The notes beneath the pieces were generated by a model, which was not told where the DNA came from, searched no databases, and saw nothing but the letters and a program-made list of their open reading frames with translations. Shown here in pieces: positions 1-64,000 of a stretch of DNA of 64,000 nt. The stretch spans positions 558,001 to 622,000 of the forward strand of contig CP136945.1 in the NCBI GenBank assembly GCA_041530395.1, read 5' to 3'. The stretch is from Thermosynechococcaceae cyanobacterium Okahandja (GTDB taxonomy: Bacteria; Cyanobacteriota; Cyanobacteriia; Thermosynechococcales; Thermosynechococcaceae). The translations under genes were made by a program, and so were the position numbers. Every line of letters starts with the position of its first letter. Position 1 is the first letter of the stretch.

Positions 1-256
1 CGAGCAGTTTGTTACCCACAAAATTAACGACTTAGTGCATCTGGCCAATACTGAACCCGACTACGCCACCCTACAATTTTTGCAGTGGTACGTTTCTGAG
101 CAGCATCAGGAAGAATTTCTGTTTAAGAGCATCCTCGACAAAATTACCCTCATTGGCACCGAAGGGCAGGGGCTATTTTTTATTGACCAAGAAGTTGCCA
201 AGCTGGCTGCCAGTAAAGGCATGGAAGCGACCAGCATGAAACCGGCTCAACCGTGA
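1..256 (+). CDS. Ferritin, C-terminal part (partial)
   Basis: This is the 3' end of a gene that starts before the window; the frame is open from base 2 to the TGA. The visible ~84 residues match the last helices of a bacterial non-haem ferritin, with the family stretch [14 protein letters not shown], whose acidic and His residues belong to the helix carrying iron ligands, followed by [10 protein letters not shown]. Ferritins form 24-subunit cytosolic shells that oxidise and store iron. The tail after residue ~65 ([16 protein letters not shown]) is a short variable end. Bacterioferritin is less likely because of the EQHQEE pattern. The N-terminal ferroxidase residues cannot be checked here. 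Confidence 0.85.
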
Positions 257-397
257 GCATTGCTATGGGATGGTGCGTCGTACTCCCCCACGGAAACACT
301 GGACGGCGGATTCGCTCCCCCTCAGTGCTATGTGCCGCGTACTCTAGGGGGCTGTTGGGGGTAAAATAAACGTTCTGTGCTGTATCGGTAGCTCTCC

Positions 398-2206
398 ATG
401 CGCCTGTCGCAAATGCTGTTTGTTACCCTGCGGGATGATCCGGCAGAGGCAGAAATTCCAAGTCACAAGTTACTCTTGCGGGCGGGGTATATTCGCCGTA
501 TTGCCAGTGGGGTGTATAGCTACTTACCCCTGATGTGGCGAGTTCTGCAAAAAGTGAGTGCCATTGTGCGCACCGAAATGAATCGCAGTGGTGCCCTAGA
601 GTGCCTGCTGCCCCAATTACAACCTGCGGAACTATGGCAGGAGTCTGGGCGGTGGGATACCTACACCCAAGCGGAGGGCATTATGTTTGCCCTTAAGGAT
701 CGCGCAGAGCGGCAGTTGGGGTTAGGCCCTACCCATGAGGAGGTCATCACCACCCTTGCCAAGGATCTGATTCGTTCCTATCGCCAGTTACCCGTACACC
801 TATACCAGATTCAAACAAAATTCCGGGATGAAATTCGGCCACGGTTTGGTTTACTGCGGGGGCGGGAGTTCATCATGAAGGATGGCTACTCGTTCCATGC
901 CGATGTGGCTAGCCTCAAGGAGACGTATCAGGTGATGTACGACACCTACAGTCGTATCCTGAGCCGCTGTGGCCTCACCTTTCGGGCTGTTGAGGCAGAT
1001 TCAGGGGCTATTGGCGGTTCCGGCTCCCATGAATTTATGGTGCTTGCGGCAGCGGGGGAAGATGAGGTGCTCTACACGGCGGACGGTCAGTATGCGGCCA
1101 ATAGCGAAAAGGCGGTGTCGCTGCCCCCGGAGGCGGTGCCCAGTCCCTACAAAAAAACAGAAACCCTTGACACCCCCAATACCGCCACGATTGACGCACT
1201 GGTGACCTACCTAGGCTGCGATCCGACTCAGATTGTTAAGAATGTTCTCTATCGGGCGGTCTTTGATAACGGCCGTATTGGCCTAGTACTGGTGAGTATT
1301 CGTGGCGATCAGGAGGTGAACCCTGTAAAGCTCCAGAATACACTCACCACCTTAGCCCCCGATTACGGTGCCAGTAAACTCTTACACCTAGGGGTGGCGG
1401 ATGCTGAAACGGCGGCGGAATGGATCGCCAAACCCATTCCTTTTGGCTATATTGGCCCCGATCTGGCGGATACCTATATTAAGCCTGTGGCTGATGTTAT
1501 TCCTCAGTTTATTCGCATTGCCGATGGGACGGTGGCGGATCTCAAGCGGTTTGTCACCGGTGCGAATCGGGATCAGCAGCATCGGGTAGGGATGAATTGG
1601 GGCAAGGCCTGTCCCTTGCCAGCGTTAGTGGTGGATGTGCGCAAGGCGCAGGCGGGCGATCGCGCCTGTCATGATCCCACCCAACGGCTAGAAACAGCCC
1701 GCGGCATTGAAATTGGCCACATCTTTCAACTGGGCACCAAGTATTCCCAAGCCATGAAGGCCACCTATACCAATGAGCAGGGGGAGGAAGTCCCCTTGGT
1801 AATGGGCTGCTATGGCATTGGTGTCTCCCGCTTGGCTCAGGCGGCGGTGGAGCAACACCATGACGCCAATGGCATTATCTGGCCGCTGGCGATCGCCCCC
1901 TATCAGGTGATCATTGTTGTCCCCAATATTGGCGATGCCACCCAGATGCAAGTGGCGCTAGCACTCTACGAGCAACTGCAAGCGCTTGGAATTGAGGTGC
2001 TACTCGATGACCGGGATGAGCGGGCGGGCGTTAAATTTAAGGATGCGGATCTCATTGGCATTCCCTATCGCGTGGTCACGGGGCGCACCAGTGCCCAAGG
2101 GGAGGTGGAACTCGTTGAACGAGCCAGTGGCGTAAAAGCCGCCCTACCTCTGAACAAGGCGATCGCCCAACTGCAAGAGGGTATTGCTGACCATCTCTCC
2201 GCCTAA
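398..2206 (+). CDS. proS: Prolyl-tRNA synthetase
   Basis: Class II aminoacyl-tRNA synthetase that charges tRNA-Pro in the cytosol. The 602 residues fit the bacterial-type enzyme with an editing insertion. Near residue 108 is GPTHEEVIT (motif 2 region), then [12 protein letters not shown]. Residues ~225-390 form the INS editing domain. Motif 3 is GCYGIGVSR near residue 469, and the last ~100 residues are the anticodon-binding domain ([20 protein letters not shown]). The ATG start gives the expected [12 protein letters not shown] beginning. The gene is followed directly by a TnpB element, which separates it from the convergent dnaX. All core motifs look intact. Confidence 0.97.
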
Positions 2207-2238
2207 GGTGAGCATGTCAGCTAAAAAGCAGCAGGAGC

Positions 2239-2267
2239 CCCGCACTCTGGCAAGGGCGAGTGCCGGG
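2239..2267 (+). repeat. Left-end foldback of the TnpB element
   Basis: Imperfect inverted repeat: CCCG then CACTC, a ten-base loop, then GAGTG, one unpaired C, and CGGG. It lies ~60 bases before tnpB, where IS200/IS605 elements carry the subterminal hairpin recognised by TnpA. Pairing is visible in the sequence; the role is inferred. Confidence 0.55.
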
Positions 2268-2329
2268 AGGAATGCGAGTTCGACATAGGGACTAAGTCTG
2301 ATATCGGTCATGCAGACAACCTTCTTCTG

Positions 2330-3541
2330 ATGAGATACACTAAAGCTATGAATCAAGTCCTGACTATCTCCTGCAAGCTCAAGGTGTCCGAGTCGCAAGC
2401 CGCAAAACTGGATGCGACAGTGGATGCATTTGCAAAAGCGTTGAACTGGGTAAACCAGAATACGCCACAGAAGATAGTCAATGCGGTCAAGCTGCAATCC
2501 CTTTGCTATCGCGAGATTCGCGCTCGGTTTGGCTTGTCGAGTAATTTGGCTCAGCAAGTTTGCCGTCGAGTTGCCGGGTCTCGTAAGGTGGCGAGGCAAA
2601 AACAACGCCCAGTCAAAGCATTCAAAACTGGCTTTGTTACCTATGACGCTCGCATCTTCTCCTTTCGTGAGCGGGACTGGACGGTCTCGCTCACGACCGT
2701 GGATGGTCGTGAGCGCTTTGAACTGGCCATCGGCAACTACCAAAGAGGGATGCTGAAAGGAACTGCCCCTAAGTCTGCAACGCTGGTCAAGCGGCAAGAC
2801 GGCTCCTACTACATCCAGATTTGCGTGGCGTCGGAACTGCCAACCCCGCAGGATAGCGATAGGGTTTTGGGGGTGGACTTAGGACGTACAGACATTGCAC
2901 ACACATCGGAGGGACAACACTGGGATGGGCAAAACATAACCAAAGTTCGAGACCACTTTGCCAACTTGAGAGCCACGCTCCAGCACAAAGCCAGTCAGGG
3001 CACACGCAGTTCGAGACGGAGATGCCGTCAACTGCTGCAACGGCTGTCTGGCCGCGAGCGGCGGTTCCAAACATGGGTCAACCACAATGTGTCTCAACGC
3101 ATCGTTGAAACCGCTAAGTCTCTTTCCGCCAGCATTGCTATTGAAGATTTGACGGGCATTCGAGAGCGTACCAACCAACAGCCTCGCAGCAAAACGGAAC
3201 GCAGACGTAGTAATAGTTGGGCGTTCTACCAGTTGAGGTTGTTTGTGGAGTACAAAGCTTTGGGAGCTGGGGTGAAGGTTTATGCCGTTAACCCCAGATA
3301 CACGTCTCAAATGTGTCATCGATGCCTGCATATTCATCCCGACCCCAACAAGTCCTATCGGAGCGGCAAGCGATTTGAGTGCGGGCACTGTGGTTGGCAG
3401 GGTGATGCTGATTTTAACGGTGCAAAGAATATCGCTGCATTGGGGGCGCTTGTAAACCGCCCTGGAGGTTCGGGAGCAATGTCTTGTTCGTTGCAGGATG
3501 TTGTTCTCAGGGCTGCTGAAAGCCCGCTCCGTACCGCTTAG
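2330..3541 (+). CDS. tnpB: TnpB RNA-guided endonuclease (IS605 OrfB family)
   Basis: TnpB proteins are RuvC-type nucleases guided by an RNA from the element's own right end, and are ancestral to Cas12. The 403-residue length is typical. The RuvC acidic residues are present: Asp183 in GVDLGRT, Glu272 in IAIEDLTG, and Asp359/Asp361 in GDADFNGAKN. The zinc ribbon is complete (CHRC and, after a gap, CGHC). The N-terminal half has the helix-rich DNA/RNA-binding character of the family (KLKVSESQAAKLD). ATG at 2348 is an alternative start giving MNQVLTIS. No stop or frameshift is seen, so it looks functional. The TAG stop lies in the loop of the right-end hairpin, as expected where the guide RNA overlaps the gene's 3' end. 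Confidence 0.93.
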   Translation: MRYTKAMNQVLTISCKLKVSESQAAKLDATVDAFAKALNWVNQNTPQKIVNAVKLQSLCYREIRARFGLSSNLAQQVCRRVAGSRKVARQKQRPVKAFKTGFVTYDARIFSFRERDWTVSLTTVDGRERFELAIGNYQRGMLKGTAPKSATLVKRQDGSYYIQICVASELPTPQDSDRVLGVDLGRTDIAHTSEGQHWDGQNITKVRDHFANLRATLQHKASQGTRSSRRRCRQLLQRLSGRERRFQTWVNHNVSQRIVETAKSLSASIAIEDLTGIRERTNQQPRSKTERRRSNSWAFYQLRLFVEYKALGAGVKVYAVNPRYTSQMCHRCLHIHPDPNKSYRSGKRFECGHCGWQGDADFNGAKNIAALGALVNRPGGSGAMSCSLQDVVLRAAESPLRTA

Positions 3542-3561
3542 CGGTCGGAGTCGAGTAGTTT
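3440..3561 (+). ncRNA. Probable right-end guide RNA (reRNA/omegaRNA) scaffold of TnpB
   Basis: The 3' end of tnpB and the bases after it can fold into two adjacent hairpins: 3510-3525 (GGGCT/AGCCC) and 3527-3550 (CTCCG-T-ACCGC, loop TTA, GCGGT-CGGAG). They are followed by GAGTAGTTTAC at the element edge. In known TnpB systems the scaffold ends at the right edge and the guide is the flanking host DNA; here that would be the 3' end of dnaX, starting about base 3562. Folding is visible; expression and the exact 5' end are inferred. Confidence 0.55.
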
Positions 3562-5245
3562 ACTCCAAACCATCAATCACCACGCCATTAAAAAAACGCG
3601 CTAACTTTTGTGCTGATTCCTGCAGCGACTCAGTTCCTACGGGTTGTGGCGGGGCAGGGGGGGGCGCAGCGGGCAGTGGAGCCTCGGGGGGAGGCACTGA
3701 TACTGGTGCCGTCGGCGCAGTCGGTGGAGCTGCGACTTCCAAAAGAACCTTAACAGGGCGATCGAGCACCTGCCTAAAGGCCGCTTCAATTTTGGGTTGG
3801 TTATTTTGAGTCATGTTCAGCAGCGGTTGGCTGACAATGCCAATGCGCACCTCACTCTCGGTGACCCGCCGCAGATGACCGTGCTGCGACAGCAACGCCC
3901 GCGTACTAATGGGAATGTGTTGCAAGGCTGCTTGCCACAGGCGATCGCTATCAAGATCAAGGGACTGAGCCGAGGGAGTCACCTCCCTAGACAGCGCCGC
4001 AGTGGTAGGGGTAGCGGCGGTAACGGTGGGTTGGATGACAGCAGGAACTTTGCTTGGGGCTGGCACTGCCGTAGCCGTCGGGCTGGGTACAACTGACACT
4101 GCAAGAGGGGGCTGAGGAGCAATCTGTCTTTGCTCGTTCGAGCTTTCCGCCACAGAACTCAAACAGAGCAGCCCTAAAATGCTAACCTCCAGCCATAAAC
4201 GGGGTTGGTTACTCTGTTTGACTTGCCCCTCACAGGTGCGCAGATGCTGCTGCGCTTGCAAAATATCCGTGGTTGTCCACTCTTGGGCAATAATCGCTAG
4301 GGCCTGCCACGTCTCTTGGGTAAGTGCCACCAAATCGTGGCGTTCAGGTACGGTTTTGGCCAGTAATAGGTCGCGGTACAGGGCGGCTAAATTCTGCAAA
4401 AGGGTGAGGGGATCTCGCCCCCGCTCAAGCAGTTGACGGGTTTGCTCTAGGACGGCTACCGCATCACGGCGGCCAATGGCCCGCAGTAGCTCTAGTAAAT
4501 CCTGCTCGGGAACGGTGCCCGCTAACTGCCAAACCTGCTCTACTGTGACCTGCTCGGGGTACAGGCTCAGTTGATCCAGCATACTTTCGGCATCCCGTAA
4601 GCCCCCTTGCGCAAGCTGAGCCACAAGGGTTAGAGCCTGCGGCGTAATCCTAATGTGTTCTTGGGTGGCAATGTGCTGTAGATGCGCCACCATGTCGCTG
4701 AGGGGAATGCGCCGAAAGTCAAAGCGCTGGCAGCGGGAAATAATTGTGGGCAACACCCGCTGGGGATCCGTTGTGGCGAGGACAAATACCACGTGGGGGG
4801 GCGGCTCTTCAAGGGTTTTGAGCAGGGCATTAAAGGCGGAGCTACTGAGCATGTGACATTCGTCAATCACATACACTTTGTAGCGGCACTGCACAGGGGC
4901 AAATTGAGCCTTTTCAATGAGTTCGCGGATGTTGTCCACACCCGTATGGCTGGCCGCGTCAATTTCAATGACATCAAGGCTGGTGCTGCTGGCCACTTGG
5001 CGGCAGACCTCACACTCACCGCAGGGGTTGGCGGTGGGTTTCGAGGCGCGCAAACAGTTGAGGGATTTGGCAAGAATGCGGGCGCTAGAGGTTTTACCGG
5101 TGCCCCGCGGCCCACAAAATAAGTAGGCGGGAGCAATCCGTTCTTGTAGCAGGGCTTGGCTTAAGGTGGTGGCGATCGCCCCTTGACCCACAAGATCCGC
5201 AAAGCGCTGGGGGCGATATTTGTGGTGTAGAGGTTCGTAACTCAC
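3560..5245 (-). CDS. dnaX: DNA polymerase III subunit gamma/tau
   Basis: Clamp-loader ATPase of the replicative polymerase. N-terminal SYEPLHHKYRPQRFADLVGQ is diagnostic, with Walker A GPRGTGKTSS at residues 45-54, zinc-binding cysteines in NPCGECEVC and upstream C64, Walker B DECHML near residue 126, and the sensor SRCQRF. After about residue 370 the protein becomes Pro/Ala/Val rich (tau-like linker), ending RFFNGVVIDGLE. There is no intein, unlike dnaE/dnaX genes of some other cyanobacteria. The start is GTG. Its TAA stop (3560-3562) coincides with the right edge of the neighbouring TnpB element, so the last codon or stop may have been supplied by the insertion. Confidence 0.96.
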   Translation of the reverse strand: MSYEPLHHKYRPQRFADLVGQGAIATTLSQALLQERIAPAYLFCGPRGTGKTSSARILAKSLNCLRASKPTANPCGECEVCRQVASSTSLDVIEIDAASHTGVDNIRELIEKAQFAPVQCRYKVYVIDECHMLSSSAFNALLKTLEEPPPHVVFVLATTDPQRVLPTIISRCQRFDFRRIPLSDMVAHLQHIATQEHIRITPQALTLVAQLAQGGLRDAESMLDQLSLYPEQVTVEQVWQLAGTVPEQDLLELLRAIGRRDAVAVLEQTRQLLERGRDPLTLLQNLAALYRDLLLAKTVPERHDLVALTQETWQALAIIAQEWTTTDILQAQQHLRTCEGQVKQSNQPRLWLEVSILGLLCLSSVAESSNEQRQIAPQPPLAVSVVPSPTATAVPAPSKVPAVIQPTVTAATPTTAALSREVTPSAQSLDLDSDRLWQAALQHIPISTRALLSQHGHLRRVTESEVRIGIVSQPLLNMTQNNQPKIEAAFRQVLDRPVKVLLEVAAPPTAPTAPVSVPPPEAPLPAAPPPAPPQPVGTESLQESAQKLARFFNGVVIDGLE

Positions 5246-5301
5246 TGTCTGAGCTTAACGCAACCGTCATCTCCTGTAGGCGTTTCTAGATCCTAGCGGA
5301 A

Positions 5302-5883
5302 TTAGAGGGAACTGGCGGGAACAGGTGCGAGCCAATCTTTGCTGCCGGTGGTGTCCACCTCCGCTAGCCAGCGCTGGTAGTCGGCAACCAAGTGTTGCAT
5401 GAGGCGCTGCTTAATGGTCAGCAGGACGCTCTTTAAGAGGCTGTTGCCGGTGGCTTCAAGGATTGGACGTGGCGTAAAGTCTAACGGCGGTGGAATATCC
5501 ACCCCTACCTCCAATTCGGCCACCCCAATTAGTGTTGTCCCCGTAGTGGTGGCCTCGGGACGCAGGTATCCGGTCAGGTCTAAGTGAAAGCGGCGGTTAA
5601 TATAATCTACACCGCGAATATCGCACCCCAAGGAACGCAGGTGGAGGCAGCCCTCACTACTGGCCTGAACCGCTAAGTCCACCGTCGGTTGCAAACTGAC
5701 CATTAAAAAGTTCAGGGGGCGCATTTTTAAGCGAAAGCGATCGCTCCCTAAATACTCGACCCGGGTTGGATCCGTGAGGGCATAGACCAGTCGCCGGGGC
5801 TGGCGCAGGTAGTGCTGTAATTGGCCAAAGGGCGTGTCAACATTCAGACGAAGGGATTGATTGGCCGTAAATTTTAAGTACAT
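5302..5883 (-). CDS. DUF1997 family protein
   Basis: A 193-residue protein matching the cyanobacterial and plant-plastid DUF1997 family: N-terminal YLKFTANQSLRLNV, central FRLKMRPLNFLMVSLQPTVDLAV, and C-terminal RPILEATGNSLLKSVLLTIKQRLMQHL. The family looks like a lipid- or ligand-binding fold of the SRPBCC/START kind, but no biochemical role is established to my knowledge. No signal peptide or transmembrane segment is seen. It lies 56 bases upstream of the dnaX start on the same strand, so co-transcription is possible. The family call is fairly firm; the function is unknown. Confidence 0.75.
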   Translation of the reverse strand: MYLKFTANQSLRLNVDTPFGQLQHYLRQPRRLVYALTDPTRVEYLGSDRFRLKMRPLNFLMVSLQPTVDLAVQASSEGCLHLRSLGCDIRGVDYINRRFHLDLTGYLRPEATTTGTTLIGVAELEVGVDIPPPLDFTPRPILEATGNSLLKSVLLTIKQRLMQHLVADYQRWLAEVDTTGSKDWLAPVPASSL

Positions 5884-5958
5884 AGCACACCTAGCATTCG
5901 TTATCTATAATGTAACGAATTATTAAGAAATTCGTCGAGGAGGCAAGGGCAAGCGAGG

Positions 5959-7602
5959 TTACTCGGCCCAGCGGGTCTGCCGCCCCAGCCAGATCACTGG
6001 AATCAGCCCGACCACCACAAGGGCAAGGGCACTAATGGCGGCCTCGGGCAGCCGCTCATCGGAGGCAAAGCGGTAAACCTGTATTGCTAGGGTATCAAAG
6101 TTAAAGGGACGAATCACCAACGTGGCGGGTAATTCCTTCATTACATCGACGAAGACCATCATGCCAGCGGTAAACAGCCCCGGCACCATCAGGGGCAAGT
6201 GTACCGTGCGCAGAATATTAAAGGGCGATCGCCCAAGGGTACGGGCCACTTCATCGAGGCAGGGGCGAATTTTAACCAGACTGGCCTCAACACTACCGAG
6301 GGACACGGCCAAGAAGCGGACAAGGTAGGCATAGATCAACGCGGTGATCGTGCCGCTAAAAATCAGTCCCACATCCACCCCCCAGAGGTGTTCCGTCATA
6401 TCGTTAATGCGGTTATCGAGCCAGCCTAAGGGGATGAGAATGCCCACGGCAATCACCGTACCGGGAATGGCATAGCCCATGGCGGCCACTTGGATGCCCC
6501 AGCGAACCGCTGCCGTTGGCACAAGGCGATGGCTATAGGCCAACAGTAGGGCCAGCCCCACCGCTAGCAGCGCCGCAAGGGTGGCCAACAGCAAGCTATG
6601 GCTAGCGTGCCGCCAAAATTCTTCACTGAGTTGCACCTGTTGATAGGCGATCGCGAGGTACAGCAGCAGGGCTGCCGGTAAAAGCAGGCCAAAAAAGACG
6701 GGTAGGGCGCACACCAGCCAAGCCACGGTAGCTCGCCATCCCCGCAATTGGTAGGGAACGGGGCGATCGCCGCCGCGATTGTAGTAGCGGGCTTTGCCCC
6801 GCGACCATTTTTCCAACACCAGCAGCGCAAAGACCATCACCACTAAAACCGAGGCAAGCTGAGCCGCGGCAATGGGTTCACCCATGCCAAACCAAGTTCG
6901 ATAAATGCCGGTGGTAAAGGTATCCACGCCGAAGTACTGAACCGTGCCAAAATCATTGAGGGTTTCCATCAGTGCTAAACTGGTGCCCGCCGCAATGGCC
7001 GGACGTGCCAAGGGCAGTGCCACCGTCCAAAAACTGCGCCATGGGCCACAGCCAAGGGAGCGGCTCGCTTCTAAGCTACAGGTGGCCTGCTCCAGAAACG
7101 CCACCCGCGCCAGCAAAAACACGTAGGGGTATAGCACCAAGATCAGCATGGCGATCGCCCCGCCAAGGGAACGAACATTGGGAAACCAGTAGTCACCGTA
7201 CTGCCAGCCGGTGATCTGGCGTAGCCACACCTGTGCCCGCCCTTCAAAGGCAAAAAACTCGGTGTAGGTATAGGCCAAAACGTAGGCAGGCGCGGCCAAG
7301 GGGGTCAACAGCAGCCATTGCCACCAACGCACTCCCCAAAACTGACAGTTGGTCACCAACCACGCCGTACTCACGCCAATGGTTATCACTCCTACCCCCA
7401 CCCCCAGCATTAGCCAGAGGGAGTTGAGCAAATAGTTCGCCAGCACCGTTTCCGCAAGGTGTTGCCACGTGTCGCCCGTATTCACAAACACTTGGCTGAG
7501 CACGACTAAGATGGGGATGGCAATAAGGGCAGCGATGAGCCACACCAGCGCATCCCAACGCTTCAGCCACACCAGCGATCGCCACGAGAGGGATTTGATC
7601 AA
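5959..7602 (-). CDS. Iron(III) ABC transporter permease, fused double module (FutB/FbpB-like)
   Basis: Inner-membrane permease with two tandem MetI-like halves, as in SfuB/FbpB/FutB ferric-iron importers. About a dozen hydrophobic segments are visible; EAA loops are EASRSLGCGPWRSFWTVALP in the first half and DEVARTLGRSPFNILRTVHLP in the second, the sites that contact the ATPase. At 547 residues it matches the family. I chose the TTG at 7602 because GGAGG lies eight bases before it (7611-7615); an earlier TTG at 7629 has no ribosome site. No periplasmic binding protein or dedicated ATPase is beside it. Iron as substrate is inferred from family resemblance. Confidence 0.85.
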   Translation of the reverse strand: MIKSLSWRSLVWLKRWDALVWLIAALIAIPILVVLSQVFVNTGDTWQHLAETVLANYLLNSLWLMLGVGVGVITIGVSTAWLVTNCQFWGVRWWQWLLLTPLAAPAYVLAYTYTEFFAFEGRAQVWLRQITGWQYGDYWFPNVRSLGGAIAMLILVLYPYVFLLARVAFLEQATCSLEASRSLGCGPWRSFWTVALPLARPAIAAGTSLALMETLNDFGTVQYFGVDTFTTGIYRTWFGMGEPIAAAQLASVLVVMVFALLVLEKWSRGKARYYNRGGDRPVPYQLRGWRATVAWLVCALPVFFGLLLPAALLLYLAIAYQQVQLSEEFWRHASHSLLLATLAALLAVGLALLLAYSHRLVPTAAVRWGIQVAAMGYAIPGTVIAVGILIPLGWLDNRINDMTEHLWGVDVGLIFSGTITALIYAYLVRFLAVSLGSVEASLVKIRPCLDEVARTLGRSPFNILRTVHLPLMVPGLFTAGMMVFVDVMKELPATLVIRPFNFDTLAIQVYRFASDERLPEAAISALALVVVGLIPVIWLGRQTRWAE

Positions 7603-7669
7603 GGCAGCAACCTCCAAACAAATGGGCAATACCGTCAGACAACAACAATCCTCCAGATCAGGGTTGCGG

Positions 7670-8533
7670 CTAGCCGACTTCCAAAATTGTCATACTAAAA
7701 TCTAGCCACGGTGCCTGGGTAATCGTGGCGCTGGTGGAAATGTAGTCCACCCCTGTCAAGGCAACCGCCCGCAGTGTTTCTAGGCTAATGTTGCCTGAGG
7801 CTTCAATTTTAATGCGGGGAGCTGCTGCCCGAATCTGCGCCACCGCCGTTTTCATCTCGGCAATTGACATGTTGTCTAGCATGATCACATCAACCCCGAG
7901 GGCGATCGCCTCGCGCACCTGCTCGAGGGTTTCCGTTTCCACCTCAATAGCAAGGGGAAAGGGACTCTGCTGCCGCACCTGAGCCACAGCGGCGGTAATG
8001 CCGCCAGCCGCAACAATGTGGTTGTCCTTAATCAGGATCGCATCATCAAGACCATAGCGATGGTTAACACCCCCCCCCACCGCAACGGCGTACTTTTCCA
8101 GTAACCGTAGCCCCGGCGTTGTTTTGCGGGTATCCACCAGTTGGGTCGGCAAATCCGCAATCGCTTGCGCATAGGTGCGGGTAAGGGTTGCCACACCACT
8201 CAACCGCATCAGACAGTTCAGGGCTAATCGCTCCCCCAACAGCAGCACGTCAAGGGGCCCCCGCAGGCGAGCCACCATCGTTGGCTGCACGCACACCGTT
8301 CCCTCCGGTTGCACGTTCTCAAACTCCACCTGTGTGCTCAGACGCTGAAACACCCGCTCCACCAGCGGCAAGCCAGCAATGACACCCGATCGTTTTAAGC
8401 GAATCTGCGCGGTGCCCAATCGCTCACTCAGCCCCAGCGCTTGGGTGGTGCGATCGCCCCGCCCTAAATCCTCCCGCAGCCACTGGTCAAGGAGCGGATC
8501 CAGAACACACCAAGGGGGCAGATAAGCAGCCAT
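7670..8533 (-). CDS. nadC: Nicotinate-nucleotide pyrophosphorylase (carboxylating)
   Basis: Quinolinate phosphoribosyltransferase, converting quinolinate and PRPP to nicotinate mononucleotide in de novo NAD synthesis. Family landmarks in order: EDLGRGDRTT near residue 20, ALNCLMRLSGVATLT near 105, VDTRKTTPGLRLLEKYAV (PRPP/quinolinate site) near 135, GGGVNHRYGLDDAILIKDNH near 155, EVETETLEQ, DVIMLDNM, and IEASGNISLETL before the C-terminal GVDYISTSA. All of the usual Arg/Lys ligands appear present, and 287 residues is normal. The TATAGT-like sequence within the 114-base gap before it could be its promoter. Transcribed toward the iron permease with a 67-base gap. Confidence 0.96.
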   Translation of the reverse strand: MAAYLPPWCVLDPLLDQWLREDLGRGDRTTQALGLSERLGTAQIRLKRSGVIAGLPLVERVFQRLSTQVEFENVQPEGTVCVQPTMVARLRGPLDVLLLGERLALNCLMRLSGVATLTRTYAQAIADLPTQLVDTRKTTPGLRLLEKYAVAVGGGVNHRYGLDDAILIKDNHIVAAGGITAAVAQVRQQSPFPLAIEVETETLEQVREAIALGVDVIMLDNMSIAEMKTAVAQIRAAAPRIKIEASGNISLETLRAVALTGVDYISTSATITQAPWLDFSMTILEVG

Positions 8534-8647
8534 AGACCTCGCAGCGCAAATGCCCGCACCGTCTGTGGTACCGGCAGCACATCACCAGCCCACACTATAC
8601 CATATTGGCAAGGGACGGCTTACCGTCTGCGTGCTTTCACAATCAAT

Positions 8648-9415
8648 TTAAGCTGTCAGCAACGTGCAAAACTGCGCCAAAGTTAAGGGTTGGATGCGGG
8701 GGTGTGCCTGTGCCTGTTGACAGTCCGCTGTGGTTGTATACCCCCAAGTGGCCAAAAAGAGACCAGTGGACGCCAGTTCGGGGGTGGCCGCCACTTGGAG
8801 CAGCGCCCCCAAGCGATCTTCGACAAACCAGAGAGGTGAGCCGTAATCGGATTGCAACTGCCTAAGAATCGTTGGCTTTGATTGCTGGCGTTCCTTGCCG
8901 TAAATCGTGTCTAGCGGCAACGTGATGCCCGCCTGCGCCAAAAGATAGGTCACAAATCGCTGTTCTTTGGTGGTGACAATCGCAAGAGCCTGATCTTGGG
9001 CTTGCCAGCGTTGCACCGCCGCCACCACGCCATCGTAAAAGTCATGGAGTGCCAGCCAGCTTTGCCAGTCCGTGCGAATCCACTCATCCCGCAGGCCATC
9101 GACCCGCTCCCCTAGCTCTGCGGCACTCAGGTGATAGGTCTCAAGGAGGCGATCGCGAACCTGAGGCCAGTCTTGGGTAATGGCGGTAGCAGGGATGTCC
9201 TCAAGGATGGCACGCAACAGCAGGGGCATTTCCCAGCCCACTGTAATTACGGGCCGCAGTTGGCCAAATTGCCGCTCTAGGGCAACTAGCGGCAGATCTG
9301 ATGGGGGCTGCCACACCTGCTGATACACCCGCCAACTGGTTTGGAAGTACTCCCGCAGGCCATTACAGAGCACACCGTCAAAATCCAAGGCCAGTAGCCG
9401 CGGCAACCCATCCAT
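8648..9415 (-). CDS. HAD-superfamily hydrolase
   Basis: Soluble 255-residue phosphatase-like protein. Motif I is LALDFDGVLCNG near residue 9, with both catalytic Asp residues; motif II is the Thr in IVTTKEQRF near residue 148; the motif III Lys is probably in GKERQQSKP; and motif IV is WFVEDRLG near residue 197. The helical cap between motifs I and II is of the C1 type. The substrate is unknown; phosphoglycolate phosphatase is a relative, but the cap is longer. The ATG is only 21 bases from the 3' end of tRNA-Gln on the same strand, so the gene may be read from the tRNA promoter. Confidence 0.85.
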   Translation of the reverse strand: MDGLPRLLALDFDGVLCNGLREYFQTSWRVYQQVWQPPSDLPLVALERQFGQLRPVITVGWEMPLLLRAILEDIPATAITQDWPQVRDRLLETYHLSAAELGERVDGLRDEWIRTDWQSWLALHDFYDGVVAAVQRWQAQDQALAIVTTKEQRFVTYLLAQAGITLPLDTIYGKERQQSKPTILRQLQSDYGSPLWFVEDRLGALLQVAATPELASTGLFLATWGYTTTADCQQAQAHPRIQPLTLAQFCTLLTA

Positions 9416-9436
9416 AAATTTACGCTCGTTGTTTAA

Positions 9437-9508
9437 CTGGGGCGGGAGGATTCGAACCCCCGAATGGCGGGACCAAAACCCGCTGCCTTACCGCTTGGCG
9501 ACACCCCA
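9437..9508 (-). tRNA. tRNA-Gln (TTG)
   Basis: On the minus strand a complete 72-base cloverleaf is visible: acceptor TGGGGTG pairs with CGCCCCA, the D arm has AAGCGGTAA, the anticodon loop TTTTGGT gives anticodon TTG between GCGGG and CCCGC, and the T loop is GGTTCGAATCC. The discriminator base is G, as expected for tRNA-Gln. The 3' CCA is not encoded. HIP1-free surroundings and the closely following HAD gene suggest a shared transcript. Confidence 0.95.
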
Positions 9509-9582
9509 TTGCATCGCTTTGTTAGCATAGCAAGTTTAGCCCAATTTGTTCAAGCGATCGCCCCACCTTTTCTGGAGCCATC

Positions 9583-10593
9583 CTAGATGCTGTAGTACAG
9601 GGGAAAGGATTTGGCTTCCTTCGGCTTAATAAACACCTGCTGCTGCGGCTCAAGACACAGATCATCAAAGCGCTCCCGCGAGAGGTGAGCCATCAACTCC
9701 TGCCCATCGTCTAGGCGTAACTCCACTTGAATTTCCCAGCCGAGGTGAATAATGCGACTAATGCGGGCGGGCACGGTGCTGGCATCGGGATGGGTCTCAA
9801 TAATGATGTCGCGGGGACGCAGAAAAACATCACAGTGGGGAGCCGCACTTTGCTCAAAAATGGGGGACGCACCCCGCAGAACATTCACCGGCCCAATAAA
9901 GCTCATCACAAAGGGACTGGCCGGATGATCATAAATTTCAGCGGGGGTGCCCACCTGCTCCACTTGCCCTTTATGCATCACCACAATTTGATCGGCCACT
10001 TCCATCGCTTCCTCTTGATCGTGGGTCACAAAGACGGTGGTGACATGGACATCATCGTGGAGGTGGCGCAACCATGCCCGCAGTTCTTTGCGTACCTTGG
10101 CATCGAGAGCGCCAAAGGGTTCATCCAGTAACAGCACTTTGGGTTCAACGGCAAGTGCCCGCGCCAAGGCCACCCGCTGCCGCTGCCCACCGGACAGTTG
10201 GGATGGATAGCGATCGCCCAAGCCCGTCAACTGAACAAGCTCTAGCAGTTCCTCGACTCGCGCATTGATTTTCGCCCGGGGCACCTTGCGCAGCTCAAGG
10301 CCAAAGGCAACATTTTGGCGCACCGTCATGTGCTTAAAGAGGGCATAGTGCTGGAACACAAAACCAATATTGCGCTCCTGCACACTCTGGTAGGTGGCAT
10401 CTTTCCCGGTGAGGAGAATGCGCCCGGTATCCGGCATTTCCAAACCGGCAATCAGCCGCAGCAAGGTTGACTTGCCCGATCCCGACGGCCCGAGTAAGGC
10501 CACCAGTGAGCCACTGGCAATTTCTAGATCGACCTGCTTAACTGCCTGAAAGGTACCAAACGACTTAGATACATTCTCAATGGTGATGCCCAT
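9583..10593 (-). CDS. cysA: Sulfate/thiosulfate ABC transporter ATP-binding protein
   Basis: ATPase of a CysA-type importer. Walker [10 protein letters not shown] is at residues 35-43, Q-loop [22 protein letters not shown] follows, the signature [14 protein letters not shown] is near residue 133, Walker [13 protein letters not shown] near 158, and the switch His in [14 protein letters not shown]. The C-terminal ~100 residues form a TOBE-like regulatory domain ([14 protein letters not shown]). The wording of the [22 protein letters not shown] region fits CysA better than other CUT1-type ATPases. The permease partners CysT/CysW and a sulfate-binding protein are not beside it. It could serve another oxyanion. 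Confidence 0.88.
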
Positions 10594-10669
10594 GACTGCT
10601 GCTAGCTATTCTCTAGTTTCTCTATAAGATTACCGTAGTTTCTGGCCAGATCCTTTGCTACTCATCGCC

Positions 10670-11677
10670 TCAGGGAAAAGCTAACAGGGGTAGGGGATCG
10701 TGGAGCAGCAGCAACATCCCCCCCGTCAGAGCTAGGCTCAGCAAACAAAGCTGACGGGTCAAGCCCAAGGCCTTCGCAATCGTGGCGGCGGTAATCGGGG
10801 ATAGTGGCTCACCCAAGTGGGGCTTGACCTTGATCAGGCCGCGGTAGGTATTGACCCCACCCAACTGCACCCCCAAGGCCGCCGCGTAGGCACACTCACT
10901 CCAGCCGGAGTTAGGACTTGGATCTTGGGGGGCATCCCGCCAACACCAAGCCCATACTCGCCGCCAGTGGCCGGAGCACAGGGCCACCAACAGCACCACC
11001 ATGCGACAGGGCAACCACGTTAGGAGATCCTCCGTTTTAGCCGCAAACCAGCCCCAGTGGGTGTAGGGGGGCTGCCGATAGCCAATCATCGAGTCAAGGG
11101 TACTGGCCGCCTTATAGGCCATCACCAAGGGAAAAGGCCCCACCTGAGGCAGGAAAAGGGTGGCGATCGCCCCGTAAAACAGCGGTGCCATGACCCCATC
11201 GGTCGCATTTTCGCTGACGGTTTCTAAGACCGCCCGCCGTACCTCAGCATCATCTAAATGCTCAGTGTCTCGCCCCACATACTTTGCTAAGCACCGGCGC
11301 GCCCTGAGGAGATCTCCCACCTCTAGCGGTGCTAAGACCTCCTCCGCAGCCTGTCGTAAACTGCGTCCCGCTAAACCACTGGCGGTGCCGACGACGGCCA
11401 GCCCCCAGCCCAACAGTGGTGAAACCTGCGCGGCAGCAGCCACCACAGCCCAAGCCATCAGCCCACTGCCACCAATGAGGCTGAGCGTCAGACCAGCCCC
11501 CCCCAACCGCTGCGCCCAAATGGGCCACCTCTGGCCATAGGCACAGATCTCGCTGAACCATTGGATCACAGCTCCCACCCAACGTACCGGATGTGGCCAA
11601 CCCCACGGATCCCCAAGCCCATAGTCCAAAAGAGCCGCAGCAATTAAAACCGTATAGGCCACAAACGGAGATGACAC
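10670..11677 (-). CDS. cbiB: Adenosylcobinamide-phosphate synthase
   Basis: Integral membrane enzyme of late cobalamin synthesis (CobD/CbiB), attaching aminopropanol or its phosphate to adenosylcobyric acid. Typical motifs: LDYGLGDPWGWPHPVRWVG at residues 17-35, GRDTEHLDDAEVRRAVLETVSENATDG around 135-160, and ASTLDSMIGY around 190. Several hydrophobic segments are visible. 335 residues is slightly over the family norm. I looked upstream for a cobalamin riboswitch, as is common before B12 genes, and found none of its conserved elements. Cyanobacteria make pseudocobalamin, so the linker chemistry may follow that route. Confidence 0.93.
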   Translation of the reverse strand: MSSPFVAYTVLIAAALLDYGLGDPWGWPHPVRWVGAVIQWFSEICAYGQRWPIWAQRLGGAGLTLSLIGGSGLMAWAVVAAAAQVSPLLGWGLAVVGTASGLAGRSLRQAAEEVLAPLEVGDLLRARRCLAKYVGRDTEHLDDAEVRRAVLETVSENATDGVMAPLFYGAIATLFLPQVGPFPLVMAYKAASTLDSMIGYRQPPYTHWGWFAAKTEDLLTWLPCRMVVLLVALCSGHWRRVWAWCWRDAPQDPSPNSGWSECAYAAALGVQLGGVNTYRGLIKVKPHLGEPLSPITAATIAKALGLTRQLCLLSLALTGGMLLLLHDPLPLLAFP

Positions 11678-11899
11678 CCGGACGATACAACCCCAAGACA
11701 GAGGAAACTCTCTCCCCTAAGCTTACCCTAATCGGCGGGATGTCCTAGACTCTATCCATACGGCTCAACATAATTAGCCGCCACAGGATCCTGATCGATA
11801 GCACCATTGGCCGGACTGTGGGTTATCGATGCCGCGGGATGTCAACCGCTGGCGCAGCCCACACCCCCTACTGCCTAAGTGGCGGGCGTTAGGGGAATG

Positions 11900-13084
11900 T
11901 CAGCGATCCACAGACCCCATAATCACATCAATACTGCCGAGAATGGCAACGATGTCCGCCACCTTCATGCCCTTGAGCAGTTGCGGTAGCACCTGCAAAT
12001 TGTTGAAATCCGGTGGCCGAATTTTCCAGCGCCATGGGAAGACGTTATCATCCCCAATCAGGTAAATGCCCAACTCCCCTTTACCCGACTCAAGCCGCAC
12101 GTAGTGCTCGCCCTTGGGAATCTTAAACGTGGGGGCTAGTTTTTTGCCGAGGAATTGGTAGTCAAAGCCGTTCCACTCTGACTTAGGGCCCTCCTGTAGG
12201 CGCTTGGCCTCAAGGTTTTCGTAGGGGCCGCCCGGTAAACCATCCAAGGCTTGGCGAATAATTTTCACCGACTCGCGCATTTCTTGAATGCGTACAATGT
12301 AGCGGGCAAGGCAGTCCCCTTCCGTGGCAACGGGCACCTCCCAATCAAAATCGTCGTAGCACTCGTAGTGATCCACTTTACGCAGATCCCACTTCACGCC
12401 GGAAGCCCGCAGCATCGGCCCTGAAAGTCCCCAGTTAATGGCTTCCTCGCGGCTAATTTTACCCACCCCCTCAAGGCGACGGATAAAAATGGGGTTGTTG
12501 GTAATCAGGCGTTCGTACTCATCAACTTTGGGGGCAAAGTAGTTACAAAAATCACGGCACTTTGTTACCCAGCCATAGGTCAGGTCAGCGGCTACCCCCC
12601 CCATGCGGAAGTAGTTATTGTTGATAAACCGCATCCCAGTGGCTGCTTCAAACAAATCGTAGATGTACTCTCGCTCCCGAAAAATATAAAAGAAGGGTGT
12701 CTGTGCCCCCACGTCCGCCAAGAAGGGGCCAAGCCAAAGCAGGTGATTGGCAATACGGTTCAACTCCAGCATGATCACGCGGATATAGCTAGCACGCTTG
12801 GGTACGGCAATATTAGCTAGCTTTTCCGGTGCGTTTACCGTAATGGCTTCGTTGAACATCCCTGCCGCGTAGTCCCAACGACTCACGTAGGGAATAAACA
12901 TGATGTTGGTACGGTTTTCGGCAATTTTCTCCATGCCCCGATGCAAGTAGCCAATGACCGGTTCGCAGTCAATGACATCCTCGCCGTCAAGGGTCACCAT
13001 TAGGCGCAGCACCCCGTGCATCGAGGGATGGTGCGGTCCCATGTTTATGACCATGGGTTCAGTGCGTGTCTCAATCGTGGGCAT
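11900..13084 (-). CDS. ndhH: NAD(P)H-quinone oxidoreductase (NDH-1) subunit H
   Basis: Hydrophilic subunit of thylakoid NDH-1, forming the quinone-binding pocket with NdhK; homologous to the 49-kDa/NuoD subunit. Landmarks: [16 protein letters not shown] near the N-terminus, [37 protein letters not shown], and the C-terminal [20 protein letters not shown] chose ATG at 13084, giving 394 residues starting [10 protein letters not shown], the usual cyanobacterial length; the frame stays open 28 codons upstream, but that extension has no counterpart in the family. It lies 97 bases after glgC on the same strand. Supports cyclic electron flow and respiration. Confidence 0.97.
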
Positions 13085-13181
13085 AGATTGCAGTTCCGCT
13101 AAGTTGTTCAGGTCTGAAGGAGAATTCCTTCCATATGCTACACAGGTTTCCGGAGCTTGCCAATTCAAAATTCTTTATGGC

Positions 13182-14471
13182 TTAGATAACTGTACCATCG
13201 GGGATCACGGCATTCTTGATGATGACAACAACACCACTGCGAATGTAAAAGCCCTGATCCTCACGGTTCGATTCTTCCACATGGTCTTTGTTGATGATTT
13301 TGACATCCCGGCCAATGCAGGCATTTTTGTCGATAATGGCTTTGCGAATGACGCTATTGGCACCAATCCCAATAGGGATTTTCTGCTGCTCTAGGAGGAC
13401 GCTGCGCTGGCCGGCGTGTTGGTAAAAGTCTGCCCCCATGAGTAGGGAATGGTCAATGACGCAGCCCGACTCCACCCGCGATCGCACCCCCAAGACGGAG
13501 TGGTGAACTTGGCACTCTTTGAGGATGCAGCCCTCGCTAATAATTGACTCGGTAATGGTGCAACTCAGGATTTTGCTGGGGGGCAGGTAGCGGGGGCGGG
13601 TGTAAATGGGTGCCGCTTCGTCGTAAAAGCTAAAGGGGGGTCGCGGCTGTTGCGTTAGAGCTAAGTTAGCCTCGTAGAAGGAGCCAATGGTACCAATGTC
13701 TTCCCAGTAGTCATTAAAGACATAGGTTTGAACCAAGTGAGTGCGCGCCGCGGCGGGAATAATCTCTTTACCAAAGTCGGTGGCCTCTGCCAACTGTTGC
13801 AGCAAATCAATCAAGACCTGCCGCTTAAAGACGTAGATGCCCATGGAGGCAATGTAGGGCTTCCGGTGCGCTTCTTCGCTACTCAGGCCATAGCGGGTGG
13901 TATCAACGCGCATGGCTCGCAAGGCCTCACCGCTTGGTTTTTCGCGGAAATCGATGACCCGCCCTGTGCCATCGACTTTAATGAGGCCAAAGCCAGAGGC
14001 GGCCTTTTCGTCCACCGGCAGCACCGACAGGGTAATGTCCGCTTGGGTTTCGCGGTGGCGCTGCACAAACTGACGATAGTCCATCCGGTAGAGGTGATCC
14101 CCCGAGAGGATGAGGTACTCGTCCACATCCCAATCAGCCAGCAGCCACAGGTACTGGCGTACGGCATCGGCGGTGCCTTGGAACCAGTTGGGGTTTTCGG
14201 GGGTTTGCTGAGCCGCAAGGACTTCCACAAAGCCATCGGTGAGGCCGCCAAACGTGTAGGTGCGGGCAATGTGCCGGTTAAGAGAGGCGGAGTTAAATTG
14301 CGTGAGAACGTAGATGGTATTGATTTCAGAATTAATGCAGTTACTGACGGGAATATCGATGAGGCGGTACTTTCCAGCAAGAGGAACGGCAGGCTTGGCA
14401 CGGCGTTTGGTGAGGGGATAGAGGCGCGTTCCGGCACCGCCTCCAAGGATAATCGCCAAGACTCGTTTCAT
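13182..14471 (-). CDS. glgC: Glucose-1-phosphate adenylyltransferase
   Basis: Makes ADP-glucose for glycogen synthesis, the regulated step of carbon storage; allosterically controlled by 3-PGA and phosphate in cyanobacteria. N-terminal [19 protein letters not shown] is the nucleotide-binding loop, followed by [30 protein letters not shown] (catalytic Asp), and a C-terminal left-handed beta helix ([23 protein letters not shown]). I chose ATG 14471, giving 429 residues starting MKRVLAI, because GGAG lies six bases before it; an upstream start at 14495 lacks such a site. Divergent from the small gene at 14621. Confidence 0.97.
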
Positions 14472-14620
14472 TAAAAACTCCATCTGAACGGCCACACCAA
14501 CAGTTTACGCCGTGGATGGCATTTCATGGCATTTTCCTGCTGCGGTTGGGTTTGGGTAAAGCGCCACCACAATGGCATGATAATGATACTTGGTCGTTGA
14601 TCCCACGCGGGGAGTTGGGC

Positions 14621-14830
14621 ATGGGGTTTGTGGATATCGCGATCGCTCAGTTGGCTGCTGACTACGGCGTGTCTGTAGAGGTGGTCTGCGCTTGGTGCGA
14701 TCGCCTCGGTATTCGTTATACCGGTCCGCAGACGCGCTTGCCCCTAGAAGATGCCAAAGCCATTATTTTGGCGCTGAGTACCCCTCCTGCTGCCTCAGCG
14801 GATCAACCCGACACACCACCGCAATCGTAA
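14621..14830 (+). CDS. Small conserved-looking protein, IF2-N-like
   Basis: A 69-residue protein beginning MGFVDIAIAQLAADYGVSVE. GGAG at 14611-14614 sits six bases before the ATG, which decided this start over in-frame upstream ones. The residues VDIAIAQLAADYGVSVEVVCAWCDRLGI resemble the small helical module found at the N-terminus of translation factor IF-2 (and in nucleic-acid-binding helix-turn-helix folds), and DAKAIILAL follows. No membrane segment. It ends 22 bases before psbV, so it may be in the psbV transcription unit. The function is not known; the IF2-N resemblance is by eye only. Confidence 0.6.
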   Translation: MGFVDIAIAQLAADYGVSVEVVCAWCDRLGIRYTGPQTRLPLEDAKAIILALSTPPAASADQPDTPPQS

Positions 14831-14852
14831 GACCTGCTTTATTGGGAGAACT

Positions 14853-15344
14853 ATGTTAAAGAAATGCGTTTGGCTTGCGGTAGCTCTCTGCTTCTGCCTC
14901 TGGCACCTGACCACGGGCACCGTCATGGCCGCTGAACTGACCCCAGAGACGCTTACCGTCCCCCTCAACAGCGAAGGGAAAACGGTGACCCTCACCGAAA
15001 AGCAATACTTCGAAGGCAAACGATTATTTCAGTATGCCTGTGCTTCCTGCCATGTGGGTGGGATTACCAAAACCAATCCCAGCCTTGATCTGCGCACCGA
15101 AACCTTGGCCTTGGCAACGCCGCCCCGCGATAACATTGAGGGTCTAGTGGACTATATGAAAAACCCCACCACCTATGATGGGGAAGAAGAAATTGCTGAA
15201 GTCCACCCCAGTTTGCGCAGCGCGGATATTTTTCCGAAAATGCGTAACCTGACCGAGCGAGATCTCGAAGCCATTGCGGGTCACATTCTCGTTGAGCCGA
15301 AAATTCTCGGTGACAAATGGGGTGGTGGCAAAGTTTATTACTAA
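14853..15344 (+). CDS. psbV: Cytochrome c550, extrinsic photosystem II subunit
   Basis: Lumenal haem protein that stabilises the oxygen-evolving complex on the donor side of photosystem II. The first 26 residues are a signal peptide ending VMA, so the mature chain starts AELTPE. The haem motif is C63-A-S-C66-H67, and the second axial ligand is His118 (mature His92) in EVHPSLR, giving the bis-His haem of this family. GGGAGAACT precedes the ATG. 163 residues equals the known Thermosynechococcus protein. It begins a psbV-psbV2-petJ cluster of c-type cytochromes all on the plus strand. Confidence 0.98.
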   Translation: MLKKCVWLAVALCFCLWHLTTGTVMAAELTPETLTVPLNSEGKTVTLTEKQYFEGKRLFQYACASCHVGGITKTNPSLDLRTETLALATPPRDNIEGLVDYMKNPTTYDGEEEIAEVHPSLRSADIFPKMRNLTERDLEAIAGHILVEPKILGDKWGGGKVYY

Positions 15345-15367
15345 TAGACAAGGATTTGTCCAAACTC

Positions 15368-15889
15368 ATGCACCTAACTCGTTTGTGGGCACCACGCCTC
15401 GGATCGCTCCTCCTCTTTTTGGTGATCTTGCTGGGGGGAACCTTTCCGCCGCCAGCGATCGCCGCTAGTGGCGTAGATCAGTACGTGACCCAGTACCTCA
15501 AGGCAACAGCGCCGATTGAACTGCCCTTGAATGACCGGGGTGAAACCCGTGCCTTTACCCCCGAAGATCTCACCCGCGGCAAGCGCCTCTTTGAGGAAAA
15601 CTGCAAAAACTGTCATGTGGGGGGGACAACCCTGCCCAATCCGTTGGTGTCGCTATCTTTACGCGACCTCAAGGGAGCGGTGCCACCACGGGACACCATT
15701 GCCAGTTTAGTGGCCTTTCAGCGGTTGCCCATGTCCTACGATGGCAGCGAAGAAAGCTACTGGTGCCGCCAAGTGAGTGAGGATTGGCTGACCACCGATC
15801 AATTAGAGGATCTGGCCGCCTTTATTTTGCGAGCAGCCGCCGTAGCTCCCGGCTGGGGCACCGAAACCTTCCCGGACAGTGCTCCCTGA
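15368..15889 (+). CDS. psbV2: Cytochrome c550-like protein PsbV2
   Basis: Second member of the cytochrome c550 family, known from Thermosynechococcus. Start ATG gives 173 residues: a signal peptide of about 32 residues ending AIA, then a PsbV-like domain with haem motif C79-K-N-C82-H83. Aligning YDG of both proteins shows that the His axial ligand of PsbV is absent; Cys133 (mature ~101) in SYWCRQV lies at about that place. As I recall, the Thermosynechococcus PsbV2 structure has His/Cys ligation. The C-terminus is shorter than in PsbV around the ligand loop. It can partly replace PsbV in psbV mutants; its normal role is unclear. 23 bases after psbV. Confidence 0.95.
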   Translation: MHLTRLWAPRLGSLLLFLVILLGGTFPPPAIAASGVDQYVTQYLKATAPIELPLNDRGETRAFTPEDLTRGKRLFEENCKNCHVGGTTLPNPLVSLSLRDLKGAVPPRDTIASLVAFQRLPMSYDGSEESYWCRQVSEDWLTTDQLEDLAAFILRAAAVAPGWGTETFPDSAP

Positions 15890-15944
15890 GTTGGGAACTT
15901 TGCTAAACTTGCCTTTGGTGACCTTTACACCCCTGCATCACCTC

Positions 15945-15962
15945 GGTATCCCAGAGGATACC
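15945..15962 (+). promoter_or_regulatory. Perfect 7-bp hairpin in the psbV2-petJ gap
   Basis: GGTATCC, loop CAGA, GGATACC: a perfect stem lying 30 bases before the petJ start and 56 bases after psbV2. There is no following T-run, so it is not a classical intrinsic terminator. It could stabilise the end of the psbV2 message or be a control element in the petJ leader. Structure is seen, role inferred. Confidence 0.5.
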
Positions 15963-15991
15963 CTGACGCATTCCATGAAAGGAGAACTCCG

Positions 15992-16330
15992 TTGAAAAAG
16001 CTATTTATCAGCGTTTGCGCTTTGGCAATGACCCTGTTTATGGCCCTGTCCCCTGCTGCGGTAGCTGCTGACTTGGCCAATGGTGCCAAGGTTTTTAGCG
16101 GCAACTGTGCGGCCTGCCACATGGGCGGTGGCAACGTGGTCATGGCCAACAAAACCCTGAAAAAAGAAGCCCTCGAACAATTTGGCATGAACTCTGAAGA
16201 TGCCATTATCTACCAAGTGCAACACGGTAAAAATGCCATGCCCGCCTTTGCCGGTCGCCTCAGCGATGAACAAATCCAAGATGTGGCCGCCTACGTGCTA
16301 GATCAAGCCGCCAAGGGTTGGGCGGGCTAA
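15992..16330 (+). CDS. petJ: Cytochrome c6
   Basis: Soluble lumenal carrier between cytochrome b6f and photosystem I (and the terminal oxidase). Signal peptide of 25 residues ending AVA; haem motif C39-A-A-C42-H43; axial Met83 (mature Met58) in KNAMPAFAG. 112 residues is normal. The start codon is TTG: AAAGGAG (15978-15984) lies seven bases before it, and no in-frame ATG can supply the signal peptide. An out-of-frame ATG at 15975 opens a six-codon reading frame whose TGA overlaps the TTG. In many cyanobacteria petJ is copper regulated; no clear site is visible here. Confidence 0.97.
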
Positions 16331-16694
16331 GGCGCTCAGCGACCCTGCCTGACACAAAAGGGAACACCCAAATGACGGTAGCGGGAGCGGGGTAATGTCG
16401 TGCCCAACTCCCCAACATCTCCCATTCAAGTCCCATGAGGCAAAGGGATTTTTTCCAAAATCTTAACAATTCTTGCCTTGACTATTGCTTACCGTAAGAA
16501 ATCCCTATAATGGTTGAGGCGGGACGTTTGTGTTGTTAGTCTTGTTCCACTAAGCAATTACTGCGGAATGCACTGTCGCCTTGGCTCTCTAGCTTCAGAG
16601 TCGTGGCGTCTTGCAGTCTCTATGGCTTAGGGCACGAACAGCGGCAACCCCGTAATTTACCTCGCGCCTATTTAACGTTTTAGTTTTCAGACCC
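16331..16694 (+). other. Long intergenic leader between petJ and glutamate synthase
   Basis: 364 bases without a gene. A promoter-like pair lies at 16485-16511, leaving a leader of roughly 180 bases before the Fd-GOGAT ATG. I looked for an NtcA site (GTA, eight bases, TAC) and for the conserved core of the cyanobacterial glutamine (glnA) riboswitch and saw neither. Short inverted stretches occur (for instance around 16580-16620), but no strong single fold is evident by eye. Confidence 0.5.
16485..16511 (+). promoter_or_regulatory. Candidate promoter of glutamate synthase
   Basis: TTGCTT at 16485-16490 and a perfect TATAAT at 16506-16511, 15 bases apart (short of the ideal 17); a TTGACT at 16478 is 22 bases away. 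The orientation fits the downstream Fd-GOGAT gene. The -10 match is exact; the -35 choice is uncertain. Confidence 0.4.
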
Positions 16695-19600
16695 ATGCAA
16701 CAATCCTCTCTGTTTTCCCCGGCCAACTCCCCCGCCTTAAATCATGGTTATCATGGTCAACCATGGCTTGTGGAAGAGCGAGATGCCTGTGGGGTTGGTT
16801 TTGTGGCGCACCGCAAGGGAGTGGCCAGCCACCGGATCATTGAGCAGGCACTGGAGGGTCTGACCTGTCTAGAGCATCGGGGCGGCTGTAGTGCCGATCG
16901 CGACTCTGGCGACGGCGCAGGCATTATGACCGCCATTCCGTGGGAGCTGTTACCGGAGTTTGGCATTCCCCGGCAGCGGATTGGGGTAGCCATGATCTTT
17001 TTGCCCCAAGGGGCGGCCACGGCTGCCGCAAAGGCCATTGTCGAGCGGGTGCTCAGCGAGAACGAGCTACGCCTGCTCGGCTGGCGCACGGTACCGGTGA
17101 ATGGGGATGTGTTAGGGGTACAAGCTAAGCAAAATCAACCCCAAATTGAGCAACTGTTCGTGGCCTCCAGCAAAGCGGTGGGGGATGAGCTAGAGCGGCA
17201 GCTATACCTAGCTCGCAAGCGGATTGAGCGTGCCGTGACCCAAAGCAGCGCCGAGTGGCAGCACGACTTTTACATCTGTTCCTTTTCGACCCGCACGATT
17301 GTCTATAAGGGGATGGTGCGCTCCGTGGTCTTGGCGCAGTTTTACGATGACCTGCGCAACCCCAACTACGTCAGTCCCTTTGCCCTCTACCATCGCCGCT
17401 TTAGCACGAATACCATGCCGAAGTGGCCCCTAGCACAACCGATGCGCATGCTGGGGCACAACGGTGAAATTAATACCCTCTTGGGGAATATCAACTGGAT
17501 GCGGGCACGGCAGTCGCAGCTTGCCCATCCCTACTGGCAAGATGCCTTTGCCGACTTGACCCCCGTGGTGAATGCTGAAAACAGTGACTCGGCAAACCTT
17601 GATAATGTTCTCGAGCTACTGGTGCAGTCGGGTCGCCAGCCCCTACACGCCATGATGATGCTGGTGCCGGAAGCTTACCAAAACCAGCCGGGCTTAGACG
17701 ACCATCCGGAAGTGGTGGACTTTTACGAGTACTACAGCGGCATTCAGGAAGCGTGGGATGGCCCAGCTTTGGTGGCCTTTTCCGACGGCAAAATTGTGGG
17801 TGCCACCCTAGATCGCAATGGTTTGCGCCCCGCCCGCTACACACTCACCAGCGATGACTTGGTAATTGTTTCCTCAGAAGCTGGCAGCATCCACATCCCC
17901 GCAGAAATGGTTCTTGAAAAAGGGCGGCTGGGTCCCGGGCAGATGATTGCCGTTGACCTAGAGCACCAAGAACTGCTCACCAACTGGGAAATTAAACAGC
18001 GGGTGGCGCAGCAGCAGCCCTACGGCGAGTGGCTGAAAACCTATCGCCAAGAGCTGACCCCCCAGCCCTACTGGGAAGAGCCACAACTAGAGAGCCACAC
18101 CTGCCTACAGCAGCAAACCGCCTTTGGCTTTAGTGCCGAAGATGTGGAAATGATTATTGAGGCCATGGCCAAGGACGGCAAAGAACCCACCTTTTGTATG
18201 GGGGATGACATTCCCTTGGCGGTGCTGTCCTCCCAGCCCCATCTGCTGTACGACTACTTTAAGCAGCGCTTTGCCCAAGTGACGAACCCGCCCATTGATC
18301 CGCTGCGGGAAAAACTGGTGATGTCGCTGGTGACCCGCCTAGGCGCTCGTGGCAATTTACTGGTGGAATCGCCGGAGGATGCACGGCTTTTACAACTCAA
18401 CTCGCCGCTAATTAATGAGGCGGAACTAGCGGAAATTCTCAAGGCACCTTTTGGCGCGGTGCGGCTTTCCACTCAGTTTGCCATCGATCAAGGCCCCGCG
18501 GGGCTAGAAGCCGCGGTCAACCGTCTCTGCGAGCAGGCAGCAACGGCAGTTCAGTCCGGGTCAGCCATTCTTGTCCTGAGCGATCGCCACAATCAAGCGG
18601 GCGAGTTACAGATGGTGGCGGCAGACACGTCTTATATTCCACCCTTGCTGGCGGTGGGGGCGGTGCACCATCACCTCATTGCCCGCGGCATTCGGCGGCG
18701 GGTGTCACTGGTGGTCGAAACAGCCCAGTGCTGGAGTACCCATCATTTTGCCTGTCTGATTGGCTACGGCGCGGGGGCGGTGTGCCCGTATCTGACGTGG
18801 GAAACGATCCGCCAGTGGTGGCACAGCGATCGCACCCAAAACCTGATGGCCAAGGGCAAGCTGGCCAACATTGACCTGCAAACGGCTCAGGCCAACTACC
18901 GTAAAGCCATTGAAGAGGGGTTACTAAAAATCCTATCTAAGATGGGCATTTCCCTAATTGCCAGCTATCGCGGTGCCCAAATTTTTGAGGCGATCGGCAT
19001 TGGGGATGACCTCCTCAACAAAGCCTTTATCGGCACCACATCGCGGGTGGGGGGTCTAACCCTGCGGGATTTAGCCCAAGAGACCATTCGCTTCCACCAC
19101 AAAGCCTTCCCGGAACTCACCAGCAAAAAGCTGGAAAACTTTGGCTTTGTTCAGTTCCGGCCGGGGGGTGAGTACCACATGAATAACCCGGAAATGGCCA
19201 AGGCGCTGCACAAGGCCGTGGCGGCCAACAGCTACGACCACTACCAAGTCTATCGGCAGCAGTTGACGGGTCGTCCCCCTACCGCCCTGCGGGATTTACT
19301 CGAGTTCCAGAGCGATCGCCCCCCGATTCCCTTAGAGGCGGTAGAACCGGCCAGCGAGATTGTCAAGCGCTTCTGCACCGGCGGCATGTCCTTGGGTGCC
19401 CTTTCCCGCGAAGCCCATGAGGTGTTAGCGATCGCCATGAATCGCCTAGGGGGCAAATCCAACTCCGGGGAAGGGGGGGAAGATCCGGTGCGCTTCCAAA
19501 TCCTCACCGATGTGGACGCGGAGGGGCGTTCTCCCCAACTGCCGCATCTGCGGGGATTGCGCAACGGCGATACCGCTAGCTCCGCCATTAAACAGGTGGC

Positions 19601-21332
19601 CTCCGGTCGCTTTGGGGTGACCCCAGAATACCTCACCCATGCCCAACAAATTGAAATTAAAATTGCCCAAGGCGCAAAACCCGGCGAAGGCGGACAACTG
19701 CCGGGCACCAAAGTTAGCCCCTACATTGCCATGCTGCGGCGCTCTAAGCCCGGGGTGTCCCTGATTTCACCGCCACCCCACCACGACATTTACTCCATTG
19801 AAGATTTGGCGCAACTCATTTTTGATCTGCACCAGATTAATCCCCAAGCCCAAGTCTCGGTCAAACTGGTGGCGGAAATTGGCATCGGAACCATTGCCGC
19901 AGGGGTGGCCAAAGCCAACGCCGATGTCATTCAAATTTCCGGTCACGATGGTGGCACCGGTGCCTCTCCCTTGAGTTCGATTAAACACGCGGGTAGCCCG
20001 TGGGAATTGGGTCTGACGGAGGTTCACCGTGTCCTGCTGGAAAATCAACTGCGCGATCGCGTCGTGCTGCGGGTGGATGGCGGCCTCAAGTGCGGCTGGG
20101 ATGTGGTCATGGGCGCGCTGATGGGGGCAGAAGAATTTGGCTTTGGCTCCGTGGCCATGATTGCCGAAGGCTGCATTATGGCACGCATTTGCCACACCAA
20201 TAACTGTCCGGTGGGGGTAGCCACCCAAAAAGAAGACCTACGCCAGCGCTTCCCAGGGTTGCCTGAGCACGTTGTGAACTTCTTCCTGTTTATTGCCGAA
20301 GAGGTGCGCTCAATTCTGGCGCAGCTTGGCTATACTTCGTTGCGGGACGTGGTGGGCCGTGCGGATCTGCTGACTCCCCGCTCCGATCTGCACCTCGCAA
20401 AAACCGCTCCCCTCAACCTAGACTGCTTAACCAAGTTGCCCGACACCCGTAGCGATCGCCGCTGGTTAGAGCACGAAACCGTCCATAGCAACGGTCCGGT
20501 GCTAGACGACCAGATTTTGGCTCGCCCGGAAGTACAGGCCGCCATCAGCAAGCAACAAACCGTTGAGCTGACTCTGCCCATTGTCAACACCGATCGCACC
20601 GTGGGGGCACGCATTGCGGGTGCCATTGCCAAACAGTACGGCAATACCGGCTTTGAAGGCCAAATTACGCTTCATTTCCATGGCAGCGCTGGCCAGAGCT
20701 TTGGTGCCTTTAACTTGCCGGGGATGATCCTGCACCTGACCGGCGAGGCCAACGACTACGTGGGCAAAGGGATGCACGGTGGTGAACTGATCATTAAGCC
20801 GCCTGCCAACGCCCCCTACACTGCCGAGGCTAACGTCATTATTGGCAACACCTGTCTGTACGGTGCCACCGGCGGCGTACTTTTTGCCAATGGTCGGGCG
20901 GGTGAGCGCTTTGCGGTGCGCAACTCCAAAGCCCAAGCCGTGGTGGAAGGCACAGGGGATCACTGCTGTGAGTACATGACCGGTGGTGTGGTGGTGGTCT
21001 TGGGCACCACAGGACGCAATGTTGGAGCCGGTATGACCGGTGGTTTGGCCTACATTCTCGATGAAGTGGGCACATTCCCGGCCAAGGTAAATCCCGAAAT
21101 TGTTCGCATTCAGCGGGTCACCTCCGCCATTGGCGCGGCGCAACTGCGGCAACTGATTACGGCGCATCGCGAGCGCACGGGTAGCCCGAAAGCAGCGCTA
21201 ATTCTGGAGCAGTGGGAGTCCTACTTGCCCCTGTTCTGGCAGGTGGTGCCCCCCTCGGAAGCCAACAGCCCGGAAGTGGTGGGTGAGACACCGGTGGATG
21301 CTCCGGATAAAGTTTTAAGCCCTCTCTCCTAG
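16695..21332 (+). CDS. gltS: Ferredoxin-dependent glutamate synthase
   Basis: Fd-GOGAT makes two glutamates from glutamine and 2-oxoglutarate with photosynthetic ferredoxin, the second step of ammonium assimilation. 1545 residues. The N-terminal glutaminase nucleophile is Cys32 in [11 protein letters not shown], exposed after propeptide cleavage. The FMN-binding synthase domain spans about 830-1230, with [19 protein letters not shown] and [12 protein letters not shown]. The 3Fe-4S cysteines are 1160, 1166 and 1171 in [16 protein letters not shown]. The C-terminal beta-helix has GATGG repeats. No NADPH small subunit is nearby, consistent with the ferredoxin form. Its TAG interlocks with the stop of the convergent amine oxidase. 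Confidence 0.97.
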
Positions 21333-22687
21333 CGGGCTGCTAACCATGCCTTAGCGGCGCGATCGCCACTCAGGTAGGCACCATGGACAGTCGCCGGATA
21401 GCGATCGTGGGTCGCCTCTCCAGCCAAAAAGAGGCGATCGCCAATGGGTTCGCTCAGGCTCCGGTAATCTGCGGGGCTTGCTAAAGGGGGAATAAAGGAG
21501 TAAGCCCCATAGCTGAAGGGATCCTGCCCCCATCGGCTCAGGGCAAACCGGGTCGGATCAGGGATGTCCGCACCGTATAATCGGCGCAGCGTCGCCATGG
21601 CCGCCCCAATAATCTGCTGATCTGAGCGTGCCTCAAGGCGACGGCCAAAGGTTGCCGCATTAAAGGCCATTAGCAGCGGTTGCCCCGTGTAAGCGTGCAG
21701 ATTCAGCCATTCGCACCACTCCCCCTTCCGCTCAGAAATGTAGTTGAGGATCTCCACCTCTTCCCAAAAGACCGTTGGAAACTCCAGCACCACTTTGTTG
21801 AGAATGCCCATGCCTAGGCGATCAATGGCCTGTTGCGTCGGCTGGGGCAGGGGGGGATCAAAGCGAATACGACCCTTTTTAAGCACCCCTAGGGGCACCG
21901 TTACAATGACGGCCCGCCCTTGATACACTTGCTGGCCAGTTTCTACCGTGACGGCAGGGGGGGCACCATAGGAAATGCGCTGTACCGCTTGGTTGCGATA
22001 GATCGTTAACGGCTCAGGGGACTGGCTCAGGTGATCAATAATGCCGTGATACCCCTGCGGAAATAGCAGATCTTCACCCGCAAACGCCGCGTCACTGTCG
22101 AAGTGCTGATGGGATAGCTCATGAATATCAGCAGCCCGCTCGTGCTCAATCGTGGTGTTGAAGTAAAAATTTAATTCAGGGGTCAAGGGTTGGCGGCGCA
22201 TCCGCTCAAGCACCGTCTGTAGCGAGTCTGTAGGACGACTCGACTGAGCCATCACCCCCTCAAGGAGGCGATCGCCCTCCGCGTACAGAGCTTCTGTGGC
22301 TGCCTCTGCAAGAGGACGACCATCACTGTTGTAGAGGATAAGATTGTCGTAGTTCGTCTCTTGGGTGGGCACTCCTGCTGCCATTGCCAAGCGATGGATC
22401 GGATTGCCGTCGCTGCCATGGATCCAGCTTGCCCCCAAATCCACAGGCACCCTGAAGTGATTTAGCGTCCAAATGCGCCCGCCAAGGCGATCGCGTGCCT
22501 CTAGAATACACACCCGCTGCCCTGCCCCCTGAAGTCGCCGCGCTGCCGCCAGACCGGCAATCCCCGCACCCACCACAATGACATCCCATAGGCTCTGGGA
22601 GGTCACCGACCAACACTGGCTGAGGCTGACCCCTAAACCTGCCATCACCCCCTGCACAAATTGGCGGCGTTTCAAGGGGAATGGCAT
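21329..22687 (-). CDS. FAD-dependent amine oxidase, probably Tat-exported
   Basis: Flavin monoamine-oxidase family, 452 residues. The N-terminus [17 protein letters not shown] has a twin-arginine signal followed by a hydrophobic stretch, suggesting export. The FAD dinucleotide fold is [21 protein letters not shown] near residue 36, followed by [13 protein letters not shown]. The C-terminal FAD motif is [31 protein letters not shown] in the N-terminal third is typical of polyamine and monoamine oxidases. The natural amine is not evident. It ends within the last codons of Fd-GOGAT (shared CTAG) and is followed upstream by an unknown 147-residue gene only five bases away. Confidence 0.88.
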
Positions 22688-22692
22688 ACCGG

Positions 22693-23136
22693 TTAGGCCA
22701 TATTGGGGGGGATACTCAAACTACGGCGTACCTGAGCCAGCAGAGACTCACGACTCACTTCCCAGCCCCGTTCGCCATTGGGCGGCTCTAGGACAATCAG
22801 GCTATCCACCGGATCAGCCGCTAGAAGTTGGAACAGCAGTGAAATAATGGGCATTTCAGTGACCACAAGCTGACTCTCGGGGTCATTGGCAGCGGCGGCC
22901 ATGTCTGCACTGCCGTAGGCATGAATCACCACCTTTTGCTGGTAAGGGGGCTGCCGCTCCTCAAGGGTGATGACCTGCCACTGGCCATCTTCGGTTTGCA
23001 GGACGTAGTAGATGGTCTGCTGGTAGCGTTGGGCTTCTTCTAGCAGGATGGGGGCAATCGCTTGGACGGCAGCAATCGTTGCCGCGTCGTCTGGGGCGTT
23101 GGCAATTAGCTCATTAACTTGGGTGTGTAGATCCAC
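22693..23136 (-). CDS. Conserved-looking hypothetical protein, 147 aa
   Basis: Not recognised. A soluble, acidic protein with an N-terminal helical region (HTQVNELIANAPDDAATIAAVQ) and an alpha/beta central part (YYVLQTEDGQWQVITLEER), ending SLLAQVRRSLSIPPNMA. The GTG start is preceded by GAGGAGGCGTT, a near-perfect ribosome site with a four-base spacer. It lies five bases upstream of the amine oxidase ATG and 21 bases after the 123-residue membrane protein gene, so the three genes form a tight minus-strand unit. I suspect a family limited to cyanobacteria, by its composition, but cannot confirm it. Confidence 0.75.
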   Translation of the reverse strand: MDLHTQVNELIANAPDDAATIAAVQAIAPILLEEAQRYQQTIYYVLQTEDGQWQVITLEERQPPYQQKVVIHAYGSADMAAAANDPESQLVVTEMPIISLLFQLLAADPVDSLIVLEPPNGERGWEVSRESLLAQVRRSLSIPPNMA

Positions 23137-23157
23137 AACGCCTCCTCGGCAGGAAAC

Positions 23158-23529
23158 TTACTTCTTGGCTTCGAGGGCATCTAGGTCAAGGGCTTGGGAG
23201 CCACCGCTGGCCAAAATGGTTAGCAGTTTGCCCAGTTGGTACCACACTAACAGGGCAGTGGCAATGGTTAAACCAAGGGCGATCGCCATACTCAACCCCG
23301 CCGGAAAGCCATAGGTCCACAGCCCGGCGCTCAAAAATAGCCAAATCCCCAAGGAAATGCCTAAATAGGGCAACTGGAGTTGGGGACCCCGCAGTTGACC
23401 CAGAATACGGGTGGAGCGGCTGCGGTTCCAGTCCTGCACACTTTGCTTGAGGGTGGCCTCAAACGCCTTGCCACTGGTCAACCCCATAAAAATTCCGGCA
23501 AGCAGCACTACGATGGGTGGATCAAACAC
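23158..23529 (-). CDS. Hypothetical membrane protein, 123 aa
   Basis: Not recognised. Three hydrophobic segments: residues ~5-20 (IVVLLAGIFMGLTSG), ~55-75 (LGISLGIWLFLSAGLWTYGF) and ~78-97 (LSMAIALGLTIATALLVWYQLG). A charged stretch between the first two (KQSVQDWNRSRSTRILGQLRG) should face the cytoplasm, and the tail DLDALEAKK is polar. Starts with GTG. It is followed by the ABC1-kinase gene on its upstream side (47-base gap), suggesting a shared transcript from the kinase gene. The function is unknown. Confidence 0.72.
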   Translation of the reverse strand: MFDPPIVVLLAGIFMGLTSGKAFEATLKQSVQDWNRSRSTRILGQLRGPQLQLPYLGISLGIWLFLSAGLWTYGFPAGLSMAIALGLTIATALLVWYQLGKLLTILASGGSQALDLDALEAKK

Positions 23530-23576
23530 AACAATACCTGTCCTTCCTGCACAAGTTGGCTTTCGACAACCACCCC

Positions 23577-25286
23577 CTAGCGGGCAACGACCAAGGACGC
23601 TTCGTCTTTTTCCTTAGCAAGGGTCTGGGAAACAGACGCTTTGAGCGCTTCCCATGCCACATCAATGAAAAAGAGCGGTCGAAGGTCAGACTTCACCAAA
23701 TTCCAGAGCCGCTGCACTTCCTCGGTATGGAGTCGGTCGTCTTCGGTTAACGCTAGCACAATTTGTCGCCGTAGGTACTGCCCCTCCTCCGAAAATAGGT
23801 ATTGCAGACCAAGGGTAGCGGTAGGCGCAAGGTTAAAGTGATCGTCTTGGCGGGCGATCGCAATTAGGTTTTCTAGCCGTTGCCATTGCAGGCGATCGTC
23901 TTTGAAAAGCACATCCAACAGCCGTCGCCGCAGTTGGGGTGACTCCCCTTGTAACAGGCGGCGCGCCACGTAGGGATAGCTCACATTTACAATCCGAAAC
24001 TCAGGGTTCAAGCAAAGGGCAATGCCCTCTTGGGTCACCAGCGAACGGATAATCAGGGCAAACTTAGCGGGCACCCGAAATGGGTAAGCGTACATTAACT
24101 CGGAAAAGCGATCCGTAATGACCTTGAAATTAAATTCCTGCACGCTCGACCCCAGCACTTCCTCGAACACCGACTCCAGCGCAGGGATAATGGGCGTAAT
24201 GTCGGTTTCAGGGGTGAGGAACCCCAATTTAACAAAATCCGCCGCTAGTTGGTCGTAGTCCTTATTCACCAAGTGCACCACCGCATCCACAAGGGACTCC
24301 TTGGTGCTCTCCTCCAACTGATCCATCATGCCAAAGTCAATGTAGGCCATGCGCCCGTCCGCCATGGCAAACAGGTTACCCGGGTGGGGATCCGCATGGA
24401 AAAAGCCAAATTCCAGCAACTGCCGCAGACCGGAAATAACCCCAACGCGGATTAACTGATCCGGGTCAACCCCCGCCGCTAGCATACAATCGGTGCGGGT
24501 GAGCTTAATACCGTGGATCCATTCCAATGTGAGGACGTGCTGGCTGGTGAACTCCCAGTAAATTTTGGGCACTTTTACCGTTGGGTCATCGCGGAAGTTG
24601 GCGGCAAATTTTTCGGCATTGCGCCCTTCGTTCAGATAGTCAATTTCCTCAAACAGCTTGCGGCCAAACTCATCGACAATATCCCGCAGGTCGTAGCAGA
24701 GGTTCACCGGCAGCAGGGGCTTTAACCACTGCACCAGCACCCGAATTAAAAATAAATCGCGGGTAATTACCGGTAGCAGGTTAGGCCGTTGCACCTTCAC
24801 CGCCACTTCCTCGCCCGTGTGCAGCTTCGCCCGATAGACCTGCCCCAAACTGGCAGCAGCCACCGGTTGCAGCGAAAACTCGGCAAAAATATCCCCCAAA
24901 TTTAACCGTAAATCCCGCTCAATAATGGCAATGGCAATATCGTTGGGGAAGGGGGGAAGCTTATCCTGTAGCAGCGTCAGTTGATCAAGATAGGCGGGAC
25001 AAACAAGATCCGGACGGGTGGAGAGTGCCTGCCCCACTTTAATAAACGTGGGTCCCAAGCGAATGAGCAGCTTGCGCAGTTGCATAGCCCGTAGGGGCAC
25101 GTTTGCTTCCTGCTGGCCGAGCAATTTGTCCCATTGCAGCAAGAACCAAAATGTAAAGAATGATACAAGAATGTTACAGAACCGCCATGCCACTTGCCAT
25201 GGTCGAAACCGGAAGTAACGGGCGATCGCCTCGGGATCGTAGCGACGATGACCAGCACTAGGGACAGCGGACACGAGGGGAGTCAC
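23577..25286 (-). CDS. ABC1/UbiB-family atypical kinase
   Basis: Protein-kinase-like ATPase of the ABC1K (AarF/UbiB) family, which in cyanobacteria and plastids supports prenylquinone metabolism. KxGQ motif: FIKVGQALSTRPDLVCP near residue 75. The Ala-rich loop AAASLGQVYRAKLHTGEEVAVKVQRPNL replaces a Gly-rich loop. The catalytic region is FHADPHPGNLF and then YIDFGMMDQL. 569 residues with a C-terminal helical extension. Hydrophobic VSFFTFWFLLQW near residue 45 may attach it to the membrane. The start is GTG at 25286 with a weak ribosome site; no better start is seen. Confidence 0.9.
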   Translation of the reverse strand: MTPLVSAVPSAGHRRYDPEAIARYFRFRPWQVAWRFCNILVSFFTFWFLLQWDKLLGQQEANVPLRAMQLRKLLIRLGPTFIKVGQALSTRPDLVCPAYLDQLTLLQDKLPPFPNDIAIAIIERDLRLNLGDIFAEFSLQPVAAASLGQVYRAKLHTGEEVAVKVQRPNLLPVITRDLFLIRVLVQWLKPLLPVNLCYDLRDIVDEFGRKLFEEIDYLNEGRNAEKFAANFRDDPTVKVPKIYWEFTSQHVLTLEWIHGIKLTRTDCMLAAGVDPDQLIRVGVISGLRQLLEFGFFHADPHPGNLFAMADGRMAYIDFGMMDQLEESTKESLVDAVVHLVNKDYDQLAADFVKLGFLTPETDITPIIPALESVFEEVLGSSVQEFNFKVITDRFSELMYAYPFRVPAKFALIIRSLVTQEGIALCLNPEFRIVNVSYPYVARRLLQGESPQLRRRLLDVLFKDDRLQWQRLENLIAIARQDDHFNLAPTATLGLQYLFSEEGQYLRRQIVLALTEDDRLHTEEVQRLWNLVKSDLRPLFFIDVAWEALKASVSQTLAKEKDEASLVVAR

Positions 25287-25569
25287 AGCGTTTCTTTCAC
25301 CTTTTACCTGAACCCACGTTACTACAGCCGTTTCACCCTGCCATGAGTGCTTTTACGGATGCTTAGAAAGCCTAACGTAAGCAACCATCACAATTATGAG
25401 GATTTTGTTGATCCCCACCCCAGAAACGACGGGTTCTTTGGGTTGGCTGATATGGGGCACTTATATATAGTATAGAAAACTACACATTTCCCCTGCAAAA
25501 GCCAAGAATTCTTAACAAAACTTTAACTTTTCTGAGTCTAAAATCCGAGGGGGTTCTCGGTAAAATTGC

Positions 25570-26136
25570 CTACTTTGCTGGGGTGGGGGGCACCAACTCA
25601 ACATTAATTTCATTGACCGGGCGTGGCCGCAGTTCCACGGACTCGGAGCGCGGCAGCAGGTCAAAAACCTCTCGCAGGGTATCGTCAAGGGTTTCAAAGG
25701 GCACCGCGCCGACCACGTCTTGGCGGAGTTGTCCTTGGCGATCAAAAATCAGGGTCTGCGGCACCCGTCCGTTGTAGTAGTAGCCGGGGTCTGTGGCGCT
25801 AAACTCAGCCCCAAGGGGCAGGGCATCCACATCAATGGGAATGAAATCAGTCACCCGGCCATAGTAGCCCTGAAGCTGGGAAATAGTGGTAGCAAACTGT
25901 TTGCAATCGCGACTGTCGTTCACGTAGAACAGCAGCAGGGTGGCGCGATCGCTCCTTAAGGACTGGCTCAGGCTAACTTTCGGCGGCACTAAGGAACCAT
26001 TACCGCCGTAGAGGGCAAAAATGTTGCCATCGTAGCGATCATCTTGCAGCCCCGCCCAACTGCTGCCGCTAAGTAGCCCCCACACCAATACCGTCAGGCT
26101 TATCAGGGTGAGAGTGTGTGCCCACAGCCGTTTCAT
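25570..26136 (-). CDS. Lumenal/periplasmic thioredoxin-fold protein
   Basis: 188 residues with a clear N-terminal signal (hydrophobic LISLTVLVWGLLSGSSWAG), then a thioredoxin-like domain: ATLLLFYVNDSRDCKQFATTISQLQGYY with a single Cys in place of a CxxC pair, VPQTLIFDRQG with the cis-Pro element, and VGAVPFETLDDTL. The absence of the second Cys means it is unlikely to be a dithiol oxidoreductase. It resembles the cyanobacterial family that databases label a thylakoid photosystem I accumulation factor, a label I recall and cannot verify here. It is divergent from thrC, with 195 bases between them. Confidence 0.7.
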   Translation of the reverse strand: MKRLWAHTLTLISLTVLVWGLLSGSSWAGLQDDRYDGNIFALYGGNGSLVPPKVSLSQSLRSDRATLLLFYVNDSRDCKQFATTISQLQGYYGRVTDFIPIDVDALPLGAEFSATDPGYYYNGRVPQTLIFDRQGQLRQDVVGAVPFETLDDTLREVFDLLPRSESVELRPRPVNEINVELVPPTPAK

Positions 26137-26331
26137 GTATTTTCAACACTCACCAGAGATGTGCTGCCACCTGTCACTATACCATTCCTCAACACGACTA
26201 TGCCGATACTCGGTGTGGCTCTTAAAACGTAACTGAACACCCGACTGAATACCCGATAATTTTAGTCGGATATATTTGACAGGGCGATCGCCCCCTGATA
26301 GGATGGTCAGCAACTTGTCTGAAGGCCGTCC

Positions 26332-27630
26332 ATGACTGCAACCCTTACATCCGCAACCACCAACGCCTACTTCACCCACCTGCAATGCAAAGAGTGTGGT
26401 GCCGAGTATGAGCCGCAAGCCATTCACGTGTGCGAGTACTGCTTTGGTCCCCTTGAGGTCAAGTACGATCTAAGCAAGTTATCGGCAGCGGTGAGCCGCC
26501 GCGCTATTGAAGCCGGGCCCAAGTCCATCTGGCGCTATCGACCCTTTTTACCTGTTACCTCCGCCGAGCCCATTGACGTGGGGACGGGCATGACCCCCCT
26601 GCTCAAGGCCAATCGCTTAGGGCGGCGGTTAGGGCTGAAGCATCTGTACATCAAAAACGATGCGGTGAATATGCCCACCCTCAGCTTTAAGGATCGGGTG
26701 GTGTCGGTGGCGCTCACCCGGGCGCGAGAACTGGGCTTTACCACTGTCTCCTGTGCCAGTACCGGTAACTTGGCCAATTCCACCGCGGCGATCGCCGCCC
26801 ATGCGGGCTTAGACTGCTGCGTCTTCATTCCGGCAGATTTAGAAGCGGGTAAAGTCTTGGGCACCCTCATTTATGCGCCCACCCTGATGGCGGTGCAGGG
26901 CAATTACGACCAAGTCAATCGCCTGTGCTCTGAGGTGGCCAATACCCATGGCTGGGGATTTGTGAACATTAATTTGCGTCCCTACTACTCCGAAGGCTCA
27001 AAAACCCTTGGCTACGAGGTGATTGAACAGTTGGGGTGGCAGTTACCCGATCACATTGTGGCTCCCTTGGCCTCCGGCTCATTATTTACCAAAATCTATA
27101 AAGGCTTCCGCGAATTTGTCGAAGTGGGCTTAGTGGCCGACAAACCCGTGCGCTGTAGCGGTGCACAGGCAGCAGGCTGCTCCCCCATTGCTCAGGCCTA
27201 CGCTGAAGGGCGAGATTTTGTGGCACCCGTGAAGCCTAACACGATTGCTAAATCCATTGCCATCGGCAACCCCGCCGACGGGGTCTATGCCCTCGATATT
27301 GCCCGCAAAACGAACGGTGCCATTGAAGCGGTCAACGATGATGAAATTGTGGCCGGCATTAAGCTCTTGGCAGAAACCGAAGGCATTTTCACCGAAACCG
27401 CTGGCGGCACCACCATTGCCGTCCTGCAAAAACTAGTGGTCACAGGCAAGATTGACCCGGATGAGGTCACGGTGGTTTATATCACCGGCAATGGCCTAAA
27501 AACCCAAGAGGCTGTCCAAGATTATGTGGGCGAACCCCTGACCATTGAGCCGAAGCTCGCTAGCTTTGAGCGGGCATTAGAGCGCTCCCGCACCCTCGAG
27601 CGCCTCGACTGGCAACCCGTCCTCGTGTAG
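26332..27630 (+). CDS. thrC: Threonine synthase
   Basis: PLP enzyme converting O-phosphohomoserine to threonine. 432 residues. The N-terminus carries a zinc-ribbon-like pattern [10 protein letters not shown]...CEYC (residues ~19-41). PLP lysine is in [13 protein letters not shown] near residue 121, the substrate-binding [12 protein letters not shown] near 140, and [15 protein letters not shown] near 223. The C-terminal [14 protein letters not shown] is the phosphate-binding region. The downstream gene for a ubiquitin-like sulfur carrier starts 44 bases after its stop, on the same strand, an arrangement suggesting co-expression. Confidence 0.96.
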
Positions 27631-27674
27631 TTTTGCCAAGCTATTGTTCTGTTGATGTTATTCCCGAGAGGTCT

Positions 27675-27950
27675 ATGGCTGTTACGGTTTTAATTCCTAC
27701 TCCCCTACAAAAGTTGACCCGCGATCAGGCCACCCTTGAGTGTCAGGCGCAGTCTATTGCCGATCTGCTAGAAAAGCTCGAGCAAGACTGCCCCGGCATT
27801 AAAGGCCGTCTGTGTGATGACAACGGCCAATTGCGGCGATTTGTAAATTTTTATGTCAACAATGAAGACATTCGTTTCCTCAACGGCATTGAAACCCCCC
27901 TCAACGATGGGGATGAAGTGAGTATTATTCCGGCCATTGCTGGCGGTTAA
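27675..27950 (+). CDS. MoaD/ThiS-family ubiquitin-like sulfur carrier
   Basis: A 91-residue beta-grasp protein ending in Gly-Gly (IIPAIAGG), the hallmark of sulfur carriers that are adenylated and thiocarboxylated at the C-terminus. DRQATLECQ-like sheet residues, [17 protein letters not shown] helix, and [18 protein letters not shown]-type strands fit the family. The ATG at 27675 was chosen over upstream in-frame starts because GAGAGG precedes it. Next to thrC it resembles CysO-type carriers of sulfide incorporation rather than the molybdopterin MoaD, but no cysM or Mpn-domain protease is beside it here. Which pathway it serves is inferred only. Confidence 0.88.
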
Positions 27951-28407
27951 CTCAAGTGGGGTGCGGGGAGCTATCAGCACCTAGGGACGCTGAGGAATGG
28001 AAACTGCCTGTCGAGGGTCTGTGACCTAGATAAGTGGCGTGGGGCAGGAATGCCCAATCCTGAGGTTGGGAAGCCCGTGCTGTACCCCCTAGCCCCCGCA
28101 CGCGGGGGTTGGAGGCAGCATCAGCCTCGGGAGAACGTCACTCGCAGCAGGTCACCACTTTAGCTAATCGGCGGGAAGCCCCGCGCTCTCCCGTTGGCGT
28201 AGCCTGCCCGAAGGGTTTAGGAAGCAAGCTACGATGCCCCCGTTGGCACAGCCTGTCCATAGGACAAAGTGGGCCTAGGACAATGCCTTCGGCACAGCGA
28301 AGCCGAGCGGCTCACTATAAAACGCGAAGGTCGAAAGGCTGGGGAAGCCCGCCCTCTGCGCGTTGGCGTAAGCCTGACGTAGGTACAGCGTGAGGGTCGG
28401 GAGCATG
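27951..28407. repeat. Gene-free block of hairpins and short repeats, probable relic of IS605-like ends
   Basis: 457 bases without a convincing gene. Three related copies of GGGAAGCCC followed by a GC-rich arm start at 28068, 28173 and 28342. Three copies of CGTTGGC(G/A)(T/C)-AGCCTG start at 28192, 28241 and 28361. A perfect hairpin CCCCCG-CACG-CGGGGG is at 28093-28108. Two copies of TCGGGAG(A/C)A(C/T)GTCAC, which look like IS200/IS605-type right ends, occur at about 28127-28141 and 28397-28411; the second ends on the rnj stop codon. The block is probably nested remains of tnpA/tnpB-less elements, or a structured RNA. Confidence 0.6.
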
Positions 28408-30162
28408 TCACGAGACTGCGAGGGAGGCGGTACTGCGGCGGCGGCGCACCCCTGTGGTGGCGGTGGGACTGCTCTCCACCTCAATGGGCTGTAACAGGAG
28501 TAAAACGGTGGCGTTGCCCTGTAGCTCGCGCCGCACCAGACGCACCAGTTCCCGCTCGAGATGGGCTTTCACCCCCGCCCAATCCACGTCGCCATTGCGA
28601 GCATACTCACTCCAGCGATCGCTGAGGGCTGTATCCACCGTTGCATGAACCCACGCCTGCCATGCGGGCGGCTCAATGGGGGTGACGACCCCCCGCAGGT
28701 GAACTTCAGGGGCTGCCTTGAGGGTGCCATCACTGCCCACAGCAACCGCCACGGTAATAATGCCCTCCTCGGCTAACTGTTGCCGCTCCTGTAATACATG
28801 GGCTTTCACCAAGCCACCCCGATCCATTAGCTCAATACCGGCGGGCACTTTATCTACCACCCGTAGGGAGTCACGGGTGAGTTCCACCACGTCACCGTTG
28901 TCAATAATCACCATATTTTCTGGGGGAATCCCCATACTCTGGGCGGTTTGGGAGTGCTTCACCAGCATCCGATGCTCACCGTGCACCGGCAAGAAGAACT
29001 TGGGCTTTGTCAGCGCCAGCATCAGTTTTTGATCCTCTTGGCAGGCATGACCGGAGACGTGAATGCCCTGCTCGCGGCCATAAATCACCTTAGCCCCCTG
29101 CATCATGAGGCGGTCAATCATGTTTACCACGGCAATGGTATTTCCCGGAATCGGATGAGCCGAGAGAATGACCGTATCCCCTTGGCGAATTTTAATTTTG
29201 TTGTGCTCCCCTTTAGAAATGCGGGTTAAGGCGGAGAGGGGTTCCCCTTGCGAGCCGGTGGTTAAGTACATCACCTGCTCATCGGGGTACTTGTGGATCA
29301 TGTGCAGCGGCACAAAGAGGTTATCGGGGCAGCGAATATAGCCCAACTGGCGGGCATGGGCAATCACGTTTAGCATCGAGCGGCCCAAGACCGAAACCAC
29401 CCGACCGTACTTTTGCGCCAGTTCCAAGGCCATGTTTAGGCGGTGGACCGAGGAGGCAAAGGTGGTAAAGATAATCCGACCCTCGGCTTGGCTAAAGGCG
29501 CGATCGAGGTTAGGAAACACCGATCGCTCCGAGGGGGTATGGCCAGGCACTTCTGAGTTTGTTGAATCGCTAATCAGGCAGAGCACCCCTTTTTCGCCGT
29601 GCTCGGCAAGACGTTGGATATCGAAGCACTCGCCGTCCACCGGCGTAAAGTCAAACTTAAAGTCGCCGGTGTGGATAATCACGCCAATGGGGGTGTGAAT
29701 CGCAACGGAGAAGCTATCAGCAATGGAGTGGGTATTGCGGATGTACTCCACTAGAAAGTTTTTGCCGAGACGCACCATGTCACGGGGACGCACGGTACGA
29801 ATTTCGGTGCGATCGGCAACCCCCGCCTCTTCCAGTTTGCCTTGTAGTAAGGCCATGGCAAGGCGCGGACCGTAAATCACCGGAATATCAAATTGCTTCA
29901 GGTGAAAGGCAATGCCACCGATGTGATCCTCGTGGCCGTGGGTGACAATCATCCCTTTAATTTTTTCGCGGTTTTGCCGCAGGTAGGTCATATCCGGCAG
30001 GACAATGTTGACCCCGTGCATCCCGTCGGTGGGGAAGGCTAAGCCCGCATCCAGCAAGATAATTTCATCGTTGAACTCAAATACACAGGTGTTTTTACCA
30101 ATTTCGTGTAACCCCCCTAAGGGAATAATTTTTAGGGCAGCATTAGTAGTGGATTGACTCAT
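28408..30162 (-). CDS. rnj: Ribonuclease J
   Basis: Metallo-beta-lactamase/beta-CASP ribonuclease with 5'-3' exo- and endonuclease activity, a main RNA-decay enzyme in cyanobacteria. Zinc motif THGHEDHIGG near residue 77; further metal His/Asp in HTGDFKFD near residue 165; beta-CASP GSQGEPLSAL near 365 and SGHACQEDQ, PVHGEHRML near 400-415. C-terminal domain from ~470. I chose ATG 30162 (584 residues, MSQSTTNAALKI) because AAGGAG lies four bases before it; an upstream in-frame start at 30183 lacks one. The TGA stop sits inside a repeat motif (GAGCATGTCAC) at the edge of the adjacent repeat block. Last gene of the sepF-proC-orf-dapA-rnj cluster. Confidence 0.96.
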   Translation of the reverse strand: MSQSTTNAALKIIPLGGLHEIGKNTCVFEFNDEIILLDAGLAFPTDGMHGVNIVLPDMTYLRQNREKIKGMIVTHGHEDHIGGIAFHLKQFDIPVIYGPRLAMALLQGKLEEAGVADRTEIRTVRPRDMVRLGKNFLVEYIRNTHSIADSFSVAIHTPIGVIIHTGDFKFDFTPVDGECFDIQRLAEHGEKGVLCLISDSTNSEVPGHTPSERSVFPNLDRAFSQAEGRIIFTTFASSVHRLNMALELAQKYGRVVSVLGRSMLNVIAHARQLGYIRCPDNLFVPLHMIHKYPDEQVMYLTTGSQGEPLSALTRISKGEHNKIKIRQGDTVILSAHPIPGNTIAVVNMIDRLMMQGAKVIYGREQGIHVSGHACQEDQKLMLALTKPKFFLPVHGEHRMLVKHSQTAQSMGIPPENMVIIDNGDVVELTRDSLRVVDKVPAGIELMDRGGLVKAHVLQERQQLAEEGIITVAVAVGSDGTLKAAPEVHLRGVVTPIEPPAWQAWVHATVDTALSDRWSEYARNGDVDWAGVKAHLERELVRLVRRELQGNATVLLLLQPIEVESSPTATTGVRRRRSTASLAVS

Positions 30163-30243
30163 AGGTCTCCTTAAATAAATCAAAGTGAACAGAAAACTCG
30201 TTAGCCGGAAATTCTTTTGAGGGTCGTTTGGTGTAGCACTAAA

Positions 30244-31134
30244 TCACTGCTTGAGCAAGCCCAATGCCCCTAAGACGGGCTTGATCTGGTTGAGTACACT
30301 CTCGTTGGCTGCCACTAGGGGCAGTCGCGGTTCCCCTACGTTCCATCCTTGCAGTGCCAGTGCTGCTTTGATGGGAATCGGATTCGTCGTCACAAACAAA
30401 ACCTTAAATAAGGGCAAAAGTTGGCAGTGCAGGGCAGTGGCAGTGGCAGTATCCCCCTGTACATAGGCGTGAATCATTTGCTGTAGCTGGTTTCCCACCA
30501 GATGACTGGCCACACTGACTACACCATAACCGCCAACGGCAAGTAAGGGCAAGGTGAGGGAATCATCACCGGAGTAGATGCGAAATGGCTCAGGTAACTG
30601 TGCCCGTAGGGTGCTGGCGTAGTCTAGGTTGCCGCTCGCTTCTTTGATGGCCACAATGTTGGGCAGTTCGGCGAGGCGCACTACGGTCTCCGGCAGTAGG
30701 TTTTGTCCGGTGCGACCCGGAATGTTGTAGAGCATCAGGGGAAAGTCGGGTACAGCGGTGGCGATCGCCCGGAAATGGGCATACAGTCCCTCTTGGGGCG
30801 GTTTGTTGTAGTAGGGCACAACGAGGAGGGCACCGTCTAACCCCAACTCGGCAGCTTTGGTGGTGGCGTGAATGGCTTCGCGGGTCGAATTTGACCCGGT
30901 GCCAGCAATGACTTTGGCTTGACCGGCCACCGCTTGCTGCACGGTTTGAAAGAGTTGAAATTCTTCCTCCCACGTGAGGGTGGGCGACTCACCGGTGGTA
31001 CCACACACCACCAGCGCATCAGAACCGTTGGCCACCAAGTGCCGCGCCAGATCGGCGGCTACATTGTAGGCGATCGCCCCATCGGCCCCAAAGGGGGTAA
31101 TCATAGCGGTAATGACACGACCAAAATCCATCAC
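30244..31134 (-). CDS. dapA: 4-hydroxy-tetrahydrodipicolinate synthase
   Basis: First committed step of lysine and diaminopimelate synthesis: condenses pyruvate with aspartate semialdehyde through a Schiff base. Catalytic Lys in VAIKEASGN near residue 168, Tyr in [12 protein letters not shown] near 140, and [14 protein letters not shown] near 45 with the Thr-Thr pair. 296 residues is normal. The start is either GTG (31134) or the next codon ATG (31131); AAAGGAAG fits the GTG slightly better. The TGA of the preceding gene overlaps this start, so translation is probably coupled. 81 bases separate it from rnj. Confidence 0.96.
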
Positions 31135-31619
31135 TGACGCTCTTCCTTTGCGCCTTGGGACAACTCTTGCGCTAACGCCTGCCGCAATTGCTTAATGGTA
31201 CGGGAGCGACTGTACAGACGCAGGCGATCGCTCAGGGGTTCTAAGACAATCGTGCCGTAGAACCACGTTTGCCAGAAGGCCGGACGGTAGATTTGCACCT
31301 GCCCATGACGTTCGGCAAGGACATAGCCATGGGTCGTCAGCCATGCCTGCAACTGCGGTGGCACCTGCCGTGGATTTGCTAAGGGCAACGCCAGCGTGGT
31401 GGTGTGGTTCCAGTAGGCAGCAATAACACCGACCACTACGCCGACCGCCAACCCCCACCGGTAGGGAAAGGGAGACAGGAGGCTCCAGTGGAACACCTGA
31501 CTGGTGGTAAAGGCGGTAATGGCCGTCGCCCAAGCGAAATAGTAAATAAACACCACCTTGACATCTAAGCCTTCAATGGCCGGAGGATCAGAGTCGGGGG
31601 TCGCGTGGGGCTTGGTCAT
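31131..31619 (-). CDS. Hypothetical two-helix membrane protein, 162 aa
   Basis: Not recognised at family level. After a polar start, two hydrophobic segments follow: [19 protein letters not shown] (~23-41) and [16 protein letters not shown] (~53-68). A soluble domain of ~90 residues ends in a basic helix ([18 protein letters not shown]) and contains [21 protein letters not shown], reminiscent of photosystem-assembly or membrane-protein helper families, with no firm match. ATG 31619 was chosen since the longer GTG start would overlap proC. It begins 7 bases after proC and overlaps the dapA start, so it is translated within that operon. Confidence 0.72.
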
Positions 31620-31626
31620 AGGCGGT

Positions 31627-32451
31627 TTAGTTGAGGGCTTGGGCACGCTGATAGGCTGCTTTTACGGTTTGTATTAAGGTTCCACGCACTCCAGCCGCTT
31701 CTAGCACTTCAATCCCCGCAATGGTGGTACCCGCCGGGCTGGTTACGGCATCCTTAAGCTGGGCTGGATGGAGCTTACGCTCTTCGAGGAGTTGCACCGT
31801 GCCTGCTATTGTGCCATAAACCAGAGCCTGTGTCAGCGATCGCGACAGACCCACCGCCACCCCCGCATCACACAGGGCTTCGATCATGAGGGCAATAAAG
31901 GCCGGCCCTGACCCCGACAGCGCCGTGACCGCATCCATTTGGCTTTCGTTGAGCAGCACCACTTGCCCGAGAACGCCGAGCAGAGCCTGCACCGCACTCA
32001 CTTCCGCCTCCAGAGCAGCACTATCGCTGGCCAAGGCAATCACGCCCGCCCCCACTTGGGCAGGGGTGTTAGGCATGGCGCGAAAAATGAGCCGCTGGGG
32101 AAATAGCCGCCGCAGCCGTGGACTGGCAATACCCGCCATGATCGAGATCAGGGTTCCGGGCTGCTGCACTACCGGCGTATCGGCTAACTCCGACTCAATA
32201 TCCGTAAACACTTGGGGCTTGACGGCCACCATGAGCGTTTTGGCAGCGGCCACGTCAACATTACTGGCCACCGTGACTCCGTACGTGGCCTGCAGGTAGG
32301 CCTGCCGCTCCGGCGATCGCGCCGAGACAATGATTCGCTCAGCCCCGTAACCATTGGCCAAGAGCCGCGATAGCATTGCTTCTGCCATTCGGCCACAGCC
32401 AAGGATACCGAGGGGGTAGGAACTAGGCACTACGGGGCTGTGAGTCAACAT
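31627..32451 (-). CDS. proC: Pyrroline-5-carboxylate reductase
   Basis: Last step of proline synthesis, NAD(P)H-dependent. The N-terminal Rossmann motif is [20 protein letters not shown]; substrate and cofactor loops include [16 protein letters not shown] near residue 120, [17 protein letters not shown] near 163, and the family signature [24 protein letters not shown] near residue 229. 274 residues from ATG 32451; a longer in-frame reading reaches 32496 but would extend the N-terminus well past the family. The start lies 29 bases inside the end of sepF, so the two genes overlap. sepF-proC adjacency is common in bacteria. Confidence 0.95.
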
Positions 32452-32980
32452 CCCAAGGGGAAGAAACGGAGGGTGTTGCTGGCCGTACCCCACCAACTTG
32501 GGTACTCACTTGGACACAACTGGGGGTAAACAGAAAAATACTTTCGCCAATCCGTTCCTGATGACCGTCAATGGTAAAGGTAGCACCGGCCACAAAATCC
32601 ACCGAACGCTGCGCTTGATCGGTTTCCATCAACGTCAGGTTGAGTACCACCGACTTGCGCTCCTTCAGAGCCTTGATCACCTCTGGCATTTCGCTAAAGC
32701 TGCGGGGCTGCATGACAATCACCTCAGCAACGGCACCCCACCAACGACCGGCGTTGGGCATACCAATTACGTTAGACCCCGTTGCGGTTGAGCTTGGGGC
32801 AGCGGCAGACGGAGATTCAAAACCGTAGCCCAAGGTTGGGCGCGACATTGACGCTGACTCGGTTTGCGAATCTAAGGTTACGGTACCGGTGCCCGTGGTA
32901 ACTGAGGAGTCTGGATATTCCTCCTCATAGACTTCACCCTCTGGCGCCAGACCCATGAGGTCACGTAGTTTGCCCAGCAT
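32423..32980 (-). CDS. sepF: Cell division protein SepF (Cdv2)
   Basis: FtsZ-interacting membrane-tethering protein required for division in cyanobacteria. N-terminal [16 protein letters not shown] is the amphipathic membrane-binding segment; a variable linker follows, and the C-terminal SepF core starts near residue 85: [54 protein letters not shown], with [11 protein letters not shown]. 185 residues. The tail overlaps the proC start by 29 bases. It is the first gene of the minus-strand sepF-proC-orf-dapA-rnj cluster; its promoter must lie in the adjacent 336-base gap. Confidence 0.95.
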
Positions 32981-33316
32981 AATGACTCACCGTTGCTCCC
33001 AATAAATTTATGAGTTCATAAAATACAATAGCTCTGCTTTGCGAATGTCAGGCCAAGGTCAGACTGTTGCACAGGGCAATGTCCAGATCTGAATATCTGA
33101 ATATTGTGTTTCAACACCCAAATATGCGTGGCACATTGCCGTTTTATGCACGAACGCCCCAAGCGCATTCTGAGCTAAAACAAGAGGGAACTTAAGCCGA
33201 TATTTTACATCAAAGCCGGATAAAAACACCGATTCGGCCTAAAGTCTCCCGCTTTTGCATGGCTTTGTCAAGGGTGACGTTCATAAGTTTTGTATGTTTC
33301 GGCCACCAGCAAAATT
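32981..33316. other. Intergenic region upstream of sepF
   Basis: 336 bases without a gene between the histidine kinase 3' end and the sepF ATG. It is AT-richer than its surroundings around 33000-33040 and 33240-33316, consistent with sepF promoter DNA read on the minus strand (GGGAGCAACGGTGAGTC precedes the ATG). I see no tRNA, no long inverted repeat and no T-run terminator behind the kinase. Confidence 0.5.
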
Positions 33317-35497
33317 TTATGTTCCTGCCAGTGGCAAGCTAAACCAAAAGCACGCGCCGGTGTGAGGGCTACTGTCAACACCAATTTCGCCGCCATGGGC
33401 AGCAATAATTTGCCGACACAGGTACAGCCCTAGGCCAATGCCGGTGCGGTGGTGTGCTTGCGTCCCCCGATAGTAGAGGTCAAATAGATGGGGGCGTTGT
33501 TCCGGCTGAATGCCAACCCCGTTATCGGCAACGGTGCAGTAGAGCATCCCATCCTTGGCGATCGCCCCCAAGCGCAGGGTCAACCCCGGGCGGTTATGCT
33601 TCAGCGCATTTGTAATCAAGTTTTCATAGACGCGGCGCAGGTGCTCGGCATCGGCCTTCACCCATGGCAGGGTAGGACTGACCTGTTGCTGAACATGGGT
33701 ATTATTCTTGGTTAAAAGGGGCTGTAAATCCGCCAATACCTGCTCGAGCAGAGCCGCTAGAGAGATGGGGCGGCACTCTAGGGGCAGTGACTGCTCTTGG
33801 TCTAGGTGGATGTGCAAGAGTGTGTCCACGAGGTTGAGTTGCCGCTGTTGGCTTTGGTGAATGCGCTCGAGGGTGGTGCGGGGCACCGTAATACTATCGC
33901 CGGTCTGGTCTTGGAGCAAATGATTGAGCACCATCATTGTGCCCATCACGGGGGTGCGCAAGTCATGGGAGACGGCGTGTAAAAACACGTCTTTGAGGTG
34001 GTTGAGTTCCTCGAGTTCCCGCATCTTTTGCTGCAATTGTTCGGTGCGCTCGGCCACTTGGTACTCTAAGTTGGCGTTCAAGGCCGCCAGTTGTTGATAG
34101 AGTTCTGCCTGCTGTAGGGCGATCGCCACCTGGGTGGCCAGTTGTTCCAGAAATTGCTGTTCGTGGGGTTCCCACTGCCGTGGCTCCCGACACTGGTGGA
34201 TTCCCAACAGCACGCGATCGCCAAAATAATCCTGCTGAATGGGCACCAAAAGACAGGCCCGGATATGATACTGGCGATACAGGTCCCTGAGGGCAGGATC
34301 ATCCTCGGGCAGGGGCTGGCAGGACATGGACTGGCTGGTATGCAGCAGCCGGGTGCGGTAGTGGGCATTCTGGAGCAGCGCCTCTAAATTGGTCTGCCAC
34401 TCCGGTGTCATTGCCGCTGCCACAATGCGAATTTGGCCAGAACTCAGGTTGAGACAGGCAATAAAGACGCGATCGCTCTCTAGGTAGCGGCGTACCTCCA
34501 GCACCGTTGTACTTAAAATATCCGGTAGCTCAAGGGTTTGGCGGATGCGCAGGGCAATTTCCGCAAGCAGTTGTTGCCGTTGCGCCGCCAGTTGCACACT
34601 CTGCTCCGCCATTTTCCGTTGGGTAATATCCCGCACCCCCACCACCCGCGCCCAGCGCCCTTGATAGGTAATGGATTTACCCTGAACCTCAACAATGCGG
34701 GTTTCGCCGTTTTTGTGCAGCGCCAGGGCCTCAAAGGGTTGGTCAAGGGGCTGGCGAATCCGCGCCAAAATGAGTTGCTGGGACTCGGGATGGGTAAGCA
34801 CTAAAACCGACTGCCCCACTAACTCGGCACGGGTATAGCCAAACAGTTGCTCCGCCGCCGCGTTGACATCCACAATTTGCCCCTGTTCGTGGATAATTAC
34901 CGCCTCTGAGGTGGCCTGAAAAAAACTCGCTAGGCGAGCCTCACTTTGCTCGAGGGCAACAAGGGCACGATGGCGATCGCGGCTTTCAATCGCCAAGGAC
35001 ACTAAATCCGCTAAGGAGGCGGCAAACTGCTCCTCGGCCACGGTCCAATGGCGTGCAGGGCCAATATGTTCATGGCAGAGAATGCCCACCATCTGCCCCT
35101 CTACCCAGATGGGCACATCCAACAAAGACGTAATGCCCAAGGGTTCCAAGTATCCTTGGCGAAACTCCCGAGTGCGGGGATCACGCCAAGCATCATCGGC
35201 GGTAATGGTGCGCTCCTGTTGCAGCGCTGCGAAATACTGGGGGTAGTCCGCTGCCGCTAGGGTTGCCCCTGCCGACCGCGGCTGGCCACTTTGGTGAAAC
35301 AACTGCACACACTCAATCTGTTGGCGATCGCCACTGTAGAGCCACAGGCTGACCCGCTCCACCTTCAGGCTACGGGCACTGGTACTGAGCACGTCCCGCA
35401 CCACCGCCTCAAAGCCATCTTCCCGACACTGCTGCCGCTGGGCAAGCTCCACTAAAATGCGGTTGAGGCTTTGCAGTTGCTCTAGATCCTTGCTCAT
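33317..35497 (-). CDS. GAF-PAS-GAF sensor histidine kinase
   Basis: Soluble 726-residue kinase. Domains by eye: GAF at ~15-165 (LLDVPIWVEGQMVGILCHEH), PAS at ~180-300 (SEAVIIHEQGQIVDVNAAAEQLFGYTRAELVGQ), second GAF at ~315-470 (RACLLVPIQQDYFGDRVLLGIHQC), a coiled segment, then HisKA with the phospho-accepting His near residue 510 (FLHAVSHDLRTPVMG). The HATPase domain shows N box YENLITNALKHN, G1 VADNGVGI and G2 TGIGLGLYLCRQI. No transmembrane segment. The GAF domains lack the Cys of bilin-binding phytochromes at a recognisable place. No response regulator is adjacent; msrB ends 17 bases before its start. Confidence 0.93.
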   Translation of the reverse strand: MSKDLEQLQSLNRILVELAQRQQCREDGFEAVVRDVLSTSARSLKVERVSLWLYSGDRQQIECVQLFHQSGQPRSAGATLAAADYPQYFAALQQERTITADDAWRDPRTREFRQGYLEPLGITSLLDVPIWVEGQMVGILCHEHIGPARHWTVAEEQFAASLADLVSLAIESRDRHRALVALEQSEARLASFFQATSEAVIIHEQGQIVDVNAAAEQLFGYTRAELVGQSVLVLTHPESQQLILARIRQPLDQPFEALALHKNGETRIVEVQGKSITYQGRWARVVGVRDITQRKMAEQSVQLAAQRQQLLAEIALRIRQTLELPDILSTTVLEVRRYLESDRVFIACLNLSSGQIRIVAAAMTPEWQTNLEALLQNAHYRTRLLHTSQSMSCQPLPEDDPALRDLYRQYHIRACLLVPIQQDYFGDRVLLGIHQCREPRQWEPHEQQFLEQLATQVAIALQQAELYQQLAALNANLEYQVAERTEQLQQKMRELEELNHLKDVFLHAVSHDLRTPVMGTMMVLNHLLQDQTGDSITVPRTTLERIHQSQQRQLNLVDTLLHIHLDQEQSLPLECRPISLAALLEQVLADLQPLLTKNNTHVQQQVSPTLPWVKADAEHLRRVYENLITNALKHNRPGLTLRLGAIAKDGMLYCTVADNGVGIQPEQRPHLFDLYYRGTQAHHRTGIGLGLYLCRQIIAAHGGEIGVDSSPHTGACFWFSLPLAGT

Positions 35498-35514
35498 GGG
35501 GGCAACCGCAGGCC

Positions 35515-35925
35515 CTAGCTAGGAGCCGTAGCAGATTCGGCAATAAACTCGAGGGCAACGGAATTAATACAGTAACGGAGTCCGGTGGGGGGTGGGCCAT
35601 CCTCAAACACATGCCCTAGGTGAGCATCACAGGTATCGCACAGGACCTCCGTGCGCACCATACCGTGAGATAGATCCCGCTCCATACGGATGAGTTTGGG
35701 ATCGATGGGCTGCCAAAAGCTGGGCCAACCACTGCCCGAATCGTACTTCGTCTCCGAGCGGAAGAGGGGAGTGCCGCAGCACACACAGCGGTACAGCCCG
35801 GGCTGCTTGTTGTTCCAATAGCAACCGGTAAAGGCGCGTTCCGTCCCTTTTTGGCGGGTAACGTAAAATTGCTCAGGGGTAAGCTGAGCCTGCCATTCCG
35901 CATCAGTTTTGATGACCTTGGCCAT
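35515..35925 (-). CDS. msrB: Peptide-methionine (R)-S-oxide reductase
   Basis: Reduces methionine-R-sulfoxide in damaged proteins with thioredoxin. 136 residues from ATG 35925, chosen because GAGGA lies five bases before it. Zinc-binding pairs CVCCGTPLF (~49-52) and [12 protein letters not shown] (~97-100); [13 protein letters not shown] and the catalytic Cys in [12 protein letters not shown] near residue 120. No signal peptide, so cytosolic. The stop is 17 bases before the histidine kinase start on the same strand. Confidence 0.96.
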
Positions 35926-36102
35926 TGCGTCCTCGTTAACCATTCAATTCATCTAAGCCTCCTCTCTAGCATAGTCAGTCAGCGAGTCCCCGTCGAGGAA
36001 CCCCATAGGCGAGGCAGCCCCCACGCCATGGCCAAGAACTTTGCCAAAGGTTCCCTGCCAAGGGGAAAATGTAAGGGCAATCCTGCCGCTTTTCTTTAAG
36101 TT

Positions 36103-37497
36103 ATGCCCGTTTCGCTGCCCCCCACGTTTGACCTATGGTCTGAGCATGAGTTTCATACCCATGTCAGTGGTGTGATTGCGGCGGCAGTCCAAGCGGGATG
36201 CCCCTTCTTTAGCCTTGGCACCGCCTTACCCCCTATTGATCCCCTGCGGCTCATGGCCGTATTGATGCAGGTCAGTGACCAGCCGGATCATTTCTACCTT
36301 GAGCAACCCCACGCGGGCGATAGCGTGGCGGCCTGTGGGCGCGTCGTCGCTGCGGTGGCCTCCGGCAAGCGGCGCTTTCAAGAGCTACAACGGTTTTGTG
36401 AGCACACGCTTGGCCGCATCTGGACAACGGCACCCGCGGAACCCCGGGTTTTTTGCCAGTTTGCCTTTGGGGATGGCGCTACCACCACCCTGAATCGAGC
36501 CTTTTTACCCCGTTGGCAAATTATTCAACGCCACGGCCAAGCCGTCCTGACCCTAAACGGTCGCTGCGATACGGTGAATTCCCCTGAAGTGGCGCTCTGG
36601 GAAGATTGGCAACTGCTGTGGCGCGCCGTGGCCAGTGTGCTGGAGTCTCCCCCGGTGTGCCCCCCCCCCTTGGCGATCGCCCTCCCCGGCTTAGCGGACC
36701 AATCGCGAGCCTTCATGGCCGGAGTTAACCGTGCCCTCGAGCTTTTAGAGGAAGGGCGGCTAGAAAAACTGGTGCTGGCCTGTACTACCACCGTTGAGCA
36801 GCCCACCGGCTTTAATTGGCTTGGCACCCTGCACAACTTGCGGCAGCAGTACCACAACTGCTACGTCTTTAGTGTTGGCCAACATTGGCAGGATGTCTTT
36901 TTGGGAGCCAGCCCAGAACGGTTGGTAAGGATTGAGAATGGCCTGCTTTGGGCAGATGCCTTGGCGGGATCCCGCCCCCGCGGCCAAACGGATCACGAGG
37001 ATCAACGCCTGCGCCAAGGACTGTACCACAGCCCGAAGGAGCGCCACGAGCACCACGTGATTGTTGAGTTTCTCTGCCAAACCCTTTACCAGTTGGGCAT
37101 GACCTGTGAATTCCCCTCAGAGCCACGTATTCTGGAACTCAGCAATATTCAACACCTGCAAACCCTCATTCAGGCTCGGATGGGTCAACCCACCCATATT
37201 TTGGATATTGTGGCAGCACTGCACCCCACACCCGCCGTTGCTGGCTATCCCCGCGCCGTTGCCCGAGAGTGGCTCAGTCATTTAGAACAGTTTGACCGCA
37301 ATGGCTATGCCGCCCCCTTGGGTTGGGTGACTCCGCAGGGGGAAGGCGAGTTTATTGTTGGCATTCGCTCGGCTCACCTACAGGGACAGCGCGCCCACCT
37401 CTTTGCCGGTGCAGGCATTGTGCAGGGTTCTCAGCCTGAGCGCGAGTGGCAGGAAATTCTCCTGAAACTACAGGCCATGGTATCCGCCCTTGCTTAG
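36103..37497 (+). CDS. menF: Isochorismate synthase
   Basis: Chorismate-binding enzyme making isochorismate for phylloquinone (vitamin K1), the photosystem I quinone. 464 residues. Core motifs: FMAGVNRALELLEEGRLEKLVLA with the general-base Lys near residue 226, ASPERLVRIENGLLWADALAGSRPRG, KERHEHHVIVEFLCQTL, and GFFAGAGIVxGS-type RAHLFAGAGIVQGSQPEREW at the end. The pattern TPAVAGYPRAVA is typical of MenF/EntC and distinguishes it from anthranilate synthase. Stop codon interlocks with that of the convergent 94-residue gene (TTAG). menI, another phylloquinone gene, is at 48.1 kb. Confidence 0.92.
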   Translation: MPVSLPPTFDLWSEHEFHTHVSGVIAAAVQAGCPFFSLGTALPPIDPLRLMAVLMQVSDQPDHFYLEQPHAGDSVAACGRVVAAVASGKRRFQELQRFCEHTLGRIWTTAPAEPRVFCQFAFGDGATTTLNRAFLPRWQIIQRHGQAVLTLNGRCDTVNSPEVALWEDWQLLWRAVASVLESPPVCPPPLAIALPGLADQSRAFMAGVNRALELLEEGRLEKLVLACTTTVEQPTGFNWLGTLHNLRQQYHNCYVFSVGQHWQDVFLGASPERLVRIENGLLWADALAGSRPRGQTDHEDQRLRQGLYHSPKERHEHHVIVEFLCQTLYQLGMTCEFPSEPRILELSNIQHLQTLIQARMGQPTHILDIVAALHPTPAVAGYPRAVAREWLSHLEQFDRNGYAAPLGWVTPQGEGEFIVGIRSAHLQGQRAHLFAGAGIVQGSQPEREWQEILLKLQAMVSALA

Positions 37498-37778
37498 CGG
37501 TGGGGGGGCTGCTTTTTACTCATCGTTAACATTGGCAGGGGTCGTGAGGACTGGGGGGGAAGAGCGTACTGAGCCACTTTTTCCGGTAAGGGGCGCTGCC
37601 GCTGGAACTGCAACCAACGGTACACTAGCCCACTGCCCACCAAACCCAACCCGACAATCAGCAGGCCACTGTATCCCCCGACACCCCCCATCACCGAGTC
37701 CACACTGCCCATCACCAGCAGAAAGGCAGAAAGGGGTTCCTTGCGATAGGCGGTACGCAGAAAACGCGGATGAATCAT
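37494..37778 (-). CDS. Hypothetical small membrane protein, 94 aa
   Basis: Not recognised. One long or two short hydrophobic segments: ~14-30 (LSAFLLVMGSVDSVMGG) and ~34-52 (YSGLLIVGLGLVGSGLVYRW), then a polar tail (QFQRQRPLPEKVAQYALPPQ). The opening MIHPRFLRTAYRKEP is basic, suggesting a cytoplasmic N-terminus. It shares its stop with menF (four-base interlock). Next upstream on the same strand is a 200-base gap and then petH, so it may have its own promoter. Confidence 0.65.
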   Translation of the reverse strand: MIHPRFLRTAYRKEPLSAFLLVMGSVDSVMGGVGGYSGLLIVGLGLVGSGLVYRWLQFQRQRPLPEKVAQYALPPQSSRPLPMLTMSKKQPPHR

Positions 37779-37978
37779 AGGTCGTCTAGGTCGTTGTGCC
37801 GTTGGATCAACATCAGCTTACTCGAAACATTGCCGTTGCGGCAGGACTCATCTTGGTGGCACGTGGCAAGGGCGGTATTGTGCCCCCATCTCTATCCTGA
37901 CAAATTCCGGTGGGCTTGTGTAAAGGGTTGAGGCTGGCGATCGCCCCCCCAACCCATGGGCTGTTATCAGGGGTTGGC

Positions 37979-39145
<1,167 letters not shown>

Positions 39146-39319
39146 TTACACCATCTCCAAATTCATTAACTCAGCTTTACATTCTGCAACAGAACGTCCC
39201 AACCGCGATACTTCATCACGTTTTGGCTACAGGAATGACCGTTTTTCCTGCTCTCACAGGTTTTTGGCCACCCATATTATACCGACCTCAGGGGTTGGCA
39301 ACGGCGGTCATGCGGCGGT

Positions 39320-40384
39320 CTAATCGAGGGACTGAGGGTTGTGGGTCGGCAGGGGGCAGTCGGTTGCGGCGGCGGGATAGGCTTGGATGCTGTAGCGATC
39401 GCGCCCACTGTGTTTAGCGTGGTAGAGGGCAGCATCGGCGCTGGCTACAAGGGCAGCCATGGGGCAATCGGTCATGCTGGCGGTGGCGATACAAATGCCA
39501 GCACTCAGGGTTAGGTAGGGTTGCACCGGCGAGGTGGCGTGGGGAATCTTGAGGCCGCGAATGTACTTAAAGATGCGCTCTAGAACGCAGATGGCCACAT
39601 CGTGGTGGGTTTGCCGCAGTAGCACTACAAATTCTTCACCGCCGTAGCGAGCCACCAGATCCGCGTCTCGTACTTGGGATTTAATGGCTTTGGCAACCCG
39701 CTGCAGGGCGCGATCGCCGGCCAAATGCCCATAGGTGTCGTTGTAGAGCTTAAAGTGATCAATGTCGAGCATGACGACGGCTAAGGGGATGCCACTGTGA
39801 CCGGCTTCCTGCCAAGCGCGGCGTAGGCCCACTTCAAAGGCGCGGCGATTGGCAAGTTGGGTGAGGCTGTCCCGCTGGGATAAACTCTGAAGCTGACGGT
39901 TCTCGGCCTCTAGCAACCGCTTGCGTTGCTCTAGCTCGAGAATGAGGGCGGTTTGCTGCGCCATCTGCTGTTGCATTTTTTGAAACTGATCCCGCTGTTC
40001 AATAAACCGCTGCAGAAATTGGCGCTCTTTGCGCACCCGCACTAAAATAGGGCGCGACTCGAGAAAGTAAATGCCCACCGCCTCCACTTCAATTTTTTGG
40101 GGAGAGTCCCCAGTGGGGCGCAGCATTAAACTGCCGGGAACCATCTGAGTGGCCTGCCGCCAAAGACTGAGGTATTTTTGCAATTGCTCTTTGGGCGTGG
40201 CAACCCATGCGCTAATCGATTGCCCCAGCAGGGACTGGCTGCCGTGCCCATTTGTGAGCTGCCGGGTGGCAAAAAACTCCCGCGCACTGCTATTTAGGGC
40301 CAGCAGTGTGCCCTCGCCACTAAGTACTAGGAGCGGTTCGGGCAGCAGTTCAATCCATATCGCCAAGCCTGAGGTGTTATCCAT
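39320..40384 (-). CDS. PAS-GGDEF diguanylate cyclase
   Basis: Soluble 354-residue protein: N-terminal PAS-like part (LLVLSGEGTLLALNSSAREFF), a coiled coil (~130-175, QFQKMQQQMAQQTALILELEQRK), then a GGDEF domain with DSLTQLANRRAFEVGL, MLDIDHFKLYNDTYGHLAGDRAL and the active-site motif YGGEEFVVLLRQ near residue 250. All residues needed for c-di-GMP synthesis appear intact. No RxxD inhibitory site is obvious (five residues before GGEEF read DADLVAR). The gene starts 33 bases after the 188-residue probable sensor gene on the same strand, so the two form a likely signalling pair. Confidence 0.92.
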   Translation of the reverse strand: MDNTSGLAIWIELLPEPLLVLSGEGTLLALNSSAREFFATRQLTNGHGSQSLLGQSISAWVATPKEQLQKYLSLWRQATQMVPGSLMLRPTGDSPQKIEVEAVGIYFLESRPILVRVRKERQFLQRFIEQRDQFQKMQQQMAQQTALILELEQRKRLLEAENRQLQSLSQRDSLTQLANRRAFEVGLRRAWQEAGHSGIPLAVVMLDIDHFKLYNDTYGHLAGDRALQRVAKAIKSQVRDADLVARYGGEEFVVLLRQTHHDVAICVLERIFKYIRGLKIPHATSPVQPYLTLSAGICIATASMTDCPMAALVASADAALYHAKHSGRDRYSIQAYPAAATDCPLPTHNPQSLD

Positions 40385-40417
40385 GGGTGCCCCTGTACTG
40401 CAAAACGGATGGGTGTT

Positions 40418-40984
40418 TTAGTGGTCTTTGGGTGCCTCTAATCGGTAATACTCGCGGCCAATGGCGGCCTGTGCCTGCGCTGAGGGGCGGGTATAGACCA
40501 CAACCCGACAGCCCTGATCGCCGTTGGCGATCGCCCCCTCGATACAGACCTTGGCATAGCCCAAATGCTGGGCGGTAATGACCCCAAAGACATTGGAGGT
40601 CATCATGCATAGGGACGGATGCCCCACCACCCCACTGCCCAAAGGACATCGGTCATTGCCGAGGATGATGCGATCGGCATCCTGTTCAATGATAAAAAAT
40701 TGGCCTTCAATGCGGTTTTTCAGATCAACGAGGATTTTCGCAACCAGTTCCGGTGGTAGGGGGCGATCGCCCATGGCCTCTTGATACATGCGATTGATTT
40801 CATTGCCCACCTGCTGTCCCACAAGGGCAATAAACCCTGAGGCATCATCAAGGCCAACCACACTTTCGAGGGTATCGGCCAGATGACTTAACAGGGTTTG
40901 CATAAACGTATTGAGCTTTAGGGGTAGCTCAAGGGTGCTAAGATTAGCGTTATCTTCAAGGGGGGTGGTATTGCCATTCACCAT
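40418..40984 (-). CDS. Probable methanogen-output-domain (MetOD1-like) sensory protein
   Basis: 188 residues. An N-terminal helical region (FMQTLLSHLADTLESVVGLDDASGFIALVGQQVGNEINRMY) is followed by a Cys-containing domain: DRCPLG, LCMMTSNVFG, KVCIEGAIANGDQGCRVVVY. The pattern of a small-molecule- or metal-binding sensory fold, CPLG plus a central Cys and a C-terminal CxG...C strand, matches what I recall of the methanogen output domain family seen beside cyanobacterial GGDEF proteins; this is a memory-based match, not a search. Located directly upstream of a diguanylate cyclase, which it may control. Confidence 0.6.
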   Translation of the reverse strand: MVNGNTTPLEDNANLSTLELPLKLNTFMQTLLSHLADTLESVVGLDDASGFIALVGQQVGNEINRMYQEAMGDRPLPPELVAKILVDLKNRIEGQFFIIEQDADRIILGNDRCPLGSGVVGHPSLCMMTSNVFGVITAQHLGYAKVCIEGAIANGDQGCRVVVYTRPSAQAQAAIGREYYRLEAPKDH

Positions 40985-41151
40985 GGGAACTGAGGGGGTC
41001 GTAAAAAAATGTGAATAGGTTTAGCTTAACGACTCAATAAGAATTATGGATAAGAATTAATGAAATTCTATACATAGCCCATCATACTTTCCAAGTTGCC
41101 GCCCAACGGTAACTTTATACACTTTTCTTAGAATTCTATAGAACGGCGACT

Positions 41152-41158
41152 GAGGAGG
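41152..41158 (+). promoter_or_regulatory. Ribosome binding site that places the bioD start
   Basis: GAGGAGG, a near-perfect Shine-Dalgarno, followed by CGTT and then ATC at 41163. The identical site and spacer, GAGGAGGCGTT, precede the GTG start of the 147-residue gene at 23136 (minus strand), supporting initiation directly after it. Confidence 0.7.
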
Positions 41159-41162
41159 CGTT

Positions 41163-41858
41163 ATCGAGCATCATTGCCAATCCCTACTCATTACCGGTGT
41201 TGACACGGGGGTGGGTAAAACAGTGGTCACCACCGCCCTCTGGAGCTATGGACACCACTACGTCCAGCAGGAGCAGTGGGGAGTATTTAAGCCGATGCAG
41301 AGTGGCACCGCCGTTGAGCCGGGCGATCGCCAGCACTACTGCACCACCTTACCCCTGAGCCAAGCGCCTGAAGAAATTTGTCCCCTGAGTTTTGCGGCGC
41401 CCCTTGCCCCACCCATGGCTGCCCTACTCGAGGAGCGCGACATTGACTTAGCCCCCCTGTGGCACACCTACCGGCAACTGCAACAACGCTTTGATCGCCT
41501 CTTAGTGGAGGGTATTGGCGGCTTAGGCTCGCCGATTACTTGGGAGTGGACAGTGGCGGATTTGGCGGCGGCATGGCGCTTACCCATTGTGTTAGTGGCA
41601 ACGGTGCGCCTCGGGGCGATCGCCCAGATTGTGGCCAATGTGGCGCTGGCGCGTCAGTACAAGCTGGAACTGCGTGGCTTGATCCTGAACTGTGTCACCC
41701 CCTGTAGCGATGCGGATATTCAGCAGTGGACTCCCCCCCACTTCCTCAGTCAACTCACTCAGGTGCCTGTCCTCGGGGTATTGCCCTACGGCAGCCACTC
41801 CCCCGCAGCGTTGGCGACCATCGTGGCCGAGTGGCCTCTAGAGTGCCTATGGCGTTAA
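41163..41858 (+). CDS. bioD: Dethiobiotin synthetase with apparent ATC start codon
   Basis: ATP-dependent carboxylase that closes the ureido ring of dethiobiotin in biotin synthesis. The P-loop [15 protein letters not shown] must be included, but no ATG, GTG or TTG exists in frame between the stop at 41151 and the GTG inside that P-loop. GAGGAGG at 41152-41158 points to ATC at 41163, giving [20 protein letters not shown] as the usual BioD N-terminus (231 residues). Other motifs fit: KPMQSGT near residue 44 and the region [17 protein letters not shown] stop interlocks with gltX (TTAA). ATC initiation is an inference; a sequence error is possible. Confidence 0.88.
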
Positions 41859-43312
41859 GGCGTTATTACCCCAGCATTCAGGGTAGCCTGCAAACGGGGC
41901 TGATCCCATCCCCGCAGATGCAAAATTTGCCATGTGGTCATTAAGTCTGGTCCATGTACCCTACCGGTGAGGGCGGCTCGCAGCGATCGCATCACGGCTC
42001 CTTTTTTCACCCCTAGGGCTTTGGTAGTCTGTTGCACAACCTGCTGCCCCAGTTCGGGAGTAAACGCGGCAGATTGGCTCAGGTGGCCGGTAATGGCGGC
42101 TAGAATGTCCGCACTTTGCGGTTGTGCCAGTTGGGCAGCGGCCTCGCTATCGGGGGTCACCTGCGGGACAAAAAATATCTCTGCCTGCGGCACTGCCTCT
42201 TGTAGGGTATTCAAACTGGGCTGCAAGAGGTCTGTGAGCAGCCGTAACCACGGGCGATCGCCTTGCGGATCAACCGCGTAGCCCGCCCCCTGCCAGACGG
42301 GAATTAACAGCTCTAGAAGCGCCTCACGCTCCAGTTGTTGGATGTACTGCCGATTCAGCCAGTTTAATTTATCCCAATCAAACTTAGCACCGGCTTTGTT
42401 AATGCGCTCAAAACTAAAGTGCTGTGCGGCGGTGTCTAGGCTAAACACTTCACCAATGCCCTCGGGGGGTGACCACCCCAGCAGGGTCATGTAGTTCACC
42501 AGAGCGGGAGCCAAGTAGCCCATGGCGCGAAAGTCGGAGATCGAGGTGACCCCATCCCGTTTCGAGAGCTTTTGCCCCGCCGGGTTGAGGATCAACGGCG
42601 TATGGGCAAATGTGGGTGGGGGCGCCCCCAGCGCTTCGTAGAGGAGAATTTGCTTAGGGGTGTTGCCAATGTGATCTTCACCCCGAATCACGTCGGTAAT
42701 ACCCATGGCAATGTCATCCACCACCACCACCAAGTTGTAGAGGGGGTAACCGATGTCGCCCCGCGGTGCGGCCCGCGCAATCACCATATCGCCGCCCAGA
42801 TCCGCCCCTTGCCAGGACACAAGGCCGCGGACGCGATCCTGCCACTGAATTTGGCGATCGTCGTCAATTTTGAACCGGATCACCGGCAGCCGACCTGTCG
42901 CTTCAAAGGCGGCTTGCTCTTCAGGGGTGAGGTGGCGATGGCGGTTATCGTAGCGGGGCGCGAGTCCCTTGGCCTTTTGCTCGGCCCGTAGGGCATCGAG
43001 TTCTTCTGGGGTGCAGTAGCAGTAGTAGGCATCCCCCTGATCCAGCAGGCGTTGAATGGCTTGGCGGTAGTGATCAAGGCGATCGCTCTGGAAGATGGGG
43101 CCTTCATCCCACTGTAGCCCTAACCATTGCAGGCCTTCGAGAATATTGGCGGTGTACTCGGGGCGGGAGCGCTCGCGATCGGTGTCTTCGATCCGTAGCA
43201 CAAACGTGCCTCCCTGATGGCGCGCATAGAGCCAGTTAAATACGGCGGTGCGGGCGGTGCCAATGTGCAGATTCCCCGTTGGACTAGGGGCAAGTCGAAC
43301 CCGAACGGTCAC
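41855..43312 (-). CDS. gltX: Glutamyl-tRNA synthetase
   Basis: Class I synthetase charging tRNA-Glu; in cyanobacteria it also supplies glutamyl-tRNA for chlorophyll and haem synthesis and is usually non-discriminating. 485 residues. HIGH-type motif [20 protein letters not shown] near residue 8; cysteines CYCTPEE near 100; KMSKS-type motif [11 protein letters not shown] near residue 255. The C-terminal anticodon-binding domain starts near 320. The start is GTG ([10 protein letters not shown]). Its stop shares TTAA with the convergent bioD. No tRNA-Gln synthetase function can be judged by eye. Confidence 0.97.
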
Positions 43313-43347
43313 TACCTACCTCAACAATTGTTAACACTGTTTTGATC

Positions 43348-44514
43348 CTACCCTACCGGCGTGGCGGGACGGGCTACATCAACCTCAATCGCCGGCAGCA
43401 AACGTTCGTACTGGTGGGGCGATCGCCACCGCAAGAGGTTTGTTATTGGTTGACCCAGCACGTCCGCCCCTAGGCCAAGGGCACGGCGGGGGTTGACCGT
43501 CGCCAATTGCAGCGCACTGGCAAAATCACAGACCCCCCAGTCCACCAACCGACCCACCATGGCCAGCAGGGGAACGGTGGTGCCACACAGGGTGCCATCC
43601 GCCAGTCGTGCCGTGCCATCCTTAACGTGAATTTGGCGGCTGTCCCACGGATAGACCCCATCCCCTAACCCCAAGGGGGCAAGGGCATCACTCACAAGGA
43701 AGAGGCGATCGCCCGCGCACTCGTAAAGCAGCTTCAGCATTAAGGGATGCACATGAACCCCATCGCCAATCACACCACACCACACCTGCGGATTCACCAA
43801 CGCTGCTGCCAATAATCCCGGCTCGCGATGATGGAGTGGTGGCATCGCATTAAAGGCGTGGGTGACCATCGTTGCACCGGCGGCAAAGGCGATGTCTGCC
43901 TCGGCTGCCGTGGCCAAGGAATGCCCCAAACTAATCGTGATCCCAAGGGAGTGCAAATAGGGGAGAGCGGTACCACTGGCATCTAGCTCAGGGGCAAGGG
44001 TAATCATCGCCACGGTACTGCTGAACGCCCCTAGGATCTGCTCGAGCACCTCACGGGTCAAAGGCTGTAAATAGGCGGCAGGATGCGCCCCCCGCTTGGC
44101 CGGATTGAGGCAGGGGCCCTCTAAATGCGCCCCTAGCACGGCAGCACTCGGATAGCTCGGCTCCGGCTGAAACTGCTCAATCGCCGCCAAGGCACGCTGA
44201 ATATCCGCAAGCGGTGCGGTCACAATGGTTGGGGCGTAGGCATCAATGCCCTGCTGCCACAAATAGGTACTAATCCGGCGCAGAGGCTCCGAAGTCGTCA
44301 AATTAGGAAAGGGGATGCCCAAGGCACCATTAATCTGTAAATCAACACCCCCAAGGGAGAGGTAGTCCCCCTGAACGTCAATGACATCAGCGGCATCGGG
44401 CGGCAGAATCGTTTCGCCAATGGCACTAACCCGCCCGTCTGTTAACTGCACTTGCTGAAGGCGATCGCACCCCAGCAGCCGCACTCGGTCTAGCCATTGG
44501 ATAGTCGTGGTCAT
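43348..44514 (-). CDS. nagA: N-acetylglucosamine-6-phosphate deacetylase
   Basis: Amidohydrolase removing acetate from GlcNAc-6-phosphate. 388 residues. Landmarks: LSLGGVDLQINGALGIPF near residue 52 (replacing the HxH that some members carry), GAHLEGPCLNPAKRGAH near 130 with the metal Glu, ISLGHSLATAAEA with a metal His near 195, THAFNAMPPLHHREPG near 218, GDGVHVHP near 250, and LVSDALAPLG near 275 with the catalytic Asp. The ATG overlaps the TGA of the preceding ferredoxin gene (ATGA), so they are translationally coupled. The biological tie between the two is not obvious. Confidence 0.93.
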   Translation of the reverse strand: MTTTIQWLDRVRLLGCDRLQQVQLTDGRVSAIGETILPPDAADVIDVQGDYLSLGGVDLQINGALGIPFPNLTTSEPLRRISTYLWQQGIDAYAPTIVTAPLADIQRALAAIEQFQPEPSYPSAAVLGAHLEGPCLNPAKRGAHPAAYLQPLTREVLEQILGAFSSTVAMITLAPELDASGTALPYLHSLGITISLGHSLATAAEADIAFAAGATMVTHAFNAMPPLHHREPGLLAAALVNPQVWCGVIGDGVHVHPLMLKLLYECAGDRLFLVSDALAPLGLGDGVYPWDSRQIHVKDGTARLADGTLCGTTVPLLAMVGRLVDWGVCDFASALQLATVNPRRALGLGADVLGQPITNLLRWRSPHQYERLLPAIEVDVARPATPVG

Positions 44515-44741
44515 GGCTGAGGCGTTGTTTGGAGATCAGGACGCTCCTCGGGCACAATGGCATCCGCCACAGGACACACTTGCAGACAAATGCCGCAGTC
44601 AATACAGGTGGCAAAGTCAATCCAGAACCAGTCTGTGCCTTTGGCATTCTTGCCCGGCCCCGGGTGAATGCAGGCCACAGGACAGGCTTCAACACAGTCG
44701 GCAACGCCTTCACAGATATTGGTCACAATCGTGTGCGCCAC
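44511..44741 (-). CDS. Ferredoxin with two [4Fe-4S] clusters
   Basis: 76-residue bacterial-type ferredoxin. First cluster cysteines in ICEGVADCVEACPVACIHPG with the spacing of seven-iron/eight-iron ferredoxins; second set CIDCGICLQVCPVADAI is the standard CxxCxxCxxxCP. The insert GKNAKGTDWFWIDFATC between them fits the FdIII or FdxA-like kind. One ligand spacing in the first cluster (C-x6-C-x3-C) suggests that cluster may be 3Fe-4S. The GTG start is preceded by GAGGA at eight bases. Its TGA overlaps the nagA ATG by four bases. Divergent from feoA. Confidence 0.9.
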   Translation of the reverse strand: MAHTIVTNICEGVADCVEACPVACIHPGPGKNAKGTDWFWIDFATCIDCGICLQVCPVADAIVPEERPDLQTTPQP

Positions 44742-44894
44742 GGTGAGTTCCTCTTCCGGCAGATTAGGCAGGTCTCTTTAGGACTTTTAACATATTCCCA
44801 GACATCCAAAACCGCTGGCGAGAGTTTACCGCCGCTCAGGGCAGAGCGCAGCCATGCCAATCCTTAAGACTTCATAAAAGCAGGGTGCCTCAAG

Positions 44895-44923
44895 CTTATC
44901 ATCGAAAAACTGAGAACTATAAT
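44895..44923 (+). promoter_or_regulatory. Candidate promoter of the feo operon
   Basis: Perfect TATAAT at 44918-44923, with CTTATC at the -35 spot (44895-44900, 17 bases away), giving a leader of about 100 bases to the feoA ATG. The stretch between 44900 and 44940 is AT-rich (AATCAATAAAATC), where a Fur box could sit, but no clear consensus can be named by eye. Confidence 0.4.
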
Positions 44924-45033
44924 CAATAAAATCCAGATGTGAGACCTGCAAATGCCATATGTCTTCATCACGCTGGCGACCCTTTATCTACATTGCCGAC
45001 CCCCATCGGCAGCAATCGCAACGACAAGAAGCC

Positions 45034-45492
45034 ATGTCTAAGCCCCTCTCATTAGCCACCGCCACGGTTGGCGATCGCTACCGTATTGCCGAGTTGCGCT
45101 GCACCAACAGCCACCAACTTTTGGCCATGGGATTGGCCCCCAACGCCGTCATGACAGTTTTGCAGCGCCATGACCAAGGAGCAGTCATGGTGGGTGTTGA
45201 CACCCAGCGATTTTGTCTCAACCATGAACTGGCCGCCAAAATTATGCTGACCCCCTTAGAGGCGATCACCTTGGGGACTGCCCCAGTGGGTAGCCGGTTA
45301 CGGGTGGTGGGCTATGCCGCCACGGCTCCCATTTATAAGCGCAAATTATTAGCAATGGGCTTGACCCCGGGTGTTGAAATCGAAGTGATCCGCCATGCTC
45401 CCCTTGGCGACCCTACCGACATCCGCGTGCGTGGTTTTCATCTCAGCTTACGCAGGGATGAGGCGGCGGCTCTGCAAGTGCAGCAAATTTAG
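45034..45492 (+). CDS. feoA: Ferrous iron transport protein A, tandem FeoA domains
   Basis: 152 residues containing two SH3-like FeoA domains: residues ~5-75 (LATATVGDRYRIAEL...LLAMGLAPNAVMTVLQRHDQGAVMV) and ~78-150 (GTAPVGSRLRVVGYAA...LLAMGLTPGVEIEVIRHAPLGDPTDIRVRGFHLSLRRDEA). Both keep LLAMGLxP. FeoA binds FeoB at the membrane in Fe2+ uptake. ATG at 45034 fits the domain start; a longer in-frame reading from 44959 adds 25 unmatched residues. FeoB follows 21 bases later. Confidence 0.93.
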   Translation: MSKPLSLATATVGDRYRIAELRCTNSHQLLAMGLAPNAVMTVLQRHDQGAVMVGVDTQRFCLNHELAAKIMLTPLEAITLGTAPVGSRLRVVGYAATAPIYKRKLLAMGLTPGVEIEVIRHAPLGDPTDIRVRGFHLSLRRDEAAALQVQQI

Positions 45493-45513
45493 CATTGATC
45501 AAGGATCAACGCC

Positions 45514-47823
45514 ATGGCAGCCACGATTGTTTTAGTTGGCAACCCCAACTGTGGTAAGACAACTATTTTTAATGGCCTAACCGGCTCTAATCAGCGGGTT
45601 GGCAACTGGCCGGGCGTCACCGTCGAGCGCAAGGAAGGACTCTACCGCGAGGGTGACCTGACCGTGACGGTGGTGGATCTGCCCGGGGTTTATTCCCTTG
45701 ATGCCGGGCAGGAGGGGACAGCCCTAGACGAGCAGGTTGCCCGCAATGTCTTGCTAAAACGGCAATACGATTTGGTGGTAAACATCCTCGATGCCGCTAA
45801 TCTAGAGCGCAATCTCTACCTCACGAGCCAATTGTTGGACATGGGGGTGCCGCTGCTATTAATTCTCAACATGATCGATGTGGCGGTGGCAGCGGGGATG
45901 AGGATTGATGCCCAAAGTCTTAACCAGCGGTTGCAGGTGCCCGTCGTACCGTTTTGTGCTAAGCAACGCCAGAATTTCGGCCAACTGCGCCACAGCCTGC
46001 GGGCGGCGATTGCGGCACCAACGATCTCGCCTTTGGCGGTGCCTCAGCCCGCTGTCATTGAGGAGGCGATCGCGAACCTGTTAGGGCAAGGCGCGCAGGA
46101 TCGGCTTCAGGCCTTGGCATGGCTACAGTACACCGAGTCCGTCCCCACAGAGATTGTGCCGCGGCTGTCCCAGTGGCGGCAAACCATCCACAGCACCCTT
46201 GGCGAGGATATTGATCTGGTGATTGCCGATAGTCGCTATCGCTGGATTCAGCAGGTGAGTGCGCCAATTGTTGATCAGCAGCAGCGCCAAGCCAGCACCT
46301 ATTCGGATCAGATTGACCGTATTGTGCTCCACCGCTGGTTCGGTATCCCTATCTTTTTGGGGGTCATGTACCTAGTGTTTTTGGTGGCCATGAATGTTGG
46401 TGGGGCGTTCATTGATTTCTTTGATCTTGGGGTGGGCACACTGGTAGTAAGTTGGCCTGCCCACGTTCTTGAACAGATCAATGCCCCCGGCTGGTTGATT
46501 GGACTTTTAGCCGAAGGGGTTGGCGGCGGCATCCAAACCACAGCCACCTTTATTCCCCAAATTGGGCTGCTATTTATTTTCCTGACCCTCCTTGAAGACT
46601 CCGGTTACTTGGCGCGGGCCGCCTTTGTCATGGATCGGCTCATGCGGTGGTTGGGGTTACCCGGAAAATCCTTTGTGCCGATGATGGTCTCGTTTGGCTG
46701 CAATATTCCTGGGATTATGGCTACCCGCACCCTTGAAAACCGCCGCGATCGCCTCCTGACCATTCTGATGAACCCTTTTATGTCCTGTGGGGCGCGCCTA
46801 CCCGTGTATGCCTTGTTTGTGGCTGCCTTTTTCCCAAACAATGGCCAAAATATCGTTTTCCTACTCTACATGCTCGGGATTGCGGCGGCAGTCTTTACCG
46901 GCTTTGTGATGAAACGCACCCTGTTTCAAGGTGAGGTTGCCCCCTTTGTCCTAGAGTTACCCCCCTACCATATACCCACCCTGAGGGGAGTTCTCCTGCG
47001 AGCGTGGGAGCGCCTCAGAGTCTTCATTCGCCGTGCTGGCATTATGATTGTTGCTCTAGTGGTTATTTTGGGGTTCCTCAACTCCGTCGGCACCGATGGC
47101 AGCTTTGGCCAAAAGGATAGCAGTCAATCTCTTTTAAGCGCTGTTGGCCGCCGGATCACGCCTGTTTTCAGCCCTATGGGAGTCCAGCCGGAGAATTGGC
47201 CAGCGACGGTGGGAATTTTTACGGGCGTGTTTGCCAAGGAGGTGATGGTGGGTACCATGGATGCCCTCTACACCGATTTGGCTCGTCAGGAGGCTCAAGT
47301 CGTTGATCTTGGCGAAGGAGACGAGGAGGAACCATTTTCAGTTTGGGCAGGCCTACAAGAGGCTCTGGTAAGTATTCCCACAAACTTAGGGGAGTTGGGA
47401 CAACAGGTTCTGGATCCCTTGGGGTTCCACGTTCTACAGGAAGCCGACAACCCAGAAGCTGCCGCTGAAGTCCAAGAGGTGCACTACACAACCTTTGGTC
47501 AAATGGCAAAGCGATTTGGAACCCCCACAGCAGCCTTTGCCTTTCTGCTGTTTGTCCTGCTGTACTTTCCTTGTGTGTCTGCGACTGCTGCTGTGTACCG
47601 GGAAACAAATTTGGGTTGGACAGTGTTTGTGGCAGCTTGGACAACGGGGCTAGCCTACTGGGTCGCAACGGCTTACTATCAGCTTGCAACCCTGACCGAA
47701 CACCCATGGTTTTCCCTAGGGTGGCTAGGCGCATTGGCGATCGTCATGGTTGTGGTTATTGCGGGATTGCGATGGGTGGGTACTCGCCAGCATGGGTTTG
47801 CTAACAAAGTACTGAGGGGTTGA
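45514..47823 (+). CDS. feoB: Ferrous iron transporter B
   Basis: Inner-membrane Fe2+ importer, 769 residues. N-terminal G domain: G1 GNPNCGKTTIFNGLTG at residues 8-22, switch WPGVTVERKEG, G3 DLPGVYSL, G4 NMID near 122. GDI-like helical region to ~250, then the transmembrane part with the Gate motifs (FIPQIGLLFIFLTLLEDSGYLARAAFVMDRLM, FGCNIPGIMATRTLENRRDRLLTILMNPFMSCGARLPVY) and FTGVFAKEVMVGTM. These hold the Cys residues expected along the path. Preceded by feoA and followed by feoC, whose ATG overlaps its end zone by two bases' spacing. Confidence 0.97.
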   Translation: MAATIVLVGNPNCGKTTIFNGLTGSNQRVGNWPGVTVERKEGLYREGDLTVTVVDLPGVYSLDAGQEGTALDEQVARNVLLKRQYDLVVNILDAANLERNLYLTSQLLDMGVPLLLILNMIDVAVAAGMRIDAQSLNQRLQVPVVPFCAKQRQNFGQLRHSLRAAIAAPTISPLAVPQPAVIEEAIANLLGQGAQDRLQALAWLQYTESVPTEIVPRLSQWRQTIHSTLGEDIDLVIADSRYRWIQQVSAPIVDQQQRQASTYSDQIDRIVLHRWFGIPIFLGVMYLVFLVAMNVGGAFIDFFDLGVGTLVVSWPAHVLEQINAPGWLIGLLAEGVGGGIQTTATFIPQIGLLFIFLTLLEDSGYLARAAFVMDRLMRWLGLPGKSFVPMMVSFGCNIPGIMATRTLENRRDRLLTILMNPFMSCGARLPVYALFVAAFFPNNGQNIVFLLYMLGIAAAVFTGFVMKRTLFQGEVAPFVLELPPYHIPTLRGVLLRAWERLRVFIRRAGIMIVALVVILGFLNSVGTDGSFGQKDSSQSLLSAVGRRITPVFSPMGVQPENWPATVGIFTGVFAKEVMVGTMDALYTDLARQEAQVVDLGEGDEEEPFSVWAGLQEALVSIPTNLGELGQQVLDPLGFHVLQEADNPEAAAEVQEVHYTTFGQMAKRFGTPTAAFAFLLFVLLYFPCVSATAAVYRETNLGWTVFVAAWTTGLAYWVATAYYQLATLTEHPWFSLGWLGALAIVMVVVIAGLRWVGTRQHGFANKVLRG

Positions 47824-47825
47824 GG

Positions 47826-48038
47826 ATGCTATTAGATGTCCAAGCCTATATCCGGCAGCAGCAACGGGTGTCGCTGAAAGAGTTACGGCAGCACTTCTAT
47901 TCTGCCCCCCAAATGCTAGAAGAGATTTTGGCTCAGTTAGAGCGTAAAGGACGAATTGAAAAGCTCCCTTCAACGTCTTGCCCGGGCTGCTGCCATTGCT
48001 CTCAGGCAGATTTTGAGGTTTACCAATGGAAAATGTAA
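47826..48038 (+). CDS. feoC: FeoC-like winged-helix protein
   Basis: 70 residues from the ATG three bases after the feoB stop; GAGGGG lies seven bases upstream. The N-terminal winged-helix reads LLDVQAYIRQQQRVSLKELRQHFYSAPQMLEEILAQLERKGRIEK, matching FeoC. The C-terminal part has a Cys-rich cluster CPGCCHC (residues ~55-61), which in other FeoC proteins may bind an iron-sulfur cluster or metal; here four Cys are packed in seven residues. FeoC regulates or stabilises FeoB. The family assignment comes from context plus fold. Confidence 0.88.
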   Translation: MLLDVQAYIRQQQRVSLKELRQHFYSAPQMLEEILAQLERKGRIEKLPSTSCPGCCHCSQADFEVYQWKM

Positions 48039-48086
48039 CGCTACAGTGAGGCTAGAACGCAAATCATCTGGGAATGGGTCGCGTTG

Positions 48087-48524
48087 ATGCTAGAACCCTA
48101 CGAACGCCGTGTTCACTTTGCGGATACCGATGCCGCCGGAGTGGTCTATTTTGCCAATGTGCTGCGGTTTTGTCACGAGGCCTACGAAGACCTACTACAA
48201 CAGTTGGGCATCAATTTGCAGCAGTTTTTTAGCGGCCATCACATTATTGTTCCGATCACAGAAGCACAGGTACGGTTCTTGGCTCCCCTCTACTGTGGCG
48301 ATCGCGTCCGTATTATTGTGACACCGGCAGCCGTTGAGGGCAGTCGCTTTCAACTGAGTTATCGATTGCTGCGGTTAGAGGGGGGCGATCGGGTGGCCAT
48401 GGCCCACACTCACCATATCTGCCTTGCCGTGCCGGAACGGCACAAAGCACCCCTACCCCCACCTTTAGCGGAGTGGCTCAGGGCGGAGACAATGAGCACC
48501 GCCACGGGCGATCGCGACGATTAG
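48087..48524 (+). CDS. menI: 1,4-dihydroxy-2-naphthoyl-CoA hydrolase (4HBT thioesterase)
   Basis: Hot-dog thioesterase of the 4-hydroxybenzoyl-CoA family. The N-terminal motif VHFADTDAAGVVYFANVLRFCHEAYEDLL is diagnostic, with the catalytic Asp near residue 17. In cyanobacteria the single such gene makes dihydroxynaphthoate for phylloquinone, which agrees with menF in this window. 145 residues from ATG 48087 (a TTG immediately before is also in frame). It lies 48 bases after feoC and is the last GC-rich HIP1-bearing gene before the AT-rich restriction-modification island. Confidence 0.85.
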   Translation: MLEPYERRVHFADTDAAGVVYFANVLRFCHEAYEDLLQQLGINLQQFFSGHHIIVPITEAQVRFLAPLYCGDRVRIIVTPAAVEGSRFQLSYRLLRLEGGDRVAMAHTHHICLAVPERHKAPLPPPLAEWLRAETMSTATGDRDD

Positions 48525-48595
48525 AATAATAACTAGCAAAAATTATAGACTCCCCCTTCTGCCAACAAATAGGATAGTTAGTGTAGCACGTTCAC

Positions 48596-49582
48596 ATGAT
48601 TCTTATGACACGCCTAACGTTTATCGATCTTTTTGCTGGCATTGGCGGAATGCGTTTGGGATTTACCCAAGCAGGTGCAGAGTGTGTTTTTAGTTCAGAA
48701 TGGAATAAATTTGCCCAAATGACTTACGAAGCTAACTTTCTGGAAAAGCCTTTGGGAGATATTACTAAGATTTCTAACAGTGAGATTCCAGATCATGATA
48801 TTTTACTGGCAGGATTCCCTTGTCAGCCATTTAGTATTGCTGGAGTAAGCAAACATAATGCTTTAGGAATTAATCATGGATTTAATCACCCTACTCAAGG
48901 TAACTTATTTTTTGAAATAGTAAGAATCCTTGCGGATAAAAAACCGAAAGCTTTTTTACTGGAAAACGTCAAAAATCTACAAAGTCATGATAAAGGCAGA
49001 ACATTTAAAATTATTCATAAGATCTTGGATGACTTAGGATATTACATTTACTATAAAGTAATTGATGCTGTTCATTTTGTGCCGCAGCATCGTGAAAGAA
49101 TTTTCATTGTTGGGTTTAGAGAACCTATAGAATTCACATTTCCACAACTACAAACATCATCTTTAAGAGTAAAAGATATTTTAGAAATTGAAGTTCCAGC
49201 GAAATATACACTCACCGATCATCTTTGGAACTATTTGCAGCAATATGCCCAAAAACATCGAGAAAAAGGGAATGGCTTTGGATATGGACTAGTAAATTTA
49301 GATGGAATTACGCGAACATTAAGTGCAAGATATTACAAAGATGGATCAGAAATTCTTATTCCTCAAGTCAATCAGAATCCTCGAAGATTAACACCAAGAG
49401 AATGTGCACGATTAATGGGTTTTCCTGATTCATTTAAGATAGTTGTCAGTGATACCAGAGCTTACCAACAATTTGGCAACTCTGTTGTTGTGCCTTTAGT
49501 GAAAGCTATTGCTGATAGAATGCTAGATGCTCTGAATCAAAGTAATCTTTTGAAAATAACTAAGCAACTCAGTCTTCTCTGA
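48596..49582 (+). CDS. C5-cytosine DNA methyltransferase
   Basis: Type II modification enzyme, 328 residues. All key motifs are present: I ([15 protein letters not shown]), IV (GFPCQPFS, catalytic Cys76), VI (LLENVKNL), VIII ([11 protein letters not shown]), IX ([15 protein letters not shown]) and X ([18 protein letters not shown]). The target-recognition part between VIII and IX is short. ATG at 48605 gives an equally good start. Codon use is AT-rich and HIP1 is absent, unlike its neighbours, which points to recent transfer. The next gene, 11 bases later, looks like the matching restriction enzyme. The recognition sequence is unknown; no search was run. Confidence 0.95.
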
Positions 49583-49593
49583 ATTTGATTTTT

Positions 49594-50397
49594 ATGGTTA
49601 AACTTAACAAACAAGAACGAAAAATATTAAATGAAATTTCATCAACTTATTACATGAAGCCTATTATTAAAAGAATAAATGATTGGGTAAAAAATACATC
49701 AAACGTAAAATCAAGCTGGCCTAGGGTATTTGATCATCTCTATCAGATTTTAATAAACTCAAAAGCTGATATTGAAAAATTACTAGATAATCGAATTAAG
49801 GCAGAAATTATTAAAAATAAAGATCAAGCCAGAAGAAGTATTGTTGGAAATGCTTTTTCTAAATCAATCATCTACATCTTTTTGATGAATAAGGTTCATG
49901 AAAATATACCCAATCAAATTTCGATAACGTCTCAACGATCAGTAATTCCTGATTTCTATGAATCAACCAAAATAAAGATTCAAAATGAATTTCAAAAACC
50001 CGATATGGACATTGTTATTTATTCATTAGATAATTCTCAAACTTATATTCTTTTATCTCTCAAAACTTCTTTAAGAGAAAGAGCTACTCAAACGTATAAG
50101 TGGAAGCTTTTAATGGATATTGCTCTATATAGTCCAAGACTCCGAGAGAAATACGATATTTCATATTCATCTTCAAAATTGCCGATCATTTGCTTTGCTA
50201 CAACTAATTTTTATAATGAGATAAATAGTCCTCAACAGCGTGGAATGTTAAAGTTTTTTGATCGTGTTTTCATTGCCAAGGAAATAGATGATGATCAATC
50301 ATTTGTCTATCCTCTTTCCAATTTAATATTATTTTCAATAGAGCACTTAGTAGTAAATCATGTACAGCTTCGCTTATTTGTCGATACTATTCAGTAG
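49594..50397 (+). CDS. Probable type II restriction endonuclease
   Basis: 267 residues, AT-rich, directly after the methyltransferase. A PD-(D/E)xK-like site is visible: Pro136-Asp137 in KPDMDIVIYS and, 18 residues later, Ser155-Leu156-Lys157 in LLSLKTSLRER with Glu162 after it. Ser in place of the usual acidic residue in the xK motif, with the acid moved downstream, is what Cfr10I/Bse634I-type CCGG enzymes show, so it may belong to that fold group; this is inference. ATG 49594 was chosen over TTG 49585. No helicase or specificity gene is nearby. It could also be an unrelated nuclease. Confidence 0.75.
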   Translation: MVKLNKQERKILNEISSTYYMKPIIKRINDWVKNTSNVKSSWPRVFDHLYQILINSKADIEKLLDNRIKAEIIKNKDQARRSIVGNAFSKSIIYIFLMNKVHENIPNQISITSQRSVIPDFYESTKIKIQNEFQKPDMDIVIYSLDNSQTYILLSLKTSLRERATQTYKWKLLMDIALYSPRLREKYDISYSSSKLPIICFATTNFYNEINSPQQRGMLKFFDRVFIAKEIDDDQSFVYPLSNLILFSIEHLVVNHVQLRLFVDTIQ

Positions 50398-50426
50398 TTC
50401 ACATTAGTTACAGGATAGTGAATATG

Positions 50427-52046
50427 TTAATCAGAAACTAATTGGCCGTAGTCTAGTTTAAGGAGGCGATCGGCTACGTCAAAATAGCGATCGTCGTGGC
50501 TAATGACAAACAGAGTTTTGCCCTGGGCCTTCAGTTCTGGCAGGAGTTGGCGGTAAAAAATATCGCGGAAAACGGGGTCCTGATCCGCTGCCCACTCATC
50601 AAACAAATAGGCGGGGCGATCGTCGAGGTAGGCCATGAGCAACCCCAGTCGCTTGCGCTCCCCTTGAGAGAGGGAGGTGGTCGAGAAGCGATCGCCCTCG
50701 AGCCGCACTTTATGGCTGAGGCGTAGCTTCTCTAGGTACTCAGGAACCGCCGCCAAGCGTTCTGGTGCCTCAATCCCCAAGAGTCGCTCGAAAAGATAAA
50801 AATCACTAAAGACGGCGCCAAAGTGCTGCCGATACCATTCGTAATCACTGGGGGCAAGGCAATGGTTATCTACCCAAATTTCCCCCTGATCGGGAACGTA
50901 AAGACCTGTAATAATTTTGGCCAAGGTAGATTTGCCGCTGCCGTTCCCGCCAACAATAAAAATTAATTCTCCCGCATGGGCGGTTAAGCTCAACGGCCCA
51001 AGGGTAAACGTGACCGCCTCATCTTCGTGACTGCCGTGATACTGGTGGCGGATGTGCTCTAGGCGCAGGGTTTTCCAGCCTAAGGGAGGAAGATCAAGGC
51101 TTGTGTTAGCGGTGGGGAGGGGGTCACCAAGACTCAGATGTAGCGATTCAACCTTTTTGAGGGCGACGCTAGCGCGACTAAAGATGGGGATGGCATCAAT
51201 CACCTGTTGCATTGGCAGCATCAGGTAAATAATGGTCAGGACATAGCCGGAGAGCACCGTAGGTGTTGCCCCCAGCAGGTGTGGCAAGGTAAAGAGGAAA
51301 AAGCCAATGGTCACAAACAGAAGAAGCTGCCCCCAACTGGCCGCAATGGCAAAGACCATATAGCCCAATTGGTTTTGCTGCCGCGTTTGCCGTGCCGTGG
51401 GTTCCAATTCCTGATCCAAAAAGGCAAGGCGGCGCTGCCGATTCAGCTTGAGTTCCTTATTGCCTTCGGTTAGGGTACGAAAGTGTTGAAAGAGGCGATC
51501 TTGCTCTCGCCGTGCCCGCTCTAGAAATTGACGCGCTTTACCCGCCAGAAACAAATAGCTACCCGCCCCAATACCAATTAAGGTCACGAGGGCAAAAAAT
51601 AGGGGAGGAGACAACCATCCCATATAGATTAAACAGCCGAAAACAATAGCCACGGCATTAAAGAGGTTGGGAAGCACGGAAAACGATCGCGCCACGGCAT
51701 CCACATCTTCTGTGAGGGTGGCCAGCAGTTGCGGCGTACCAATGGCTTCCAATTGACGCAAGGGGGAGGCCAGAATACGGCGGCTCAGGAGCAGACGCAT
51801 TTCATAGACCGCCTGTTGGGCAGCCCGCACCAGCAGCACTTGCGAGGCAAAGTGGGTTAGCAGCAGTAGTGCCCCCAAGGCAATAAACCCCCAGGGCAAC
51901 ACAGATCTGAGGGCGGGGGTTCCTTGGAGGGTAGCATTAATGAGGGCAATGAGTCCGGCGGTGCTGCCACCATTGAGGAGTCCGGCAAACGCTGCCCCTG
52001 CTACGGTTGGCCATGCGGCTTGCAACAGAATCCGAAACAGTTTCAC
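50427..52046 (-). CDS. Cyclic-peptide/siderophore-type ABC exporter (SyrD/PvdE family)
   Basis: Half-transporter of 539 residues: N-terminal membrane domain with about six hydrophobic segments, then an ATPase. Walker A GGNGSGKSTLAK near residue 367, signature LSQGERKRLGLLMAYLDDRPAYLFDEWAADQDPVFRD near 460, where the DEWAADQD wording is diagnostic of the SyrD/PvdE-type group, and switch His in VISHDDRYF. Starts with GTG overlapping the stop of the small membrane protein gene (GTGA). No peptide-synthetase gene is near, so the exported molecule is unknown. It stands directly beside the restriction-modification island. Confidence 0.9.
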   Translation of the reverse strand: MKLFRILLQAAWPTVAGAAFAGLLNGGSTAGLIALINATLQGTPALRSVLPWGFIALGALLLLTHFASQVLLVRAAQQAVYEMRLLLSRRILASPLRQLEAIGTPQLLATLTEDVDAVARSFSVLPNLFNAVAIVFGCLIYMGWLSPPLFFALVTLIGIGAGSYLFLAGKARQFLERARREQDRLFQHFRTLTEGNKELKLNRQRRLAFLDQELEPTARQTRQQNQLGYMVFAIAASWGQLLLFVTIGFFLFTLPHLLGATPTVLSGYVLTIIYLMLPMQQVIDAIPIFSRASVALKKVESLHLSLGDPLPTANTSLDLPPLGWKTLRLEHIRHQYHGSHEDEAVTFTLGPLSLTAHAGELIFIVGGNGSGKSTLAKIITGLYVPDQGEIWVDNHCLAPSDYEWYRQHFGAVFSDFYLFERLLGIEAPERLAAVPEYLEKLRLSHKVRLEGDRFSTTSLSQGERKRLGLLMAYLDDRPAYLFDEWAADQDPVFRDIFYRQLLPELKAQGKTLFVISHDDRYFDVADRLLKLDYGQLVSD

Positions 52047-52270
52047 GAGTGGGTCTCATCCTCGCTGGGGGTGTCATCCCGATCGCTATCAAGGTCTAGC
52101 TTGGGAATAAAACTGGGGCGATCGGCATTTTCCCAGCCCGGTGGCCGCTTGGAGTTATACCATGCCACTAAGCCAATGCTGACTGCGGCAACTAATCCGA
52201 GGATGAGTACACCATAAAACGGCAGAAAATTTCCCGACCCGACCGTAAAAACCGCGGCCAACACTTGCAT
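52043..52270 (-). CDS. Psb35-like small single-span membrane protein
   Basis: 75 residues: a hydrophobic segment (~15-38, NFLPFYGVLILGLVAAVSIGL) followed by WYNSKRPPGWENADRPSFIP and an acidic tail (DLDSDRDDTPSEDE). The WYNSKRP-GWE feature matches what I recall of Psb35, a photosystem II/NDH assembly-linked protein of cyanobacteria; the match is from memory. Its TGA overlaps the GTG of the ABC exporter, so the two are coupled in translation. Preceded by a separate promoter region facing the SLC13-like gene. Confidence 0.6.
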   Translation of the reverse strand: MQVLAAVFTVGSGNFLPFYGVLILGLVAAVSIGLVAWYNSKRPPGWENADRPSFIPKLDLDSDRDDTPSEDETHS

Positions 52271-52350
52271 CCTGATTTCCTTGACGTGGTTGTGTTCAGA
52301 ACAACACTATACCGCCCCAATGGCGAAAATTGTGCGCTTGTTGCCCCCAC

Positions 52351-53553
52351 CTAAAGGTGGTAGTCAATCCAAACGTAGGCGATCGCCACGGTGATTAGGG
52401 TCAGGGGAGCGCCAAACTGCACGTGCCGCCAAAAGGACAGAGACTGCCCTGTACTGGCTGCCGCCTCAATGGTAATCAGATTAGCCACAGCCCCAAAGAG
52501 GGTCAAATTACCCGCCAAGGTACTGGTGGCCGCCAATAGGTACCAAAGCTGGGGGGCATCCTTGGGGATAAAATTTGCCAGCAGCAGCACCGTGGGCACA
52601 TTGGAAATGAGATTCGAGAGCACGGTGGTGATTGCCACCAATCCAAGGGGGCGGGTAATCCAAGGCTGGAGGCTCGCCAGAATATCAAGGCGTTGCACGC
52701 AATAACTAAGGATAAATAAACCAGAAAAGAGCACCAAAAGCGACCAGTCCACCTGTGCCAAAATCCGCTCCGGTTTCAGCCGCCGCGTTACTAGGAGTGC
52801 CGCCGCCGCCAGCAACGCCGTTTCCGCCAACGGGAACCCCAAACTAAAGGCCAACAGCATTGCACTGGTCACCACGAGGGTTTTCCGCAGTAAGGGCAGG
52901 TGCAACCGCACGGGCTTAAGGGTGGCCAAGGTACACGGACGGGAAGAGCGCACCTGTGGATAGAGCCACCACAGCCAAGCCACTTGCACAACCAGTCCTA
53001 GGACGGCAACGGGCAGCATGGTTTGGGCAAACTCAAGGTACCCCAAACCGGAAAAGGAGCCGACAAGAATATTTTGGGGATTGCCACTCAGGGTGGCCAC
53101 TGAACCAATGTTGGTAGCCGCCGCGATCGCCAGCAGGTAGGGCACCGGATTCAGGCCAAGGGCGTGGGTCATCTGGAGGGTGAGGGGGGTAGTCACCAAC
53201 GCCAACGTATCGTTGAGAAACAGCGCCGAAAGCGTGCCCGTTGCGCCGGTGAGGAACAGCAATAGCCCCAGAGGACTCGCCGCAAAGCGCACCACCACCA
53301 CGACTGCCAACTGAAAAAAGCCACTGTACCCCAGATAAGCATTGACAATCATCATGCTTAGTAAAAAAATAATCGTCTGGGGATCAATTGTTTGCCATGC
53401 GGTTCGCAGATCAACTGTGCCCAAGGCAATCAGCAGTGCCGCACTGACGAGGGCAATCGTGGCTCGATTCATCCGCAGGCCGGGCACCGTTCCCAAGGCA
53501 AGCGCCCCATAGCTCAGCGCCAACACCAGTCCCGGCAGGAGTGCAGAAAACAC
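52351..53553 (-). CDS. SLC13/ArsB-type anion transporter
   Basis: 400-residue membrane protein with about ten hydrophobic segments. The repeated re-entrant motif region SALFLNDTLALVTTPL and SNLISNVPTVLLLANFIP, with ATNIGSVATLSGNPQNIL, is characteristic of the ArsB/NhaD/DASS ion-transporter superfamily. Likely an anion or dicarboxylate carrier; the actual substrate is not evident (sulfate, arsenite and Na+/H+ exchange are all found in relatives). GTG start with AAGGA three bases upstream. The two GDT1-like genes lie just upstream on the same strand (13-base gap). Confidence 0.85.
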   Translation of the reverse strand: MFSALLPGLVLALSYGALALGTVPGLRMNRATIALVSAALLIALGTVDLRTAWQTIDPQTIIFLLSMMIVNAYLGYSGFFQLAVVVVVRFAASPLGLLLFLTGATGTLSALFLNDTLALVTTPLTLQMTHALGLNPVPYLLAIAAATNIGSVATLSGNPQNILVGSFSGLGYLEFAQTMLPVAVLGLVVQVAWLWWLYPQVRSSRPCTLATLKPVRLHLPLLRKTLVVTSAMLLAFSLGFPLAETALLAAAALLVTRRLKPERILAQVDWSLLVLFSGLFILSYCVQRLDILASLQPWITRPLGLVAITTVLSNLISNVPTVLLLANFIPKDAPQLWYLLAATSTLAGNLTLFGAVANLITIEAAASTGQSLSFWRHVQFGAPLTLITVAIAYVWIDYHL

Positions 53554-53566
53554 AGTCCTTCACAAG

Positions 53567-53860
53567 TTAGCCGTCAGTTGAGGGAGATTCTGGCGGCTGC
53601 GACAGTAAGTAAAAGCCCAAAAAGGCAAAGATCATTGCAGCTACCCCCTTAATGAGATAAAAAGGGACAACCGTGGCCAAGCGACTACCTAAGAGCACGC
53701 CAAGGAACGTGGTACACACCAAGCCACTGGCGACGCCTAAAAAGACCGCCGTTGTCGAGCGGGCATTACTGCCTAGGGTAATGGCCACAAGTTGGCTTTT
53801 GTCCCCTAATTCCGAGAAAAAGACCACGACAAAACTTAGGGCAAAGGAGGGCCAATCCAT
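53567..53860 (-). CDS. GDT1/Mnx-family half-transporter (second half)
   Basis: 97 residues with three hydrophobic segments; motif VVFFSELGDKSQLVAITLG near residue 12 is the family E-x-G-D-K-(T/S). In most cyanobacteria a single ~200-residue protein carries two such halves (manganese exporter Mnx); here the halves are separate genes. The ATG 53860 start gives a half that aligns with the motif; a longer GTG at 53908 overlaps the upstream gene. No ribosome site is visible before the ATG, so coupling to the preceding gene is probable. The SLC13-like gene follows 13 bases after its stop. Confidence 0.85.
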   Translation of the reverse strand: MDWPSFALSFVVVFFSELGDKSQLVAITLGSNARSTTAVFLGVASGLVCTTFLGVLLGSRLATVVPFYLIKGVAAMIFAFLGFYLLSQPPESPSTDG

Positions 53861-53871
53861 AGCGTACGTGC

Positions 53872-54171
53872 TCACAACGAGGGGTGTAGCAGATCCCACA
53901 ATAACCAAAGGGCGATCGCCAACAAACTAGTGCCCGTCAAGGTTTGTAGCCGTTGAGCCGAAAGATAGCGGGAGACCCAGCGCCCCAGCAAAACCCCGAT
54001 CAGACTGGTGCTGACCAAGGCGAGGGTGGCTCCCACAAACACCAGCCAAGGTGAAAGGGAACGGGCTGCCATCAGTAGCACGGCCAATTGGGTTTTGTCC
54101 GCAAACTCCGCCAAAAAAACCGTTAAAAAGGCAACACCAAATTCCCGCCATGGCAAGGGACGACTGGTCAT
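53872..54171 (-). CDS. GDT1/Mnx-family half-transporter (first half)
   Basis: 99 residues with three hydrophobic segments; motif FLAEFADKTQLAVLLMAARS near residue 22 reads E-F-A-D-K-T, with Ala replacing the usual Gly. It is the first of the two half-genes; the second begins 11 bases after its stop. Together they equal one full GDT1/TMEM165-type transporter, probably working as a heterodimer for Mn2+ or Ca2+. Role inferred from family. Confidence 0.85.
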   Translation of the reverse strand: MTSRPLPWREFGVAFLTVFLAEFADKTQLAVLLMAARSLSPWLVFVGATLALVSTSLIGVLLGRWVSRYLSAQRLQTLTGTSLLAIALWLLWDLLHPSL

Positions 54172-54193
54172 AACTTGGAGTGAATCGCGTTAG

Positions 54194-54370
54194 CTAGGCG
54201 TCGGTGAGTTCGTCAGCAGCGGTATTATTATCGGAGGTGGCTTTGGTTTCAGTACGGTTTTCCGTTGTCATCCGTCGGCCAAACCGACCGCTGGAGCGTT
54301 TGCGAAATTTACGGGCGTAGGCTTGGTTACGAAGCGCTTTCTCTTTTTTAGGATTGCGGCGTTTGGCCAT
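54194..54370 (-). CDS. Small basic conserved-looking protein, 58 aa
   Basis: MAKRRNPKKEKALRNQAYAR and further basic residues (FRKRSSGRFGRR), then an acidic, Thr-rich tail. The N-terminal half resembles ribosome-associated or RNA-binding small proteins; I recall similar cyanobacterial open frames starting MAKRRN but no named function. ATG 54370 was chosen because GAGG lies six bases before it; the frame is open another 30 codons upstream without family-like sequence. Divergent from the gene at 54469. Confidence 0.7.
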   Translation of the reverse strand: MAKRRNPKKEKALRNQAYARKFRKRSSGRFGRRMTTENRTETKATSDNNTAADELTDA

Positions 54371-54468
54371 GCTAACCTCAATGATGGGGATATTGTCGGC
54401 AAAATACTTGCAATACAAAGACAGAAATTCTATCTTATCGGAATTGGGACAGTGACACAAGTAATTTT

Positions 54469-55146
54469 ATGGTGACCCGTACCTATCGCTCTGCCCGACC
54501 TTGGCCGCAGTGGCTCTCGTGGACTGCCCGGCCACGGCGGCGATCGCGGCGACAACCTCGGCTCTGGCGACCGCTTTTCCTCTATCCGTTGGCCGGACTG
54601 GGGCTGGCACTGTTGCTCTGGCAAACGGATAGCCAGTTGTTTCTGGCAACCGGCAGTGGCGTGGGCACGGTGTGGTTACTGGCGCGCTGGAAGCAGGCAT
54701 TCTACGCTTACGGCCAGCAATTACAAAAAACCCTCACTCAAGGCGCACAACACCCCCTAGGGGTGGCGGTGGCAGCGGGGGCGATCGCCTGCCTTGGTAC
54801 TTACACCCTTGCGCATCTGTGGCAGAGTCCTGCCGATCATTGGCTGGTGATTGCCCTTGTGGTTCAAGGCACGCTTCTGTTAGCTTTAATTGCCATCTTG
54901 ATCATGGTGGCGGGGCAACTGCACCAACACCAGCAACAGGAGCAGGTACAGCGGTGGCTGGCGGCTCTGGTGGATCCTAACCCGCTTCAGCGGCTAATTG
55001 CGGTTCGCCAATTGGCTCAACTGAGGGATGAGCGCGATCGCCAGTGTGCCCAAGAAGCCCTCTACTTGCTGCTAAACCAAGAATCAGAGCCGGTGGTGCG
55101 CCGCGCTGCCCTCGCCGTTTTAGACCAGCTTGATGACACCGTTTAA
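54469..55146 (+). CDS. Hypothetical membrane protein with HEAT-like end, 225 aa
   Basis: Not recognised. Arg-rich start (ARPRRRSRRQPRLWRPLF), three or four hydrophobic segments (~35-110 and ~130-155), and a soluble C-terminal ~60 residues reading RWLAALVDPNPLQRLIAVRQLAQLRDERDRQCAQEAL and VVRRAALAVLDQLD, which look like two HEAT/armadillo-type helical repeats. The last 14 bases overlap the next gene's start, implying translational coupling with the D27-like protein. The function is unknown. Confidence 0.72.
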   Translation: MVTRTYRSARPWPQWLSWTARPRRRSRRQPRLWRPLFLYPLAGLGLALLLWQTDSQLFLATGSGVGTVWLLARWKQAFYAYGQQLQKTLTQGAQHPLGVAVAAGAIACLGTYTLAHLWQSPADHWLVIALVVQGTLLLALIAILIMVAGQLHQHQQQEQVQRWLAALVDPNPLQRLIAVRQLAQLRDERDRQCAQEALYLLLNQESEPVVRRAALAVLDQLDDTV

Positions 55147-55777
55147 GCCAAACTGGATTGAGCGGTGGTGTATTGCTCACCTCACCCGCACCATTGCCAA
55201 GGTAATTGGGGTAGTGCCGCAGCGGCTCGACTACGCGGGCTTCATTGCCATTAGCCAACAGGTAAAACAGCGGTATGCTCCGCTACAGCAGCAGCAGGTC
55301 ATTGCCACCGTCTTTGCCCACATTATTCCACCGTGGATCAGTGCCGCGGTGCGTTGGTTCTTTCGGCCCACCCGCTGGGTTTGTGAAACGAATGCTTGGT
55401 TTGCTACCCGTTTAACGGCATGGCTAGTTGGCTCTAGCGATCGCTACTGGGTGGACATTTTGTCGCCAGATCAGCAGCCGCAACGGCAATTGAGTGGAGT
55501 GCGGATTCAACAGTGTCGCTACTTGGCCGAAACCCAGTGTGCGGCTCTGTGTATGAATTTGTGCAAACACCCCACCGAGCAGTTCTTTCGCCAACAGTTT
55601 GGTATTCCCCTCAGCATGACCCCCAACTTCAGCGATTTTAGTTGTGAGATGGTCTTTGGCACGCCCTTGACCCCGATCCCACCTACCGCCGTTCCGCCCT
55701 GTTTTGAGCAGCCCGACCTCGATCCTTGTCCCCAGGTGCTTGACTCAGGCGCGGGTGCGATCGCGAAAGAGGGGTAA
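55133..55777 (+). CDS. D27-like (DUF4033) protein
   Basis: 214 residues. The C-terminal half carries the DUF4033/D27 signature: CRYLAETQCAALCMNLCKHPTEQFFRQQFGIPLSMTPNFSDFSCEMVFG, with its cluster of Cys residues that bind iron in plant D27. Plant D27 is a beta-carotene cis-trans isomerase of strigolactone synthesis; cyanobacterial relatives are little studied. ATG 55133 overlaps the end of the HEAT-like gene by 14 bases. The 3' end overlaps the convergent sterol-desaturase-family gene by 33 bases. Carotenoid isomerase activity is a family-based inference. Confidence 0.82.
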   Translation: MTPFKPNWIERWCIAHLTRTIAKVIGVVPQRLDYAGFIAISQQVKQRYAPLQQQQVIATVFAHIIPPWISAAVRWFFRPTRWVCETNAWFATRLTAWLVGSSDRYWVDILSPDQQPQRQLSGVRIQQCRYLAETQCAALCMNLCKHPTEQFFRQQFGIPLSMTPNFSDFSCEMVFGTPLTPIPPTAVPPCFEQPDLDPCPQVLDSGAGAIAKEG

Positions 55778-56527
55778 ATAATCACGGCTTTCGGTGCCCA
55801 GCCAGCGATCCCAAAAGGTAAAGTACAGGCCATAATTACAGCGGAACTGACTGTGGTGCAAACTGTGGTGGGTAGCGCCAATGAGCCACTGCCCCAGCCA
55901 GTGGGTAGCAAAAGCGCGGGGATAAATCTCCAAATTCAAATGGTTAATGACACTAGAGAAGGTCATCAAAGTTAACTGCGCCACAATGGCGTAGGGATGC
56001 AGTGGGATGACAAACACCACAGCGGGTAAAAACAGGGCTTGCAGCAGTGACTCCCAAGGATGGAAGGCAAAGGCGGTCCAAGGCGAAGCGACAATGCTCT
56101 GGTGATGGACGCGATGCACATGGCGATAAACGCGAGGGTGGTGCATCCAGCGGTGCAGCCAGTAGTAGTAGGTTTCGTGCAGCAGTAATACGATTAGAAT
56201 GCTCAGCGGCAGATACAGGTAATCCTGCCAAGATTGGAGTTCCACATAAACTGCCGTCCAGCCCCGCTGCCACAGAACCGCCGTCACAGCCCCCGCCAAG
56301 GCAAAAATCGCCGAAGTGATAACTGACCAGCCCAACTCCTGCAACCATTGCCCGCGGCGGTAAGGACGGAGGTTAACGCGCCGTTGTTTGAGCGGTGTCC
56401 AGCCAGCAAGCGCATAAAATACCGAAAAAAGACCGGCAATGAGAATCAGGCGGCTCATCACCATTAAAAACATGACCCCAACCATGATCACAAACAGGCT
56501 AGGGTCACTTAAGTTATAGGGAATCAT
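55745..56527 (-). CDS. Sterol desaturase/fatty acid hydroxylase family protein
   Basis: Membrane di-iron oxygenase, 260 residues. The histidine boxes are in place: HETYYYWLHRWMHH (HxxxH and HxxxHH-like), RHVHRVHHQS (HxxHH), and LIGATHHSLHHSQF (HHxxHH). Hydrophobic segments flank them. Relatives hydroxylate carotenoids, fatty acids or sterols; CrtR-type beta-carotene hydroxylase is a separate family, so the substrate is open. Convergent overlap of 33 bases with the D27-like gene. The Hlip gene lies just upstream of its start on the same strand. Confidence 0.87.
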   Translation of the reverse strand: MIPYNLSDPSLFVIMVGVMFLMVMSRLILIAGLFSVFYALAGWTPLKQRRVNLRPYRRGQWLQELGWSVITSAIFALAGAVTAVLWQRGWTAVYVELQSWQDYLYLPLSILIVLLLHETYYYWLHRWMHHPRVYRHVHRVHHQSIVASPWTAFAFHPWESLLQALFLPAVVFVIPLHPYAIVAQLTLMTFSSVINHLNLEIYPRAFATHWLGQWLIGATHHSLHHSQFRCNYGLYFTFWDRWLGTESRDYLPLFRDRTRA

Positions 56528-56536
56528 CGCTAGGAG

Positions 56537-56710
56537 CTAAAGCCAGCCCAGCCAATGGAGAAAGCCTTCGCCGGTCCAATACTCCCACAGCAGCAGTATG
56601 ACCAAACCCACCATGGCCGCCCGACCGTTGATCCGCTCAGCAAAGGTATTGAACCCATACTTTGGCGTTTCTAGCTTGGGGGAACGGCTTGGCTGTGTTT
56701 GCTGCCCCAT
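56537..56710 (-). CDS. High light-inducible protein (Hlip/Scp)
   Basis: A 57-residue single-helix protein: MGQQTQPSRSPKLETPKYGF, then the chlorophyll-binding helix FAERINGRAAMVGLVILL, and LWEYWTGEGFLHWLGWL at the end. AERINGRAAMVG matches the ExxNGRxAMxG motif with the chlorophyll-ligand Glu and Asn. Hlips protect photosystem II assembly intermediates and bind chlorophyll and carotenoid. The gene lies three bases after rpmF on the same strand, so co-transcription with a ribosomal protein gene is likely. It is followed nine bases later by the sterol-desaturase-family gene. Confidence 0.93.
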   Translation of the reverse strand: MGQQTQPSRSPKLETPKYGFNTFAERINGRAAMVGLVILLLWEYWTGEGFLHWLGWL

Positions 56711-56713
56711 AGC

Positions 56714-56896
56714 TTACTCCTCGTCTGCGGTGTTATTTTCCTCAGCCTCAGGGAAGTAAAAGCCTTGGGCACGCTCGGTTAAAATTGATTTGCCAATGGA
56801 TAGGGCGCGCTGGGCTTGGAGTGCCGCTTGACGTTTCCAAACGGCACGGCGCATACTGCGCTTAGATTTCGAGGTTTTTTTCTTGGGGCAGGCCAT
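56714..56896 (-). CDS. rpmF: 50S ribosomal protein L32
   Basis: 60 residues, [20 protein letters not shown], typical of cyanobacterial and plastid bL32. Zinc-binding Cys residues of some L32 forms are absent beyond Cys3. The tail ([18 protein letters not shown]) is acidic. It starts at 56896, back to back with the NlpC/P60 gene on the other strand, so the two share a divergent promoter zone. hlip follows three bases after the stop. Confidence 0.95.
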
Positions 56897-56969
56897 GATA
56901 CTGTCTCGCCGAGTTCAACTGTCGCAATCTCTAACTATACTGCAAATATTGATGAGGAGCAACGGTGCA

Positions 56970-57689
56970 GTGGATCGCCAGCTCGGGGCAATGCAACTCT
57001 TTACCTTGACTGCTCATGTCAATCTTTACGATGCGCTCACGGGCGATCGCTTGGCCACTCAGGGGGCAGCGGGGCGCTTTCTTTGGGTACCCGCCGGTTC
57101 AACTGACTCATCGACCGGTCGGCGCTACGTCCAACTGGCCGAAGATGAATACTGGGGCTGGCTTGACCCTGCGGATGACCCATCCTTACAGCCATCTGTC
57201 ACGCCCTATCAACCCATCGTTCGCGATCGCGCCGCTGTTGTCAAGGCTATCGAAGCGATCATTGCCTTTTGCGAGGCTGCCCGCGCTGTTCCCCACACCT
57301 ATCTCTGGGGGGGGACAGTCGCTCCGAACTATGACTGCTCAGGATTGATGCAGGCAAGCTTTGCCAGTCAGGGCATTTGGTTGCCGCGGGATGCCTACCA
57401 ACAGGAGGCTTTTACGATGCCGCTGCTGCCGACAGGAACTTCCCCGGAAGCGGCTGTGCCTTACCTAGAGCGTGGAGATTTGGTGTTCTTTGGCACCAAG
57501 GAGAAAGCGACCCACGTTGGCCTCTACGTGGGGGAAGGCTGCTATCTCCATAGCTCGGGCAAGGAATTCGGTCGTAATGGAATTGGCATTGATACCCTTT
57601 TGCCAAGCCCTGATCCGGTGAGTACGGCTTATCGGCAGCAGTTTCGTGGTGCTGGCCGCGTAATGGGCAGTTACCTGCCAGTGGGCTAG
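56970..57689 (+). CDS. NlpC/P60 (C40) peptidase, SH3-containing
   Basis: Cysteine peptidase that cuts peptidoglycan stem peptides. The catalytic domain reads YDCSGLMQASFASQGIWLPRD (Cys nucleophile), GDLVFFG, ATHVGLYVGEGCYLHSSG (His) near residues 120-200. The first ~80 residues are SH3b-like (NLYDALTGDRLATQ). No signal peptide is evident. I placed the start at GTG 56970, with AGGAG ten bases upstream; ATG 56991 or ATG 56952 are alternatives. Stop shares CTAG with convergent guaB3. Possible role in cell-wall remodelling. Confidence 0.85.
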   Translation: MDRQLGAMQLFTLTAHVNLYDALTGDRLATQGAAGRFLWVPAGSTDSSTGRRYVQLAEDEYWGWLDPADDPSLQPSVTPYQPIVRDRAAVVKAIEAIIAFCEAARAVPHTYLWGGTVAPNYDCSGLMQASFASQGIWLPRDAYQQEAFTMPLLPTGTSPEAAVPYLERGDLVFFGTKEKATHVGLYVGEGCYLHSSGKEFGRNGIGIDTLLPSPDPVSTAYRQQFRGAGRVMGSYLPVG

Positions 57690-58849
57690 CGTCCCATCCC
57701 CAGCTTCTGAGCTTTTTGATAGACTTTACCCTCCGTGAGCAGCGAGGGGGCAATGACAATTTCGACTTGCTGCATTTCCCGTAAATCCTTTGCCCCAAGA
57801 GTACCCATACTGGTTTGCAAGGCTCCTAGGAAGTTATGGGTGCCATCATCGAGTTGGGCGGGGCCGCGCAAAATTTGCTCCAGCGTGCCCGTTGTGCCCA
57901 CATGAATACGGGTGCCCCGCGGGAGCACCGGACTGGGAGTGGCCATGCCCCAGTGATAACCGCGACCGGGCGCTTCCTTGGCGCGGGCAAAGGGCGACCC
58001 CATCATCACCGCATCGGCACCACAGGCAATACACTTGCAAACATCACCGCCGGTTACTAATCCGCCATCGGCAATGACCGCCACATAGCGTTGGGTTTCT
58101 TGGAAATAGGCATCTCGGGCGGCAGCACACTCGGCGATCGCCGTCGCTTGGGGAACGCCTACCCCCAAGACCCCCCGCGAAGTGCAGGCTGCCCCGGGGC
58201 CAATCCCCACCAGAATCGCGGCAGCGCCACAGCGCATTAAACTGAGAGCCACTTCGTAGGTGACGCAGTTGCCAAGGATGACGGGCATGGGCATGCGTCC
58301 ACAGAAGTCCGCCAAGTCAAGGGGCGCTACGGCCTCAGGGGCAAGGTGGGAGGGGGACACCACCGTTGCCTGCACAAAGACCAGATCAGCGCCTGCCGCC
58401 GCTACCGTATCGCCAAAGCGGCTGGCACCAGCCGGTGTTAAGCTGACCGCCGCAATCCCCCCTTGGGACTTAATTTCCTGAATCCGCTGCTGAATTAGCT
58501 CAGGTTGAATGGGCTGGGCATACAGTTCCTGCATCAGGGGCACAAATTCTTCCGTGCTGACGCTGGCAATCCGCTCCAGAATTGGGTTGGGATCGGCGTA
58601 ACGGGTTTGAATCCCCTCTAGGTTTAATACCCCTAGGGCACCCATCTGGCTCAGTTTGACCGCCATTGTGACATCCACAACACCATCCATAGCACTGGCA
58701 ATAATCGGAATCTGCCGCTCGATCGTTCCCAACTGCCAGCGGGTGTCTGCTAATTGGGGGTCTAGGGTGCGACTACCGGGAACTAAGGCAATTTCATCAA
58801 TGCCGTAAGCACGGCGGGCGGTGCGGTGTCCCCCAAGTTGAATGGTCAT
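57686..58849 (-). CDS. guaB3: GuaB3-family IMP dehydrogenase-related protein
   Basis: IMPDH/GMPR-fold protein without CBS domains, 387 residues. Flavin/nucleotide loop features: [17 protein letters not shown] near residue 48, [17 protein letters not shown], and active-site loop [15 protein letters not shown] with Cys (near 225), then [32 protein letters not shown] recall cyanobacterial GuaB3 being reported as a GMP reductase rather than an IMP dehydrogenase; I cannot verify it here. Normal length and intact motifs. Confidence 0.92.
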
Positions 58850-58961
58850 GGTTTTCCTCGTTGGTGCGTTAGGTGGATAAAAAATTTAAGGTGCAGATTG
58901 TGCCGCCCCTCGGACAGCAAATTTACAAAAATTTACAACCACTGTAGCAGTAACCGCTCTC

Positions 58962-59843
58962 CTAGTTCACGGGCGGCTTGGGCGATCGCCGCACGGGGCG
59001 CAGGGAGGGTGGCCGTGGCGGTGCCGCAGCAGAGGGATTGGCGCGCTGAGGACGTTGGGGACGACCGCTGGGGCGGGGTTTGCGTTTGGGCTTGAGTTTG
59101 CGCGGCGGTAAAACACCTACCACCGTAGCCTCCTTTACCACTAAGCCGGTGCCTTGCCGCTCCGCTTGAAAATCCCAGAAATACCCCGGTGATTTCATCG
59201 GTACCGTCCCCTTTAATTTGATCTTAAAGGCTTTAATTTTGTCCCCACGGCGACGCGGCAGTTGCTGTACCTTCACCACCACAAAGTTTTTATCTTGGGA
59301 GTTAAAAATCACCTCACCGCGCACGGAAAAGTAGCCGTCGTTAACGCCCGGATCCTTAGGAATGGCTTGGGTCTGCTGCAACCGCTCCGGCTCCCAAACA
59401 CCAACCACCTGAAGGTGTAGCCGCACATCCTCTTCGGTGTCGCGGGTGCGGGGATACACCACCCACAGGTGCGGCTCCTGAAGATCAAGGTACTTTTTAA
59501 TCAGGTTCATCACCTGCCCGAGGAGCACGGTTTCAATTTCTGTCCCATCCTCAGTAATGAGCAGGCCGCGGTTAAATTCGGTGTCGTCTGCTGGCACATA
59601 GCGGCCACGCACAACGCCGATGGCGCGGTACTGCATGCGATCGCTGGGGGGAGGGATAGGTTGCGGTCGATGCAGTACGTCCAAAGACTCTGGCTCGGGT
59701 GATGGCGGGGGTTCTGGTGGCTGACTGCCCGCCGAGGAAATACTGACAATTTCTGGCCGGGGTTTGGCGGCAGGAGACGCTTCCGGCGCAGCAGCTTGGC
59801 TTTTGGGCGGACGGGGGCGTTTAGGCCGAGGTTCAGGAGTCAT
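58962..59843 (-). CDS. Hypothetical protein with basic/proline-rich ends, 293 aa
   Basis: Not recognised. N-terminal ~65 residues are Pro/Ala/Ser rich and disordered-looking (RPKRPRPPKSQAAAPEASPAAKP), then a folded central region (MQYRAIGVVRGRYVPADDTEFNRGLLITEDGTEIETVLLGQV, PHLWVVYPRTRD, VRLHLQVVGVWEP), and a basic C-terminal end (RKLKPKRKPRPSGRPQRPQRAN). The charged tails suggest nucleic-acid binding. Lone gene, 112 bases from guaB3 and 125 from glyS on the same strand. Confidence 0.72.
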   Translation of the reverse strand: MTPEPRPKRPRPPKSQAAAPEASPAAKPRPEIVSISSAGSQPPEPPPSPEPESLDVLHRPQPIPPPSDRMQYRAIGVVRGRYVPADDTEFNRGLLITEDGTEIETVLLGQVMNLIKKYLDLQEPHLWVVYPRTRDTEEDVRLHLQVVGVWEPERLQQTQAIPKDPGVNDGYFSVRGEVIFNSQDKNFVVVKVQQLPRRRGDKIKAFKIKLKGTVPMKSPGYFWDFQAERQGTGLVVKEATVVGVLPPRKLKPKRKPRPSGRPQRPQRANPSAAAPPRPPSLRPVRRSPKPPVN

Positions 59844-59968
59844 AGCGGTTCTCGCAAACGTTTCCAGTCATGAATGGATGCAGCAGCAGGGAACGGCACA
59901 CGGCAATGGGGTAACCTTCATTATGGGGTGCCACTTGGGAGCGAAGCAACACTTAACCATCGTGAGGG

Positions 59969-62146
59969 CTAGGGTTGCCCCTCCGCGGGCACAATGGCAC
60001 CAAAATCGCCAATGACAGCGGCACAGTTGCGCAACAGCCCCAGCAATGCCAACCGATTGGCGCGCACGGGGGCTGTCTCGGCCATCACCAGTACACTCTC
60101 CTCGCCGTCAAAGAAGCGACTCACAATCGGGGCGAGGGTTTGTAGGGCACTCACAATATCGGTGTAGGTACGGCTGCGTTGTGCCTCCTGCACCGTAGGT
60201 AAGACGGCCTTGAGGGCGTTGTAAAACTCTGTTTCAATGGGTGCCTCAAAAGCCTTGGGCTGGATGCACCCCAGATCCAACTGGTGTGGGTCGAGGTGGC
60301 CTTGACGGGCTATACGGGCGGCACGATTCACGGTGGGATAGATGGTCTGCAACTGACCCGAGTCTCGCAATTGCTGTAAAAATTGGGCGCGATCGCCCGC
60401 ATCCACCACATCAGCAAGGGCACGGGCCTGTAGGTGGGGTACCTCTTCAGGAATAATGGCGTTCACTAGGTCATAGTCAATGCCGTGCTCGTCCTGGAGT
60501 AGCGTCCGCAGCCGTTGGGTAAAGAATTGGGTCAGTTGGCCTTGCAGGTCGTTGGGGCTAAGCTTGGCCTGAAATTGCTGGCAAAATTGCTGGCTGTACT
60601 CCTCTAGCAGCGCCAGTAAATTAAGGTGTAGCCGCCCCTGCCACAGAATGGTGATGACGGCATTAGCCGCCCGCCGCAGGGCAAAGGGATCCGAGGAGCC
60701 ACTGGGGCACAGTCCTAAGCCAAATAGGGAGACCAAGGTATCGAGGCGATCGGCTAGACCCACCACCTGTCCGGGGAGACTCAAGGGAAGTTGATCGCCC
60801 GCAAAACGGGGTAAGTAGTGCTCGAAGATGCCAGTGGCAACCGCGGGCGGCTCTCCGGCAACCGTGGCATAGACTTGTCCCATATACCCCTGTAGCTCGG
60901 GAAACTCTCCCACCATCTGGGTCACCAGATCCGCTTTGCAGAGGTAGGCGGTTCGTTCAATGACCGCAAGATCGGTGGCTGTACACTTCAGCGCCTTGGC
61001 AATGGTGGTGGCGAGGGCGGTGATCCGCTCCCCTTTGGCGGCCATCGACCCCAGTCCATCCTGGAAGGTGACCGCCGCCAGTTTGGCCACGTAAGCCTCT
61101 AGGGGCTGCGCCGTGTCTGCCTTATAGAAAAATTCAGCATCGGCAAGGCGAGCGCGGATGACCCGTTCATTGCCCGCCCGAATCAGGGGGGTTGCCGCCG
61201 GATCCCCATTGCCAATCGTAATAAAGGCGGGGATCAGACTGTGGCGGCGCTCATCGGTATAGACCGGGAAATAGCGCTGGTGCGATACAAGAACAGTTGT
61301 GATCACTGCCAGCGGTAGCTCTAAAAACCGGGACTCAAAAGCCCCTAAAATTGCCGTTGGCCACTCCACTAAGTGGGTGACCTCTTCCAGCAGGGGGCTG
61401 TCGAGATCCACCCAACCACCGGCTGTAGCGGCTAGGTCTAATATCTGCTGCCGGATTTTGGCCGTGCGAGCTTCGGGCGAAACCAGCACCCCCGCCTGCT
61501 CCAGCGCCGCCGTATAGTCCTTGGCACCCGACAGGGAGATGCGCCGACCAGCGGCAAGCACGCGATGGCCGACGGTGTGGCGATCGCTGACAATACGAAC
61601 CGACTGGCTGTGCAACACAACGGGCAACACCTGATCGTCCCACAGTGCCACTAACCAGCGAATCGGGCGGGAAAAGCGCAATTCGCCGTCCCCCCAGCGC
61701 ATAAAGCGAGGCCCATCAAGGGAGGTGATCCACTCCTGAGCGAGTTGACTCAACAACTCAGGGGTTGGCTGGCCGGGGCGTACCTGCTTGAGGTACACCA
61801 CATCTCCTTTGGGGGTGGGGCGCAGTTCAATCTCCTGTAGGTCTGCTTGGCGAGAGCGCAAAAACCCCAGCAAGGCAGGGGTCGGCTGGCCATCCCGAAA
61901 GGCCACACTGGCGGCGGGGCCTTTAATCTCAACGGATTGATCCGGCTGCTGGGGGGGCAGCCCCTCAATCAGGACGGCTAAGCGCCGCGGGGTGGCAAAT
62001 ACCTGAGCGGTGCCCCTAAGCTGGTGTTCCTGCAATGCTGCCGGAACCCTTTCTTGCCACTGGGCGATCGCGCTAGCCACAAAACGTGCGGGCAGATCCT
62101 CGGTTCCCACCTCTAAAAGGAACGTATGCTGACCAGACTTTGGCAT
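59969..62146 (-). CDS. glyS: Glycyl-tRNA synthetase beta subunit
   Basis: Large subunit of the heterotetrameric glycyl-tRNA synthetase, binding tRNA-Gly with the catalytic alpha subunit GlyQ, which is not in this window. 725 residues. N-terminal FLLEVGTEDLPARFVASAIAQW, then KGPAASVAFRDGQPTPALLGFL, THLVEWPTAILGAFE, VLVSHQRYFPVY, RVIRARLADAEFFYKAD and LADRLDTLVSLFGLGLCPSGSSDPFALRRAANAVI mark the HD-like and catalytic-cleft parts. Ends with an anticodon-binding helical domain. Normal length, intact. Confidence 0.96.
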   Translation of the reverse strand: MPKSGQHTFLLEVGTEDLPARFVASAIAQWQERVPAALQEHQLRGTAQVFATPRRLAVLIEGLPPQQPDQSVEIKGPAASVAFRDGQPTPALLGFLRSRQADLQEIELRPTPKGDVVYLKQVRPGQPTPELLSQLAQEWITSLDGPRFMRWGDGELRFSRPIRWLVALWDDQVLPVVLHSQSVRIVSDRHTVGHRVLAAGRRISLSGAKDYTAALEQAGVLVSPEARTAKIRQQILDLAATAGGWVDLDSPLLEEVTHLVEWPTAILGAFESRFLELPLAVITTVLVSHQRYFPVYTDERRHSLIPAFITIGNGDPAATPLIRAGNERVIRARLADAEFFYKADTAQPLEAYVAKLAAVTFQDGLGSMAAKGERITALATTIAKALKCTATDLAVIERTAYLCKADLVTQMVGEFPELQGYMGQVYATVAGEPPAVATGIFEHYLPRFAGDQLPLSLPGQVVGLADRLDTLVSLFGLGLCPSGSSDPFALRRAANAVITILWQGRLHLNLLALLEEYSQQFCQQFQAKLSPNDLQGQLTQFFTQRLRTLLQDEHGIDYDLVNAIIPEEVPHLQARALADVVDAGDRAQFLQQLRDSGQLQTIYPTVNRAARIARQGHLDPHQLDLGCIQPKAFEAPIETEFYNALKAVLPTVQEAQRSRTYTDIVSALQTLAPIVSRFFDGEESVLVMAETAPVRANRLALLGLLRNCAAVIGDFGAIVPAEGQP

Positions 62147-62184
62147 GACCCCTGAGTACTAACTTGAGCAACTGATAGCGTAAC

Positions 62185-64000
62185 TTAGTTGGTGGCACGC
62201 GCATGAACCGCTTGTGCCTCATCGGGATGAATGCCCAAACGGGTGAGATTAATGCGTCCTTTGCTGTCAACTTCGCGAATTTTGACCACAATTTCATCGC
62301 CAATCTTCACTTCATCTTCAACTTTGCCGACGCGGTACTCCGCCAGTTGGGAAATATGGATCATACCCTCTTTCCCGGGCAAAAACTCGACAAAGGCACC
62401 AATGGGGATAATCCGCGTCACTTTACCCAGATAGACATCTCCGGCATTCAGTTTACGGGTTAAGCCCTCAATGGCATTGCGAGCCTGCTTGGCGTTGGCA
62501 GCGTTGGGGGCACTGATGGTCACAATTCCCTCTTCCGCAATATCAATCTTGACACCAAACTGCTCGGAGAGACTGCGCACCGTTTTGCCGCCCGGGCCAA
62601 TCACAAGGCCAATGGTGTCGGGGGGAATCTGCATCGTTAGCAGTCGCGGCACGCTATCGCGCAATTCTAGGCGGGGTTTGTCGATGACGGCCAACATCTT
62701 TTCAAGGATGTGGAGGCGAGCCGGGCGAGCCTGTTCAATGGCCTGCTTAATTACCGCCACCGGTAGGCCGGTAATTTTCATATCCATTTGCAGCGCCGTA
62801 ATGCCGGTATCGGTACCGGCGACTTTGAAGTCCATATCCCCAAGGAAGTCCTCAATCCCTTGAATATCCGTGAGGATGCGCACCTCATCCCCTTCCTTGA
62901 TCAGTCCCATGGCCGCACCACTCACCGGTTTGCTAATGGGTACGCCGGTATCCATCAGCGACAGGGTAGAGCCGCACACCGACCCCATGGAGGTAGAGCC
63001 ATCGGAGGAGAGAACCTCCGAAACCACACGAATCACGTAGGGAAACTTCTCTTTGGGGGGCAGCACCGGTTCAAGGGCACGCTCGGCAAGGGCACCATGG
63101 CCAATTTCGCGCCGCCCAGGGGAGCGCAGCGGCCTGACCTCCCCCACCGAGTAGGGCGGAAAGTTGTAGTGGTGGAGGTAGCGCTTACTCTCTTCCGGGT
63201 GCAGATCGTCTAGGGCTTGGGCATCGGCGGGGGAACCAAGGGTGGTGACCGACAGCACTTGGGTGAGGCCGCGGTTAAATAGGGCGCTGCCGTGGACGCG
63301 ATCCGGCAGGACACCCACTTCACACCAGATGGGGCGCACTTCATCGAGGCGGCGGCCATCGACCCGCACCCCCTCATTAATAATTTGTTGGCGCATCAGC
63401 TTTTTGGTGACCGCCTTAAAGAGGGTGGCCAGGGCTTTGGGGTTGGCGGCAGCGGCAACGGCCACCGGATCCTCTGGCGGCAGTTCGGCAATTTCTTGGG
63501 CGATCGCCCCTTGCACCTCGTCAAGCGCCGCGTCGCGCACATTCTTATCCTTTTCAAATCGTTTCAGAATGGCCTGTACAGGGGCTGCCGCGCGATCGTA
63601 GATAAAGTTTTCCAAGGTGGCATCCACAGGGGGCGGTGACACCTGAACCATCTCAATGCCTAGCTCTTTGAGGAGATCCCGCTGGGCTTGGATTAGGTCT
63701 TGGATCACTTCATAACCAAAATCAATGGCTTCTACCATATCGGCTTCAGGCAGTTGATTCGCGCCCGCTTCCACCATGACCACGCCGTCGGGGGTGCCCG
63801 CCACCACCAGATCAAGGCCGCCGCGCTCGATTTCTTGGTAGGTGGGGTTAATAATAAACTCATCCCCCACCAGCCCCACCCGTACCGCCGCCATCGGGCC
63901 ATTAAAGGGAATTTGCGCCAGTAGTACCGCAATAGAGGCTCCCGTGACCGCCAGCACATCCGGGGGGACATTTTCATCTAGGGAGACGGTGGTGGCCACC
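62185..64000 (-). CDS. pnp: Polyribonucleotide nucleotidyltransferase (partial)
   Basis: 3'-5' phosphorolytic RNA exonuclease and polymerase, a main RNA-decay enzyme. The gene runs off the window edge, so the N-terminal ~110 residues are missing. Visible: end of the first PH domain, central linker, second PH domain with [14 protein letters not shown] and [45 protein letters not shown], then KH ([25 protein letters not shown]) and S1 ([37 protein letters not shown]) domains. Together with rnj in this window, two of the key RNases are present. Stop at 62185. Confidence 0.96.

Follow-up and report, generated by a model that had tools for sequence, protein, structure and literature searches.

The window (the whole stretch of 64,000 nucleotides analysed here, G000:C1:558001-622000) carries an insertion element of 1343 bp (2221..3563, forward strand) between proS, which ends at 2206, and the reverse-strand dnaX gene (3560..5245). 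The element contains tnpB only, without tnpA. Its tnpB gene (2348..3541, forward strand; alternative ATG at 2330) encodes an RNA-guided endonuclease of 397 aa, which matched NF040570 with 194.5 bits (cut-off 100) and also PF07282, and whose RuvC D/E/D and zinc ribbon residues lined up with those of solved relatives. Because the RuvC catalytic residues were present, assignment to the nuclease-dead repressors (TldR) was rejected; so was assignment to the Cas12f CRISPR effectors, since NF049972 was matched with 134 bits against a cut-off of 450 and the gene lies in a multi-copy element.

Six copies of the element were found in the genome that holds the window (G000, 2.82 Mb), the other five being 97-98% identical to the window copy. 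The tnpB gene was intact in all six, and the pooled pN/pS of 0.24 points to purifying selection on the TnpB protein. From these copies, ∼80 further right ends in relatives and five empty sites, the element was defined as a tnpB-only IS200/IS605-type element, and it is a new member of this known family. A search of a plasmid collection returned one partial match only. The same genome also harbours a separate IS605-type element of ∼1.92 kb in four copies (L116-L119), with divergent tnpA and tnpB and the ends TGAACTACCCC... / ...GAGAAGAGTTAA; it was rejected as a member of the same element family because the ends differ.

Ends, hairpins and predicted guide RNA

When the six copies, whose flanks are unrelated, were lined up, all of them started with CTAAAAAG directly 3' of TCAG and shared the right end ...GTAGTTTAC|, with divergence from the next base onward. 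In the window, TCAG (2217..2220, forward strand) is kept in the left flank as target and left cleavage site (C_L); it adjoins the left end in the copies of the relative G032 as well, and from this insertion motif the TAM of the window TnpB is predicted to be TCAG. The right end of the window copy, GAGTAGTTTAC (3553-3563), closes with TTAC (3560..3563, forward strand), the right cleavage site (C_R), whose complement G-TAA is the dnaX stop. The first-pass annotation had let the element edge coincide with the dnaX stop codon (3560-3562). The coincidence was borne out, but the exact edge lies one base later, at 3563, and the TAA is element sequence.

Subterminal hairpins were found at both ends. 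The left-end hairpin CCCGCACTC...GAGTGCCGGG (2239..2267, forward strand) had a DNA fold z of only -1.1, although its sequence was conserved among copies, as was GAGC (2235..2238, forward strand) at its foot. The right-end hairpin CCCG-CTCCG-ACCGC/GCGGT-CGGAG-CGGG (3523..3555, forward strand) was much better defined, with a single-strand DNA fold z of -3.8 that none of 200 shuffles equalled. Covariation was evident across 45 right ends: 98.7% of the stem cells were paired (22-44% in slid controls), and 45 two-sided changes were observed versus 12.6 in shuffles. The window copy carries an A at 3554 (G to A), which breaks one basal pair and is unique among the 45, so that this copy may be less mobile. 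AAAG (3519..3522, forward strand), next to the hairpin, was invariant in the same 45 ends. In IS608, AAAG serves as guide for the left site, TTAC, and GAAT for the right site, TCAA (PMC5934647). By this rule TTAC fits AAAG and TCAG fits GAGC here, and the two tetranucleotides are the predicted right (G_R) and left (G_L) guides.

The tnpB stop codon TAG (3539-3541, forward strand) had been placed in a TTA-G loop of the hairpin at 3527-3550. The hairpin (CTCCG-T-ACCGC / TTA / GCGGT-CGGAG) and the location held; the loop itself is TTA, and the G already pairs, opening the 3' arm. That tnpB overlaps the guide RNA region is usual in the TnpB family (PMC8612924). The position of the stop was not conserved: among 35 copies it lay in the loop in 23, 5 nt from the edge in 10 (where it is the TAG of GGTAGTTTAC) and elsewhere in two. 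A deliberate placement of the stop in the hairpin, coupling TnpB translation to omega-RNA folding, could draw on the loop stop of all six own copies and 17 of 29 G032 copies, but is very improbable and was rejected together with any special meaning of the in-hairpin stop, because the remaining copies keep the hairpin and end tnpB elsewhere, an extra loop base (TTTA) being enough to leave it 5 nt short of the edge.

A predicted omega-RNA (reRNA) scaffold extends over approximately 3420..3563 (forward strand) and overlaps the 3' end of tnpB. The RNA fold z of 3420-3575 was -4.8, and the AGGGCT/AAAGC blocks were invariant in the scaffold; comparison of the scaffold with Rfam gave no match. Judged from the sequence, the omega-RNA would span the tnpB 3' end, the right end and a guide taken from the flank. 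By analogy with the ISDra2 reRNA (PMC8612924), the predicted guide of the window copy is TCCAAACCATCAATCACCAC (3564..3583, forward strand), which follows directly after 3563 and is antisense to the last dnaX codons. The earlier proposal that the natural guide would be formed by the last bases of dnaX is supported, and it fits known TnpB biology. It had further been proposed that the guide would match its own locus only if the element were excised and the motif present, and the genome search agreed with this. With TCAG plus the first 15 guide bases as query, the only match within 2 mismatches was the own occupied locus, which is without the motif because TTAC stands in place of TCAG; a single further genome site had 3 mismatches. 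In the published model, the empty donor site is the TnpB target (PMC8612924).

Copies, derivatives and empty sites

G032 contains 37 tnpB copies, likewise bounded by these ends and preceded by TCAG. Joined flanks of six G032 insertions were used as empty-site probes in five congeneric genomes, and five of the six sites were found empty in G057, with gap-free alignment at the junction. These sites fix the edges and the target independently of the copy comparison. Three of them carry TCAG, one TCAT and one TTAG as the motif; the host stop was in register in all five (TGA in four, TAA in one). No target duplication was seen, TCAG being single in filled and empty sites alike. One G000 copy (L005, G000:C1:1238426-1239772) interrupts a short-chain dehydrogenase gene; when it was excised in silico, the gene was restored and the Pfam match ran through the junction.

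Several shortened or altered forms of the element were also observed. An ends-only mini-element of ∼80 bp (L017/L220, G000:C1:2663023-2663104) reads TCAG|CTAAAAGCAGCAGGAACCCCGC...GTCGGGTAGTTTAC| and resembles the PATEs of IS605 elements. Derivatives of ∼210-230 bp without tnpB (L238, L245, L247, L250-L253, L255 and L256 in G032) retain both element ends and, between them, the final portion of the scaffold, and are possibly guide-RNA-only elements served by TnpB in trans. In a third group (L212, L213 and L218 in G000; L262, L284, L286 and L287 in G103), the inner right hairpin is swapped for a G/C-rich palindrome (CCCCCAAACCCCCGCACGCGGGGG and similar), while the stem base and GTAGTTTAC are retained.

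As to the transposase, five full-length TnpA genes are present in the own genome and one intact gene in G032; their action on the tnpB-only element is putative. The stand-alone TnpA genes L115 (G000:C1:1828770) and L232 (G032:C1:544340) are similar, with ∼148 bits each to PF01797. L232 is a candidate trans-acting transposase, because it is the only intact TnpA in G032, where 61 right-end matches occur; the ends of the tnpB-only family were not found around this gene.

Element ends on the stop codons of dnaX and other genes

The window dnaX ends ...FFNGVVIDGLE-TAA, with the last codons GAT GGT TTG GAG TAA. On the dnaX strand TTAC reads G-TAA, so the element contributes the stop codon as well as one base of the codon before it. 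When TCAG was restored in silico, the end read GAC TGA, so that dnaX would formerly have ended in TGA, the in-register C-TGA of TCAG. Both cleavage sites are therefore antisense stop codons in one register (TCAG as C-TGA, TTAC as G-TAA). Both fit the pattern TYAN; since its reverse complement, NTRA, invariably contains a stop codon, a TGA on the opposite strand becomes TAA in the same register with at most one residue altered.

The history of the dnaX site itself appears to be more complicated. Relatives do not have proS next to dnaX, and the junction between the two is private to the own genome; the window's own empty site is accordingly a reconstruction from the filled one. The window DnaX ends a few residues after the FFNG-type motif and is without the tail of the others, since in 39 of 39 other readable cyanobacterial DnaX tails this motif was followed by at least 25 residues, mostly acidic at the end. 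The acidic tail of cyanobacterial DnaX often reads ...DDVPF, DDLPF or DELEF (L027, L107-L114, L132-L211) and is lost in the window DnaX (3563-3590); it resembles the C-terminal tip of SSB. The missing tail and the private junction indicate that the locus was at some point rearranged, or that dnaX had been truncated earlier. The junction might have arisen by recombination between copies, with flanks from two insertions and dnaX truncated in the rearrangement. The separate location of proS and dnaX in relatives, the absent DnaX tail and an inverted copy ∼5.5 kb away (553392-554739) speak for such an event, but neither a reciprocal product nor a remnant of the dnaX tail was found in the flanks of the other copies, and we consider it rather less likely than not. 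Under recombination, too, the right flank would have followed TCAG before insertion, so that stop replacement holds either way and a former TGA of dnaX is predicted under both histories.

The coincidence of element edge and gene stop was not confined to dnaX. Among 76 right ends (61 from G032, 12 from G000 and 3 from G003), 13 abutted exactly on the stop of an opposite-strand gene, compared with 13 of 1635 TCAG sites in the background (odds ratio 26, p 6e-12). The excess persisted when noncoding sites only were compared (13:50 vs 13:354, odds ratio 7, p 1e-5) and when the background was restricted to TCAG sites that follow such genes by 1-150 nt (13:5 vs 11:60, p 7e-6). Genes were called by a home-made codon-usage score for this count; copies within a genome share ancestry, and all 13 host genes differ. 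Nine host genes are firm, namely dnaX, sigma-70, TonB, MgtC, NfeD, molybdopterin oxidoreductase, carboxylesterase, a Big_5 protein and a ChlN-like protein whose Pfam match was under the cut-off; the other four of the 13 are without Pfam support, and the nine alone gave p 1e-7. Four of 24 G032 ends fetched after the pattern had been noticed were at stops (p 7e-5). So were 2 of nineteen ends from other genomes (p 0.012), L265 at a PhyH gene and L267 at a gene that was judged UbiA-like by eye and had no Pfam match. L067, L249, L250 and L282 were excluded as gene-end cases because their opposite-strand frames look spurious.

Cause of the excess, proposed mechanism and known systems

Either TnpA may favour stop sites, or copies at such sites may be better retained. 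The strongest candidate is survivorship alone, the likelihood of which falls somewhat short of even: insertion would be blind to stops, and copies at TGA stops would persist because they are harmless. This agrees with the strong depletion of coding interiors, which hold 0.006 insertions per TCAG site, and with the nearly unchanged protein after replacement. However, other noncoding classes, presumably harmless too, hold only 0.02-0.14 insertions per site, against 0.64 at exact stops, and the comparison of 13:50 with 13:354 given above likewise speaks against it.

An attractive alternative is retention or drive by TnpB: at a gene end the guide consists of conserved coding sequence, and in populations that recombine or are polyploid, alleles without the element would stay targets. 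Both TTCAG and a full guide match (20 of 20 bases) are preserved at the empty L050 site of G057, the L072 site there matches at 19 of 20 bases, such elements are driven by TnpB in plasmids in the manner of a gene drive (PMC11870625), and tnpB is under apparent purifying selection. We nevertheless consider retention by TnpB fairly unlikely as the cause: the empty L052 and L128 sites are without TCAG, the L054 site matches the guide at only 16 of 20 bases, and TnpB activity is here deduced from sequence features. Right ends without tnpB also showed the same share of stop sites (4 of 24), unless they are served in trans. Still less likely is a preference of TnpA for the sequence or strand context of stop codons. 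An extended target preference for TTCAG (23 of 43) and the +1 base preference of IS608 and ISDra2 (PMC5934647) would be in line with it, but the excess persisted within TTCAG sites (5 insertions on 1 background site), and there is no evident cause for termination codons as such to be single-stranded.

Whichever of these causes applies, we propose that a tnpB-only IS200/IS605-type element, presumably moved by TnpA in trans, inserts on the 3' side of TCAG, its own last four bases being TTAC. The tnpB 3' end and the right end would form an omega-RNA, with the adjacent DNA, here the last dnaX codons in antisense, as its guide. The occupied site would be spared, as TTAC replaces TCAG and the motif is gone; at an excised or empty site (TCAG plus guide), cleavage would be followed by copying of the element back in. 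An opposite-strand gene that ends in C-TGA would, once the element has landed there, end in G-TAA in the same register, with at most the last residue changed; such a stop swap probably took place at dnaX, and it is clearly over-represented among the other sites of the family. We put the probability of this explanation as a whole (IS200/IS605-type insertion, omega-RNA guide and TYAN stop swap) at roughly 80%.

The element shares features with several known systems. IS608 (ISHp608, Helicobacter pylori) likewise inserts 3' of a tetranucleotide kept in the left flank, has hairpin ends and pairs a TTAC cleavage site with the guide AAAG (PMC5934647). Its cleavage sites are both TYAN (TTAC and TCAA; PMC5934647), so the same stop-for-stop rule should apply; unlike the window element, it has its own tnpA, and it uses TTAC as target and TCAA as right site, versus TCAG and TTAC here. 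ISDra2 (Deinococcus radiodurans) resembles the window element in its RNA-guided TnpB, in a reRNA formed from the tnpB 3' end and the right end, in a guide taken from the flank and in a TAM equal to the insertion motif (PMC8612924). In contrast, it has tnpA, its activity has been measured whereas that of the window element is predicted, and its TAM is TTGAT rather than TYAN, so that stop replacement is not expected. IS1341-type elements and the PATEs of Haloquadratum also combine tnpB without tnpA, high copy number and ends-only derivatives, and stop codon replacement is not mentioned in the accessible part of that source (PMC3119063). IStrons share a built-in means of making insertion harmless (PMC4227781), but they splice out of RNA, whereas here the element end supplies the stop codon. 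No report of stop codon replacement by these elements was found in the open papers searched, although at other sites of the family it is backed by real empty sites and it is significantly over-represented.

Cas12 is widely considered to descend from TnpB, and the persistence of tnpB elements in genomes is still debated. The TYAN rule predicts both the harmless landing sites of such elements and the guides that they then carry. Tentatively, IS200/IS605 elements with paired antisense-stop cleavage sites may form a class that settles on host gene ends by trading one stop for another and takes its guides from conserved coding sequence; with empty alleles still exposed as targets, such TnpB elements would occupy a homing-like niche.
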